Positions 1 to 64,000 are shown, numbered from the stretch's first letter. The stretch: DNA of 64,000 nucleotides from Methylotenera sp. (GCF_013141425.1 NZ_JABFRA010000019.1:1-64000); one strand, 5' to 3'. Numbers and translations: made by a program. The notes: generated from the sequence alone by a model not told the origin.

Positions 1-2
1 AG

Positions 3-458
3 CAGATTGCAAGGGCGATTATTACGGAGCGCAATGACGGGCGCGCCATCACCACTACAGGGCAACTTGCCAAGGTCGTGGCAGGGGCAGTCACGCGGTT
101 TGAGCCAGGGCAGAACCCCGCAACGCGTACATTTCAAGCTTTACGGATTTTCGTCAATCAAGAGCTTGAGGAGTTATCGCTAACCATGCCGCAGTGCTTG
201 GCTTTGTTGGCGCCACAGGGTCGATTAGCTGTGATTAGTTTTCACTCGCTAGAAGATCGTATTGTGAAGCAGTTTATTCGTGATCAAGCGAATCGCGATG
301 ACTTGCCTGCTAACTTTCCTGTGCGTGCGGCAGATTTGCCACAGCCAAAAATGGTCAACGTTGGCAAGGTGGTTAAGTCAAGCGCTAAAGAAATTAAAGT
401 CAATCCGCGTTCAAGAAGTGCGGTGTTGCGCGTGGCGGAAAGAACGAGCGTAGCATGA
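3..458 (+). CDS. rsmH: 16S rRNA (cytosine(1402)-N4)-methyltransferase RsmH, C-terminal part (truncated by window start)
   Basis: Frame is open from base 3 (QIARAIITERNDGRAITTTGQLAKVV...), with RLAVISFHSLEDRIVKQF and NPRSRSAVLRVAER motifs; followed by ftsL/ftsI. Confidence 0.95.
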   Translation, partial: QIARAIITERNDGRAITTTGQLAKVVAGAVTRFEPGQNPATRTFQALRIFVNQELEELSLTMPQCLALLAPQGRLAVISFHSLEDRIVKQFIRDQANRDDLPANFPVRAADLPQPKMVNVGKVVKSSAKEIKVNPRSRSAVLRVAERTSVA

Positions 459-811
459 CACGCTTAAACCTCATTTTGTTTTTTGCCTTGATGTTATCTG
501 CCCTGGGGTTGGTGAATTCTCAGCATAAGGCACGCAACCTCTACATTGAGCTTGAGCGTAGCAACCAAGCCGCGAAGCAGATTGAATTGGAATACGGGCA
601 GTTGCAGCTTGAGCAAAGTACTTGGGCGATGCATTCACGCATTGAGAAGATTGCGGCAACGCAAATGCAGATGCAGGTGCCAGATGCTAAGCGAGTGCAA
701 GTGGTATCGCCTAACCAGACCGAATCAGCGCAGGCCATTGGCGAGCAATCTAATCAGGCGATAGTAACTATTACTAAACAAGAAAAGCCGCAACATGGAG
801 ATGCGCAATAA
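455..811 (+). CDS. ftsL: Cell division protein FtsL
   Basis: Small single-TM protein between rsmH and ftsI, 4-nt overlap with rsmH. Confidence 0.9.
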   Translation: MTRLNLILFFALMLSALGLVNSQHKARNLYIELERSNQAAKQIELEYGQLQLEQSTWAMHSRIEKIAATQMQMQVPDAKRVQVVSPNQTESAQAIGEQSNQAIVTITKQEKPQHGDAQ

Positions 812-2571
812 TGGCATTTCATCCTTTTATGCGCTCATCAGTGAATACGCAGGTAATTGTTAAGTTGCCAGCTTGGCGCCGCCGTTTACTGTTGATTGCC
901 GTATTGCTAGGGTTCGCTGCTTTGTTGGGGCGCAGTATTTACTTGCAAGGGATACATAAAAAGTTTTTGCAAGATAAAGGCGATGCGCGATATAGTCGAA
1001 ATCTAGTCTTAACTTCGCAGCGCGGTAAAATTACTGATAGGAATGGCGAATTGTTGGCAATTAGCACGCCTGTGGAGTCTGTTTGGGCAAGTCCGCCAGA
1101 TGTGCAGATAGATGCAGCACAAACCAAGCAAGTGGCAGAATTGTTAAATCTAAAACTTGATGCAGTAAAGAAAAAATTAGCCAATAGTGAACGCGAATTC
1201 GTTTATTTAAAGCGCCGTATTTCACCTGAGCTGGCAGCAAAAGTAATGAAACTTGGCGTATCGGGTGTCGATTTGCAACGCGAATACAAGCGTTATTACC
1301 CAGCTGGTGAAGTAACAGCACATCTGGTTGGTTTTACTGGGCCGGGGGATAAGGGTGCGGGTGATCGTGGCCTTGAGGGTTTTGAATTGGAAAAAAACAC
1401 TTCACTCTCAGGTGTAGATGGAAGCCGCCGGGTGATTAAAGATCGTTCTGGCCATATTATTGAAGATTTGCAAGCTGTCAAAGTTCCGCAAGATGGTCGT
1501 GACGTGGCTTTGTCAATCGATCTGAGAATCCAGTATATCGCACACCGCGAATTAGCCAGAGCGGTTGCGGCACACAAGGCGCAGGCAGGGGCAGTGGTTG
1601 TGCTGGATGCAAAAACTGGTGAAGTGCTTGCGATGGCCAATGTGCCGACATACAACCCTAATAATCCAGTGAATATCAAAGGTAAAACACGTAACCGCGC
1701 CATTGTTGATACGTTTGAGCCAGGATCAACATTAAAATCAGTAATCGCGGCCGCTGGATTGGAATCCGGTAAATTCACGCCAGAAACTAAAATTCAAACC
1801 GCCCCTGGGCACTTTAGTATTGGTCCTGCCACCATTCATGATTCACATCCGCAGGGAATATTGACGGTTGCTGAGGTGATTCAGAAATCTTCAAACGTTG
1901 GTGCCTCAAAAATTGCACTGGCCTTGGATCGACAGTTTATGTGGAATATTTACAATGAACTGGGGCTGGGCCACGTTGAGGGTATAGGTTTTCCAGGTGA
2001 GGCCTCGGGTAGATTGCGCCCTTATAAAACCTGGCGCCCAATTGAGCAGGCGACCATGTCGTTTGGTCACGGTATTAGTGTCACGCTGCTACAGTTGGCG
2101 AGGTTATACACCGTCTTTGCCAATGAGGGCGAATTGCGCCCTGTTTCCTTATTGAAGTTGGCCGAGATACCTGTCGGCCAGCAAGTGTTTTCTGCTGTCA
2201 CCGCAAACCATGTAAAAGATATGTTGGAGCTTGTAGTGCAACCTGGCGGTACCGCTGTGAAAGCGCAGGTGTTGGGCTATCGCGTGGGCGGTAAAACTGG
2301 AACGGCACATAAGTTGGGTGACCATGGTTATTTGGATGACAAATACGTGGCCTCGTTTGTCGGATTAGCGCCAGCGTCTGACCCACGATTTATTATTGCG
2401 GTGATGATTGATGAGCCAAGTAATGGTGCTTATTACGGCGGTACAGTAGCGGCTCCAGTGTTTAGCACTATCATGGCTGATACCTTACGTTTGTTTGCGG
2501 TGCCACAAGATGCGCCGAATAACAATGTAGTACTCGAAGGCAATGATGAAGATGTTAAGGAGGGAATATGA
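811..2571 (+). CDS. ftsI: Peptidoglycan D,D-transpeptidase FtsI (PBP3)
   Basis: RGKITDRNGELLA, EPGSTLKS, SSNVG, GKTGTA motifs; dcw context. Confidence 0.97.
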   Translation: MAFHPFMRSSVNTQVIVKLPAWRRRLLLIAVLLGFAALLGRSIYLQGIHKKFLQDKGDARYSRNLVLTSQRGKITDRNGELLAISTPVESVWASPPDVQIDAAQTKQVAELLNLKLDAVKKKLANSEREFVYLKRRISPELAAKVMKLGVSGVDLQREYKRYYPAGEVTAHLVGFTGPGDKGAGDRGLEGFELEKNTSLSGVDGSRRVIKDRSGHIIEDLQAVKVPQDGRDVALSIDLRIQYIAHRELARAVAAHKAQAGAVVVLDAKTGEVLAMANVPTYNPNNPVNIKGKTRNRAIVDTFEPGSTLKSVIAAAGLESGKFTPETKIQTAPGHFSIGPATIHDSHPQGILTVAEVIQKSSNVGASKIALALDRQFMWNIYNELGLGHVEGIGFPGEASGRLRPYKTWRPIEQATMSFGHGISVTLLQLARLYTVFANEGELRPVSLLKLAEIPVGQQVFSAVTANHVKDMLELVVQPGGTAVKAQVLGYRVGGKTGTAHKLGDHGYLDDKYVASFVGLAPASDPRFIIAVMIDEPSNGAYYGGTVAAPVFSTIMADTLRLFAVPQDAPNNNVVLEGNDEDVKEGI

Positions 2572-4031
2572 GTATTCTCGCCTCTTTAAATCAAATATTC
2601 ACATCCATTACGGCCGATAGCCGAAAAGTGCAGGTGGGTTCGCTATTTTTGGCGTATCCAGGCGCGCATAGCGATGGCCGTGATTATATCGCACAGGCCA
2701 TACAGGCCGGTGCAACGGCAGTAATATGGGAGCAGAAGAACTTTGCTTGGCATGATGCTTGGCAGTTAGACAATATTGCAGTAAATGACTTAAAACAGCA
2801 GGCGGGTCTGATTGCTGCGGAATATTACCAAAATCCATCTAAGCAATTAACCATGGTAGGTGTGACTGGTACTAATGGTAAAACTTCTGTAAGCCAGTGG
2901 GTTGCACAATGCCTGACCTTACTCAGTACAAAAACCGCGGTGTTAGGCACGATAGGCAATGGTTTTATCGGCGCGCAAACAGAGGCGGTAAACACCACGC
3001 CAGATGCAATTTTATTACAAGGCATGTTGGCTGACTATGTTGCCCAGCAGGCCAAAGCTGTCGTGATGGAAGTGTCTTCGCACGGCTTGGATCAAGGGCG
3101 GGTGAATGGTGTGGCATTTGATATTGCCGTACTGACCAATTTGAGCCGTGACCATCTCGATTATCACGGCACCATGGAGGCTTATGGTGAATCTAAGCAA
3201 AAATTATTCACTTGGGATGACTTAAGTGCGGCCATTGTGAATGTGGATGATGCGTTCGGTATTGCCTTAGCGGATTCACTAAAAGCACAGGGCAAAAAAT
3301 ATACAAGCTATGGACTAGATACGCTAGCCAACCAAGTGGCCGATGTGCAAGGTAGTCGCTTGAAATTGCACGATGCAGGCTTAACGATGCAGGTAGTTAC
3401 TGCGCAAGGGACTGCCCTACTGACCGCGCCAGTATTAGGCCGGTTTAATGCGTATAACGTACTGGCCGTTTTAGCCACTTTATTAGCCCTCAACGTGACT
3501 TTGGCCGATGCGGTAGAAGTCATTGCCAACATTAAGCCCGTGCATGGACGTATGCAACAGTTTGGCGGCGGCGCTTTGCCGCTAGTAGTGATTGATTATG
3601 CCCACACGCCAGACGCGTTAGAAAAGGTATTAAGTACCTTGAAAGAGCAAGCCAAAGGTCGCCTGATTTGCGTGTTTGGTTGCGGCGGAGATCGTGATGC
3701 AGGCAAGCGTCCCTTGATGGGTGAGATTGCCTCACAACTTGCTGATTCAGTGATCGTGACCAGTGATAATCCGCGCCATGAGGACCCTGAGACCATTATT
3801 AATGACATTGTCAGCACGTTGCCGGCTGGCTATTTACTTGAAGCAGATCGCACAAAGGCCATTCATCGAGCTGTGCAGTTGGCTAAGTCAGGCGATATTG
3901 TATTGTTGGCAGGCAAGGGCCATGAGAACTATCAAGAAATCGCTGGTGTGAAATACCCGTTTGATGATGCGCTAATTGCACAGGCGGCGTTGAAAAATCA
4001 CCCAAATTTTAGCGCGAGGGCTTCCGCATGA
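2568..4031 (+). CDS. murE: UDP-N-acetylmuramoyl-tripeptide synthetase MurE
   Basis: GVTGTNGKTSV, NLSRDHLDYHGTMEAY, DNPRHEDP motif. Confidence 0.97.
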   Translation: MSILASLNQIFTSITADSRKVQVGSLFLAYPGAHSDGRDYIAQAIQAGATAVIWEQKNFAWHDAWQLDNIAVNDLKQQAGLIAAEYYQNPSKQLTMVGVTGTNGKTSVSQWVAQCLTLLSTKTAVLGTIGNGFIGAQTEAVNTTPDAILLQGMLADYVAQQAKAVVMEVSSHGLDQGRVNGVAFDIAVLTNLSRDHLDYHGTMEAYGESKQKLFTWDDLSAAIVNVDDAFGIALADSLKAQGKKYTSYGLDTLANQVADVQGSRLKLHDAGLTMQVVTAQGTALLTAPVLGRFNAYNVLAVLATLLALNVTLADAVEVIANIKPVHGRMQQFGGGALPLVVIDYAHTPDALEKVLSTLKEQAKGRLICVFGCGGDRDAGKRPLMGEIASQLADSVIVTSDNPRHEDPETIINDIVSTLPAGYLLEADRTKAIHRAVQLAKSGDIVLLAGKGHENYQEIAGVKYPFDDALIAQAALKNHPNFSARASA

Positions 4032-5434
4032 TGAAATTTTCTGAAGCCGCAAGCGCCATGCAAGCCAAACTTCAAGGTAACGATGCCGTGTTTAGCAGTG
4101 TCGGTACCGATAGCCGCAACGTAAGCAAGGGTCAGTTGTTTGTTGCGCTAAAAGGTGAAAATTTTGATGGTCACGACTATGCAGCACAAGCCTTAGCACA
4201 AGGGGCGGCGGCAGTGTTGGTATCAAATCCAAATCTAGGGATTGAACCTGCGCTAGTGGTTGAAGATACTTATCTAGCTTTGGGTGCATTAGCTAGTTAT
4301 TGGCGTGCAAAGTTCGCTATTCCCGTAATTGCGATTACTGGAAGTAACGGCAAGACCACGGTTAAAGAGATGATTTTGGCAATTTTAGTAGCCAAGGCTG
4401 GCCGTGAAAATGCGGTGCATGCTACCGTTGGAAATCTAAATAACCACATTGGCCTGCCGCTAACCTTACTTAAGTTGCATACAGATCATCAATTCTCAGT
4501 GCTTGAAATGGGCATGAGTCATTTAGGTGAAATCGAATATTTAAGCCGTATCGCCAAGCCGACAGTGGCCGTAATTAACAACGCAGGTACAGCGCATATT
4601 GGCGAAGTGGGTTCGCGTGAGAATATTGCCAAAGCGAAAGGTGAGATATTTGCAGGGTTGGATGCGTTAGGCGTAGCGGTTATTAATGCGGATGATGCCT
4701 ATGCTGATTATTGGATTGGGCTGAATTCAGCAAGAAACGTGCTGACATTTAGCCTAAAAAATGCAGCTGACGTGACGGCGACATATGTTGAACATGAGAA
4801 TTTAAGTCAAATTAATTTAACCACCAGACAAGGCACGGTGAGTTTTAGTTTGGCTGTATTAGGCGCGCACAACATAAGTAATGCAGTCGCTGCCAGCGCG
4901 GTTGCAGTTGCATTGGGGGTATCTAACGCCGATATAGCGAGCGGTCTTAGTAGTTTTGGCGGCGTAAAAGGTCGATTGCAACGCAAAGCAGGATTAAATG
5001 GCGCCAAACTTATTGATGATACTTATAACGCGAATCCAGATTCAATGCGCGCCGCGATTGATGTATTGGCTCAGCAAGCGGGTGAGAAACTACTCGTGCT
5101 TGGCGACATGGGTGAGTTAGGGGCGAATGCAAAAAATATGCATGCAGAAATTGGCAAATATGCAAAGGCCGCAGGTTTAAAACACTTGTTTTGTTTGGGC
5201 GAATTAAGTACAGAAATGGCGCGTGCATTTGGTGCTGGTGCTTCTCACTACGCCACGCCGGAGGATCTTGTGGCGGTGGTAGAGCCATTAATGATTGAAA
5301 ATACAACCGTATTGGTGAAAGGCTCACGCTTTATGAAAATGGAGCGTGTTATTGACTTGTTAGAGGCGAAATCAGGTGCTGTAGCATCCATAATTGCATC
5401 TGACCTACAAAAAATACAAAGGGAGGATCAATAA
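4028..5434 (+). CDS. murF: UDP-N-acetylmuramoyl-tripeptide-D-Ala-D-Ala ligase MurF
   Basis: [25 protein letters not shown] motifs; follows murE. Confidence 0.97.
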
Positions 5435-6537
5435 TGTTACTCGAGCTGGCTCGTTGGTTAGCACACGATGTTCGTGGTTTTCATGTGTTTAATTACATTA
5501 CTTTGCGCGCGGTCTTAGCTACGTTAACGGCCTTGGCGATCTCATTCATCGCTGGTCCGAGCATGATTCGTAAACTCACCGAGTACAAAGTCGGACAAGC
5601 CGTGCGTGATGATGGCCCACAAACGCATCTCATTAAAACCGGCACTCCAACCATGGGGGGCGCATTGATACTGGTAGCAATTGCCATATCAACCTTACTT
5701 TGGGCAGATTTAAGTAATCGGTTTGTGTGGGTCGTGTTAGTGACTACGCTTGGCTTTGGTGCAGTTGGCTGGGTAGATGATTATCGTAAAGTAGTGCATC
5801 GCAATCCTAAAGGCCTGTCCGCAAAAGCTAAGTTTTTCTGGCAAAGCCTGATTGGTTTGGCGGTCGCTGTATTTTTGTACAAAACTTCAGTCACCGTTGT
5901 GGAAACCACGTTAATTGTCCCCTTCTTCAAGACGCTGGTACTGCCGCTTAGTGCAATAGGCTTCATTGTGTTGACTTATTTAGTAGTGGTGGGAAGCAGT
6001 AATGCGGTGAATTTAACGGATGGCTTAGATGGTTTGGCCATTCTACCAACGGTGATGGTAGCCAGTGCTTTGGGCATTTTTGCTTACGTCGCCGGGCATT
6101 TGTATTTCTCAAAATACCTCGGTGTGCCCTATGTGGCGGGAGCAGGTGAACTCATGGTCTTTTGCGCAGCGATGGCAGGTGCTGGTTTAGGCTTTCTATG
6201 GTTTAACGCTTATCCAGCCGAAGTGTTTATGGGAGATGTCGGCGCATTAGCGTTGGGCGCTGCCTTGGGTATTGTGGCGGTGATTGTAAGGCAAGAGATT
6301 ATATTGTTCATTATGGGCGGTGTATTTGTAGTTGAGACGTTTTCAGTGGCCGCGCAAGTCCTGTACTTCAAATATACCAAGAAGAAGTATGGAGTTGGTC
6401 GACGCATTTTCTTAATGGCGCCCTTACACCATCACTACGAAGAAAAAGGCTGGAAAGAAACGCAAGTCGTGGTGCGCTTTTGGATTATCAGCATGATGTT
6501 GGTGTTGGTTGGGTTAGCCAGTTTGAAATTGAGATGA
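5434..6537 (+). CDS. mraY: Phospho-N-acetylmuramoyl-pentapeptide transferase MraY
   Basis: [36 protein letters not shown] motifs. Confidence 0.98.
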
Positions 6538-6550
6538 CGATTAAATAACC

Positions 6551-7921
6551 ATGAAAACTGTCTTAAAAGACAAAAAAGTACTCGTGCTAGGCCTTGGTGA
6601 TACAGGCTTATCAGCTTTGCGCTGGCTTGCAGTGCAGGGAGCACGTTTGTCTGTGGCAGATACGCGTGAAAATCCGCCAGGCTTGGATGCATTGAAAGCA
6701 GAATTGCCACAAGTGCAAATTTACACTGGCGCATTTCAAGCGAGTACTTTTGCAGGTGTAGATTTAGTAGTAGCTAGTCCTGGTGTGCCGCTGAGCGAGC
6801 ATGAAATTCAAGCGGCAATTGCACGTGGAACCCCTGTGGTGGGCGACGTTGAATTATTTGCGCAATATCGCTCCAGCAGTTCTAAGGTGATTGCTATTAC
6901 TGGGGCGAATGGCAAAACCACAGTAACAACATTGGTCGGCGAAATCTGCAAAGCTGCCGGTTTAAAAACCATTGTAGCTGGCAATATCGGGTTACCAGTC
7001 CTAGATGCACTTGGCCTGCAAACACCAGATGTTTACGTGCTGGAGCTATCCAGTTTTCAACTGGAAACCACCAGCAGTTTGCAAGTGGATGCGGCTAGCA
7101 TGCTCAATCTTTCTGAAGATCACATGGATAGATATACAAGCTTTCAAGATTACGCAATCGCGAAAGCACGTATTTTTTACAACGCCAAGTTGCAAGTGTT
7201 GAATCGCGATGACGCCTGGAGCATGTTAATGGCGCGTCCTAAGTTGGCACAAGTGACATTTGGGCTATCTAATGAAGCTGATGAAAACTCATATGGTCTG
7301 AAGCAAGTGGACGGTGAAACATGGTTGTGCGAAGGTAACAAAGAGCTGATTAACATCCAAGATTTAAAAATTGTCGGATTGCACAATGCCGCGAATGCAC
7401 TCGCGGCAGTCGCCTTGTGTCGTGGCATTGGGATTGATTACCCGCACATCATTCAAACCTTATATAACTTTAAAGGCTTACCCCACCGTGTCGAATGGGT
7501 TGCTACTATCGATGAGGTTGATTATTACGATGACTCAAAAGGCACTAACGTTGGTGCGACTTGTGCGGCACTCTCAGGCTTGGCGCAAAAAGTAGTGCTT
7601 ATTGCTGGTGGAGATGGCAAAGGCCAGGATTTTTCACCCTTGCAAGAGGTGGTTGCTGAGAATGCGCGGGCGGTGGTGTTAATTGGCCGCGATGCGCCTT
7701 TGATTGAAGCTGTATTGTTGCAAACAGGCATTCCCATGTATCAGGCAATTGACCTGCCAGAAGCCGTGAATATTGCCAAAAAAATTGCTCATACAGGCGA
7801 TGCGGTATTACTGTCACCCGCTTGTGCAAGCTTTGATATGTTTAAAAATTATGTGCACCGTGCAGAAGTTTTTGTGCAAGCCGTCAAGGCCTTAGAGGCT
7901 TTAGAAAAGGCAAGCGCATGA
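6551..7921 (+). CDS. murD: UDP-N-acetylmuramoylalanine-D-glutamate ligase MurD
   Basis: [31 protein letters not shown] motifs. Confidence 0.97.
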
Positions 7922-9081
7922 TAACCACCATGCTTAATCGCGAACGCATCAATTCGCCAAATTATGACCAAGGTTTGTTGTGGGTGGTGTTGTGCTTGCT
8001 CGGCATTGGTTTGGTCATGGTGTATTCCGCATCCATCGCCATTGCAGAGGCTGATAAAGGCGTAGGTCATAACAGTAGTTATTATTTGACGCATCAGGTT
8101 GTTTTTATGCTTGTTGGGCTCACTGCAGCGTTTGTAGCCTTTAATGTGCCGATTGCTTGGTGGCAAAAAATGGCACCTTATTTATTTTTATTCGGCTTAG
8201 TGCTGTTGGTGCTGGTGCTCATTCCTGGTATTGGCCTTAAAGCGGGTGGCAGTCGCCGTTGGTTAAAGCTATTTGTAGTAAATCCGCAGCCTTCGGAATT
8301 TATGAAATTATTTGCTGCCATCTACGTGGCAGATTACACCGTACGTAAGGCGGCTGTGATGCAAAGCTTTAGGCACGGCTTCTTGCCAATGTTAATTGTG
8401 ATGCTGCTGGTTGGCGGCTTGCTACTTCGCGAACCAGATTTTGGTGCATTTGCAGTGATTGCCGCGATTTCCATTTCCATTTTATGGTTGGGCGGCATTA
8501 ATGGTCGAATTTTTGCGGGTTTATTGATTTTACTGGTGGTGGGTTTTGTGTTCCTAATTTGGAGTTCGCCTTACCGGTTGGAGCGAGTGATTGGCTTTAT
8601 GGATCCATGGGCAGACCCTTACGGCAAAGGTTATCAGCTCTCGCATGCGCTAATCGCGTTTGGTCGTGGCGAATGGTTTGGTGTAGGCTTGGGTGCCAGT
8701 GTTGAGAAGCTGCTGTATTTGCCAGAAGCGCATACTGACTTTTTGTTGGCAGTAGTGGCTGAGGAGCTAGGATTTGTTGGGGTGTTAACTGTGATTGGCT
8801 TGTTTGTTTGGATCGTGATTCGTGCGTTTGGCATTGCAAAAGAAGCAATTGCTAATGAGCGCTACTTTGCTGCTTTGCTTTCACAGGGTTTGGGCGTTTG
8901 GATGGGTGTGCAAGGCATTATTAATATGGGGGTGAATATGGGTCTGTTGCCTACCAAAGGGCTGACTTTGCCACTACTGTCATTTGGCGGTAGCGGCATA
9001 TTAGCGAATTGCGTTGCTATGGCCATCATCCTCAGAATTGATTTTGAGAATAGACGACTACAAAAGGGCCTGCCAGCATGA
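7918..9081 (+). CDS. ftsW: Lipid II polymerase/cell division protein FtsW
   Basis: SEDS polytopic membrane protein; GMVYSAS-like, [19 protein letters not shown] motifs. Confidence 0.96.
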
Positions 9082-10163
9082 ATCTTGCCCTAATAAAATC
9101 AAGTAAAACCTTAATGGTCATGGCTGGCGGCACGGGTGGCCACGTCTATCCAGCCATGGCGGTGGCAGATAACTTAAAAGCGAAGGGTTGGAAAATCGTC
9201 TGGCTGTGTACAGAAGGAGGCATGGAAAACCGCTTGATTGAGAATAGTGGCTATGAAAAAGCCATGATTACCATGCAAGGTGTGCGCGGTAAGGGTTGGC
9301 TAGACTGGGTCTTGTTGCCAGTAAAATTAGTAAAAGCCTGTGCACAGAGCGCTGCAGCTATTCGGCTACATCAGCCAAACGTGGTGTTAGGTATGGGTGG
9401 CTTTGCCGCTTTCCCAGGTGGTTTGATGGCAAAGTTGCTTGGCAAGCCATTAGTGATTCATGAGCAAAATTCTATTGCAGGCTTAACCAATAAAGTATTG
9501 GCAAAATTCGCAACACGCGTATTGGCGGCATTCCCGGCGGCGTTTGCTGGCAAAGCGCAGTTGGTTGGTAATCCAGTAAGGGCAGATATTGCGAATGTAG
9601 TCGCGCCAGAAGTACGTTTTTCTACCCGTACAGGCGCACTACGCTTGTTGGTTGTAGGGGGAAGTTTAGGCGCACAAGCTTTGAACGAGGTGATTCCGCA
9701 AGCCTTAGCAAAGCTTCCTGTCGGGCAACGTCCGCAAGTGGTGCATCAGGCGGGAGTAAAACACATTGAGGCTTTAAAACAAAATTATGAAAGTGCTGCC
9801 GTTGCGGCGGAATCAAAAGCCTTTATTGATGATATGGCAAGCCTGTATGCATGGGCTGATTTTATTATTTGCCGCTCAGGGGCACTCACGGTGGCCGAAG
9901 TTTCAGCCGTAGGTTTGGGTTCGCTCATGGTGCCATTTCCATTTGCGGTGGATGACCACCAAACCACCAACGCCTTGTATTTGGTTGATAGTGGTGCAGC
10001 ATTTTTAGTGCAGCAACAAGCGCTAAGTGTTGATAAGTTGGTGAATATTCTGAGTGAATTAACTCGCGAAACATGTTTAGAAATGGCAATAAAAGCGCGT
10101 GTATTAGGTAAGCCCGAGGCCACAGAAAACGTGGCAAATAATTGTATAGAAGTTGCACTTTAG
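9078..10163 (+). CDS. murG: UDP-GlcNAc:lipid-linked transferase MurG
   Basis: [36 protein letters not shown] motifs. Confidence 0.97.
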
Positions 10164-10175
10164 AGATTAAATACC

Positions 10176-11585
10176 ATGAAGCATAAAGTCAAAAACATAC
10201 ATTTTGTTGGCATTGGTGGCTCAGGCATGAGCGGCATAGCAGAGGTGCTTATTAATTTAAACTTTACAGTAACGGGTTCAGATTTAGCATCGAATGCCAC
10301 TACACAACGTTTAGTTGCGTTCGGGGCAACCGTGTATCAGGGACACGGGGCAGAAAATGTTAAGGATGCGGATGTGGTGGTCGTTTCTTCAGCCGTAAAT
10401 GAAGCGAATCCTGAAGTTAAGGCCGCACGAGCCAGAAATATCCCGGTGGTACCACGGGCACTGATGTTGGCAGAATTGATGCGTTTTAGGCAGGGGATTG
10501 CAGTGGCTGGTACGCATGGAAAAACCACGACGACCAGTCTGATCGCCAGTATATTAGCCGAGGCGGGCATGGATCCGACCTTTGTCATTGGTGGCAAGTT
10601 GGAGGCGGCAAATGCCAATGCCAAGCTTGGTACGGGCGAATACATCGTGGCAGAAGCGGATGAATCCGATGCGTCATTCTTGCATTTGACCCCAGTAATG
10701 GCCGTGGTGACGAATATCGATCAAGATCACATGGACACTTACGAACATAGCTTTGAAAAACTTAAAAGTGCATTTGTTGAGTTTCTACAACAATTGCCGT
10801 TCTGGGGCATGGCAGTCGTTTGTTTGGATGATGCCAATATTCGTGAAATTTTACCGCGCATTACAAAACCCGTGATGACCTACGGCTTCAGTGAAGATGC
10901 GCGTGTGCGTGCAACAAAAGTTCGCGCAGATGATGGAAAGATGCATTTCACCGTACAGCGAATCAACGGGGTGACCACAGAATTTGATGTGACACTGAAC
11001 TTGCCAGGCAACCATTATGTGTTAAATGCTCTTGCTGCTATCGCGATTGCCAGTGAACTAGATGTACCAGATGCGGCGATTATTAAAGCGTTGAAAGAAT
11101 TTAAAGGAGTAGGAAGACGTTTTGAGCGTTACGGAGAGATTGCCGCCAAGACAGGTGGAAAATTCACCTTAATTGATGACTATGGCCATCATCCGGTGGA
11201 AATGCAGGCAGTGATAGCGGCCGCACGGGCCGCATTCCCAGCCCGACGATTAGTCATGGCCTTTCAGCCGCATCGCTACACGCGTACGCGAGATTGTTTT
11301 GAAGATTTCGTTCGCGTGCTATCAAGCGCAGATGTGCTATTGCTGACAGAAGTTTATTCAGCGGGCGAAGCGCCCATTGTGGCGGCCGATACGCGTTCAC
11401 TCATTAGATCCATTCGAGTGGCAGGCAAAATAGAGCCGCTGTTTGTAGAAACGACTGACTGTTTACCAGAGGCAATTCTAAATGTAGCACAAGCCGACGA
11501 TGTGGTCATTGTCATGGGTGCAGGTTCGATTGGACATGTAGCAGAAAATACTAGAGCGCTGGCAAATGGAGCAGTAGCAAAGTAA
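10176..11585 (+). CDS. murC: UDP-N-acetylmuramate-L-alanine ligase MurC
   Basis: [46 protein letters not shown] motifs. Confidence 0.98.
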
Positions 11586-12493
11586 TGAGTAAAACTAGGC
11601 AAAATTTGGCTGGAGAAGTACAAGGAAACTTGCTTGTAGATGAGCCGATGGCTCGCTACACAAGTTGGCGCGTGGGTGGTAAAGCAGATCAACTTTACAT
11701 ACCCGCTGGGCTAGAAGATTTACGTACGTTTTTAAAGAATCTAGATACAGGTGCGCCAGTTTATTTTGTGGGTTTGGGGTCCAATTTATTAGTGCGTGAT
11801 GGCGGCATACGCGGCACCGTCATTATTATGCATAACGTGTTGACAACACTAAAAATAGAAGGCGCCCTGATCTATGCTGAAGCTGGCGTAACTTGCGGAA
11901 AGTTAGCAAAATTCTGCGCTAAGCAAAGCAAACAAGGGGCAGAGTTTTTTGCAGGCATCCCTGGCACCTTAGGTGGGGCGTTGGCGATGAATGCAGGCTG
12001 CTATGGCACTGAGACATGGAATGTGGTGAATAGCGTCACAACCATTAACAAACAAGGTGAACTGCACAAACGTGCGGCCAATGAATTCCTAGCCAGTTAT
12101 CGCCATGTGGATATGCCAGTGGTGGATGAATGGTTTGTGGCAGCTTGGTTGGATTTGCAAATTGGCGACGCCGAAGAGTCGACACAAAGAATTAAAGATT
12201 TATTAGCCACCAGACTAGCTTCGCAGCCACTAAATCTGCCAAGCGCGGGTTCGACCTTTAGAAACCCAGCAGGTGATTTTGCCGCAAGACTGATTGAGGT
12301 GAGTGGGCTAAAAGGCTACAAGATTGGTGGTGCGCAAGTTTCAGAAAAACATGCCAATTTTATTGTGAATACTGGGAATGCCACTGCGCAGAATATTGAA
12401 CAACTGATTAAACATATGCGTGACACCGTATTGGAAAAACAAGGCGTTGCCTTGCAGCAAGAAGTGAAAGTGATTGGGGAATATTTATCGTGA
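11585..12493 (+). CDS. murB: UDP-N-acetylenolpyruvoylglucosamine reductase MurB
   Basis: [33 protein letters not shown] motifs. Confidence 0.97.
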
Positions 12494-13425
12494 GTATAAC
12501 GCTCAATAAAAAATTTGGGAAAGTGGCAGTCTTGCTAGGTGGAAAATCGGGTGAGCGTGAAGTCTCGCTGAAGAGCGGTGCAGCCGTATTGAAGGCTTTA
12601 CAAGCGCAGGGTATTGATGCGCATGGCTTTGACCCGCGCGATAAGCCTGTACATGATTTGGAAGCATTTGACCGCGTATTCATTAACTTACATGGTCGTT
12701 TTGGTGAAGATGGTTGCATGCAGGGCGCGCTCGAAATGCTACATCTTCCTTACACAGGCAGCGGCGTCATGGCATCGGCTATTGGCATGGATAAATGGCG
12801 CACCAAATTATTGTGGCGCGCCATGAATGTAGTCACGCCTGATTTTGAGTTAGTGACTGCAACGAGTGACTTTGCCGAAATAGAAAAGCGCTTGGGGCTG
12901 CCTTTATTTGTCAAGCCTGCCAATGAAGGTTCGAGCATTGGTATTAGTAAAGTAAAAGCAGCGGGTGGATTAGAGGCTGCTTACAAGATTGCTGCCGAGG
13001 CTGATCCATTGGTGATTGCTGAAAAATTTGTCGGCGGGGGCGAATATACCGTAGGCATTATTGCGGATGGTAAAGGCGACTTTAAGGCCTTGCCGATAAT
13101 TCGCATTGTGCCAAAAAATGAATTCTATGATTACGAAGCCAAATACCTGCGTGATGATACCGAGTATTTGTGCCCATGCGGACTGGGCGCCGAAAAAGAA
13201 CAGCAAATTCAGAAGGAAGCCTTGTTGGCCTTTAAAGCGGTGGGTTGCAGAGGCTGGGGACGTGTGGATTTTTTAATGGACGAAGCGGGCAATCATTATT
13301 TTTTAGAGCTCAACACAAGTCCAGGTATGACCGATCATAGCCTTGTGCCAATGGCAGCAAAAGCTGCAGGCATTAGTTTTGAACAGCTAGTTGTGCGAAT
13401 TTTGGAGTCTGCCGATGTGGGATAA
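12490..13425 (+). CDS. ddl: D-alanine-D-alanine ligase
   Basis: [37 protein letters not shown] motifs. Confidence 0.97.
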
Positions 13426-14206
13426 ACCTACATTGCTAAATTGGACGGCGAACCTACTATTTGCTTTGAGCGTAGTAGTGATGTTGTATTCGGCCTTGTA
13501 TGTGGTGGTGCATTTGCCAATATTCCCTTTGCGTGAAGTTAAAGTGGAAGGTCAGTTAAGCCATGTAAATCGTGAACAGGTGAAATTGATTGTGGCCAGA
13601 CATTTAAAAGGAAATTTCTTTACTTTGGATTTGATTAAGGCGCGCGATGCGTTTGAAAAATTACCTTGGGCACGCAGTGTAAGTGTGCGCCGTCGTTGGC
13701 CTGATAAGTTAGAAGTTGTGATTGAAGAGCACCAAGCTTTGGCACGCTGGGGCACTATTGCTTTAGTGAATACCCACGGCGAGTTGTTTCATGCGGCATC
13801 GGGCAGTGAATTGCCTATGTTTTACGGACCTGGCGACGGCGTAATTGAAGTGGCATCACAATTTACTGAGTTTAGTAAGACATTAAAGAATGCAGATTTA
13901 GAAATCGCTAGCTTGGCTTTAACGCCGAGACGTGCCTGGCAAATTACCACCACTGGCGGCATGGTGGTAGAGCTTGGGCGAGTAGAAATGCAACGCCGAT
14001 TAGTAAAATTTGTCAGTGTCTACCGCAATACAATTGCGGCATTGAATATGAAAGTGATGTACGCCGATTTGCGTTATCCCAATGGATTTGCAGTACGTAA
14101 ACCAGTGGAAGCGAAGCCCGCTGCTGAAGTGAAAAACACCACTACAGGCGAAGTTAAATTAAACAGCACTAAAACCTTGGGTACATTAAAACCAGTGAGA
14201 ACATAA
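13415..14206 (+). CDS. ftsQ: Cell division protein FtsQ (POTRA domain); start moved to ATG 13415
   Basis: TM helix plus POTRA ([45 protein letters not shown]); between ddl and ftsA. Confidence 0.93.
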
Positions 14207-14287
14207 TCTGAGCATGTATAAAGCGTATTACTTAAAAACATTATTAGTATAGACATAACCGTGTGATAAACGCGGAGGGAGTAAGCC

Positions 14288-15526
14288 ATGAGTAGAGTTA
14301 AAGAAGATAAAAATTTGATTGTCGGTCTGGATATAGGGACCTCAAAAATTGTGGCAATTGTGGCTGAACTACAGCCTGAAGGCACAGTTAAGGTCATTGG
14401 CCTTGGTCAGCACGTATCGCGTGGTTTGAAAAAAGGTGTAGTGATAAATATTGAATCAACTATGCAATCGATACAGCGTGCGCTGGAAGAAGCAGAGCTG
14501 ATGGCGGATTGCAAAATCAACAATGTTTATACGGGCATTGCGGGCAGTCATATCAAGAGTCTAAATTCGCACGGCATGGTAAAAATTAAAGATGCAGAAG
14601 TTTCGCAAATGGATGTGGACCGTGTAATCGAAACCGCGCGTGCCATTGCATTGCCAGCAGATCAGCAGATTCTACATATTCTTACACAAGAATTTATCAT
14701 CGACGGACAGGAGGATGTACGCGAGCCGCTTGGTATGAGCGGGATGAAGTTGGAAGTGAAAGTACATATTGTGACTGGCGCAGTGGCGGCAGCACAAAAT
14801 ATCGTGAAATGCATCAAGCGTTGTGGCATTGAAGTGAGCGATTTGATATTGCAGCCTTTAGCTTCAAGTTTGGCCGTACTTACTGAAGATGAAAAAGAGT
14901 TAGGGGTTTGTTTGGTCGATATAGGCGGTGGAACAACGGATATCGCCGTATTCAAACAAGGCGCAATTCGTCACACCGCCGTGGTGCCGATTGCGGGCGA
15001 TCAAATGACCAATGACGTGGCGGTGGCATTTCGCACGCCAACACAATCTGCAGAGGATATCAAGATCAAGCATGGCTGCGCATTACGCCAATTAGCCGAT
15101 GCCCGAGAGATAGTAGAAGTGCCAGGCGTCGATGGACGCGAGCCACGTCAATTATCCGTGCAGACTTTAGCGGAAGTACTAGAGCCGCGTGTTGTGGAGT
15201 TATATGAATTAGTGCTTAACGAACTGCGTCGCAGTGGCATGGAAGAAATGATTGCTTCAGGTATCGTCATTACTGGCGGGTCTGCCATGATGCGTGGCAT
15301 GGTGGAATTGGGTGAGGAGATATTCCACATGCCAGTACGCATGGGCCTGCCGCGTTATGTTGGCGGATTGTCCGAGGTAGTCAGCAATCCACGATATGCA
15401 ACAGGGGTGGGTTTGGTATTGATGGGTAAACAGCAGTTAGAACGCCATATTAGTGGGCAATTGGAATCAGGCTCACTCGGCAGGATTTTAGAAAGAATGA
15501 AGAGTTGGTTTCAAGGAAATTTTTAG
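14288..15526 (+). CDS. ftsA: Cell division protein FtsA
   Basis: VGLDIGTSKIVAIVAE, DIGGGTTDIAVF motifs; C-terminal amphipathic helix. Confidence 0.98.
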   Translation: MSRVKEDKNLIVGLDIGTSKIVAIVAELQPEGTVKVIGLGQHVSRGLKKGVVINIESTMQSIQRALEEAELMADCKINNVYTGIAGSHIKSLNSHGMVKIKDAEVSQMDVDRVIETARAIALPADQQILHILTQEFIIDGQEDVREPLGMSGMKLEVKVHIVTGAVAAAQNIVKCIKRCGIEVSDLILQPLASSLAVLTEDEKELGVCLVDIGGGTTDIAVFKQGAIRHTAVVPIAGDQMTNDVAVAFRTPTQSAEDIKIKHGCALRQLADAREIVEVPGVDGREPRQLSVQTLAEVLEPRVVELYELVLNELRRSGMEEMIASGIVITGGSAMMRGMVELGEEIFHMPVRMGLPRYVGGLSEVVSNPRYATGVGLVLMGKQQLERHISGQLESGSLGRILERMKSWFQGNF

Positions 15527-15634
15527 CTATGTTGCTTTTAAAACAGCGGCTTTAAAGGATTAGTAAGTATTAAGTAGGCAGTTTAGGCAGAAGTAAATAG
15601 GCAGTAGTATCAATTAAAAAAGAGGAGAAATTAA

Positions 15635-16807
15635 ATGTTTGAAATTATGGAAAAAAACTCTCAAGAAGCCGTGATTAAGGTGATTGGGGTAGGCGGTTGC
15701 GGTGGTAACGCCGTTGCACACATGATAGAAAAAAATGTGGGAGGTGTTGAGTTTATTTGCGCAAATACAGATATGCAGGCATTGAAAAAAAGCCAGGCAA
15801 AAACAGTCTTGCAAATGGGTGTGGCGATGACTAAAGGTTTGGGTGCGGGTGCTAGACCTGAAATCGGTCGCGAGGCAGCATTTGAAGATCGCGATGCAAT
15901 TGCCGAGTTGATTGATGGCGCCGATATGTTGTTTATCACTGCAGGTATGGGCGGTGGAACCGGTACAGGTGCGGCGCCTGTGATTGCACAAATCGCTAAA
16001 GAAATGGGTATTTTGACAGTGGCTGTAGTCACCAAACCATTCGCTTTTGAAGGTAAGCGCACTAAAGTTGCAACGGATGGCTTGGAAGAGTTGTCAAAAT
16101 ACGTGGATTCTCTGATTGTGATTCCTAACGAAAAGTTAATGGAAGTATTGGGCGAAGATGTACCCTTTTTAGAAGCGTTCAGAGCGGCTAATGATGTGTT
16201 GCATAATGCGGTTTCTGGCATTGCTGAAATTATTAATTGCCCTGGGCTAGTGAACGTTGACTTTGCTGATGTACGCACTGTGATGTCTGAAATGGGCATG
16301 GCGATGATGGGTTCAGCGATCGCAAGTGGGCCAGATCGTGCGCGTATCGCCGCAGAACAAGCGGTGGCGAGTCCATTGCTAGAAGATGTCAACCTTGCAA
16401 ATGCTCGTGGCGTTTTGGTGAATATCACCACTTCAGCTTCTTTCAAAATGAAAGAATATTATGACGTGATGAATACTATTAAAGCATTTACAGCCGATGA
16501 TGCAACAGTGATTGTAGGTAACGTGTTTGATGAAGCAATGGGCGATGGCCTGCGCGTGACAATGGTAGCCACTGGATTAACAGGTGCGCAACGCCGTCAG
16601 CAAAAACCAGAGTTGCGCGTAATGACACAAGAGATTGTGCGTAACGGAACAACGAATCAGCCAATGTTTGTCGGTGGAAATATGGATGAAGATGATGCAC
16701 CACAAGTGTTTGGCTCAAATAGCCGCCGTGCGCAGGTGGAAGCTATGAAAATGTCAGGGATGGAAGAATACGATATTCCTGCATTTTTACGCAATCAAGC
16801 GGATTAA
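15635..16807 (+). CDS. ftsZ: Cell division GTPase FtsZ
   Basis: GGGTGTGAAPV signature, IKVIGVGGCGGNAV, C-terminal EEYDIPAFLRNQAD peptide. Confidence 0.99.
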   Translation: MFEIMEKNSQEAVIKVIGVGGCGGNAVAHMIEKNVGGVEFICANTDMQALKKSQAKTVLQMGVAMTKGLGAGARPEIGREAAFEDRDAIAELIDGADMLFITAGMGGGTGTGAAPVIAQIAKEMGILTVAVVTKPFAFEGKRTKVATDGLEELSKYVDSLIVIPNEKLMEVLGEDVPFLEAFRAANDVLHNAVSGIAEIINCPGLVNVDFADVRTVMSEMGMAMMGSAIASGPDRARIAAEQAVASPLLEDVNLANARGVLVNITTSASFKMKEYYDVMNTIKAFTADDATVIVGNVFDEAMGDGLRVTMVATGLTGAQRRQQKPELRVMTQEIVRNGTTNQPMFVGGNMDEDDAPQVFGSNSRRAQVEAMKMSGMEEYDIPAFLRNQAD

Positions 16808-16959
16808 TCGCTTGGTAATGGCATTAATAAACCAATTTAATGCTTACTTTGTTGAGGATGTCGTCAAGCTGGCGGTAGTAAGTAAATGCATAAATATGCT
16901 ACTATTTGCTTGATTAGTAAGGTAAATATTGATTTGCAATTTAGGAATGTTAACCATTG

Positions 16960-17889
16960 ATGTTAAAGCAACGTACATTAAAAAAAGCGACTAGCGCCAC
17001 TGGCGTTGGCTTGCACAACGGCGAAAAGGTTACTCTTACCCTTCGACCAGCTGCGGCCGATACTGGCATTGTTTTCAGACGGGTTGATCTGCCTCAACCC
17101 AATGAAATCTTAGCGACTCCTGACGCAGTACATGACACCCGCATGTGCTCGGCGTTAGAGGCCAATGGCGCACGTGTTGCTACTGTTGAACATATCATGT
17201 CAGCATTGGCTGGCTTAGGTGTGGACAATGTTTATATTGATGTTGATGCCTCAGAAATTCCGATTATGGATGGTAGCTCGGGCCCCTTTGTTTTCTTATT
17301 GCAAGAAGCGGGCGTTGTGGAGCAGACTGCCGCTAAAAAATTCATACGTGTTTTAAAGACGGTTGAAGTGATTGAAGGTGATAAATGGGTGCGGTTTGAG
17401 CCATATCAAGGATTTAAGATTGATTTCACTATTCATTTTAATCATCCCGTGTTCGAGCATTCTGGTTGCAATGTGAAAATTGACTTCGCTAGAGATTCCT
17501 ATATTAAAGAAATAAGTCGTGCGCGTACCTTTGGCTTTATGCACGAAGTAGAGTACTTGCGCTCAAATGGCTTAGCGCGTGGCGGTAGTTTAGATAACGC
17601 CATTGTTTTAGACGAATATCGTGTCATTAACGCAGATGGTTTGCGCTATGACGATGAGTTTGCAAAACATAAGGTACTTGATGCGATTGGTGATTTGTAC
17701 ATGCTGGGACACCCGATTTTAGGCGCTTTTTTTGCTTACAAATCTGGTCATGCGTTGAATAACCAGTTGATTCGAGCTCTACTGCAAGATGAATCAGCTT
17801 GGGAATATGCAACTTTTGAAAAACAAGAAGATGCGCCAGATGTATTCTTGGCACAAGAAAACTCATTGTTCCCAGAGCCAGTTTATTAA
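16960..17889 (+). CDS. lpxC: UDP-3-O-acyl-N-acetylglucosamine deacetylase LpxC; ATG at 16960 preferred over TTG 16957
   Basis: [52 protein letters not shown] motifs. Confidence 0.97.
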
Positions 17890-17977
17890 CAGCTTGCTTT
17901 AGATTCCTGAATTGAGTGGATTTAGAGTTGTTGTATAAAACTATAATGGTAAGTAATTTATTAAAAAGGGGCGTTCT

Positions 17978-19927
17978 ATGAATTTTACTCGCCTTCTATT
18001 CGCGTTTGTAGCCATCGCGTTATCCACACAGGCGTATGCCTTATCTGATCAAACTTTGTTTCAGCATGCGCGGCAAGCTTATGCGGCAAAAAATGAAATC
18101 GCCTTATCTGAAGATGTCAGTCAACTAAATACCCAGCAATATATTCTCGCGCCGTATGCCGATTATTGGCTGATGCTACTAAAGCTCGACCAAGCGAGAG
18201 ATGAAGAAGTACAGAACTTTATAGCACAATATGTCGACATGCCTTTTGCAGACCGCGTTCGTGGTGAATGGCTAAAAAAACTGGCAAAACAGCAAAACTG
18301 GGATTCGTTTTTTGCAGAACACGCGCTTTTTCAGCGTGAAGATGCTGCTGTGCAATGTTATGCACTGTATGGGCATCGACTGCTTAATGATTTAGAGGTG
18401 ACTAGCCAAGTTAAAGAACTATGGCTTACGAGCGTTGACCTGCCGAGTAACTGTAATCAATTATTTGATGAATTACAAAAAACAGGTGAATTAAGTAATG
18501 AGGATATTTGGGCTAGATTCAGATTGGCGCTACACGATGGAAAGTTGAGTTTAGCTAAAAGTGTGTTTGCACGATTGCCGCATTCGGATGATGCTAACCT
18601 CAAATTGCTTGACCGTGCTTATCAGTCACCACAGTTGGTTTTAGATAAAAAATTAGTTTCATTCAAAACGAAATATGGCACGGAGCTTAATCTATATGCT
18701 ATTGACCGGCTAGCGCGCAATAATATTGAATCCGCTATTAGCACCCTAAAAAAGCTACAGAGTCAGATTGATCCTGAAAATAGAAGTTTTGCTTGGGGTC
18801 GTGTAGCCTATCACGCCGCACGCAAACATTATCCGCAGGCGCTTGATTTTTATGCACTGGCAGACGGTGCAAACTTGGATAAAGAACAATTGGCTTGGCA
18901 AGTGCGCGCGGCACTGCGCGCTCAAGACTGGGTGACTGTTCAGGCAGCAATTTTGCAGATGCCGAGCAAGCAACAAGAAGAGGCTGTTTGGCGTTATTGG
19001 CTAGCACGATCATATAGAGAGGCGGGCGAAGTTGGAATTGCCAATTCGATATTTGGCAAACTTTCTACTGAGCGGCATTTTTATGGCTGGCTGGCAGCCG
19101 AAGAACTTGAAAGTATAATGAGTAGTTCGGCCATCGATTACAAGTTGACGGATGTTGAAGTGACGGCAATCGCCAGTCAGCCTGAAATCAAGCGCGCGCT
19201 TGAGTTGCAGCGTTTAGACATGCGCTGGGAAGCAAAGGCGGAGTGGGCTTGGGCAACACGCCACTATGATGATAAGCAATTATTGGCGGCTGCCGAATAT
19301 GCGTTGCGTCAAAAGTGGTACGACATTGCTATCAGTACCGCAGATAACACCAAATACGTGCATAATTTCAATTTGCGCTATCCGACACCGTACCGTGATT
19401 TTTTCAAAAAATATGCGGCTAATGTTGATCTCGACGAAGCTTGGGTTTATGGCATTACGCGTCAAGAAAGCCGCTTTATGCACTATGCTAAATCGGGCGT
19501 AGGCGCGTCGGGCTTAATGCAGTTGATGCCAGCCACGGCTAAGTGGGTGGCAAAGCGCAAGGGCGTGAATGGCTATAATAATACGATGATTCATGATTTA
19601 AGCACTAATGTGGAGTTCGGTACCTATTACATGCGCTACACCTTAGACTTGATGGGTGGTCAGGCAGTGATGGCAACTGCGGGCTATAACGCTGGGCCGA
19701 GCCGCGCAAAGCGTTGGCAGGCAAGTGAGCCGCTTGAGGCCGCCATTTACATTGAGAGCATCCCGTTTACCGAAACTCGACTATACGTACAAAAAGTCAT
19801 GGCGAATGCGCAGCTTTATGCTCCGCGCGTGGACGCTAAAATACAAACGCTAAAATCGCGCTTAGGTACGATACCTGGCAGTGGCAAGCCAGAAATCATC
19901 AGTGAAGATAATCCAGAAACCGAATAG
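17978..19927 (+). CDS. slt: Soluble lytic murein transglycosylase (Slt-type)
   Basis: Signal peptide, helical superhelix region, GITRQESRFMHYAKSGVGASGLMQLMPATAKWVAKR and AGYNAGPSR motifs. Confidence 0.92.
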   Translation: MNFTRLLFAFVAIALSTQAYALSDQTLFQHARQAYAAKNEIALSEDVSQLNTQQYILAPYADYWLMLLKLDQARDEEVQNFIAQYVDMPFADRVRGEWLKKLAKQQNWDSFFAEHALFQREDAAVQCYALYGHRLLNDLEVTSQVKELWLTSVDLPSNCNQLFDELQKTGELSNEDIWARFRLALHDGKLSLAKSVFARLPHSDDANLKLLDRAYQSPQLVLDKKLVSFKTKYGTELNLYAIDRLARNNIESAISTLKKLQSQIDPENRSFAWGRVAYHAARKHYPQALDFYALADGANLDKEQLAWQVRAALRAQDWVTVQAAILQMPSKQQEEAVWRYWLARSYREAGEVGIANSIFGKLSTERHFYGWLAAEELESIMSSSAIDYKLTDVEVTAIASQPEIKRALELQRLDMRWEAKAEWAWATRHYDDKQLLAAAEYALRQKWYDIAISTADNTKYVHNFNLRYPTPYRDFFKKYAANVDLDEAWVYGITRQESRFMHYAKSGVGASGLMQLMPATAKWVAKRKGVNGYNNTMIHDLSTNVEFGTYYMRYTLDLMGGQAVMATAGYNAGPSRAKRWQASEPLEAAIYIESIPFTETRLYVQKVMANAQLYAPRVDAKIQTLKSRLGTIPGSGKPEIISEDNPETE

Positions 19928-19961
19928 TTTTTAAAAATTGAATGTTAAAGGTATAAATCAG

Positions 19962-20903
19962 ATGAAAGAAATATGTGTTTTAGGCGGCTCAGGTTTTGTA
20001 GGCAGTGCCATCGTAGCAAAGCTAGATGCAGCGGGCTATGCGGTTAAAGTGCTAACGCGCCGTAGAGATGCAGCTAAACATCTGTTCTTATTGCCTAATG
20101 TACAAGTTGTCGAGTGCAATGTTCAAGATTATCAAGCGCTGAATAGTGCTTTAAGAGGAGTAGATGCAGTAATCAATTTGATTGGTGTATTGCATCAAAG
20201 TCGCCAGCATAGTTTTAATGCCATGCACCATCAGTTGCCAGCGCAGTTAGCCAAAATCTGTGTGGATTTAAATATTAAACGTTTGCTGCACATGAGTAGT
20301 TTGCGGGCAGGTAAAAATGCGCCCAGTCAATATTTACGCTCAAAAGGCGCAGGAGAGGCGGCGCTATTGGAGTACCAGCATCAGTTGAACATCACAATAT
20401 TTAGGCCCTCGATTATTTTTGGTCGAGGTGACAGTTTTATCAATTTGTTTGCTAGCCTTGTTAAAAACTTACCTATTGTAGTGTTGGCTAAGCCCAATGC
20501 TAAGTTCCAGCCAGTTTGGGTGGAAGATGTGGCGAGTTGTTTTGTGTCTAGCATAGAAAATACAGATACCTATGGTCATACTTACGAGTTGGCTGGCCCT
20601 AGCGTTTACCGTTTCCATGAGTTGGTAAAAACTGTCATGGCGACACTGCAAATTAAGCGACTAATTATTGGTCTGAATGATAGTTTTTCATACTTTCAGG
20701 CGCTGGTGATGGAATTCCTGCCTGTGAAGTTAATGTCACGCGATAATATTCGTTCAATGGAAGTCGATAGTGTTAGTGATCAACCTTTTCCAAATGCTTT
20801 CAACCTCGTGCCTACCTCTTTAGAATCCATCATTCCACAGTATCTCGTCGACCAAACACCACGTGGTGCGTATGATCGATTTCGTCGCTTCGCAGCTAGA
20901 TAA
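19962..20903 (+). CDS. NAD(P)-binding epimerase/complex I NDUFA9-subunit-like protein
   Basis: Rossmann KEICVLGGSGFVGSAIVAKL; FRPSIIFGRGDSFINLF; start at ATG 19962 likely. Confidence 0.82.
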   Translation: MKEICVLGGSGFVGSAIVAKLDAAGYAVKVLTRRRDAAKHLFLLPNVQVVECNVQDYQALNSALRGVDAVINLIGVLHQSRQHSFNAMHHQLPAQLAKICVDLNIKRLLHMSSLRAGKNAPSQYLRSKGAGEAALLEYQHQLNITIFRPSIIFGRGDSFINLFASLVKNLPIVVLAKPNAKFQPVWVEDVASCFVSSIENTDTYGHTYELAGPSVYRFHELVKTVMATLQIKRLIIGLNDSFSYFQALVMEFLPVKLMSRDNIRSMEVDSVSDQPFPNAFNLVPTSLESIIPQYLVDQTPRGAYDRFRRFAAR

Positions 20904-20918
20904 CATAGGTAAGCTGCC

Positions 20919-22139
20919 ATGCAAATCTATCTGGTTGGCGGTGCAGTTCGCGATGAATTATTAGGACTATCCGTTAAAGACAAAGATTATGTCGTTGTTG
21001 GCAGCACTCCTGAAGAAATGCAAGCTAATGGTTTTAAGCCAGTAGGCAAAGACTTTCCTGTTTTTCTTCACCCCCAAACCCATGACGAATATGCCTTAGC
21101 TCGTACAGAACGAAAAACTGCTAAAGGCTATAAGGGTTTTGCTGTAAGTGCTTCTGTAGACGTGACTTTAGAAGAAGACTTGGCGCGCCGTGATTTAACC
21201 ATTAATGCGATTGCAAAAGATTGCGATGGCAAGCTTATCGACCCTTATAACGGCTTAGCAGATATACACTCTAAAACCTTGCGCCACGTCAGTGAAGCCT
21301 TTGCTGAAGATCCAGTACGTATACTTCGCGCCGCTAGACTATCAGCCAGATTTGGTGACTTTATAGTGGCAGCAGAAACACAACAACTCATGCAACACAT
21401 GGTGGATGAAGGGGAAGTGGATGCCTTGGTTGCGGAACGTGTTTGGCAAGAGTTGGCAAAAGGCCTGATGGAGGATAAACCAAGTCGAATGTTTGATGTG
21501 TTACGTGCCTGTGGAGCTTTGCGGAAAATATTGCCAGAGCTAGATAAACTATGGGGCGTGCCGCAGCCCCCACAGTATCATCCTGAAGTCGATACGGGGC
21601 TACATATTATGCTGGTAATCGATTATACCGCTAGGCAGAACTTTAGCTTGCCAATTCGTTTTGCTGCCTTGATGCACGATTTAGGCAAGGGTACTACACC
21701 AATTGAGTTATTGCCTCGCCACATTGGCCATGAAGAACGGAGTGTGCGCTTACTCAAGGAGGTGAGTAAGCGCTTACGCGTACCAAATGATTGCAAAGAA
21801 CTTGCTCAATTAGTCGCTAAATTTCATGGAAAGTTATATCAAACACTGCAGATGAGACCAAGTACCTTGCTGGAATTTTTAATAGAGTTGGATGCTATTC
21901 GACAACCAGCTCGTTTTAAGGATTTTTTAAAAGCATGTGAGGCAGATTCACGCGGTAGAACAGGCTTTGAAAACTGCCCAACACCGGCAGCAGACTTAAT
22001 GTTAAAAGTGCTGGAAGCCGCATCCAGCATTGATGCTGGCTTAGTGGCAAGTGGGTATTTAGAAACAGAGAAAATTAAAGTCGCTGTGTTTGAAGCAAGA
22101 TTAGAGGCCGTCAAGCATGCGTTAAAAAATATCGCTTAA
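20919..22139 (+). CDS. cca: Multifunctional CCA-adding enzyme/tRNA nucleotidyltransferase (HD domain)
   Basis: YLVGGAVRDELLGL, RRDLTINAIA, RFAALMHDLGKGTTP HD motif. Confidence 0.96.
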   Translation: MQIYLVGGAVRDELLGLSVKDKDYVVVGSTPEEMQANGFKPVGKDFPVFLHPQTHDEYALARTERKTAKGYKGFAVSASVDVTLEEDLARRDLTINAIAKDCDGKLIDPYNGLADIHSKTLRHVSEAFAEDPVRILRAARLSARFGDFIVAAETQQLMQHMVDEGEVDALVAERVWQELAKGLMEDKPSRMFDVLRACGALRKILPELDKLWGVPQPPQYHPEVDTGLHIMLVIDYTARQNFSLPIRFAALMHDLGKGTTPIELLPRHIGHEERSVRLLKEVSKRLRVPNDCKELAQLVAKFHGKLYQTLQMRPSTLLEFLIELDAIRQPARFKDFLKACEADSRGRTGFENCPTPAADLMLKVLEAASSIDAGLVASGYLETEKIKVAVFEARLEAVKHALKNIA

Positions 22140-22357
22140 ATTTTCATATAATGTTGGATGAAATATTTGGCAATATACCCAACCATGCCAAAGGTTAAGC
22201 CCAGAAATAATACAAATGTTCCAAACTTGCCGACTTTTGATTCCCAAGCGAGATGGCCGACGATAAATATCATTAGTAACATCAGGCCGCCCACACCGTA
22301 AGTCATGCCGAACTCGGTAATTTGTGCTTCAGTGAAGCCAAATATTGTACCTTGCAA
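22136..22357 (-). CDS. Small membrane protein, DUF2788-like
   Basis: 73 aa with two hydrophobic helices; convergent with cca. Confidence 0.65.
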   Translation of the reverse strand: MQGTIFGFTEAQITEFGMTYGVGGLMLLMIFIVGHLAWESKVGKFGTFVLFLGLTFGMVGYIAKYFIQHYMKI

Positions 22358-22402
22358 TTTATTTCTCCAATGTTATTTATTGTGTTGAATGTTTGAAAAG
22401 GC

Positions 22403-22624
22403 TCATTTATTTTTTCCCCAAGAAGCCTCTATGATAGCGCTAATAATAGCACTGGAAAAAAATGCCAAAATAGACAATTCTACCCGAGCCCCATGACCAT
22501 CTAACGAACTATAAATAGCATAGGATAAAATCAAGCCTATTAAGCATCCAACAATGATACCTAAAGATGTTCCTATTAAAGTAGCTAATGCATCGATAAG
22601 TTCGAACATACTATACTTAGGCAT
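22403..22624 (-). CDS. Small hypothetical membrane protein (start shortened to ATG at 22624, overlapping the slmA stop)
   Basis: ORF 22403..22708; MPKYSMFELIDALATLIGTSLGIIVGCLIGLILSY begins at the slmA stop. Confidence 0.5.
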   Translation of the reverse strand: MPKYSMFELIDALATLIGTSLGIIVGCLIGLILSYAIYSSLDGHGARVELSILAFFSSAIISAIIEASWGKNK

Positions 22625-23180
22625 TAATAAGCGTGGTGATCTGTTGTTGGACAAACTCAGTTGGTTTTCGTTTAAAACCGCTTTTTGCGAATTGATGCCA
22701 GCGGCCAACTACGTAGCATACAATTAAATTTGCCTGTGCTTCAGCATCGGATTTATGGCCTGTTTGGGTTTCAGCAATGCGTAAGCTTTGTTTCAGCGTT
22801 ACTTCAATTCTATCGTACAGCTGATTGATGCGTAGTTGTAGCTTTTCATCTTCGTTGACTAAGGCATCACCAATCAGTACCCGTGTCATGCCGGGGTTTT
22901 TTTCTGAAAAAGCGAGCAACATCGTGATGGTGCGTTGAACTTGTCTTAAACCCTCGGTCTCTTCAGTGCCAATTTTGTTGATTAGACCAAAGATCGTTTC
23001 TTCGATAAATGAAATTAAGCCTTCAAACATCTGCGCTTTATTGGCAAAGTGCCTGTATAGTGCGGCCTCACTTACTTCTAACTTTGCCGCGAGCGAAGCG
23101 GTGGTAATTTTTTCACGTTTGGGTGATTCGAGCATTTTGGCTAAAGTTTCTAAAATTTGTTGTTTACGTTCACCTGCCAT
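22617..23180 (-). CDS. slmA: Nucleoid occlusion factor SlmA (TetR family)
   Basis: QILETLAKMLESPKREKITTASLAAKLEVSEAALYRHFANKAQMFEGLI TetR HTH, SlmA-like. Confidence 0.9.
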   Translation of the reverse strand: MAGERKQQILETLAKMLESPKREKITTASLAAKLEVSEAALYRHFANKAQMFEGLISFIEETIFGLINKIGTEETEGLRQVQRTITMLLAFSEKNPGMTRVLIGDALVNEDEKLQLRINQLYDRIEVTLKQSLRIAETQTGHKSDAEAQANLIVCYVVGRWHQFAKSGFKRKPTEFVQQQITTLINA

Positions 23181-23239
23181 TGATATCCCCTTACAAAAAT
23201 GGTTTTAATTAACGGTTAAAAATTTCAATTTAAAATAAA

Positions 23240-23884
23240 TTATAACCGAAGGTGAGTAAGTGCTAACACTTTGTCGATGCGATAATCCACAAAATTTGGT
23301 TTTTGCTGCTTTTTTGTCACCCAAATCGTTGTCATACCTAATCGTTTGGCGGTCATGAGCGCCGGTAAGCTGTCTTCAAGCATGACGCAATCGCTGGCCT
23401 TTGCGTGTATGGTTTTGAGTAACATTTGAAAGCCACGAACAGATGGTTTTCCATGATATTTAGTGGATTCCACACTAAATATCAGCTCAAAACAGTCGCT
23501 AATGCCCAATATGTCGAGTACTCGCAAGGCGTAGTTGCGAGGTGCGTTTGTGAATACTAACTTACGTCCTGGAAGGCTTTGCAATAGATGTCGTAAGCGT
23601 TTAACTTCTAGCACCATCTCAGGCAAGTTATGTAGCTTGTGGGTATCTTCAAGAAAATGATGTGGGCTAGTACCATGATGCCTCATTAAGCCTTTAAGCG
23701 TTGCACCATAAATGCGCCAGTAATGCTGGCGTAAATGATGTGCAGCTGATTCATCTAGGCTTAAATGGTCCATAATATATTCCGTCATGGTGCGGTTCAT
23801 TACGGGAAAGATATGTGCCGAAGCATTATGTAATGTGTCGTCTAGATCAAAAATCCAGACTTTTGATTTGTTGCTTAGTGCCAA
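23240..23884 (-). CDS. HAD-superfamily hydrolase, pyrimidine 5'-nucleotidase type
   Basis: WIFDLDDTLHNA, VFTNAPRNYA, MLEDSLPALMTAKRLGMTTIWV motifs. Confidence 0.88.
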   Translation of the reverse strand: MALSNKSKVWIFDLDDTLHNASAHIFPVMNRTMTEYIMDHLSLDESAAHHLRQHYWRIYGATLKGLMRHHGTSPHHFLEDTHKLHNLPEMVLEVKRLRHLLQSLPGRKLVFTNAPRNYALRVLDILGISDCFELIFSVESTKYHGKPSVRGFQMLLKTIHAKASDCVMLEDSLPALMTAKRLGMTTIWVTKKQQKPNFVDYRIDKVLALTHLRL

Positions 23885-23885
23885 T

Positions 23886-26460
<2,575 letters not shown>

Positions 26461-26465
26461 ATAAT

Positions 26466-26510
26466 TTGTAATATTTACAATAATATAATATTTTTATGTA
26501 AAAAATGCAA
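26466..26510 (-). promoter_or_regulatory. Putative argA promoter (-35 TTGCAT, 17-bp spacer, -10 TATATT) with adjacent palindrome TTGTAA-ATA-TTACAA
   Basis: Read on minus strand: -35 at 26510-26505, -10 at 26487-26482, palindrome 26466-26480. Confidence 0.45.
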
Positions 26511-26571
26511 ATTATATGATTGAAAAGAGTTGTTTTTACTCGAGACCTAACTCTTTGACGATTAAATGATT

Positions 26572-26799
26572 TCAGGTAATTACAGTTTTGGGATTGATAA
26601 AGTGTTGATGAAGTATCTCTTTGAGCTTTAGAAATACTTGTTCTTTGTCCATGCGATTGTTTGCCTTTAGTGCTAGTTTTTGGAGGCAACGTGCAGAGAA
26701 TACGCCAACGGTGTAAATACTTCCAGCTTTTTCGTTAGTGATTTTTATGTCAAATTCTTTTTCGGCGTACATTAGAAATTCAACAGTATCTAAGCCCAC
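26572..26799 (-). CDS. Acyl-carrier-protein-like small protein (degenerate)
   Basis: MGLDTVEFLMYAEKEFDIKITNEKAGSIYTVG resembles ACP helix II-III region, but Thr replaces the phosphopantetheine Ser. Confidence 0.6.
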   Translation of the reverse strand: MGLDTVEFLMYAEKEFDIKITNEKAGSIYTVGVFSARCLQKLALKANNRMDKEQVFLKLKEILHQHFINPKTVIT

Positions 26800-27533
26800 T
26801 AAAAGTCACCCCAAAGCGCTTGAAATGAGGCAATAGAGGTTGGCCCTGCGGTTTCTGTACGTAAAATTCTAGGACCTAAAATCACCGATTGAAAACCTAG
26901 TGAAAGTGCTAAATTAATTTCTGATTGCGATAAACCACCTTCAGCGCCAATAAGCAGCTGAATTTCGCCACTGGGTTGTGTAAGTTCGGCGATACGTTTT
27001 GCGCCGACTGGGTTAAGTAGAATACGAGTAGCTTTAGATTGGGCATTAATACTTAGCCAGTTTGCAAGCGTTTTGGGGGCTAATACTTGTGGAATAAAAG
27101 CTCGACCGCATTGCTCACAAGCTGAAATCACAATGTTTTGCCAATGCTCTAAACGTTTTTCGGCTCGTTCCGCAGAAAGTTTTACCAAGCTACGCTCAGT
27201 AGCAATGGGTTGAATGGCTTTAACGCCTAGTTCCACTGCTTTTTGTATGGAGTAATCCATGCGGTCGCCGCTCGAAATGCCTTGTAATAATGTGATGTTA
27301 AGTGGTGATTCGGTGTTCACCTCAAACGCACTCAGCACCTGTGCTAAAGTGGCATTCTTTTGTACAGAAGTCAGTTCACATTCAAAATCAAAACCGCTGC
27401 CATCAAACAGCACGAACTTATCGCCCACGCTTAAACGCATCACTTTTGCGGCGTGAATAGCGGCGTTATCAGAAAGTTTAACGGTGCTACCCTCGCGAAG
27501 TTTTTCGGGGCTGTGGAATCTAAGGTTGCTCAT
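26799..27533 (-). CDS. rsmE: 16S rRNA (uracil(1498)-N3)-methyltransferase RsmE
   Basis: LIGAEGGLSQSEINLA, LGPRILRTETAGPTSIA motifs. Confidence 0.95.
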   Translation of the reverse strand: MSNLRFHSPEKLREGSTVKLSDNAAIHAAKVMRLSVGDKFVLFDGSGFDFECELTSVQKNATLAQVLSAFEVNTESPLNITLLQGISSGDRMDYSIQKAVELGVKAIQPIATERSLVKLSAERAEKRLEHWQNIVISACEQCGRAFIPQVLAPKTLANWLSINAQSKATRILLNPVGAKRIAELTQPSGEIQLLIGAEGGLSQSEINLALSLGFQSVILGPRILRTETAGPTSIASFQALWGDF

Positions 27534-27606
27534 GGTGACAGTTTAAATAAAAAATCATAAAGTGGTAATATAAACCATTAAGAATTAATAAAACTTAAGG
27601 AAACGC

Positions 27607-28161
27607 ATGGCAAGCATCAACCCACCTGTTTGTGATTTTGGCTGGCAAGCGCCCGATTTTAATTTACCGAACATTGATGGCAGTATGGTTTCGCTTGATA
27701 CAAGCATGGGTAAAAACGGCTTGTTAGTCATGTTTATTTGTAATCACTGCCCCTATGTAAAAGCAATATTGCCAAGACTGATTAATGACGTACGTGAGCT
27801 TAAAGCGCTAGGAATTAATACAGTAGCGATTATGTCCAACGACCCCACAGACTACCAAGAAGATAGCTTTGAAAGTATGCAAAGAATCGCTAGCGAAATG
27901 AATTTCCCGTTTCCATACTTGTTAGATGAAACACAAGCGGTCGCTAAAGCTTATGATGCGGTTTGTACTCCAGACTTTTTTGGCTTGAATAATAATGGTG
28001 AATTGCAATATCGAGGCCGCTTTGATGAGTCTCGTAAAGATACAGCCCCGAATAGTACAAGAGATTTATTTCATGCAATGAAACTTGTGGCTGAAACTGG
28101 CACGGGGCCAAAGGAGCAAATTTCAAGTATCGGATGTAGTATAAAGTGGAGTGAAGTATGA
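27607..28161 (+). CDS. Thioredoxin-family/AhpC-TSA-like redoxin
   Basis: APDFNLPNIDG, FICNHCPYVKAILPRL CxxC-like motif. Confidence 0.88.
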   Translation: MASINPPVCDFGWQAPDFNLPNIDGSMVSLDTSMGKNGLLVMFICNHCPYVKAILPRLINDVRELKALGINTVAIMSNDPTDYQEDSFESMQRIASEMNFPFPYLLDETQAVAKAYDAVCTPDFFGLNNNGELQYRGRFDESRKDTAPNSTRDLFHAMKLVAETGTGPKEQISSIGCSIKWSEV

Positions 28162-29177
28162 GTAAACTTAAATGGGGCATCCTTGGGGCAGCGCGTGTTA
28201 ATGAGCGATTGCTTCCCGCAATTATTGAAGCCTCTAATTCGCGGTTGGTTGCCATCGCTAGTCGTCGAGCAGGTGCAGCAAAAGCGACACTGCAAAAATA
28301 TGCGCCTTGCTATAGCGAAAGCCTGGCTTGCTACGACGACATGGATGCCTTAATCGCAGATAAAAATGTGGAGGCTATTTACTGCCCAATGGCAAATGAG
28401 GAGCATAGAGAGTGGGCTTTGAAAGCCATTAACGCTGGCAAGCATGTATTAATTGAAAAGCCTATGGCGTTGACGGTAAACGATATTCAAGAAATTGAAG
28501 CGGCCGCCATTAAAAGCAAAGTCAAAGTGATGGAGGGCTTCATGTATCGCTTTCATCCGCAACATGCGCGTGTGCAAGAGATTGTGCAATCAGGTTTGAT
28601 TGGCGATGTGCTTTCAGCGCGCGCCAGTTATTCGTTCTTAATGAAGCAGCCACGCATGTACCGCATCAACCGAAACATAGCACAGGGTGGTGGCGCGCTG
28701 TGGGACATTGGCCCCTATGCGATACATTCACTCCGGTGGTGTTTTGGCTTAGAACCTATTTCTACTATTGCGCATGCTAAATTGAATGAACATGGCGCCG
28801 ATATTGTCACTAGCGGTGTATTAGATTTTGGCAACGACGCGGAAGGTCGCGCACGTTTTGGTCATTTTGACATTAGCTTTGAGCGTAGCCGCAAATCAGA
28901 ATATGAAATCATCGGCACCAAAGGTTGGGTAAAGTGCCATGCGGCTTGGGTGTTTCAAAACGATGTACCAGTGATTTCATGGGCTTTAGAAGATGGTAAA
29001 TACGCCGAAGAGCGTTTTGCGCCTAGCAACCATTTTGTGCTGGAAATTGAGCACTTTAGTGATTGTGTCTTAAGTAATAAACCAACGTTCTTGACTTTTG
29101 CCGATGCTAAAGCGAATTGCGCTGCCCTCCAAGCCAGTATTGATGCGGCTTCTGGCGGCTTAAAAGTAACTCTTTAA
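28158..29177 (+). CDS. Gfo/Idh/MocA family oxidoreductase
   Basis: WGILGAARVNERLLPAI Rossmann, GKHVLIEKPMALT, GGGALWDIGPYAIHSLRW motifs. Confidence 0.93.
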   Translation: MSKLKWGILGAARVNERLLPAIIEASNSRLVAIASRRAGAAKATLQKYAPCYSESLACYDDMDALIADKNVEAIYCPMANEEHREWALKAINAGKHVLIEKPMALTVNDIQEIEAAAIKSKVKVMEGFMYRFHPQHARVQEIVQSGLIGDVLSARASYSFLMKQPRMYRINRNIAQGGGALWDIGPYAIHSLRWCFGLEPISTIAHAKLNEHGADIVTSGVLDFGNDAEGRARFGHFDISFERSRKSEYEIIGTKGWVKCHAAWVFQNDVPVISWALEDGKYAEERFAPSNHFVLEIEHFSDCVLSNKPTFLTFADAKANCAALQASIDAASGGLKVTL

Positions 29178-29199
29178 TCATCATCTATTATAAAATATA

Positions 29200-30060
29200 T
29201 TAAGGCTCATTTCTAACACGTAAGAAACTTGCGAACTTTGGTTTGCCAGTTTTGGTGATGTCGCGATACGTATAAGTCACTGTACTACCAATTTTTGGTG
29301 GATTTTCGCGTTGTGCATCGGTAAAGCCTGTGCCAAGTTTAAAGCGAATGCCTTCTAAGGTTTCAACGACAAGTGCGCCTAGTTTGCCTTTATATTTACC
29401 TCGTCCTGGCGTGTGAGCAATCACCTTGGCTTCAGCATCTAATAGCGGCTTTACCTTAAGTAGAACGTCACTGCGGCCCGTGATGTATTCTGCATCTGCA
29501 CGATGTAGCATTAAACCTTCGCCGCCCTGCGCGACCACTTGTTTAAGTTGCTTGTTAAGCGTGGCTTCGTCGTTTACTTGGTATTGCTTTACTGCTTTTA
29601 GGTGCGGAACATTGGCTTGTTTAACGATTTCTGTAATGCGTTTCGCTCGCTCGGCAAACGTACCTGTTGCGTTTGGTAGTTCAAATACCATGTAAGAGAT
29701 GCTGCGCCACTCTTCGTCCATCGGCACGTCTTTTCTCACCGCGCCAGAAAGCGCATCAAACTTGCCATGGCCAAGCCACAGTTCGCCATCAAGTGGCATT
29801 TTTGGTAAACCTTTTGTGAACCATGTTGGCGCTGCAATGACGCGTCCTGTTCGCGTGTGGAAAATGCTTCCATCCCACACAGCACGCACGCCATCGTATT
29901 TTTCACTCACTAAATATTGTTTTACATCGATGCCGCGCTGATAAACCTGCGCTAGTAGCACATTGTTGTCGCTTTGCTTGGCTAGGCTTTGCGTGGTGAA
30001 TAGTGCAGTTATCATCAAGCCTGCGATAGTGAATAAAAATATTAGACGAGTAAGTTTCAT
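29200..30060 (-). CDS. ATP-dependent DNA ligase, periplasmic Lig E-type
   Basis: N-terminal signal peptide; VSEKYDGVRAVWDG motif I, GEGLMLHRAD, LLKVKPLLDAEAKVI, OB-fold C-terminus. Confidence 0.9.
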   Translation of the reverse strand: MKLTRLIFLFTIAGLMITALFTTQSLAKQSDNNVLLAQVYQRGIDVKQYLVSEKYDGVRAVWDGSIFHTRTGRVIAAPTWFTKGLPKMPLDGELWLGHGKFDALSGAVRKDVPMDEEWRSISYMVFELPNATGTFAERAKRITEIVKQANVPHLKAVKQYQVNDEATLNKQLKQVVAQGGEGLMLHRADAEYITGRSDVLLKVKPLLDAEAKVIAHTPGRGKYKGKLGALVVETLEGIRFKLGTGFTDAQRENPPKIGSTVTYTYRDITKTGKPKFASFLRVRNEP

Positions 30061-30364
30061 CGCAATAGTTTAAAACATTATGCAAAACACTGGTGAATAT
30101 GTTGTTAGCACATCAAACAAATTATAATAAATACAACTTTCTCTATGCCAAACACCGCCTAAACCCTTGCTGAAAAAGGCTAATTAAGCAATAATTTAAT
30201 CTTTGCCAAAAAGCAGGTCATTCATCTGGCTTTTTGAAGAATTCAATCAAGGTTTTATCCGATTTTCTATAAGACTTGCAGTGATGTTCAAGCCAACGCA
30301 GTGTTTAAATAGTGAAATCGGATTCGAATCGTAAAACTACAAGTTATTTATTAGGGAGAAAACT

Positions 30365-32350
30365 ATGGCAACACGTAAAGACCTAGCCAACGCTATTCGT
30401 GCGTTATCTATGGATGCTGTACAAAAAGCTAACTCAGGCCACCCAGGTGCGCCTATGGGCATGGCTGAAATCGCTGAAGAGCTTTGGAACCACCATCTAA
30501 GCCATAACCCAAAAAATCCAAATTGGTCAAATCGCGATCGTTTCGTGCTTTCTAATGGCCACGGTTCAATGTTGATTTACTCATTGCTACACCTAACAGG
30601 TTATGCATTGCCAATGGATGAGTTAAAGACATTTCGCCAATTGCATTCTAAATGTGCTGGTCACCCAGAATACGGCTATGCACCAGGTGTTGAAACAACA
30701 ACAGGTCCATTAGGTCAAGGTATTGCAAACGGTGTTGGTTTCGCAATGGCTGAAAAATTAATGGCTGACCAATTCAACAAACCAGGTAACGAAATCGTTG
30801 ACCACAGAACATACGTGTTCTTAGGTGACGGCTGTATGATGGAAGGCGTTTCTCACGAAGCTTGTGCTTTAGCTGGTACTTGGGGCTTGGGCAAATTGAC
30901 AGCATTCTGGGATGACAACGGTATTTCTATCGATGGTCATATTGAAGGTTGGTACACAGACGATACAGCTAAACGATTTGAATCATATGGCTGGCACGTT
31001 CAATCAGTAGATGGTCATGACGTTGCTGCTATCGGTAAAGCAATTGATGCAGCTAAAAAAGTAACAGACAAACCATCATTGATTTGCTGCAAAACAGTGA
31101 TTGGTATGGGTTCACCAAACAAATCTGGTTCACATGATTGCCACGGTTCTGCATTGGGTTTAGAAGAAGTTGCAGCGACTCGTGCAAACATCGGCTGGCC
31201 ACATGAGCCATTTGTAATCCCAGCAGATGTATACGCTGGTTGGGATGCAACGGCTAAAGGTGCTGCTGCTGAAGCGGCTTGGAATGATAAATTTGCAGCA
31301 TATTCAAAAGCATTCCCAGCGGAAGCTGCTGAATACAAACGCCGCATGTCTAACGAATTGCCAGCTAACTGGAAAGCAGAAACAAACAAAATTATCGCTG
31401 CAATCAACGAAAAAGCAGAAGGTGTTGCTTCACGTAAAGCCTCACAAAACGCAATTGGTGCATTAGCGCCGTTGTTGCCAGAATTCTTAGGCGGTTCAGC
31501 AGACTTAACTGGTTCTAACTTAACATCTTGTGGTAGCTTCAAACACGTAGATGCTAAAAACCCAGGTAACTACATCTCTTACGGTGTACGTGAATTTGGT
31601 ATGGCAGCAATTATGAACGGTATGGCATTGCACGGTGGCGTATTGCCATTCGGCGGTACTTTCCATATGTTCTCAGACTACATGAAGAGCGGTATGCGTA
31701 TGTCTGCGTTGATGCATCAACGTGTAATTTATGTATTAACGCATGACTCTATCGGTCAAGGTGAAGATGGTCCAACTCACCAACCAGTAGAAAACACTTC
31801 AGGCTTACGTTACATTCCTCGTATGGATGTATGGCGTCCAGCTGATGCAACTGAAACAACAGTAGCATGGGTTGCAGCTGTTGAGCGTAAAGATGGTCCA
31901 AGTAGCTTGGTACTTTCACGTCAAAACTTGCCAGGTGTTAAACATGATGCTAAAGACTTTGATTTAATCCGTAAGGGGGGTTATGTATTCTCTGACTGTG
32001 CTGGTAAGGCAGATGTCATCATTATCGCTAACGGTTCTGAGATGGAATTAGCTGTTAAGGCAGCGGCAGAGTTGAACGCAGCAGGTACAAAAGTACGTGT
32101 GGTTTCAATGCCATCAACAAATGTATTTGACCGTCAAGATAAAGCATACAAAGACAGCGTGTTGACTGCAGGCATTAAACGCGTTGCTGTTGAAGCGGCG
32201 CACCCAGATTTCTGGCGTAAATATGTTGGTCTAGAAGGTGCTGTAGTTGGTATCGACACATTCGGTGAATCTGCACCAGGTGGCGTATTAATGAAACACT
32301 TCGGCTTTACAGTTGAAAACGTTGTAGCAACAGTTAAATCGGTGCTGTAA
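30365..32350 (+). CDS. tkt: Transketolase
   Basis: [54 protein letters not shown] motifs. Confidence 0.99.
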
Positions 32351-32385
32351 TTTTAGGCGCTGTAATTTAACTAGCAGCTTAGTTT

Positions 32386-32422
32386 AATAGGGCGCCTCAC
32401 GTGTGAGGTGCCCTATTTTTTT
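32386..32422 (+). terminator. Rho-independent terminator of tkt
   Basis: AGGGCGCCTCAC-GT-GTGAGGTGCCCT stem (one mismatch) followed by T-run. Confidence 0.9.
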
Positions 32423-32458
32423 ATAGTAATAGATTTAAATTTATTACTTTATAAATAA

Positions 32459-33487
<1,029 letters not shown>

Positions 33488-33568
33488 TCTATGCAATTAA
33501 ATGTCTTGGAGGTGTGCTGATACCAGCCTGCTTCTAATGGCTTTATAACAATTAAGTCGAGGAAATGA

Positions 33569-33805
33569 ATGATTACGCTGAAAGATAAAAGCACTAATCG
33601 TTGGTTAGGCCAGATCAGTTATGCCCAGTTAAAGTTTTTAAATGACGAGTTACTCGCAGAACATAAGGATGATCAGGACTATAAAATTGATCGCGACGCT
33701 TTGGACACTTTAAAAGCTCGCGGTGCTGATCTGCATCTCGCGGCAATTTTAGATAAAGCCATGGGCGATAAAGAGGAAATAGCGTTTTACTGGATAAAAT
33801 CATAA
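33569..33805 (+). CDS. Hypothetical protein, 78 aa, between gap and pgk
   Basis: Open frame with upstream GAGGAAATGA-like RBS; no recognised family. Confidence 0.65.
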   Translation: MITLKDKSTNRWLGQISYAQLKFLNDELLAEHKDDQDYKIDRDALDTLKARGADLHLAAILDKAMGDKEEIAFYWIKS

Positions 33806-33849
33806 AAATAGGTGTTTGAAAAAACATCACTTTTCGGGAGGATCAAGCG

Positions 33850-35031
33850 ATGAATGTAATTAAAATGACGGATTTAGATTTAAATGGTAAACGGGTATTG
33901 ATTCGTGCAGATTTGAATGTGCCCGTCGCTGACGGAAAAGTTACTTCAGATGCCCGCATTACAGCCTCTATGGCAACCATTGAGTACGCCTTAAAAGCAG
34001 GTGCTAAGGTGATGGTGACATCGCATTTAGGCAGACCCGAAGAAGGTGTTTATTCTGAGGAAAATTCTTTAAAACCAGTGGTTGATGTGATTTCAGCCAA
34101 ATTAGGCAAGCCAGTACGTTTGGTTAAAGACTGGGTAAATGGTGGCTTTGATGTCGCTGCCGGCGAGTTGGTGGTATTAGAAAACTGTCGATTTAACAAA
34201 GGTGAGAAAAAAAGCGTTGATGAACTGGCACAAAAATATGCCAAGTTGTGCGATATATTTGTCATGGACGCTTTTGGTACCGCGCACCGTGCAGAAGCTT
34301 CAACACACGGCGTGGCTAAATTTGCACCTGTGGCTGCAGCAGGTATATTGTTAGTGAATGAATTGGAAGCACTAACGAAAGCTTTGCTAAGCCCTGCACG
34401 CCCGATGGTGGCGATTGTGGGCGGCAGTAAAGTTTCAACGAAGTTAACCGTATTAGAAAGTTTGTCGCAGAAAGTCGACCAGTTAGTGGTGGGTGGTGGT
34501 ATTGCCAACACTTTTTTGAAGGCTGCTGGAAATGAAGTTGGTAAGTCACTTTGTGAAGATGATTTAGTGCCAGTCGCGCGCACCTTAATGGACAAAATGA
34601 CCCAAAGAGGCGCAACCATACCGATTGCGGTGGATGTGGTTTGTGGTAAAAAATTCGATGCTAATGAACCGGCCATAAGTAAAGACGTGGCTTTGGTAAC
34701 AGCAGATGATATGATTTTTGATATTGGCGCGAAATCTGCTACTGAAATAGCAGAGATCATAAAAAATGCAGGTACTGTGGTATGGAACGGGCCGGTAGGT
34801 GTGTTTGAGTTTGACCAGTTTGGTGAAGGCACAAAAACCATTGCATATGCCATTGCCAATACCAAAGCGTTTACCTTGGCAGGTGGTGGTGATACGATTG
34901 CCGCGATTCAGAAATATGGTATCGAAGATAAAGTTGATTATATTTCTACTGCAGGCGGTGCGTTTTTGGAGTTCTTAGAAGGTAAAAAATTACCTGCGGT
35001 AGAGATACTTGAGCAACGTGCAAGTGCATAA
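33850..35031 (+). CDS. pgk: Phosphoglycerate kinase
   Basis: [34 protein letters not shown] motifs. Confidence 0.99.
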
Positions 35032-35055
35032 GAATTTTCGGCTAGTTTGACCTAC

Positions 35056-35082
35056 AATGGGGCTGCTAGCCCCATTTTTATT
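35056..35082 (+). terminator. Rho-independent terminator after pgk
   Basis: AATGGGGCT-GCT-AGCCCCATT plus T-run. Confidence 0.88.
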
Positions 35083-35121
35083 TGAAATTTAGAGTTTAGT
35101 TAAAGTTAAAAAGGTATTCGA

Positions 35122-36561
35122 TTGACATTACGCAAAACAAAAATAGTCGCAACGTTAGGCCCATCTTCAAACAGCGAGGAAATGCTGGCGCGCATGATTA
35201 TGGCGGGGGTAAATGTTGTGCGGCTTAATTTTTCGCACGGTAGCGCAGAAGAACATATTAATCGTGCTGAAATCGTGCGTGCCATCGCCGCTAAATTGAA
35301 TCGCCCGATTGGCGTGTTGTGCGATTTGCAAGGGCCCAAAATTCGTATTGGTAAATTTGAATTAGGCAAAATTACCTTAAAAACAGGCGATTTATTTATT
35401 TTAGATGCAGATTGCCAATTGGGGACTCAAGATCACGTTGGCTTAGACTATAAAACCCTGCCGCAAGAAGTAGCGGAAGGCACGACCCTACTCTTGGACG
35501 ATGGCCGCATTACCATGCAGGTTGATCGAGTAAAGGGCAATCAGATTCATTGTTTGGTGTTGAATGGCGGCGTGCTGAGTAATAATAAGGGTATCAATCG
35601 CCAAGGCGGTGGCTTATCGGCGGAAGCTCTCACCAAGAAAGACCGTGAAGACATTAAAACGGCTGTAGCGCTTGAAGCAGACTATATCGCAATGTCGTTT
35701 CCCAAAACGGCGCTGGATGTGGAACTAGCGCGTACTTTGGTTAAAAAAGCTGGCGGCACGGCAAGCATCATTGCAAAAATCGAGCGTGCAGAAGCGATTG
35801 ATAATTTGGAATCAATCATCGAAGCTTCTGATGCGATTATGGTTGCGCGTGGTGATTTAGGTGTTGAAGTGGGTGATGCAGCGGTGCCTGGGTTGCAAAA
35901 ACGCATGATTCGTATGGCGCGGGCGCAAAATAAGTTAGTGATTACTGCCACACAAATGATGGAGTCTATGATTACCAGCCCCATTCCAACCCGCGCTGAA
36001 GTTTCAGACGTGGCGAATGCGGTGCTGGATGGTACCGATGCCGTCATGTTGTCTGCCGAAACAGCGGCAGGCCAGTATCCGCTTGAAACGGTGCAGGCGG
36101 TGCACCGTGTGGTGATGGAGGCGGAAAAAGAATACTACATTCACCCGCATGTTCAAAAGCTAGACCAAGTGTTTGTTCGGACGGATGAGGCGATAGCGGC
36201 AGCTGCGATTTACACCGCTCAGCACTTAAAAGTTAAAGCCATTGCAGCGCTGACGCAGTCTGGCAATGCCGCACAATGGCTTTCACGTGCAGACTCTGAG
36301 ATGCCTATTTATGCACTATCGCCTGATAAATATGCACGCAGAAAATTGACTTTACATCGTGGAGTGTACCCATTCCCGATTGAGCAAGGGAATAAAAATA
36401 AAGATGAAATATTGCATGAGATGGAACAGGTTTTGTTGCAGCAAAAAGCGGTCAATTTAGGGGATTTAGTTTTACTCACCTATGGCGAACCTATCGGTAG
36501 TCCGGGTGGGACAAATACATTGAAAATCGTAAAAATTGGTGAAAACAAACAAGCCGTATAG
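35122..36561 (+). CDS. pyk: Pyruvate kinase (TTG start)
   Basis: TKIVATLGPSS, MVARGDLGVEVG, ATQMMESMI motifs. Confidence 0.98.
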   Translation: MTLRKTKIVATLGPSSNSEEMLARMIMAGVNVVRLNFSHGSAEEHINRAEIVRAIAAKLNRPIGVLCDLQGPKIRIGKFELGKITLKTGDLFILDADCQLGTQDHVGLDYKTLPQEVAEGTTLLLDDGRITMQVDRVKGNQIHCLVLNGGVLSNNKGINRQGGGLSAEALTKKDREDIKTAVALEADYIAMSFPKTALDVELARTLVKKAGGTASIIAKIERAEAIDNLESIIEASDAIMVARGDLGVEVGDAAVPGLQKRMIRMARAQNKLVITATQMMESMITSPIPTRAEVSDVANAVLDGTDAVMLSAETAAGQYPLETVQAVHRVVMEAEKEYYIHPHVQKLDQVFVRTDEAIAAAAIYTAQHLKVKAIAALTQSGNAAQWLSRADSEMPIYALSPDKYARRKLTLHRGVYPFPIEQGNKNKDEILHEMEQVLLQQKAVNLGDLVLLTYGEPIGSPGGTNTLKIVKIGENKQAV

Positions 36562-36666
36562 ATTGCTTGTACTCACATATTCTAACGATAAAGTTTTGCT
36601 AGGTTTTTACTAGGCCTTTATAATAGTTCGATTAAACCTTCAATTATTAAACCCAAAGCCGCACAC

Positions 36667-37569
36667 ATGAATAAGCCCTTATTAGAAACCAACATTCAAA
36701 GCCTAAAACGCATTCATCAAGGTAAAGTACGTGATATCTATGATATTGATGCCCACACCATGCTTTTGGTTAGCACCGATCGGCTATCTGCGTTTGATGT
36801 GATATTACCTACAGGCATTGCCAATAAAGGTGCCATGCTCACGCAAATGGCAAATTTCTGGTTTGATAAACTTCAAAATGTTGTTCCCAATCACTTGACA
36901 GGCATCGATCCAAAAACCGTAGTAAGTGCCCCTGCAGAGCAGGCACAGCTAGGCTCGCGTGCGGTTGTGGTAAAGAAATTAAAAGCATTGCCCATTGAGG
37001 CCATAGTCCGTGGCTATCTGGTTGGTAGCGGCTGGAAAGAATACAAATCCAAAGGTACAGTATGCGGCATTCCATTGCCTGTCGACTTGCAGGAGGCTTC
37101 TAAGTTGCCTAGGCCAATTTTTACACCTTCAAGTAAGGCAGCTGTTGGTGAGCATGATGAAAACATCAGCTTACAGCAATGTGCGGATTTAATTGGCAAA
37201 GATTTGGCGGAGCAGGTGGCTAAAGTTGCCATTGCGCTTTATGAGCAGGCGGCAGAATATGCACTGACTCGTGGCATTATTATTGCTGATACCAAATTTG
37301 AATTTGGTTTGGATGCAAATGGCGTGTTACATGTGATGGATGAGGTATTAACCCCCGATTCATCACGCTTTTGGCCGGCGGATAGCTACGCCGTTGGCAG
37401 CAACCCACCGAGTTACGATAAGCAATTTGTACGTGACTGGTTAGAAAGTACGGGTTGGAATAAAAAAGCACCAGCGCCAGCACTGCCAGAGGAAGTGGCT
37501 AAAAAAACCAGTGAAAAATATATGGAGGCCTTTGAGCGCTTAACAGGCCATCCTTTACGTGTTGATTGA
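36667..37569 (+). CDS. purC: Phosphoribosylaminoimidazolesuccinocarboxamide synthase
   Basis: HQGKVRDIYDID, DRLSAFDVILP, DTKFEFG, DEVLTPDSSRFWP motifs. Confidence 0.97.
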   Translation: MNKPLLETNIQSLKRIHQGKVRDIYDIDAHTMLLVSTDRLSAFDVILPTGIANKGAMLTQMANFWFDKLQNVVPNHLTGIDPKTVVSAPAEQAQLGSRAVVVKKLKALPIEAIVRGYLVGSGWKEYKSKGTVCGIPLPVDLQEASKLPRPIFTPSSKAAVGEHDENISLQQCADLIGKDLAEQVAKVAIALYEQAAEYALTRGIIIADTKFEFGLDANGVLHVMDEVLTPDSSRFWPADSYAVGSNPPSYDKQFVRDWLESTGWNKKAPAPALPEEVAKKTSEKYMEAFERLTGHPLRVD

Positions 37570-37588
37570 GTCTTAAGCAGAGAAAATA

Positions 37589-37879
37589 TTGTCGAGACTA
37601 ATCGCAAAATTAAAATCCATTACCAAGCAGCTTAAGCAAGAGTTTGCGGTTTATCGTTTAGTCCTTAAGCATCCTCAAACACCTTGGATTGCCAAGGCAT
37701 TTTTAGGGTTGGCGGTAGGCTATCTGTTGCTACCTTTCGATTTGATTCCAGACTTTATTCCTGTACTTGGTCAGCTTGACGATGTCGTGATTATTCCAGT
37801 GCTGGTGTATATTGCATTGCTGTTTATTCCACAAGAAATTATTCAAAGCTGCCGCGAAAAGGTGAAATTAACAATTTAG
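37589..37879 (+). CDS. DUF1232 (YkvA-like) small membrane protein (TTG start)
   Basis: WIAKAFLGLAVGYLLLPFDLIPDFIPVLGQLDDVVIIPV motif. Confidence 0.85.
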   Translation: MSRLIAKLKSITKQLKQEFAVYRLVLKHPQTPWIAKAFLGLAVGYLLLPFDLIPDFIPVLGQLDDVVIIPVLVYIALLFIPQEIIQSCREKVKLTI

Positions 37880-37967
37880 TTACAAGCCCATAGTAGGCTT
37901 TCTCAGCAGGCTTGCTATAATTGCGGCTCAAAATTAATCAATACTTTTATTATCTTAGGAATAAGCA

Positions 37968-38516
37968 ATGTCGTTAAATCAAGTGCCAACCGGCAAAGAC
38001 GTCCCAAATGATTTCAATGTAATCATTGAAATCCCAATGCAAGGTGACCCAGTTAAGTATGAAGTAGACAAAGACAGTGGTGCGATCTTTGTTGATCGCT
38101 TCATGGGAACTGCCATGCAATATCCAACCAATTATGGTTATGTGCCACATACACTAGCGGATGATGGCGACCCGGTGGATGTGCTGGTGATGACTCCGGT
38201 AGCATTGATTCCAGGTGTTGTTGTGCGTTGTCGTCCACTTGGCGTATTGTTGATGGAAGACGAAGCGGGTTTAGATGCTAAAGTACTCGCGGTACCTGTA
38301 GAAAAAGTATGTGGTTTATACGGTCACTTAAAAGCGCACACAGATGTATCTGAATGGCGCTTAAATATGATTTCTCACTTTTTTGAGCATTACAAAGATT
38401 TAGACAAAGGTAAATGGGTGAAAATCAATGGTTGGGGCGATATCGACCAAGCCAAAAAAGAAATATTAGATGGCGTTACGAACTACAACAATGCTAAGGT
38501 AAAACCTGCATTCTAA
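37968..38516 (+). CDS. ppa: Inorganic pyrophosphatase (soluble, family I)
   Basis: [38 protein letters not shown] signature. Confidence 0.98.
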
Positions 38517-38528
38517 ATAATTAGCTAG

Positions 38529-38557
38529 AAAAAAGGCAGCGCAAGCTGCCTTTTTTG
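38529..38557 (+). terminator. Rho-independent terminator after ppa, possibly bidirectional with the convergent VIT gene
   Basis: AAAAAAGGCAGC-GCAA-GCTGCCTTTTTT stem and T/A tracts. Confidence 0.9.
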
Positions 38558-38614
38558 TGTCGCGAGTTAAGGTCACAAATGTTAAACGGATTTTTAACGA
38601 AAAGCATTTAAAAA

Positions 38615-39307
38615 TTAGGCGGCAACCACACCAAATAAACTGCCCACACCAGCCGTTGCTGCCATGGCTAACGCGCCCCAAAATGCAACTCTTGCCGTTC
38701 CCAGCCAAATGTTTGCCCCACCCGCTTTTGCTGCCAACCCACCCAATAAAGCTAAAAAAGCGAGTGACATGCCAGCAACATAAGGCACGGTATTGGCAGA
38801 AGAAGCAACAAATGCAACCAATAAAGGTAGCGCGGCACCAAGTGCAAATGTGCCCGCTGAAGCAAGAGCTGCTTGCACTGGCCGTGCATTCATGGCTTCA
38901 ATAATGCCTAATTCGTCTCTAGCGTGTGCTGCAAGGGCGTCATGTACGGTCAGTTGCACTGCAACTTGTTTGGCTAGTTCTGGGGTTAAGCCACGGCCGA
39001 TATAGATGCCTGTCAGTTCGTCCAATTCATGTTCGGGCTGTGTGGCAAGCTCTTCGCGCTCACGCGCTAAATCTGCATTTTCAGTATCCGCTTGCGAGCT
39101 TACGGAAACATATTCGCCCGCCGCCATAGACATCGCGCCAGACACCAAACCTGCGACACCTGTAAGCAGAATTGTATCTTGCGTAGCATGGGCTGCTGCA
39201 ACGCCAATAATTAAGCTGGCGGTGGATACGATGCCATCATTTGCGCCTAAGACGGCCGCACGTAACCAGCCAATGCGGTGTGAGCGGTGAAATTCCGAGT
39301 GTCTCAA
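38615..39307 (-). CDS. VIT1/CCC1 family transporter (putative Fe2+/Mn2+)
   Basis: RAAVLGANDGIVSTASLIIGVAAA, GAMSMAAGEYVSVSSQADTE motifs. Confidence 0.93.
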   Translation of the reverse strand: MRHSEFHRSHRIGWLRAAVLGANDGIVSTASLIIGVAAAHATQDTILLTGVAGLVSGAMSMAAGEYVSVSSQADTENADLAREREELATQPEHELDELTGIYIGRGLTPELAKQVAVQLTVHDALAAHARDELGIIEAMNARPVQAALASAGTFALGAALPLLVAFVASSANTVPYVAGMSLAFLALLGGLAAKAGGANIWLGTARVAFWGALAMAATAGVGSLFGVVAA

Positions 39308-39485
39308 AATATTTATCCTAATGAACCAAGTTTTGGTTGAACTTAAAAATTGAAATCAAACGCTATTATAACCTTAGTAAAATTCCAAACCCTGTTTTAT
39401 AAGCGAACTTAATGGTCAAAAGCGCTACAGTTTATTCAAAATAATTTTGCACCTTTCCTTGGTAAATTTTTAAAAAACAAAATAA

Positions 39486-39511
39486 CGAAAGGGAGCCTAG
39501 GCTCCCTTTCG
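39486..39511 (-). terminator. Terminator-like 26-bp perfect palindrome downstream of hppA
   Basis: CGAAAGGGAGCCTAGGCTCCCTTTCG followed on the minus strand by TTATTTTGTTTTTT. Confidence 0.8.
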
Positions 39512-39537
39512 AAGTGCAGAATTCAACTAAAAGTGTT

Positions 39538-41562
39538 TTATGATAATAGCGGCACAATCAATAAAGCCACAATATTGATGATTTTAATCAATGGGTTCAC
39601 TGCTGGGCCTGCAGTGTCTTTGTAGGGGTCACCCACAGTATCGCCAGTGACAGCTGCCTTATGCGCCTCTGAACCTTTACCACCGTGGTTGCCATCTTCG
39701 ATGTATTTCTTGGCGTTATCCCATGCGCCTCCACCAGTACACATGGAGATTGCAACGAATAGCCCTGTCACAATTGTCCCCATTAATAAACCACCTAACG
39801 CTACTGGGCCAAGTAGCAGACCAACAGCAACTGGCACAGCAACTGGCAATAGCGATGGAATCATCATTTCTTTAATTGCGGCTGTAGTAAGCATGTCTAC
39901 CGCTTTGCCATATTCTGGTTTAGCAGTGCCTTCCATAATGCCTTTGATGTCGCGGAACTGACGACGCACTTCTTCAACCACAGCGCCCGCTGCACGTCCA
40001 ACCGCTTCCATCGCCATGGCAGCGAATAAGAATGGAATTAAGCCGCCGATAAATAAGCCGATAATAACCATGGGATCGCTTAAGTCAAATTTAACGTCAA
40101 TACCAGCACCTTGTAGTTTGTGTGTGTAATCAGCAAACAACACCAACGCAGCCAAACCAGCAGAACCAATCGCATAGCCTTTTGTAACGGCTTTGGTGGT
40201 GTTTCCAACGGCGTCTAATGGGTCAGTCACGTCGCGAACTTCCGCTGGTAGACCAGCCATTTCTGCAATACCGCCTGCATTATCAGTAATTGGGCCGTAA
40301 GCATCCAGCGCTACAACGATACCCGCCATACTCAACATTGAAGTTGCAGCAATGGCGATGCCATATAAGCCGCCTAAGAAATGCGATAAGTAAATAGCAA
40401 GGCATACGGAAAGCACCGGCCATGCTGTGGATTTCATCGAAATGCCAATGCCGGCAATGATGTTGGTCGCATGACCCGTTGTAGAGGCCTGTGCAACATG
40501 CCGAACGGGCGCGTAATCTGTACCTGTGTAGTATTCCGTAATCCATACCAAAGCGGCTGTTAAAACCAAGCCTACAGCACAGGCTCCAAATAGCTGGTTG
40601 GCTGATACTGTTAAGTCGCCAGCTACCAAACCCTCCGGAAACATTTTTGTAGTGACAAAGTAAAATGCCGCCAATGAAATAGTGCCCGCTACCGCCAAAC
40701 CTTTATACAGCGCTGGCATGACGTTTTTCATGCCAGGCGAGGCCTTAACGAAGAAACAGCCAATGATTGACGCTACAATCGAAACAGCTGCCAGCATGAG
40801 TGGATAAAGTATCGCGCTTGAGTTTGAAACTAATAATCCACCGAGTACCATGGTTGCAATCAAGGTGACGGCATAGGTTTCAAATAAGTCAGCCGCCATG
40901 CCAGCACAGTCGCCAACATTATCGCCCACGTTATCAGCAATTACCGCAGGGTTACGTGGGTCATCTTCAGGAATACCTGCTTCAACTTTGCCGACCAAAT
41001 CCGCACCAACGTCGGCGCCTTTGGTAAAAATACCGCCACCTAAACGGGCAAAGATAGAAATAAGTGATGAGCCAAATGCCAAGCCAATGAGCGGATTAAG
41101 GTCGGTGGCATTGACGCCGCCTAAGAACCAGTAGAAGCCTGCAACGCCTAATAAACCTAGACCAACGACCAGCATGCCTGTGATTGCTCCACCTTTGAAG
41201 GCCACATCCAGTGCTGGTGCAATTCCACCCGTGGCTGCTTGTGCTGTACGTACATTTGCTTTCACTGAAACATTCATACCAATAAAACCACAAGCCCCAG
41301 ATAATACGGCGCCTATGACAAAGCCAATAGCCGTTGTCACGTTGAGAAATATGCCGATGAGAACCGCCAAAACAACCCCAACAAGCGTAATCGCCTTATA
41401 TTGTCGTGCAAGGTAAGCGGCTGCACCTTGTTGAATCGCTTCTGCGATTTCCTGCATACGCGCATTACCTGCGGGCAAGTTGCTAATCCACTTGCTCATT
41501 ACTACGCCATATAACACCGCTAGAAATGCAGCGCCGATGGCTATTATCAATTCAACTGGCAT
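39538..41562 (-). CDS. hppA: Membrane-bound proton-translocating pyrophosphatase, K+-independent signature
   Basis: [57 protein letters not shown] (Lys form). Confidence 0.97.
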
Positions 41563-41862
41563 ACTTTCTCCCTATCTAAATTTTTATAAACCGTGACTAA
41601 AAAAGAATTTTAGAATTTAAAAATTAAATCAAATTTAAAAATAAAACTAGTGCGAACTACCACGCAAATCTGAATCAAAATCAAGTGTGAAAATATTCAA
41701 AATCGAAGCTCATTACTACATAAATGAATGTAAATAATTTGTAACGACAGGGCATTATTGCACTAATAAGCGTGGCGAACAACTGCTAGATTAAATCGTC
41801 ATGCAACGCGTCGTGGCACAGAAAACAGGCGCAAGAAAAGCGCAATTATGATTGATACTTTT

Positions 41863-42288
41863 TTACTTGGCTTTTGTAGCTAATCTGGCTAGCGCGTCAC
41901 CAAGTGCGGTGCCTGCGAGTTTTTTTGAAAGTTGATTTATCTCATCTGCGGCATGTGTACTGAGTTTTTTGAAGGATTTTGGTTTGGGTAGTGTGCTAGA
42001 TTTCACTTGCACTTTCACCCGAATTGAAGTAACTTCACACCCTTGCTTTTCTAGCTTAATCAACAAGCTAGGGATAAAAAGCTTAAGTTTTGCTGCCACG
42101 GTATTATTGTCAGCAAATACCGTAAATTGTTTGTTTTTAATACGACTTGCATGGCTAAATTGTGCCAAATTATCAGGCGCAATAGTAGCCCAAATTTTTT
42201 GTGCCGATTGAGTTTCATTTGCGTGAACGTTTAGCGCAATAAACTCTGATTGCTTTAGCAATGAACTAAACTGACGCATAATGGCCAA
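41863..42288 (-). CDS. DUF721/DciA-like protein
   Basis: Small basic protein divergent from the M23 peptidase-secA pair; VFADNNTVAAKLKLFIPSLLIKLEKQG. Confidence 0.65.
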   Translation of the reverse strand: MAIMRQFSSLLKQSEFIALNVHANETQSAQKIWATIAPDNLAQFSHASRIKNKQFTVFADNNTVAAKLKLFIPSLLIKLEKQGCEVTSIRVKVQVKSSTLPKPKSFKKLSTHAADEINQLSKKLAGTALGDALARLATKAK

Positions 42289-42320
42289 CCAAAAAAATGT
42301 GAGTGGTGATTAGGACTGCT

Positions 42321-43283
42321 ATGAATATCATCTTTGTCTCAAATAATATGGCGAAAGCGAGAACACTCTCGATGTTGCAAGTGTGTTTAATTGTACTTGG
42401 ACTAATCTTGCTGCCCTTGCTGTTAGTACTTACGCTGATTGTGCCACAGGAGCCCTCAATACAACAAGGTCATAGCTCATCAATTCCTTCAAAACTTAAG
42501 TTTGCTTTTAGCATGAATAATCCGCAGAAGCATTTAGATGCCTATGCCCTACAGCTGGGTGAACTGCAAGCGCGCATCATGCGACTCGATGCGCAAAGTG
42601 AACGCCTAGCCAAGCTTGCAGATGAGAAGAAAGTCGTGCGCGAGAATGCTGCACCTACAAAGCCTAATGCTGAAGTAAGCACCAAAATCAGCTCTGAGAG
42701 TGATGGTCTCGTCACATTAAAATCATCCGTCGCTAATCGAGGAGGCCCTTTGGTGCTAAATGCGCCGATAACCGAACTGGAGCTGCAGAAAAAGATCGCA
42801 GAAACAATGGAAAAAATAGAATTTGATACCGAATATTTAAGTGAAATTGAAGCAAAGTTGTTACAACAAAGTGTTTTAAAAGACATGCTACCCAATAGTA
42901 GCCCGGTGACGGCGGCATTTAATAGTTCAAGTTATGGCTGGCGCATTGACCCATTTAACGGAGATAAAGCCTTTCACGAAGGCTTAGATTTCTCTGCACC
43001 AACCGGAACGCCAATACGTGCCGCAGCAGGTGGTATTGTGACGGCCTCAGAACATTCGCCAGATTATGGTAATATTGTCAAAATTGACCATGGGTCTGGC
43101 TTGGAAACACGCTATGCACATGCATCAAAATTGATGGTTAAAGCTGGAGATCGGGTTGAAAAAGGACAGGTAGTTGCTTTGGTCGGTAGTACAGGACGCT
43201 CTACAGGGGCGCATTTGCATTATGAAATCAGACTAAATGGCAATGCGCTTGACCCAAGAAAATATCTTCATGCCAGTAATTGA
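42321..43283 (+). CDS. M23 family peptidase (LytM domain, membrane anchored)
   Basis: SSYGWRIDPFNGDKAFHEGLDFSAPTGTPIRAAAGG, GRSTGAHLHYEIRLNG. Confidence 0.93.
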   Translation: MNIIFVSNNMAKARTLSMLQVCLIVLGLILLPLLLVLTLIVPQEPSIQQGHSSSIPSKLKFAFSMNNPQKHLDAYALQLGELQARIMRLDAQSERLAKLADEKKVVRENAAPTKPNAEVSTKISSESDGLVTLKSSVANRGGPLVLNAPITELELQKKIAETMEKIEFDTEYLSEIEAKLLQQSVLKDMLPNSSPVTAAFNSSSYGWRIDPFNGDKAFHEGLDFSAPTGTPIRAAAGGIVTASEHSPDYGNIVKIDHGSGLETRYAHASKLMVKAGDRVEKGQVVALVGSTGRSTGAHLHYEIRLNGNALDPRKYLHASN

Positions 43284-43426
43284 ATTAATGAAAGCAAGCC
43301 CCATGTATCTTGCATGAAAAATAACGGAACACGTTCAATAGTCAAAATAACATCACGTTTTGAAATTCAAGTGATTAAACCCCATTCCACTAATTAAAAT
43401 CTACTCAGTCGAAAGTCAGTCATTTC

Positions 43427-46156
43427 ATGATATCCACGTTGTTTAAAAAAATATTTGGTAGCCGTAATGAGCGGTTGGTAAAGCAATACGCGCAAAAAGT
43501 GCAGCAAATAAATGCATTAGAGCCTGCTATACAAGCTTTGTCTGACGATGAGTTAAGGGCAAAAACGGAAGAGTTCAAACAGCGCTATAAAAATGGTGAA
43601 ACTTTAGAACAACTTTTACCAGAAGCCTTTGCGGTAGTGCGTGAAGGTGGTGTGCGTGCACTTGGTATGCGTCATTTTGATGTGCAAATGATCGGCGGCA
43701 TGGTGCTAAATGCAGGCAAGATTGGTGAAATGCGTACAGGAGAAGGTAAAACCTTAGTGGCGACTTTACCTGTGTATTTGAATGCCTTGACTGGCAAAGG
43801 CGTGCATGTAGTGACCGTGAATGACTATCTTGCAAAGCGTGATGCCGAGTGGATGGGTAAACTCTACAACTTTTTAGGTTTGAGCATAGGCATTAATCTT
43901 TCTCAAATGCAAAATGACGCTAAGCGTCTGGCATATGCCGCGGATATTACTTATGGCACGAATAATGAATATGGCTTTGATTATCTACGTGACAACATGG
44001 TGCACGATAAGGAAAGTCGTGTGCAGCGTGGCTTAAACTATGCATTAGTTGATGAGGTCGATTCGATTTTAATTGACGAAGCACGTACGCCATTGATTAT
44101 TTCAGGGCAGGCGGATGACAGTATTGCGCTTTATAACCAAATTAACGCGGTAGCGGCTAAATTAGTTGCGCAAACTGAAGAAGAGGGCGAAGGCGATTTT
44201 TGGGTAGATGAAAAAGCACAAAATGTTGTGTTATCAGAGCAAGGCCATGAACACGCTGAAGGGTTACTAACTGAGGCTGGTCTGCTCGCCGTGGGATCAA
44301 GCCTATATGAAGCTTCTAACATTACCCTAGTACATCACCTTTATGCCTCACTACGTGCACGTAATCTTTACCATCGAGATCAGCACTATGTGGTACGTGA
44401 TGGTGAAGTGACGATCGTCGATGAGATTAACGGCCGTATGATGCCAGGTCGTCGTTGGTCTGATGGCTTGCATCAAGCGGTTGAGGCAAAAGAAGGCGTA
44501 GAGATTCAAAAAGAAAATCAAACACTGGCTTCTATTACCTTCCAAAATTACTTTCGTATGTACGCTAAACTCTCTGGCATGACAGGTACTGCCGATACCG
44601 AGGCCTATGAGTTTAATCAGATTTATGGCTTGGAAACCGTGGTCATTCCAACGCATCGTCCAATGTTGCGTAAAGATAATATGGATAAGGTTTACCGTAC
44701 CGCAAAAGAAAAATATACTGCGGTAATTCTGGATATTAAGGACTGTCAACGCCGTGGTCAGCCAGTATTGGTAGGTACAACTTCCATTGAGAATTCAGAG
44801 CTCATTTCTAAGTTGTTAGATGCAGAAAAGTTGGAGCATCAAGTTCTAAATGCCAAACAACACGAGCGTGAAGCGCATGTCATCGCACAGGCAGGACGTC
44901 CTGGTGTCATTACCATTGCGACCAATATGGCAGGCCGTGGTACGGACATTGTATTGGGTGGTAATCCTGAGACCGATATCGAAGCGGTAAAACACAACGA
45001 AAAATTAAGTGACGCTGAGAAAGAAGCAAAAATAGCCGCGCTTAAAGCCGAGTGGCAAGAACGCCATAACGCGGTGTTGGCGGCTGGTGGCTTGCATATT
45101 GCAGGGACTGAGCGCCATGAATCACGTCGTATCGACAACCAGTTACGTGGCCGCTCTGGCCGTCAGGGTGACGCTGGTTCTAGTCGTTTTTACCTTTCAT
45201 TAGAAGATCAATTGCTACGCATTTTCGCATCTGACCGTGTTTCAGCGATTATGGAAAAACTCAATATGCCAGAAGGTGAAGCCATCGAGCATCCTTGGGT
45301 GACACGCGCCATTGAAAATGCACAGCGTAAGGTTGAAGGTCGTAACTTTGATATTCGTAAGCAATTGCTGGAATATGATGATGTTGCCAATGACCAGCGT
45401 AAAGTGATTTATGAGCAACGCAATGAATTACTGGATGCTGCCGATGTGGGCGAAACAATTAAGGCGATGCGCGAAGATGTATTGGTTAGCCTGATTGCTA
45501 CCCATATTCCACCAAACAGTGTGGAAGAACAATGGGATGTGCCTAGCTTAGAGCGCGAGCTAAAATCGGAAGCTGGCATTGAGATTCCATTGCAACAAAT
45601 GCTGGAAGACAATCCAGATTTACATGAAGAAACTTTACGAGAACGTATCATTGATGCAGCCAATAATGCTTATGTCGCAAAAGAGCTGCAAGCAAGCGCA
45701 GAGGTGATGCGCCAGTTTGAACGTTCCGTAATGTTGCAAAGTTTAGATAATCATTGGCGTGAGCATTTGGCGGGTTTAGATCATTTGCGCCAAGGGATAC
45801 ATTTGCGTTCGTATGCGCAAAAAAATCCCAAACAAGAATATAAGCGAGAAGCATTTGAATTGTTCGAGCGTTTACTCAATACCGTGAAGAGTGAAGTTAC
45901 TAAGGTCACGATGTTGGTGCAAGTGCGCACAGAAGAAGATGTCGAGGCAGTGGAAAAACCAGTTGAATTGGAAAACGTTCATTATCAGCATGCTGATTAT
46001 GACGAGGCTCTTGCCAATCCGCAGTCAGATGATGAAGCATCTTTGCTAGCTAGTGGGCAACCTGTGGTGCGTGAAGGTGTGAAAGTTGGTCGAAATGACC
46101 CATGCCCTTGTGGATCAGGTAAAAAATTTAAACAGTGCCATGGTCAATTGAGTTAA
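43427..46156 (+). CDS. secA: Preprotein translocase ATPase SecA
   Basis: [35 protein letters not shown]-terminal [14 protein letters not shown] zinc site. Confidence 0.99.
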
Positions 46157-46169
46157 GCGAGTTTTTTAA

Positions 46170-46361
46170 ATGACAAATGAAGCTGAGTCTGAAGTAGCCT
46201 CTCCCTGTATCGGTGTCTGTGCGGTAGACGAAACTGCAGGTTTATGCCAAGGTTGCTATCGCACCATCGATGAAATTAAAACTTGGTGGGATAAAACAAA
46301 CGCAGAAAAAATCGAATTACTAAAAAGCTTAGAATTAAGAGTTGAGCAAAGTTTTGATTGA
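46170..46361 (+). CDS. DUF1289 family protein
   Basis: SPCIGVCAVDETAGLCQGCYRTIDEIKTWW motif. Confidence 0.85.
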   Translation: MTNEAESEVASPCIGVCAVDETAGLCQGCYRTIDEIKTWWDKTNAEKIELLKSLELRVEQSFD

Positions 46362-46436
46362 ACTAGATTACTTTTTAATTGGATACTTTTAGAAAAATTG
46401 CTAGATCTTTCTTAAAAATGGGTTAAAAAACACACC

Positions 46437-46473
46437 TGCTCTGCGAGCCTTTATTTATAAGGCACGCAGAGCA
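46437..46473 (-). terminator. Second hairpin downstream of the bufC-like gene
   Basis: TGCTCTGCG-A-GCCTT-TATTTAT-AAGGC-A-CGCAGAGCA; minus-strand downstream GGTGTGTTTTTT. Confidence 0.65.
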
Positions 46474-46493
46474 TCGAAAAAAGTTGGTGCAAC

Positions 46494-46531
46494 AAAAAAG
46501 ATGCTTTCTTTATTTAAAGAGCGTCTTTTTT
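46494..46531 (-). terminator. Rho-independent terminator overlapping the 3' end of the bufC-like gene
   Basis: AAAAAAGATGCT-T-TCTTTATTTAAAGA-GCGTCTTTTTT; minus-strand U-tract. Confidence 0.8.
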
Positions 46532-47311
46532 AACGCCTAAAATTACTCCGCTCGCTTTTAGTTCTGTTAGCGTTGTTGCGCCAAATTGTATGATCATCTC
46601 ACTAGAAATTTGTGGGTATACCGAGGCCAATTTTTCCAGGGCAAGTTGGCCTGTCAGAGATTCGTCTCGTAATAGAGTCAGCAAATGAAAAGTGATAGGG
46701 TTGAGTTCCATAAACTTGATTTGGTGGTGAAGGTTACGAAAAACTAGTAAATGACTAGGTACATTCGGTTTTTGTTTTGGCATAAATTTTGGCGAAATCA
46801 GGTGCACGGGGTAGTCATATTGCAACAAAAATAGCGCAGGCGAAAATACAATTGGCCAATCCAATAAGTCGTTAGCATTTGCCTCGATAGTCTCAAAATT
46901 CACTGAGGTATCCTGCACTGAAAGCGCAAGCTCTACCCATTCGTAGTGCATGAATTCCGGTAAAAACGCGGGTAATTTGCGTTCCTTTAAGTTTATGTTA
47001 ACTAGGTGCAGCAAAAACTGCGCAGGAATTTCTCTAAAAAAAGGCGTGCTTGCTTGATGCTCAGCCAAAAAGCCACGCACCAATAGTTGCCACTTATGTT
47101 TGCTAAGAATTTTCTTTGTGACAGGAAAGCAACTCGCTAGCGTGCCTTCGATATTGTTATAGACAATTTCGGTATAGATTGCCATACGTTTGGCTGATAC
47201 TTCGGCCGGCCGAGGCTGATTTTTCGGGTCACGAATATGCTGTGTGAATTGCAGCTGATATGCCTGAAAGTCAGGTAGTTTATCAGGCGATACAGGTGGC
47301 TGATGCGACAT
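46514..47311 (-). CDS. DUF2063 (BufC/HvfC-like) MNIO partner protein
   Basis: RMAIYTEIVYNNIEGTLASCFPVTKKIL typical of DUF2063; downstream of and overlapping the DUF692 gene. Confidence 0.9.
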   Translation of the reverse strand: MSHQPPVSPDKLPDFQAYQLQFTQHIRDPKNQPRPAEVSAKRMAIYTEIVYNNIEGTLASCFPVTKKILSKHKWQLLVRGFLAEHQASTPFFREIPAQFLLHLVNINLKERKLPAFLPEFMHYEWVELALSVQDTSVNFETIEANANDLLDWPIVFSPALFLLQYDYPVHLISPKFMPKQKPNVPSHLLVFRNLHHQIKFMELNPITFHLLTLLRDESLTGQLALEKLASVYPQISSEMIIQFGATTLTELKASGVILGVKKDAL

Positions 47312-48158
47312 TTTTTATCTGCACATATTGCTGTTGAATGGCTGTTATTTTGTCGATTTCAGTGATCAGCGTGGTGAGTGGGGGAATATTGAGGTCGCGC
47401 TCTAATAAGGTTGGGAATACACCAAATTGCTGGTAGGCGGCATGCAATAGTTCCCATACCGGGTCAATAACGGCCTCGCCATGGGTATCTACCAATAAAT
47501 TGGGTGCTTCTTGGTAGTGGCCTGCTACGTGCGCATAAATGATGCGCTCGCTGGGGATTCCGCTTAAGAGCTGATGTGCGTTATAGTTAAAATTAACGCT
47601 ATTCACATAAATATTATTGATGTCTAAATGCAGCCAGCAATCAGATTCTTCAATTACTGCTTTTAAAAAAGTCAGCTCATCCATTTCAGAGATCGGTGCG
47701 GCAACGTAGCTGGAAGCATTTTCGATGCCAATGCGCTGGCCCAGAATATCCTGCGTTTGCTGAATTCGCTGAGCCACGTAATGCACGGCGTCTTCTGTAA
47801 AGGGGATGGGCAGCAAGTCATATAAATAACCACCATCGCTACAAAAACTTAAGTGTTCGGTGTAGAGTGGAATTTCATTCTGCTTTAAAAAGGATTTGAT
47901 CTGATGAATGAACGTCGTATTGAGCGGCTCAGGCCCACCAAGTGATAAGCAAAGTCCGTGGCAAACAATCGGATAGCGAGCGGCAAACCAAGCTAATTGA
48001 TCTTTGTATTTACCTCCTGCACTAATCCAGTTTTCGGGAGCGATTTCAAGAAAATCAATATTTTCGATGATAGCTTGCCCATAAAGCGTTTGGATTTGGG
48101 GTATCAACTCGCGTTTTAGCCCCAAACCCACACCATGAATGTTACTTAATAATGCCAT
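47283..48158 (-). CDS. DUF692 MNIO-type RiPP maturase (BufB/HvfB-like)
   Basis: GVGLGLKRELIPQ, FLEIAPENWISAGGKY, GLCLSLGG, YTEHLSFC, IGIENASSY, LHLDINNIYVN, HVAGHYQEA metal-site motifs. Confidence 0.95.
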   Translation of the reverse strand: MALLSNIHGVGLGLKRELIPQIQTLYGQAIIENIDFLEIAPENWISAGGKYKDQLAWFAARYPIVCHGLCLSLGGPEPLNTTFIHQIKSFLKQNEIPLYTEHLSFCSDGGYLYDLLPIPFTEDAVHYVAQRIQQTQDILGQRIGIENASSYVAAPISEMDELTFLKAVIEESDCWLHLDINNIYVNSVNFNYNAHQLLSGIPSERIIYAHVAGHYQEAPNLLVDTHGEAVIDPVWELLHAAYQQFGVFPTLLERDLNIPPLTTLITEIDKITAIQQQYVQIKNVASATCIA

Positions 48159-48181
48159 TTAAAAAAATTACAACGTGGACA

Positions 48182-48532
48182 TTATTTTTTTTTGGTGGCC
48201 GAGCAAGCACCATCTTTCATTTTTTCAGCACTGCAAGAGCCCTCTTTTGCTTTGCTGGTCTCTGCCTTTTCAGCAGAACAACTACCTTCTTTTGATTTTT
48301 CGGCACTGCAAGAACCTTCTTTGGCTTTTTCTGCTTTTTTCTTATCTGCACCGCATTTTCCTGTGCCACATTTTCCATCTTTTGCTTTTTCGTCATGATC
48401 GGCTACTTGATAGCCGGAAGATAACGATTTAACTACAAATGGGTTTTCAGCCGCACTCACTGAAGCTGTAGCCATTGACAATGCAAATGCGCTACTTACA
48501 GCAAGGGCAATTGATTTTTTTGTGTTGTTCAT
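48182..48532 (-). CDS. Bufferin/HvfA-like precursor peptide with repeated Cys motifs
   Basis: Signal peptide MNNTKKSIALAVSSAFALSMATASVSA, then NPFVVKSLSSGYQVADHDEKAKDGKCGTGKCG and EGSCSAEK repeats; immediately upstream of the MNIO gene. Confidence 0.9.
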   Translation of the reverse strand: MNNTKKSIALAVSSAFALSMATASVSAAENPFVVKSLSSGYQVADHDEKAKDGKCGTGKCGADKKKAEKAKEGSCSAEKSKEGSCSAEKAETSKAKEGSCSAEKMKDGACSATKKK

Positions 48533-48574
48533 GATAGATCCTTTTGGTAAATTAAGTTAAAAGTAAATACAGTT

Positions 48575-48847
48575 TTAATGGTTTTTAGATTCAATATGAC
48601 TGGAAATTTGCTGAAAAATTCTAGTTTTTGATTCTAATGGAAGTTGTAAGGTATCGTCATTTTCCGTTTCAAGTCTAATGCGTTTAGTTGCATTGTTAAT
48701 TAAACGCAGCTGCTGCCTAAAACGCGTACACGCAGCACACAAAAGTAAATGAAATTTTAATTTTATGCGCTTCGAACTAGATAATGGATTCTCTAATGAC
48801 TGTGAGATGAGTTGGCTAGCTTGTTTGCAATTGAGCATGAATTTCAT
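48575..48847 (-). CDS. Putative zinc-finger anti-sigma factor (zf-HC2-like)
   Basis: CKQASQLISQSLENPLSSSKRIKLKFHLLLCAACTRFRQQL; directly downstream of an ECF sigma gene. Confidence 0.85.
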   Translation of the reverse strand: MKFMLNCKQASQLISQSLENPLSSSKRIKLKFHLLLCAACTRFRQQLRLINNATKRIRLETENDDTLQLPLESKTRIFQQISSHIESKNH

Positions 48848-48851
48848 GTTG

Positions 48852-49409
48852 TTACCCAGCTATCCAATTCATTTCTAGACATTTTCTTAATCCCATACGG
48901 GCCCGATACAACATCACCCAAGCATTGGTCGCCGTAATCCCCAGTTCCTTACAAATATTTTCATTATCACTCTCATGCACATCACGCATGACAAAAATTG
49001 TAGCCAACTTAGCTGGCAATTTGTCGATGCAGCTGCTCAATATCGTCAAAAATTGCTTTTGTTTAAGGATATCTTCGGGCATATCCAATGCCTGTGGCTT
49101 TTCAAGCCAATGACCACTTTTATCAAAAAAATCGTCCATGCTGGTGTCCGAGGCATCCAAATCAATTAAATCGGAAAGGGGTTGTTCGCGTATTCGCTTA
49201 CGCTGAATATCAATAATTTTATGTTTGAGAATAGCTGTGAGCCAAGTTCTGGCTGAAGATTCACCACTAAAACTGTTGTTATTAATGCTGGCCAGCAGGG
49301 TTTCTTGCACGGCATCTTCTGCCAACTGTGGGTCGCGTAACCTTGCCAATGCAAAGCGATACAGATAATCACCATGCTCATTCAGCCAAACATTGATATT
49401 TTCATTCAT
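48852..49409 (-). CDS. ECF-family RNA polymerase sigma factor
   Basis: sigma2 DYLYRFALARLRDPQLAEDAVQETLLASI; sigma4 LPAKLATIFVMRDVHESDNENICKELGITATNAWVMLYRARMGLRKCL. Confidence 0.95.
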   Translation of the reverse strand: MNENINVWLNEHGDYLYRFALARLRDPQLAEDAVQETLLASINNNSFSGESSARTWLTAILKHKIIDIQRKRIREQPLSDLIDLDASDTSMDDFFDKSGHWLEKPQALDMPEDILKQKQFLTILSSCIDKLPAKLATIFVMRDVHESDNENICKELGITATNAWVMLYRARMGLRKCLEMNWIAG

Positions 49410-49849
49410 TAAGAAAATCCAGCTTTTTGGTTAAGTAAATTCAAATAGTATTCGGAATCCAGAGCTTGATTATTACGTTGTGCCTGCCAAATGGTTTCCG
49501 CAAGGCAATCAATCAAATCATGATAGGCAAGGTGGTTATCATGATGTTTGATGCGTAATTTGTCATAAATCTTGCTGATACCGATGGGTTGATTTATGGA
49601 GATTTGCTCGATGATCGATAAATGCAAAGTGATATGCAAAAATGGATTAGTTTCACCCATCTCAGGAAAGTACTGTTGATGCATATAGCGTTCAGGCGAG
49701 TCGAATACCACCTTATATTCAGGGTGCATCTGAATGACTTCTACCGCGATTTTTTCTAAATCCGTTAGTGCTTGTTGTTGTTTGAACTTTGCCCATGCGT
49801 CAAATAAGAATTGACGGGCTTGGTCGCGGCTAGGATTATAAAGACTCAT
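49409..49849 (-). CDS. DUF1841 family protein
   Basis: MSLYNPSRDQARQFLFDAWAKF...HPEYKVVF...NPFLHITLHLSIIEQISINQP pattern. Confidence 0.85.
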   Translation of the reverse strand: MSLYNPSRDQARQFLFDAWAKFKQQQALTDLEKIAVEVIQMHPEYKVVFDSPERYMHQQYFPEMGETNPFLHITLHLSIIEQISINQPIGISKIYDKLRIKHHDNHLAYHDLIDCLAETIWQAQRNNQALDSEYYLNLLNQKAGFS

Positions 49850-49890
49850 TGGATTAGTTTAGTACGCATTTTTAGCAAAGTGTAAAATTA

Positions 49891-51009
49891 TCAAGAAAGT
49901 TTAGAAAATAAGCTAAGTACTGCAGAATAAGACAATAATTGATTTTTACCTGCTACTGAGGCAATCTCGCCATTGCCATAAAATCCAAGTAGCGGCATTT
50001 CTGGGAACTGCTTTGTAATAACATTTAAATCATGATCAATACCATCATAAAAAGGTCCGCGGCCCAAGCAGGAAAAAAGCAAGCCAAAATCGGGAAGTGC
50101 CTTTAATTGCTCGGTCAATTGTATGGAGGTCAGCAGTAAATCAGATTCTGCAGCAGTTTTATCACGCACTCCCCAGCATAAGTACTGATTTGCTTTTAGT
50201 GCCTGTGCAAGTGTAATGCTGTCATTTTCTTCATTAAAGCTTATCACGCTGGTTTGCTCGAATTCACCGTTTAGAATAGCTTCTGCACTGTCAGCATAAG
50301 TCGCCATGACCAGATGGGAAGGTAGCGGTACTTCATTCTTTCCAGAGCGGTTTCCCTTGCTGCTTGCGGAGGCTTTACCATGTGTGTTCCAAGCTTTTTT
50401 TAAGGCTAAATAAGCGGCTTGATTGCCGACTAATTCAACATCATACCCGTTGGCTTGCTGGATTTTTTTTGGTTTAGTCAGAAATTTTAAGCCATGCGAC
50501 GCTTTTGAGACTAATTTAGTACCTTTAATAAAAGCTTCAATGTGCCCGGTACTTTCGCCTTTAGCGTTTTTCCATACCGAAAATGGCCCATGTCCCACGG
50601 CGTCGCCTGATACGCCTCCATAGCGTACTTGTCCATCTTGCAGCCAATCGTTATTGAGTGCATTTGGTGCTGTGAGCGTTAAAAGTGGCTGAGAGGCGTG
50701 ATTTAAATCAGCCTGTTGAATGCTTACCTCACCTCCAAATACCATGACGGCTGCCGCTGGACTATCCAATACCCAGTCATCTTCGGTAAAAATTCCGCTA
50801 GCAGAGCAACCAAATACTTGCGTGCAGTTCGCGGCTTTTGCCGCAGCAAGGATGGCGGGCTGTGGGTCGCTAGCGAATTCTGAACTGAGTAGAAGTAATA
50901 CGCTGTTAGCAATCGTGATTCCTGCCTTATCCATGGCTTGCAAGGCGGCTTGTGACGCAAGTGCTGAATCTGCTTGCTTACCAATGGCGATGCTGGTGGC
51001 GACTTTCAT
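49891..51009 (-). CDS. FIST N/C domain sensory protein; start at ATG 51009
   Basis: FGCSASGIFTEDD, VRYGGVSGDAVGHG, FSCLGRGPFYDG...LLGFYGNGEIASVAG motifs. Confidence 0.9.
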   Translation of the reverse strand: MKVATSIAIGKQADSALASQAALQAMDKAGITIANSVLLLLSSEFASDPQPAILAAAKAANCTQVFGCSASGIFTEDDWVLDSPAAAVMVFGGEVSIQQADLNHASQPLLTLTAPNALNNDWLQDGQVRYGGVSGDAVGHGPFSVWKNAKGESTGHIEAFIKGTKLVSKASHGLKFLTKPKKIQQANGYDVELVGNQAAYLALKKAWNTHGKASASSKGNRSGKNEVPLPSHLVMATYADSAEAILNGEFEQTSVISFNEENDSITLAQALKANQYLCWGVRDKTAAESDLLLTSIQLTEQLKALPDFGLLFSCLGRGPFYDGIDHDLNVITKQFPEMPLLGFYGNGEIASVAGKNQLLSYSAVLSLFSKLS

Positions 51010-51022
51010 ATTTTTCTTATAT

Positions 51023-51670
51023 TTAAACCGTGACCGTATGAAATTCTTTTGCCCCGTATTCACATAAATCCGCAATGCAACATTCTGCGCATTTAGGCTT
51101 ACGTGCTGTGCAGGTGTAGCGTCCATGCAAAATCAGTAAATGATGCGCGTCCTGTAGAAATTCTGCTGGTATGGATTTTAGATATTTCATTTCCACCTCT
51201 AGAACAGTTTTGCCGGTCGCAAGCTTAATGCGATTTCCCAAGCGAAATAAATGGGTATCTACTGCAATGGTGGCCTCCCCAAATGCCGTATTTAAAATAA
51301 CATTGGCCGTTTTTCTTCCTACACCTGGAAGAGCTTCTAGTGCTTTGCGGTTGTTTGGCACCTGCGATTGATGCAAGGAAATTAATATTTCACAAGTCGC
51401 CAGAACGTTTTTTGCTTTAGAGTGGTAGAGGCCAATTGTACGTATGTATTCTTCTAATTCATCTAATCCTAATGCCAATATACTTTCTGGCGTATTTGCG
51501 ACGGTAAAGAGTCGATCGGTGGCAAGGTTTACACTTTTGTCCGTTGCCTGCGCAGATAATATTACCGCAATCAGCAGTTCAAAGGTATTGCGATGCTTGA
51601 GCTCGGTGGTGGGGTTCGGAATTGCAAGGCTTAAGCGTTTGAAAATTTCAAAGCGTTTTTTTGCATTCAT
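51023..51670 (-). CDS. nth: Endonuclease III
   Basis: LPGVGRKTANVILN helix-hairpin-helix; C-terminal 4Fe-4S cysteines CTARKPKCAECCIADLC. Confidence 0.98.
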   Translation of the reverse strand: MNAKKRFEIFKRLSLAIPNPTTELKHRNTFELLIAVILSAQATDKSVNLATDRLFTVANTPESILALGLDELEEYIRTIGLYHSKAKNVLATCEILISLHQSQVPNNRKALEALPGVGRKTANVILNTAFGEATIAVDTHLFRLGNRIKLATGKTVLEVEMKYLKSIPAEFLQDAHHLLILHGRYTCTARKPKCAECCIADLCEYGAKEFHTVTV

Positions 51671-51718
51671 GCTAAGCGCCCAAGGCTTGCAAAGGTTTGT
51701 GCAATATAGGTCAAAGGA

Positions 51719-52405
51719 CTAATGATCTAATGCGGGCTTCAATTGGGGTGTGGAAATATTAGTTTTTGATGCCTTTCTAATTTCAACCCAATTGCGTAAT
51801 GCAATCAACGTACCTAAGCCTAAAAATGCACCTGGCGGTAAAACGGCCAATAAAAATCCGTGGTAATCAGGAATAATCGTCAGTACAAACTGTTTGGCGG
51901 CAGGTCCAAAAGCAAGATCTAATCCAGTAAACAATGTGCCTTTGCCTATGATTTCGCGCATGCCGCCGAGTAAGCCTAAAACCAGCGTTAGGCCAATACC
52001 CATCATAAAACCGTCCAGTATGGATGGCACGGGTGAGTTTTTGGCGGCAAATGATTCGACTCTAGCTAACACAATGCAATTCACTACAATAAGCGGAATA
52101 AAAATCCCCAAGACCTTATGTAATGGATGTGCAAAGGCGTTAATGGATAAATCAATGACGGTCACCAGAGCGGCAATCACTAATATAAACACTGGTACGC
52201 GAATTTCACTGGGGATAAATCTACGCACTGGCGAAACCGCGCCATTGGAGGCGGCCATAACTAATGCTGTAGCCAAGCCCAGACTCAACCCATTTACCGC
52301 TGTTGTGGTTACTGCCAGTGTCGGGCATAGCCCTAATAGCTGAACTACACCTGGATTCTGTTTCCAAAGTCCATTAACTGTAATTTCCTTATATAAATTG
52401 CTCAT
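51719..52405 (-). CDS. rnfE: Electron transport complex subunit RnfE
   Basis: GLWKQNPGVVQLLGLCPTLAVT, VVNCIVLARVESFAAKN motifs. Confidence 0.95.
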   Translation of the reverse strand: MSNLYKEITVNGLWKQNPGVVQLLGLCPTLAVTTTAVNGLSLGLATALVMAASNGAVSPVRRFIPSEIRVPVFILVIAALVTVIDLSINAFAHPLHKVLGIFIPLIVVNCIVLARVESFAAKNSPVPSILDGFMMGIGLTLVLGLLGGMREIIGKGTLFTGLDLAFGPAAKQFVLTIIPDYHGFLLAVLPPGAFLGLGTLIALRNWVEIRKASKTNISTPQLKPALDH

Positions 52406-52414
52406 GAATGTTCC

Positions 52415-53053
52415 TTAAACGGCTTCGCCAGTAACAGAAAAAAGCGTTTGTTTATTCGTTTCAAAATACTGCAAAGCTTTTAACACAGCCTTAACTACCG
52501 CGCGCGGTGTAATGGTTGCGCCCACCATGTAGTCAAACTTGCCACCATCTTTCTTAACTTGCCATTGTTGCGTTGGTGTTTTATGGACAGATTCATCATT
52601 AAATAGTTTTATCCAATTGCCGTGCGCAATGTCAATATAATCACCTAGGCCAGGGGTTTCCTTGTGTGTTAGAACGCGTACGCCGCTAATTGAGCCATCT
52701 GCACGTATTGCAATTAACAGCTTGATATCACCGCTATAGCCATCATGAGCAATCGCTTCCAAAATCACACCAGCCGTTTTTTGGTTGAGTTTGGCAACAT
52801 TAGCCACTGTTGGTAAATAATTGCCTAATAATTCATTTGGTGCAATTTCAATGGCTTCATTTAATAAATCATTATCGTAGGTGCTTTCAGGCAAAATTTG
52901 TTTAAACAAGGCCAAACGGGCCTCTTTCTCACTCGCTTCAATCGGCGCACGTGTGATTTTAAAGATGAAAGCCAGTAATAGCGTACCGATAAAGGCAAAA
53001 GCAATCATCGTGACAGCAGTTTTTACCGTGTGTTTTAGTATGGTTTCAGGCAT
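52415..53053 (-). CDS. rnfG: Electron transport complex subunit RnfG
   Basis: GYSGDIKLLIAI, HKETPGLGDYI, FDYMVGATITPRAVV FMN-attachment motif. Confidence 0.95.
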   Translation of the reverse strand: MPETILKHTVKTAVTMIAFAFIGTLLLAFIFKITRAPIEASEKEARLALFKQILPESTYDNDLLNEAIEIAPNELLGNYLPTVANVAKLNQKTAGVILEAIAHDGYSGDIKLLIAIRADGSISGVRVLTHKETPGLGDYIDIAHGNWIKLFNDESVHKTPTQQWQVKKDGGKFDYMVGATITPRAVVKAVLKALQYFETNKQTLFSVTGEAV

Positions 53054-53088
53054 GTTTGTCTAGTGTTTAAATTAGTCTTGTGTCTAGC

Positions 53089-54108
53089 TTATTTTTCGTG
53101 CCCAAACACTCGTGGTTGAGTGTAGGCATCAATCAGCGGTACGCACATATTCATCAGCAGTACTGCAAATGCAACACCGTCTGGATAGCCTCCATAGACG
53201 CGAATTAAATACGTGAGTACGCCAATGCCAGTTGCAAAATAAAGCTTGCCTTTGGGCGTTGTGGGCCCGCTAATTGGGTCGGTGATGATAAAGAAGGCAC
53301 ACAATAAAGATGCTCCACTCATCAGGTGAAAAAGTGGGTTGGCAAAATGTGTAGGATCACCCACATAAAACAGAAGTGAGATGGTTGCTAGCGCTACTAG
53401 AAAGGCTGTGGGCAGGTGCCAACTAATAATACGTTGTTGCAGTAAATACAAGCCACCTAGTAAGTAGGCGCCAGTGACAATTTCGCCGCCTTTTGCACCA
53501 TAGGCACCGAATATGGGTGCTTGTGTAATGCTCGAAACTTCATGTTTGAGCATTAATTGTGTTTTCAAATAATCTAGGGGCGTGGCTGAGGTGATGGCAT
53601 CAACTTTAATCCCATTCGGAAGTGCGTGACTGAAAATGAAATTTAATTGATCAACAAAGCCAAGCGGATGCTCAGCCAATATTAGTGGTGCGGGCCATTT
53701 GGTCATAATAGTCGGAAATGAAATCAGCAATACCGCATAGCCGACCATTGCGGGGTTGAACGGGTTGTAACCTAGTCCGCCATAAAGTTGCTTGGCGATG
53801 ACGATAGCAAAGAAAGTGCCAACCACAACCAACCACCAAGGAGCTAAAGGCGGTAAGGCCAACGCCAATAACCATGCAGTTACCACAGCACTCATGTCCA
53901 TTAAATATGGTTTTATTGGGCGTTGACGAATTTTCAGTAAGGCTGCTTCAGCAATTAAAGCCGTCGTGGTGGCAATTGACAGGGACACTAAAATCCCGCC
54001 ACCGTAAATCCAAGTGTAAGCAATAATGCCAGGCATCAACGCCAGCAACACTTTAAGCATGATTGTGCTTACGGTAGGAGCGTCAGTAATGTAGGGGGAG
54101 CGATTCAA
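53089..54108 (-). CDS. rnfD: Electron transport complex subunit RnfD
   Basis: YNPFNPAMVGYAVLLISFP, DAITSATPLDYLKT FMN motif, ITDPISGPTTPKGK. Confidence 0.96.
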   Translation of the reverse strand: MNRSPYITDAPTVSTIMLKVLLALMPGIIAYTWIYGGGILVSLSIATTTALIAEAALLKIRQRPIKPYLMDMSAVVTAWLLALALPPLAPWWLVVVGTFFAIVIAKQLYGGLGYNPFNPAMVGYAVLLISFPTIMTKWPAPLILAEHPLGFVDQLNFIFSHALPNGIKVDAITSATPLDYLKTQLMLKHEVSSITQAPIFGAYGAKGGEIVTGAYLLGGLYLLQQRIISWHLPTAFLVALATISLLFYVGDPTHFANPLFHLMSGASLLCAFFIITDPISGPTTPKGKLYFATGIGVLTYLIRVYGGYPDGVAFAVLLMNMCVPLIDAYTQPRVFGHEK

Positions 54109-54233
54109 TGGCGATTCCTAATGTTTAGTCATTGGCTTTTTGGACAACATCGGCCAGATGTTTGCCCAAATACCAGTAGTAAAAGAATTCGACAAGTTGG
54201 GCTTAAAGTTTTTTACTATTAACAAGTACATAT

Positions 54234-56141
54234 TTATTTGTCCTTAATGCCAACTTCTTCTCGAATAGCGTTAATTTTCGAGATTTCCTCTTGAACGGCT
54301 GGGCTGGCATTGTCTACATTTTTTGGACTTAATCCCGCCTGAGTAGCCGCTAGTTTCTGGGCTTTTGCGCGTTCAATCGCAGCGGCGATGAGCGCCTGTT
54401 TATCTGCTTTAGCTTTTAATTCTGCGGCTTCTGTTTCGGGTGTTTTAGAAATTTCAGGAGAAGTTGCTTTTTCTACTGGCGTGCCTGTCGCATTGGCTGA
54501 AGCTAATTTTTGCGCTTTTGCGCGGGCAATAGCAGCCGCTATGGCTGCTTGCTTGTCTGTTGCGGTAGCCGTATTAGTTTCAGCTTTAGACTCAGTTTCT
54601 TGCCTAGAGCTTGTTATCTCTACGCCAGTTTCAGTGGCGGCGCCATCAGCTAGTTTAGCTTCTGTTTTTCCAGCTTGCGCGCGTTCTGCATGTTTTTGAG
54701 CGCGCTCCAATTTTTCACGCTCAATACGTGCGATTCTAAAGTCGTTGCGTTCGCGGGCCAGGTCAGCCGCTTCTTTGGCTTTATCCGCGGCAATAATCTC
54801 ACTTTTAGCATAACGATAATATTGCACCAATGGAATGTCGCTTGGGCATACATAGCTACAACAACCGCATTCGATGCAATCAAATAAATTATAGTCACGT
54901 GCTTTTTCAAAGTTATCTGACTTTGAAAACCAATAGAGTTCTTGTGGTTGCAAATTGACAGGACAAGCCTCTGCGCAGCGTGCGCAGCGTATGCAAGGCA
55001 TGGCGGGTGGAGCTGCAGGGAACAATTTAGGCGTTGCGGCGATAATGCAGTTGGCCGCTTTGGTAATGGGGACTTGTGCATTGGGTAAATCAAAACCCAT
55101 CATCGGACCGCCCATAATGAAATGCGTGGTGTCCGCTTTCGCACCGCCAGCGGCTGTGATCAGTGTTTGTAATGGTGTACCGAACAGCACTTCAAAATTC
55201 TGCGGTGTTTCAACGTTGCCCGTAATGGTTACCACGCGGCCTACAGAAGGTTCACCAAACTCAAAATAACGATAAATCGCTAATACTGTCGCGATATTGA
55301 AGACCTGTATGCCAACGTCCGTCGAACGCTTGTCATTGGGGATTTCTACATTTAGCAACAAATGAATCAAACGGCGGGCATCGCCACTTGGGTAAAGAGT
55401 AGGGACAACTTTTACTGAAACGGCCTTGCTTTGGCATGCCGCAGTCATTGTACTGGCCGCTTGCGGCTTGTTATCTTCAATGCCAATGACGCATTTTTCT
55501 GCACCGAGTAGATAATTTACAATTTCAATGCCCTTGATGATTTCGTCTGCGCGTTCACGCATGAGCATGTCATCGCAGGTGATATAAGGTTCGCACTCAG
55601 CCGCGTTAATGACTAGTGTGTGGACGTTGGATTTGCCACTAGCGCCTAACTTAATGTGTGTGGGAAAAGTCGCGCCGCCCAGACCCACAATCCCCGATGC
55701 ACGTAAACTTTCTACCAATGTTTTTTTATCGGTATGCCGCCAGTCAATCGGCTGCAATTGACCCCAAGTGTCTTTGCAGTCTGGCACCAAGGTGATGCAC
55801 ATGTCAGGCAAGCCAGAAGGGTGAGGAATTACTTGCTCATTGATAGCCGTAATAGTGCCAGAAGTGGGGGCATGAATCGCCGCGGAAACGGAACCCTCAG
55901 CCTCAGCAAGCATTTGACCTTTTAAAACGTGGTCACCTGGTTTTACCAAAATTTTAGGGATGTAGCCAACATGTTGACGTAAAGGCAGCACAAGGTTTTT
56001 TGGAATGGCAAGTTTCGCGATTGGACGCGCTGTAGATTCCGCTTTGTGGTCGTGCGGGTGCACGCCACCATTGAACTTGTAGACATCCTTAAGCGAGGTG
56101 CCACGAATTAAATTACTTGCGAAATTGATAATTGCCTTCAT
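54234..56141 (-). CDS. rnfC: Electron transport complex subunit RnfC with extended repetitive C-terminus
   Basis: GLGGATFPTHIKL, NAAECEPYITCDD, two CxxCxxCxxxCP clusters; C-terminal IAAAIxRAKAQKLA repeats. Confidence 0.97.
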   Translation of the reverse strand: MKAIINFASNLIRGTSLKDVYKFNGGVHPHDHKAESTARPIAKLAIPKNLVLPLRQHVGYIPKILVKPGDHVLKGQMLAEAEGSVSAAIHAPTSGTITAINEQVIPHPSGLPDMCITLVPDCKDTWGQLQPIDWRHTDKKTLVESLRASGIVGLGGATFPTHIKLGASGKSNVHTLVINAAECEPYITCDDMLMRERADEIIKGIEIVNYLLGAEKCVIGIEDNKPQAASTMTAACQSKAVSVKVVPTLYPSGDARRLIHLLLNVEIPNDKRSTDVGIQVFNIATVLAIYRYFEFGEPSVGRVVTITGNVETPQNFEVLFGTPLQTLITAAGGAKADTTHFIMGGPMMGFDLPNAQVPITKAANCIIAATPKLFPAAPPAMPCIRCARCAEACPVNLQPQELYWFSKSDNFEKARDYNLFDCIECGCCSYVCPSDIPLVQYYRYAKSEIIAADKAKEAADLARERNDFRIARIEREKLERAQKHAERAQAGKTEAKLADGAATETGVEITSSRQETESKAETNTATATDKQAAIAAAIARAKAQKLASANATGTPVEKATSPEISKTPETEAAELKAKADKQALIAAAIERAKAQKLAATQAGLSPKNVDNASPAVQEEISKINAIREEVGIKDK

Positions 56142-56170
56142 GTTTGAGTCGTTATTATTGTTTCTACCAT

Positions 56171-56758
56171 CTAGTTGGTTTTGTTTGAATTGCTACTATT
56201 GGCTGCAAAAGGTACCGCCATGATGGGGATTACTGGGTATTTCCATTTCCAGTTATCGGGGTTTTCAGCAATGGGAATCATGGAAATACAATCGACTGGG
56301 CAAGGTGCCACGCACAGCTCGCAGCCTGTGCACTCCGATGCAATAATGGTATGCATGTGTTTTGCTGCGCCTAAAATGGCATCTACTGGACATGCTTGTA
56401 TGCATAATGTGCAACCGATGCAGACGGGCTCATCGATAAAAGCAACGGATTTTGGTTTTGGTAGGCCATGTTCAGCGTTCAGTGGTTTATATTCAACCCC
56501 CATTAAATCTGCCAATGCGCGAGCGCCTGCATCGCCACCAGGTGGGCATTGATTGATATCGGCTTCCCCCGCCGCTATTGCGGTAGCATAAGGTTTGCAA
56601 CCCGGATACCCGCACTGTCCGCACTGAGTTTGTGGCAATATAGCGTCGATGCGCGCGATTAATGGATCGCCTTCTACTTTAAAAAGTAAAGCAGCAATAC
56701 CTAGCAGCACACCAAGAACAAGTGCTAGGCCAAGCATGATATAAAGCGCAGTTAACAT
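56171..56758 (-). CDS. rnfB: Electron transport complex subunit RnfB
   Basis: [18 protein letters not shown], two 4Fe-4[25 protein letters not shown]. Confidence 0.97.
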
Positions 56759-56787
56759 GTTTTTATCATTTAGCTAAAGGGTTTTGG

Positions 56788-57399
56788 CTAGTATTTGTCG
56801 AGTCCGGCAAAACCCATGAAGGCCAGACTCATGAGTGCTGCAGTGACCATGGCAATAGCCGAGCCTCTCAGTGTAACAGGCACATCAGCTGCTTCTAAAC
56901 GCTCACGCATGGAGGCAAATAGAATCAATACCAGCGAAAAGCCGATTGCCCCACCTAATCCGAAGAAGAGTGATTCAGCAAAGCTATGGCTTGCTTGCGC
57001 ATTTAATAAGGGGATGCCTAATACGGCGCAATTGGTAGTAATAAGCGGCAAAAATATACCTAGCCCTTGATAGAGTGGTGGAAAGTTTTTTTCCATGACC
57101 ATTTCGGTTAGTTGCACCACGCCTGCGATAATCACTATGAACGAGAGTGTGCGTAGGTATTGCAAACCATTTGGTTCTAGCAGATATTGATTGATACCCC
57201 AACTGGTCATCGAACCGATACTTAGGACGAACGCAGTAGCACCAGCCATGCCGATAGAGGCTTCTAATTTTTTAGAAACGCCCATGAACGGGCAAAGCCC
57301 CAAAATTTTGACCAATACAATGTTATTCACAAGCACTGTGCCGATTAAAATCATAATGTAATGATGGAAATCTATTGTCATGGTAAATGTCTGAAGCAT
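56788..57399 (-). CDS. rnfA: Electron transport complex subunit RnfA
   Basis: [34 protein letters not shown] motifs. Confidence 0.97.
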
Positions 57400-57682
57400 T
57401 GCCTTGGATTATACCGCGCATCGTCTTTGCTAAATCAATCAAAGGCTTACTAAGTCAAGCTAGGACGCTTAATATAATGGTAAGTTTTAGCCTTGGCAAA
57501 GTATATGTAATTATACCTATATAACGAGAGTGAATACCTAATATTCACCAATGAATTTATAGTTGCATGAATTTTTTCATGCAGATTGATATGAAGATTA
57601 CCAGAAAGATTACTTGGATAAACTGTATATTTACCAAGCTTTTAAGTTAAAATAATCGATTATCAATCGTTTTAGGTAAGCT

Positions 57683-58576
57683 ATGTCGCAAGGTGGTTTT
57701 GTTGCTCAAGGCAGTTTAGTGGCTATCGTCACGCCGATGTTTGAAGACGGTAGTTTAGATATTCCCGCCTTAAATGCGTTGATTGATTTTCATATAGCAG
57801 AAGGTACTGACGGTATTGTGATTGTTGGTACTACAGGTGAGTCGCCAACTGTTGATTTTGATGAACATTGTCTGTTAATTAAAACGGCGGTTGCACAGGT
57901 AAATGGTCGTGTTCCAGTGATTGCAGGAACAGGTGCGAATTCAACGAAAGAGGCGATCGCGCTTACGCAAAAGGCTAAAGAATTAGGCGTAGATGCCTGT
58001 TTGCTCGTTGCGCCCTATTATAATAAACCTACGCAAGAAGGCTTGTATCAGCATTTTAAGGCGGTAGCAGATGCAGTGGATATTCCGCAGATTCTTTACA
58101 ATGTACCCGGTCGTACTGGCTGTGATATAACGAATGAGACGACGCTAAGATTGGTCACACATCGTAATGTTGTGGGAATAAAAGATGCGACGGGTGGTAT
58201 AGAACGCGGTACAGATTTAATTTTACGTGCGCCCAAAGATTTTGCAGTGTTAAGTGGTGACGACGCTACAGCGGTGTCATTAATGTTACTGGGTGGCAAA
58301 GGGGTGATTACTGTCACGGGTAATGTTGCACCAAAACTGATGCACGAGATGTGTGTTGCCGCAGTTGCAGGTGATGCAATAACAGCGCGCTCACTGAATG
58401 CCAAGCTTTTTCAGCTTCATCAAAAATTATTTGTTGAAGCTAACCCAATTCCAGTTAAATGGCTATTGGTGCAAATGGGCTTGATTCAGGCAGGTATTCG
58501 ATTGCCGATGGTGCCGTTATCACCGCAATATCATGATGTATTGCGAAGTGCGGCTCAACAGGCCAGTATTTTATAA
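57683..58576 (+). CDS. dapA: 4-hydroxy-tetrahydrodipicolinate synthase
   Basis: [41 protein letters not shown] motifs. Confidence 0.98.
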
Positions 58577-58607
58577 TGAAAGAATGTTGTTCTTTGAAGA
58601 GGTTTGA

Positions 58608-59864
58608 ATGAAACAAATAAATATTAAGCACACCGCTATTTACCTGTTGATTGCAGTCAGTTTGGCTGGTTGTGAGTCAATCCCATTTATCAATAACACG
58701 TCTGACTATAAAGGTGCAGGACGTTCTAAGCCACTAGAGGTGCCGCCTGATTTGACAGCAAGTCCAGTGAGTGAGGCTTATTCAATCCCAGGCAGCACGA
58801 GTTATTCTACCTACAGCCAAGGACAAGAAAATCAAGAAGCTGCGGTAGAAAAAGTATTGGCCACACCTGAAGGCGTGCGCTTAGAGCGAGCCGGTGCGCA
58901 GCGTTGGTTAGTCGTGAATGCCCCAGCAGAAAAAATTTGGCCAGTAATTCGTGAGTTTTGGGCAGATCAAGGATTTGCGGTTCGTTCAGAAAATGCTCAA
59001 CTTGGCGTTATGGAAACTGAGTGGATTGATGCTGAGGCTATTAAAAAAGATGAAACGGGTAATTTAGGCGATAAATTCGATAAATGGCTCGATAAACTTT
59101 CTGGTTTTGCCGATAAGAAAAAATTTCGCACACGTTTAGACCACGGCAATGAGCCGAATACCACTGAGATTTACATGACGCACCGTTCTGTATCGGGTGC
59201 GCCAGATGACGGTAAAAATAAAGTTGTCACGCAATTGGGTGAAATTGACACAGGTTATCGTTTAGATGCTAAAAAAGTGGTAGAGGCTGATGCGCGGGAT
59301 GCGGAATTGGATAATGAGCTATTACGTCGTTTGATGGTGAAACTTGGCGTGGAAGAACAAAAGTCTAAATCTATCATTGCTTCAGCAGTGACTTTAAAAC
59401 GAGCTGAAGTGGTAAAAGAAACCGACGGTAGTGCAACGTTGTTGCTGAATGATCCGTTTGATCGTGCATGGCGCCGCGTTGGTTTGGCACTCGATAGAAT
59501 TGGTTTTGTGATTGAAGATAAAGACCGCTCTACTGGAATATTCTTTGTGCGATACGCGGATGTCGATATTGACGATACCCCTAAGAAAAAGAAAGGTCTT
59601 TTGGAAAGCTTGAAATTCTGGGGCAATGATGATGAGAAAAAAGAAGTGGCTACTGAAAAAGAAGATAAAAGCATGGTCGAAAAATTAAAATTCTGGGGCA
59701 AAGACGATAAACAAAAGACCAACCCAGAAAAACAATATCGCATCAAAGTATCTGATGGTGCAAAAGACGGTGCTACAGTCACCGTGGTTGATAAGGAAGG
59801 CGCAAGAGTCAGCACGACGACGGCTAACCGGATTATTGCTTTAATGTATGAGCAATTAAAATAA
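58608..59864 (+). CDS. bamC: Outer membrane protein assembly factor BamC (NlpB)
   Basis: Lipobox SLAGC; KPLEVPPDLTASP; follows dapA; BamC-like repeated domains. Confidence 0.93.
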   Translation: MKQINIKHTAIYLLIAVSLAGCESIPFINNTSDYKGAGRSKPLEVPPDLTASPVSEAYSIPGSTSYSTYSQGQENQEAAVEKVLATPEGVRLERAGAQRWLVVNAPAEKIWPVIREFWADQGFAVRSENAQLGVMETEWIDAEAIKKDETGNLGDKFDKWLDKLSGFADKKKFRTRLDHGNEPNTTEIYMTHRSVSGAPDDGKNKVVTQLGEIDTGYRLDAKKVVEADARDAELDNELLRRLMVKLGVEEQKSKSIIASAVTLKRAEVVKETDGSATLLLNDPFDRAWRRVGLALDRIGFVIEDKDRSTGIFFVRYADVDIDDTPKKKKGLLESLKFWGNDDEKKEVATEKEDKSMVEKLKFWGKDDKQKTNPEKQYRIKVSDGAKDGATVTVVDKEGARVSTTTANRIIALMYEQLK

Positions 59865-59896
59865 AACATTGTTTTTAATGCAATCCGATATTACTC

Positions 59897-60670
59897 ATGC
59901 GATTTGCTTCGCTCGGTAGCGGCAGTGCTGGCAATGCACTGCTGGTGGAAGTGAATCGCACGAGGGTGATGCTGGATTGTGGTTTTAGTGTGAAAGAAAC
60001 CTTGGCTAGGCTGGAACGCCTAAATCTAGCGCCTAGTGATTTATCTGGAATTGTCATTACCCACGAGCATGATGATCATGCTGGTGGGGCATTTAAATTT
60101 TCTGCTAAGTACAATATACCGGTCTGGCTAACTTACGGCACGCTAAAAATGTCAGCGCGTTATATTCCCTTGCAACATAATCTCCAATTGAATGTCGTGG
60201 ATAGCCATACTGAGTTTTCAGTGGGGGACATTTTGGTGCAACCATATCCAGTGCCACATGATGCGCGCGAGCCGATGCAGTGTATTTTTTCTGATGGCAG
60301 TCGAAAATTGGGTGTACTTACCGACGTGGGTCGTACAACTCCCCACATTGAAGATAGATTGAGTGGTTGTCAGGCATTGGTGCTGGAATGTAATCATGAT
60401 GCTGGCATGCTACAAACAGGCCCTTATAGCTGGACGCTGAAACAGCGTGTTGGAGGGGATTTGGGCCATTTGGAAAATTTAGATTCTGCCAATCTGTTAT
60501 CAAAATTAGATAACAGTAAGTTACAACATATACTTGCCGCGCACTTAAGTGCGAAGAACAACACGCCAAAGTTAGCTAAGTCAGCTTTAGCTAAGGTATT
60601 AGGTTGTGAACAGGAGTGGGTTGGTATTGCCGATCAGCAGTTGGGTTTTGATTGGCGAGAGCTTTGTTAA
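59897..60670 (+). CDS. MBL-fold metallohydrolase
   Basis: MRFASLGSGSAGNALLVE, ITHEHDDHAGG, LECNHD, HLSAKNNTP. Confidence 0.95.
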   Translation: MRFASLGSGSAGNALLVEVNRTRVMLDCGFSVKETLARLERLNLAPSDLSGIVITHEHDDHAGGAFKFSAKYNIPVWLTYGTLKMSARYIPLQHNLQLNVVDSHTEFSVGDILVQPYPVPHDAREPMQCIFSDGSRKLGVLTDVGRTTPHIEDRLSGCQALVLECNHDAGMLQTGPYSWTLKQRVGGDLGHLENLDSANLLSKLDNSKLQHILAAHLSAKNNTPKLAKSALAKVLGCEQEWVGIADQQLGFDWRELC

Positions 60671-60694
60671 AAGCTTAATCACGACGCTATGTTA

Positions 60695-60722
60695 TTTCAT
60701 AGTAAAGCTATTTACTATGAAA
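60695..60722. repeat. Perfect 12-bp inverted repeat TTTCATAGTAAA-GCTA-TTTACTATGAAA
   Basis: Direct reading; lies 5' of a second terminator hairpin. Confidence 0.9.
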
Positions 60723-60738
60723 AAATACGATAAAAATA

Positions 60739-60766
60739 AAAAAGCCGACTTTTAGTCGGCTTTTGT
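60739..60766 (+). terminator. Bidirectional terminator between convergent genes
   Basis: AAAAAGCCGACT-TTT-AGTCGGCTTTT with flanking A and T tracts. Confidence 0.9.
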
Positions 60767-60786
60767 TACTTCTTACTAAAGGCTAA

Positions 60787-61032
60787 TTACTTAGCAGCTT
60801 CAGCAGGAGCAGCTTCAGCAGCAGGTGCAGCTTCAGCAGGAGCAGCTTCAGCAGCAGGTGCAGCTTCAGCAGCAGGTGCAGCTTCAGCAGGAGCAGCTTC
60901 AGCAGCAGGTGCAGCTTCAGCAGGAGCAGCTTCAACAGCAGGTGCAGCTTCAACAGGAGCTTCAGGAGCTTTTTCACCACAAGCAGTAACAGCAAGAGCT
61001 AACAATGCAGCAAGTAAAATAGAACGTGTCAT
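60787..61032 (-). CDS. Ala/Pro/Glu-repeat small lipoprotein
   Basis: Signal and lipobox LALAVTAC, then AAPAEAAPAAE repeats. Confidence 0.75.
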   Translation of the reverse strand: MTRSILLAALLALAVTACGEKAPEAPVEAAPAVEAAPAEAAPAAEAAPAEAAPAAEAAPAAEAAPAEAAPAAEAAPAEAAK

Positions 61033-61223
61033 TTTTGATTCCTTAAGGTTTATAACTAGTTAAAAAACTTTTTTCGATAACCGCTTAAAAGTTTTATCTA
61101 ATTAGCTATATCGAGTGCCGCAAATTTTACCAGTTTTTTTTAAAAAAACCAGCCTATTTCAAGGATAAAGCAACAAAATTGCCTAAAAATGTGATTTTTT
61201 TACAACATATAATAAATTTTTGG

Positions 61224-62123
61224 CTATTCAACTAGAATTGAGAGCTGACTATTTTGTGATTGTGAGTTGATGTTTTGTCCTAATATTGCGCGACTCACCT
61301 CATCATTCTGTTGCATGGTGCCGCTTAAATCCAGCCATTCTCCTCGAGGAACACGCACAGTTGTGCTGTGTTCTTCAAAATCAATAGTCCCACTTTGGTT
61401 AAGTTGTGCAATTCGCGGTGTGATTGTTACCTCAATGACATTTCCTAGAATGCGGGGGCTAACTATAAAGCAAGTGTCAATGTCGATAAACTCCGTTGTT
61501 TTCTGTAACTTAGTGTAGTGATGCTTAAGTATTATCCATTCCTGACTAAAAGGTACAGATTGGCCCACACGAATAAACGCTGTTTCACCCTCTATTACAC
61601 TTATATACTGAAGATTTTTGGTAGTGGAGCTGGATTGACGCTTTTCAATATCTAGCCGAATTTCCTCTTTTGAATTGCCCTTCGAGGGTTGAGGGCGACT
61701 GTTACCGGTGATTTCAATATTGCCAAAGCGCTTACGACCGGCAACATTAATGCCACTCTGCTCATTTTGTATTGCACCACTTCGGCTGACAGTGATTTTT
61801 AGATTTTGGCGGACTACGTCTAATGCCGCGATAGCCTGTTCGATTTCACGCATTTTTTCAGGGCTGGCACGTACAATTAAATGGTTCTGCATGCCAGTAA
61901 CAGCGCCATCAGCACCAGCTAAATTTTGTATGGTAGGAATAATCTCTTCTGCAAAGCGGTGCTGTAAGTCAATAATTTTAAATTCTGTTGCAGCAATAGC
62001 GCTAAGCGGCAATAATATTGCACCGCATCCTAAATATAGCGCAAGAAGCACACTTTGTTTAAGCAGAAGATATGGTTTAAGTAAACAATATGGTTTAAGC
62101 AGATAGTATGATTTTTTTAGCAT
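61224..62123 (-). CDS. Secretin-like (NolW/GspD N-domain type) protein lacking a complete secretin barrel
   Basis: FKIIDLQHRFAEEIIPTIQNLAGADGAVTGMQNHLIVRASPEKMREIEQAIAALD (secretin N-domain); internal VIEGETAFIRVGQSVPF, IEVTITPRI. Confidence 0.75.
   Translation of the reverse strand: MLKKSYYLLKPYCLLKPYLLLKQSVLLALYLGCGAILLPLSAIAATEFKIIDLQHRFAEEIIPTIQNLAGADGAVTGMQNHLIVRASPEKMREIEQAIAALDVVRQNLKITVSRSGAIQNEQSGINVAGRKRFGNIEITGNSRPQPSKGNSKEEIRLDIEKRQSSSTTKNLQYISVIEGETAFIRVGQSVPFSQEWIILKHHYTKLQKTTEFIDIDTCFIVSPRILGNVIEVTITPRIAQLNQSGTIDFEEHSTTVRVPRGEWLDLSGTMQQNDEVSRAILGQNINSQSQNSQLSILVE
62057..62110. repeat. Three tandem 18-bp units (GTTTAAGnAnAnnnTATG) within the secretin-like signal-peptide region
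   Basis: gtttaagcagaagatatg / gtttaagtaaacaatatg / gtttaagcagatagtatg. Confidence 0.9.
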
Positions 62124-62140
62124 GAATAAAGATTTTGAAT

Positions 62141-62647
62141 TTATAAGCCAAGCTTGCCAATCGTAATCGCTTCTTTTGTGGCGTCGAGTAACTCTTTAAA
62201 TCGGGTATTCAGTAAACTTGCCGTAGCCAAGTCGTTTAGGCCGTAGCGAAAACGTGCTTGATCGATATGAATGCGCCTGATGTAGTTTTGGTCGTCTGCC
62301 AATATAAAGCAATCTTTAGCATGTTTGGCTGTTTCATTGGTTTCATACACGGTCATTTTATGCCCGTAAGTCGTCAGTAAATTCAATAGTCGCGGACATT
62401 TGTTTTGAAAAAAGTCTGTTCCTTGCAAGATAATCGTTAATTGATTGCTGGGGCTTTTGTTTAAAAAAGCACGCAATAATTCATATTTCTGCTTACTTGC
62501 AAAATCACCATAACTTAAATCTTGATCAAAAATCAGCAATTCGCGTTGTGCACTCGCCAAAATAATATCAATGGCCTCCGCATAAAGTTTTTCTCCAACG
62601 ATTAATTGGCCTGGAATTAGCTCGTTACTAATATCTTTATTAATCAT
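62141..62647 (-). CDS. Hypothetical protein (DUF7931-like, PLD-like fold suspected)
   Basis: 168 aa, well-formed ORF between secretin-like and cupin genes. Confidence 0.65.
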   Translation of the reverse strand: MINKDISNELIPGQLIVGEKLYAEAIDIILASAQRELLIFDQDLSYGDFASKQKYELLRAFLNKSPSNQLTIILQGTDFFQNKCPRLLNLLTTYGHKMTVYETNETAKHAKDCFILADDQNYIRRIHIDQARFRYGLNDLATASLLNTRFKELLDATKEAITIGKLGL

Positions 62648-62709
62648 CGCGTTAAAGTGCCTTAATTAAGTACAAGCTGCATTTAAATTCAGAAAAAACA
62701 TCGATTCAA

Positions 62710-63879
62710 CTAAAACTTAAGATAACCCGCAATATACCAATCATAAAGCTGTTTTTGCAATAGGGCATCTGAAATGAGAGTAGCTTCAAGATGACGTTTA
62801 TCAGCCAATGTTACTAATATATTTTTTGATTCGCCAGTAAAGCTAACGGTTTCTCCATTCAGGTAAAATTTGTCACCAAAAAATAACATTTGGCTTTTTA
62901 GATCAAGTGCAATACCAGCGTTAGCAAATTTTTCAGTAAAAGCCCGCAAGGATAATTTTTTATTGGCTTCAAAAATAACGTCAGCCTTAGGCTCAGAAAG
63001 ATATGACCCTAAAAACTCAGCCACCAACTCATCTGACCATTGAATTTTTTGTAAATTAGCGCTGACTTTAGCAATCATTTCTTTGCCAATTTCAGCTGCG
63101 TGTTCTTGTAAACGCAAATCGGCATCTTGATAGATTCCATCCAAAACAATTTGGTCCTGATTCAGTTGATCCTGCATAAAGCCTAAAAACTCAGTCGCTA
63201 ACTCTTGGTTTTTAGGCGCGCGAAAGCCAATCGAATAAGTCATGCAATCCACGCCGTTATCGGTCACAGCAATACCCCAATGTGCGAGGTGTGGCGGTAA
63301 ATAGAGTAAGTCGCCAGCTTCAACTAGCCATTCCTGAGTTGTATCAAAATTTTGCAGAATGCGCAAAGGTGCACCTTCCACCAATCTTAAATCGGTTTGC
63401 TCACTAATGCGCCACAAGCGTTTTCCCTGGCCTTGTAATAAAAAGACATCATAGCTATCAAAATGTGGGCCTACACCGCCGCCATTAGGCGCGTAGCTCA
63501 CCATTAAATCATCTAAGCGGGCATGCGGAATAAAATCAAACAACTGTAATAAAGCCGCACCTTTTGGCAGATGATGGTTCACGCTTTGTACAAGCAGTGT
63601 CCAATTGTTTTCCTGCGTTGGCTTATCCGTTAACTTAGCAAAGTCGTCATCATTAAAAGGTCCATGGTCTGCAATCCATTTGCCATTTTTATATTTCACT
63701 ATGCGCGATTGCACCTCATCCTCACAAGCTAAGCCGGCAAGCTCGTTAGGGCTTAATAAGCCCGTGAAATTAGGTATGGCATTTTTAATCAGCAAAGGTT
63801 TTTTTTGCCAGTATTCAGCAAGAAACTGCGCTGGCGTAAGGCCGTTAAGCAGATGCAAAGGTTTGTTTTTTGAGTTCAT
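62710..63879 (-). CDS. roxA: Cupin/JmjC ribosomal protein arginine hydroxylase, RoxA (YcfD)-like
   Basis: FLAEYWQKKPLLIKNAIPNF, GPHFDSYDVFLLQGQGKRLWRI, GDLLYLPPHLAHWGIA motifs. Confidence 0.93.
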   Translation of the reverse strand: MNSKNKPLHLLNGLTPAQFLAEYWQKKPLLIKNAIPNFTGLLSPNELAGLACEDEVQSRIVKYKNGKWIADHGPFNDDDFAKLTDKPTQENNWTLLVQSVNHHLPKGAALLQLFDFIPHARLDDLMVSYAPNGGGVGPHFDSYDVFLLQGQGKRLWRISEQTDLRLVEGAPLRILQNFDTTQEWLVEAGDLLYLPPHLAHWGIAVTDNGVDCMTYSIGFRAPKNQELATEFLGFMQDQLNQDQIVLDGIYQDADLRLQEHAAEIGKEMIAKVSANLQKIQWSDELVAEFLGSYLSEPKADVIFEANKKLSLRAFTEKFANAGIALDLKSQMLFFGDKFYLNGETVSFTGESKNILVTLADKRHLEATLISDALLQKQLYDWYIAGYLKF

Positions 63880-64000
63880 TTAAAAAAATTTGCTTAATAG
63901 TTTAGTTGATAATTATGCCATTGCAACGCTATACAGATTGGTATATATTAAGCCAAATATAAAAATAAAATCATATTATTTTAAAAGTTGCCTGACATAA

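Follow-up and report, generated by a model that had tools for sequence, protein, structure and literature searches.

An HvfABC-type RiPP pathway in Methylotenera with a predicted sigma-E-type promoter embedded in the gene of its own sigma factor

Positive autoregulation is the rule for ECF sigma factors (PMC8103513). In Neisseria, sigma-E controls its own MNIO/DUF2063 operon as well as msrA and msrB (PMC2893595, PMC3240639), and the meningococcal sigma-E promoter has the consensus GTMAGBWTT ... CGTCTAAH (PMC2893595). In Haemophilus, RpoE2 controls msrAB and a DoxX/COG3220/DUF2063 cluster after HOCl (PMC7907618). The locus described here belongs to the same circle of systems and lies in a 64,000-nt stretch of Methylotenera DNA (the window), from a genome of 2.48 Mb in 142 contigs with a single MNIO gene. 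We consider it quite probable that this locus encodes an HvfABC-type RiPP pathway run by an ECF factor of the Neisseria sigma-E type, with the target promoter embedded in the sigma gene itself.

The features of the locus are collected in Table 1. An earlier note on this DNA had placed genes for an ECF sigma factor, an anti-sigma factor, a Cys-repeat secreted peptide, an MNIO maturase and a DUF2063 partner on the minus strand; all five open reading frames were found where it put them and their domains were confirmed with Pfam (Sigma70_r2 and r4_2 in the sigma factor, MbnB_TglH_ChrH at 334 bits in the MNIO protein, DUF2063 and NGO1945_C in its partner), and the 29-nt overlap of the last two genes is exact (47283-47311). 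Among solved structures, PDB 3bww is the best relative of the MNIO protein (E 4e-72), and the anti-sigma factor, in which the metal-ligand motif C7-X25-H33-X3-C37-X2-C40 can be read, is a predicted cytoplasmic ZAS type. Sigma is not the first gene of the unit, as had been thought, since its start codon overlaps that for the stop of the DUF1841 gene upstream, and this DUF1841-sigma synteny is maintained across the genus and the family. The common order in Methylotenera is rnfG-rnfE-nth-FIST-DUF1841-ECF-antisigma-precursor-MNIO-HvfC, facing DUF1289-secA; since the identical order recurs in most of the genomes examined, the five-gene block is not a chance arrangement. The strong minus-strand hairpins reported at the end of the block were borne out by folding, in which they surpassed all 200 shuffles, although the consensus terminator scan called none in that region; in the window, consensus scans for sigma-70 promoters and terminators gave matches no commoner than in shuffles.

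Table 1. Coordinates of the features of the Methylotenera locus, counted from the first letter of the window
Feature	Coordinates	Strand	Evidence or remark
DUF1841 gene	49409-49849	minus	PF08897, 183 bits
ECF sigma gene	48852-49409	minus	TIGR02943, 202.4 bits (cut-off 162.2)
Predicted embedded promoter	48925-48953	minus	inside the sigma gene
Anti-sigma gene	48575-48847	minus	NF052368, 66.2 bits (cut-off 50); zf-HC2, 25.3 bits (cut-off 22.2)
Precursor gene, HvfA-like	48182-48532	minus	below both HvfA models; alignments
MNIO maturase gene	47283-48158	minus	NF003818, 394.8 bits (cut-off 360)
DUF2063/NGO1945_C partner gene, HvfC	46514-47311	minus	NF050145, 269.1 bits (cut-off 142)
Downstream hairpin region, probable terminator	46410-46515	minus	MFE -32.7 kcal/mol, z = -4.2

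The proposal of an MNIO/DUF2063 RiPP operon with a variant precursor under an ECF/anti-sigma pair is supported, whereas its designation as a bufferin operon is not. The MNIO protein passes the HvfB model and stays below that for BufB (NF050167, 259.2 bits, cut-off 310), its partner passes the HvfC model, and the precursor has no Pfam match at all, including the DUF2282 match of Buf1 precursors. A methanobactin MbnB-type enzyme was considered as well and rejected (TIGR04159, 44 bits, cut-off 325). The precursor falls short of both HvfA models (NF050188, 24.4 bits against 95; NF050137, 16.4 against 19.5). Two copies of HvfX (DoxX) are encoded away from the block (136 and 131 bits, cut-off 80), both behind the predicted promoter motif that is also shared by msrPQ and msrA elsewhere; the block is therefore not self-contained, as the earlier note had described it, because the HvfX gene of the pathway is found elsewhere in the genome, twice. 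The RiPP pathway is a predicted new variant of HvfABC, and by analogy with characterized relatives HvfBC would turn the Cys residues of the exported precursor into 5-thiooxazoles that bind copper.

The promoter motif first came to light as TGTAAGG-N15-CG(A/T)(C/T)TAA ahead of the MNIO operons of two Methylotenera lineages, and it fits the sigma-E consensus of meningococci (PMC2893595); a long exact pattern meant for the whole class was too specific and matched the window only. A genus-wide search placed sites before msrP (13 distinct sites), hvfX/DoxX, DUF1223 and Buf2-type precursor genes. The latter, CKG-rich and lipoprotein-like, carry a CGACTAA motif in several Methylotenera (L072, L073, L083), and one sigma factor may thus control both HvfA-type and bufferin-2-type pathways. 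In the source genome, eight sites were found at no more than one mismatch, compared with three for a reversed control, and five of the eight precede, by about 20-80 nt, the genes for the anti-sigma factor, MsrP, HvfX, the second HvfX and MsrA. The msrP gene (472 bits, cut-off 207) is followed by msrQ, and one hvfX comes directly after msrQ. MsrP and MsrQ match the PF00174 and ferric-reductase domain types (Pfam), and genes with these domains occur in some EGKCG clusters (PMC12452194). Across 41 genomes of the genus, extra exact sites were present in 19 of 31 sigma-positive and 1 of 10 sigma-negative genomes (p = 0.009), an association weakened by a partial confounder, since the sigma-negative genomes are mostly smaller. 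Which sigma factor reads each site is something we infer, because the genome holds other ECF genes.

Predicted regulon and promoter together would assign the sigma factor to the Neisseria sigma-E/Haemophilus RpoE2 type. As for those two factors, a regulon of msrP, msrA and hvfX points to oxidative or thiol damage of periplasmic proteins as the first signal, with copper compatible but secondary. The earlier note had proposed a response primarily to copper or other metal stress, in keeping with the copper binding of captophorins and with the way in which excess metal often induces such clusters (PMC12668002), and the HvfX family is itself named for Cu-binding RiPP maturation; methionine-sulfoxide reductases nevertheless dominate the predicted regulon and the related RpoE2 of Haemophilus responds to HOCl (PMC7907618), which makes a primary role of copper a possible but rather unlikely reading.

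The precursor begins with a Sec signal (..SVSA/AENPF), followed by a conserved LSSGYQVA segment, the pair DGKCG and TGKCG, and then three EGSCS repeats and one DGACS; AlphaFold of the precursor alone gave a pLDDT of 44, too low to tell anything of its fold. Homologous precursors share the Sec signal, the (K/T)LSSGYQVA segment and a DGKCG-xGKCG pair ahead of variable repeats, and within the family full-length homologues grade into EGKCG repeats. Among 40-odd precursors from the family and outgroups, the commonest Cys pentads are DGKCG, EGSCS, TGKCG and EGKCG, with mainly Lys (140), Ser (68) or Ala (14) before the Cys and Gly (129), Ser (96) or His (12) after it. Since precursors outside the family stay EGKCG almost throughout, the EGSCS variant is a lineage-wide shift and not peculiar to the source genome, and it also explains the score below the HvfA cut-off, because most of the EGKCG repeats are EGSCS-like here. 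The precursor is thus a predicted Methylophilaceae-wide variant of HvfA, in which a DGKCG/TGKCG pair is followed by EGSCS-type repeats.

The related FonBC tolerates Ala, Arg or Thr before the Cys and, among the tested replacements of the Gly after it, Ala alone (PMC12668002), and modification of EGSCS by HvfB is by this analogy plausible. The alternative is that the EGSCS repeats are degenerate and unmodified, and that the DGKCG/TGKCG pair alone is processed. FonBC was blocked by all tested position-5 variants but Ala, with Ser not named among the reported variants (PMC12668002), and one genus member (L047) has only two Cys left in its precursor; against this, EGSCS ranks second in frequency among the family's Cys pentads and is repeated in tandem, which suggests maintenance, and degeneration of the repeats is accordingly judged unlikely. 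In L047, all but two Cys have been lost and the later repeats are Ser-rich and Cys-free, so that the precursor is decaying beside intact maturase genes.

In the window, the embedded site, which the earlier note had overlooked, consists of TGTAAGG (48947-48953) and, after a 15-nt spacer, CGACCAA (48925-48931) on the minus strand, and falls within the final fifth of the sigma gene, with the end of the -10 box 78 nt ahead of the anti-sigma start codon. This best match, which has one mismatch to CGWYTAA, is the sole motif copy in the operon and the window; upstream of sigma or DUF1841 no copy was found at up to three mismatches, and a promoter between the anti-sigma and precursor genes was rejected, as the 42-nt gap lacks the motif. 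Because at least one such match occurs in 73 of 100 shuffles of the window, a single match in the window could by itself be due to chance, and it is conservation that makes the case for an embedded promoter. TGTAAGG-N15-CGAC(C/G)AA is present in all 18 Methylotenera sigma genes that were compared codon by codon, and in 80 related loci an embedded copy within one mismatch was present in 69, against 3 with a copy no more than 400 nt upstream of sigma and 4 with a copy downstream. The distance from the end of the -10 box to the anti-sigma start is 63-95 nt in nearly all of the sites listed. The embedded -10 box is CGACCAA or CGACGAA, whereas most target sites have CGACTAA; CGACCAA was also found before msrP and msrB genes.

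An embedded element of this kind could bind the sigma-RNA polymerase complex unproductively, as a pause site, a roadblock or the source of a small RNA, leaving hvfABC to upstream read-through only. Sigma sites within genes frequently yield no transcription and sequences resembling promoters can induce pausing that depends on sigma (PMC10771440), and the E. coli RpoE promoter in cutC yields a small RNA (PMC8103513). The site is, however, sense-oriented at a steady distance ahead of the anti-sigma start in most genomes, the operon has no other copy, and intergenic copies replace the embedded one where it is lost, all of which makes an unproductive element distinctly improbable. Such a replacement is seen at the second sigma gene of one genome (L254, G021), where the embedded site is lost and reads AGT GAC AAC TAT, and copies lie between genes before sigma, after the anti-sigma gene and before the precursor gene. 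At another locus (L188, HGW-Betaproteobacteria-20), a natural loss pair is seen: sigma and anti-sigma are kept, hvfABC was not found downstream and the embedded -35 box is altered (TGTAAT).

A paralogous sigma factor (40-43% identity) in three genomes has an embedded site at the same codons with the -10 box CGTCTAA, a box shared by its candidate targets. CGTCTAA sites in these genomes precede genes for NPCAAK-repeat secreted proteins, possibly another class of Cys-rich modified peptide, and sigma factor, embedded site and targets seem to have changed in concert. In genomes G048 and G056, a paralogous ECF/anti-sigma pair that has a predicted embedded promoter of its own, with CGTCTAA, is found at L082 and L085. 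TGTAAGG-N15-CGTCTAA is also present before a gene for a DUF2064/TIGR04282-looking protein (L059, L065, L074, L075) in genomes without the paralogous sigma.

The codons that make up the motif show a constraint beyond that of the protein. In alignments of ten neighbouring genes from Methylotenera, sigma codon 154 is the only one of 53 invariant Lys columns that is always AAG (23% overall), and sigma codon 153 is the only one of 25 invariant Cys columns that is always TGT. Codon 160 alone, out of 798 columns with at least three amino acids, has fixed second and third bases; it encodes Ala, Thr, Pro or Ser, yet always as NCG. In a wider set of 66 non-redundant sigma genes (GC 0.40-0.70), scored against the codon usage of each locus, codons 153, 154 and 160 rank first to third of 167 for third-base constraint (z = 11.0, 9.8 and 9.2), and the spacer codons proved unconstrained, near 0. 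In a set picked without peptide patterns, TGT was found in 46 of 47 genes, compared with 26 of 68 at other Cys codons, and NCG in 47 of 47. These codon patterns indicate that the motif is kept by selection on DNA rather than on protein. That they reflect RNA structure or translation instead of a promoter is highly implausible, as the bases that are kept match the intergenic promoter motif exactly, down to the identical 15-nt spacer, the spacer codons are free and shuffled sequences fold just as well as the region (z = +1.1); a second codon signal, ATA CTC in region 2.4 of the same gene family, speaks in favour of that reading. This second nucleotide constraint (GILKHK; window 49227-49232, minus strand) combines the rare Ile codon ATA (27 of 47) with a following Leu codon CTC (33 of 47; z = 9.1 in the wider set), is seen in the sigma genes of loci L097-L156 and L182-L261 and is unlike the promoter motif.

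With the embedded site taken as a promoter, basal sigma would be supplied constitutively from the upstream housekeeping genes, probably the string that includes DUF1841, because the sigma start overlaps the DUF1841 stop. The zinc-thiol anti-sigma factor, as in its family, would hold sigma until an oxidant, thiol or possibly copper stress frees sigma through thiol/zinc oxidation. Free sigma would fire the embedded promoter to give anti-sigma factor, precursor, HvfB and HvfC and no extra full-length sigma, and would also fire msrP-msrQ, the two hvfX genes and msrA, as predicted from the motif. Fresh anti-sigma factor would then reset the response with sigma not amplified, and the peptide pathway would act alongside the repair of periplasmic methionine sulfoxide. 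To some degree, transcription that reads through from DUF1841 must also cover the anti-sigma gene and hvfABC. It seems likely, if slightly less so than the reading of this locus, that a whole branch of TIGR02943 ECF genes carries its own promoter in the coding sequence of region 4, one stretch thus serving as protein code and promoter alike, so that sigma drives anti-sigma and effectors but never itself, a conserved and hard-wired negative feedback; this branch occurs in Betaproteobacteria and in some records of Gammaproteobacteria, Desulfobacterales and Mariprofundus.

ECF promoters within genes are in themselves already known. The nearest precedents come from E. coli, where cutC contains an RpoE promoter (PMC8103513), and from Caulobacter, where the sigV promoter lies within cabp, the gene upstream (PMC13171946). 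The open-access full-text literature that was searched yielded no sigma gene in which the promoter for its own anti-sigma factor resides, and the embedded promoter, predicted to be read by the sigma factor it lies in, seems to be undescribed and widely conserved. It would reverse the usual positive autoregulation of ECF factors and offers a straightforward way to build a stress response that is rapid and limits itself. Surveys that deduce ECF targets from motifs ahead of autoregulated sigma operons overlook a promoter within the sigma gene, and embedded promoters may account for some ECF factors that are apparently 'not autoregulated'. The predicted regulon joins captophorin-type copper peptides with methionine-sulfoxide repair, a link that suggests what such peptides do physiologically, namely play a part in periplasmic oxidative damage, and HvfA-type precursors are extended to a Ser-flanked Cys motif.

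Bufferins (BufABC) share the MNIO and DUF2063 chemistry and periplasmic copper chelation, but differ in MNIO family and in their DUF2282 precursor, and known Buf1 clusters use an NrsF-type anti-sigma factor (PMC12452194). The oxazolin/captophorin HvfABC(X) systems (Haemophilus hvf, Fontimonas fon) have in common with this locus an HvfB-family MNIO protein, HvfC, a Sec-exported Cys-repeat precursor and HvfX in the genome, whereas here the precursor is EGSCS-like and under the HvfA cut-off, hvfX is separate, and an ECF factor and its anti-sigma factor are part of the cluster. H. influenzae RpoE2/HrsE resembles the Methylotenera factor in its Group 13 type, its small ZAS anti-sigma factor and its control of msrAB and DoxX/COG3220/DUF2063, and it controls its own gene only to a very limited extent (PMC7907618); its RiPP genes are, however, unlinked to sigma and an embedded promoter has not been reported. 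The N. meningitidis sigma-E/MseR operon NMB2140-2145 is a further counterpart, with the same promoter consensus, a ZAS anti-sigma factor, MNIO and DUF2063 genes in the sigma operon and Msr in the regulon. The Neisseria-type module of a TIGR02943 ECF gene followed by that of a small ZAS anti-sigma factor is found here, as is, by prediction, the placement of Msr genes (msrP and msrA) behind GTAAGG...CG(A/T)CTAA. Upstream autoregulation of the Neisseria type is what sets the two apart: meningococcal sigma-E activates its own expression through a promoter that precedes the RiPP genes (PMC2893595, PMC3240639), whereas in Methylotenera sigma comes first and the predicted promoter lies inside it.
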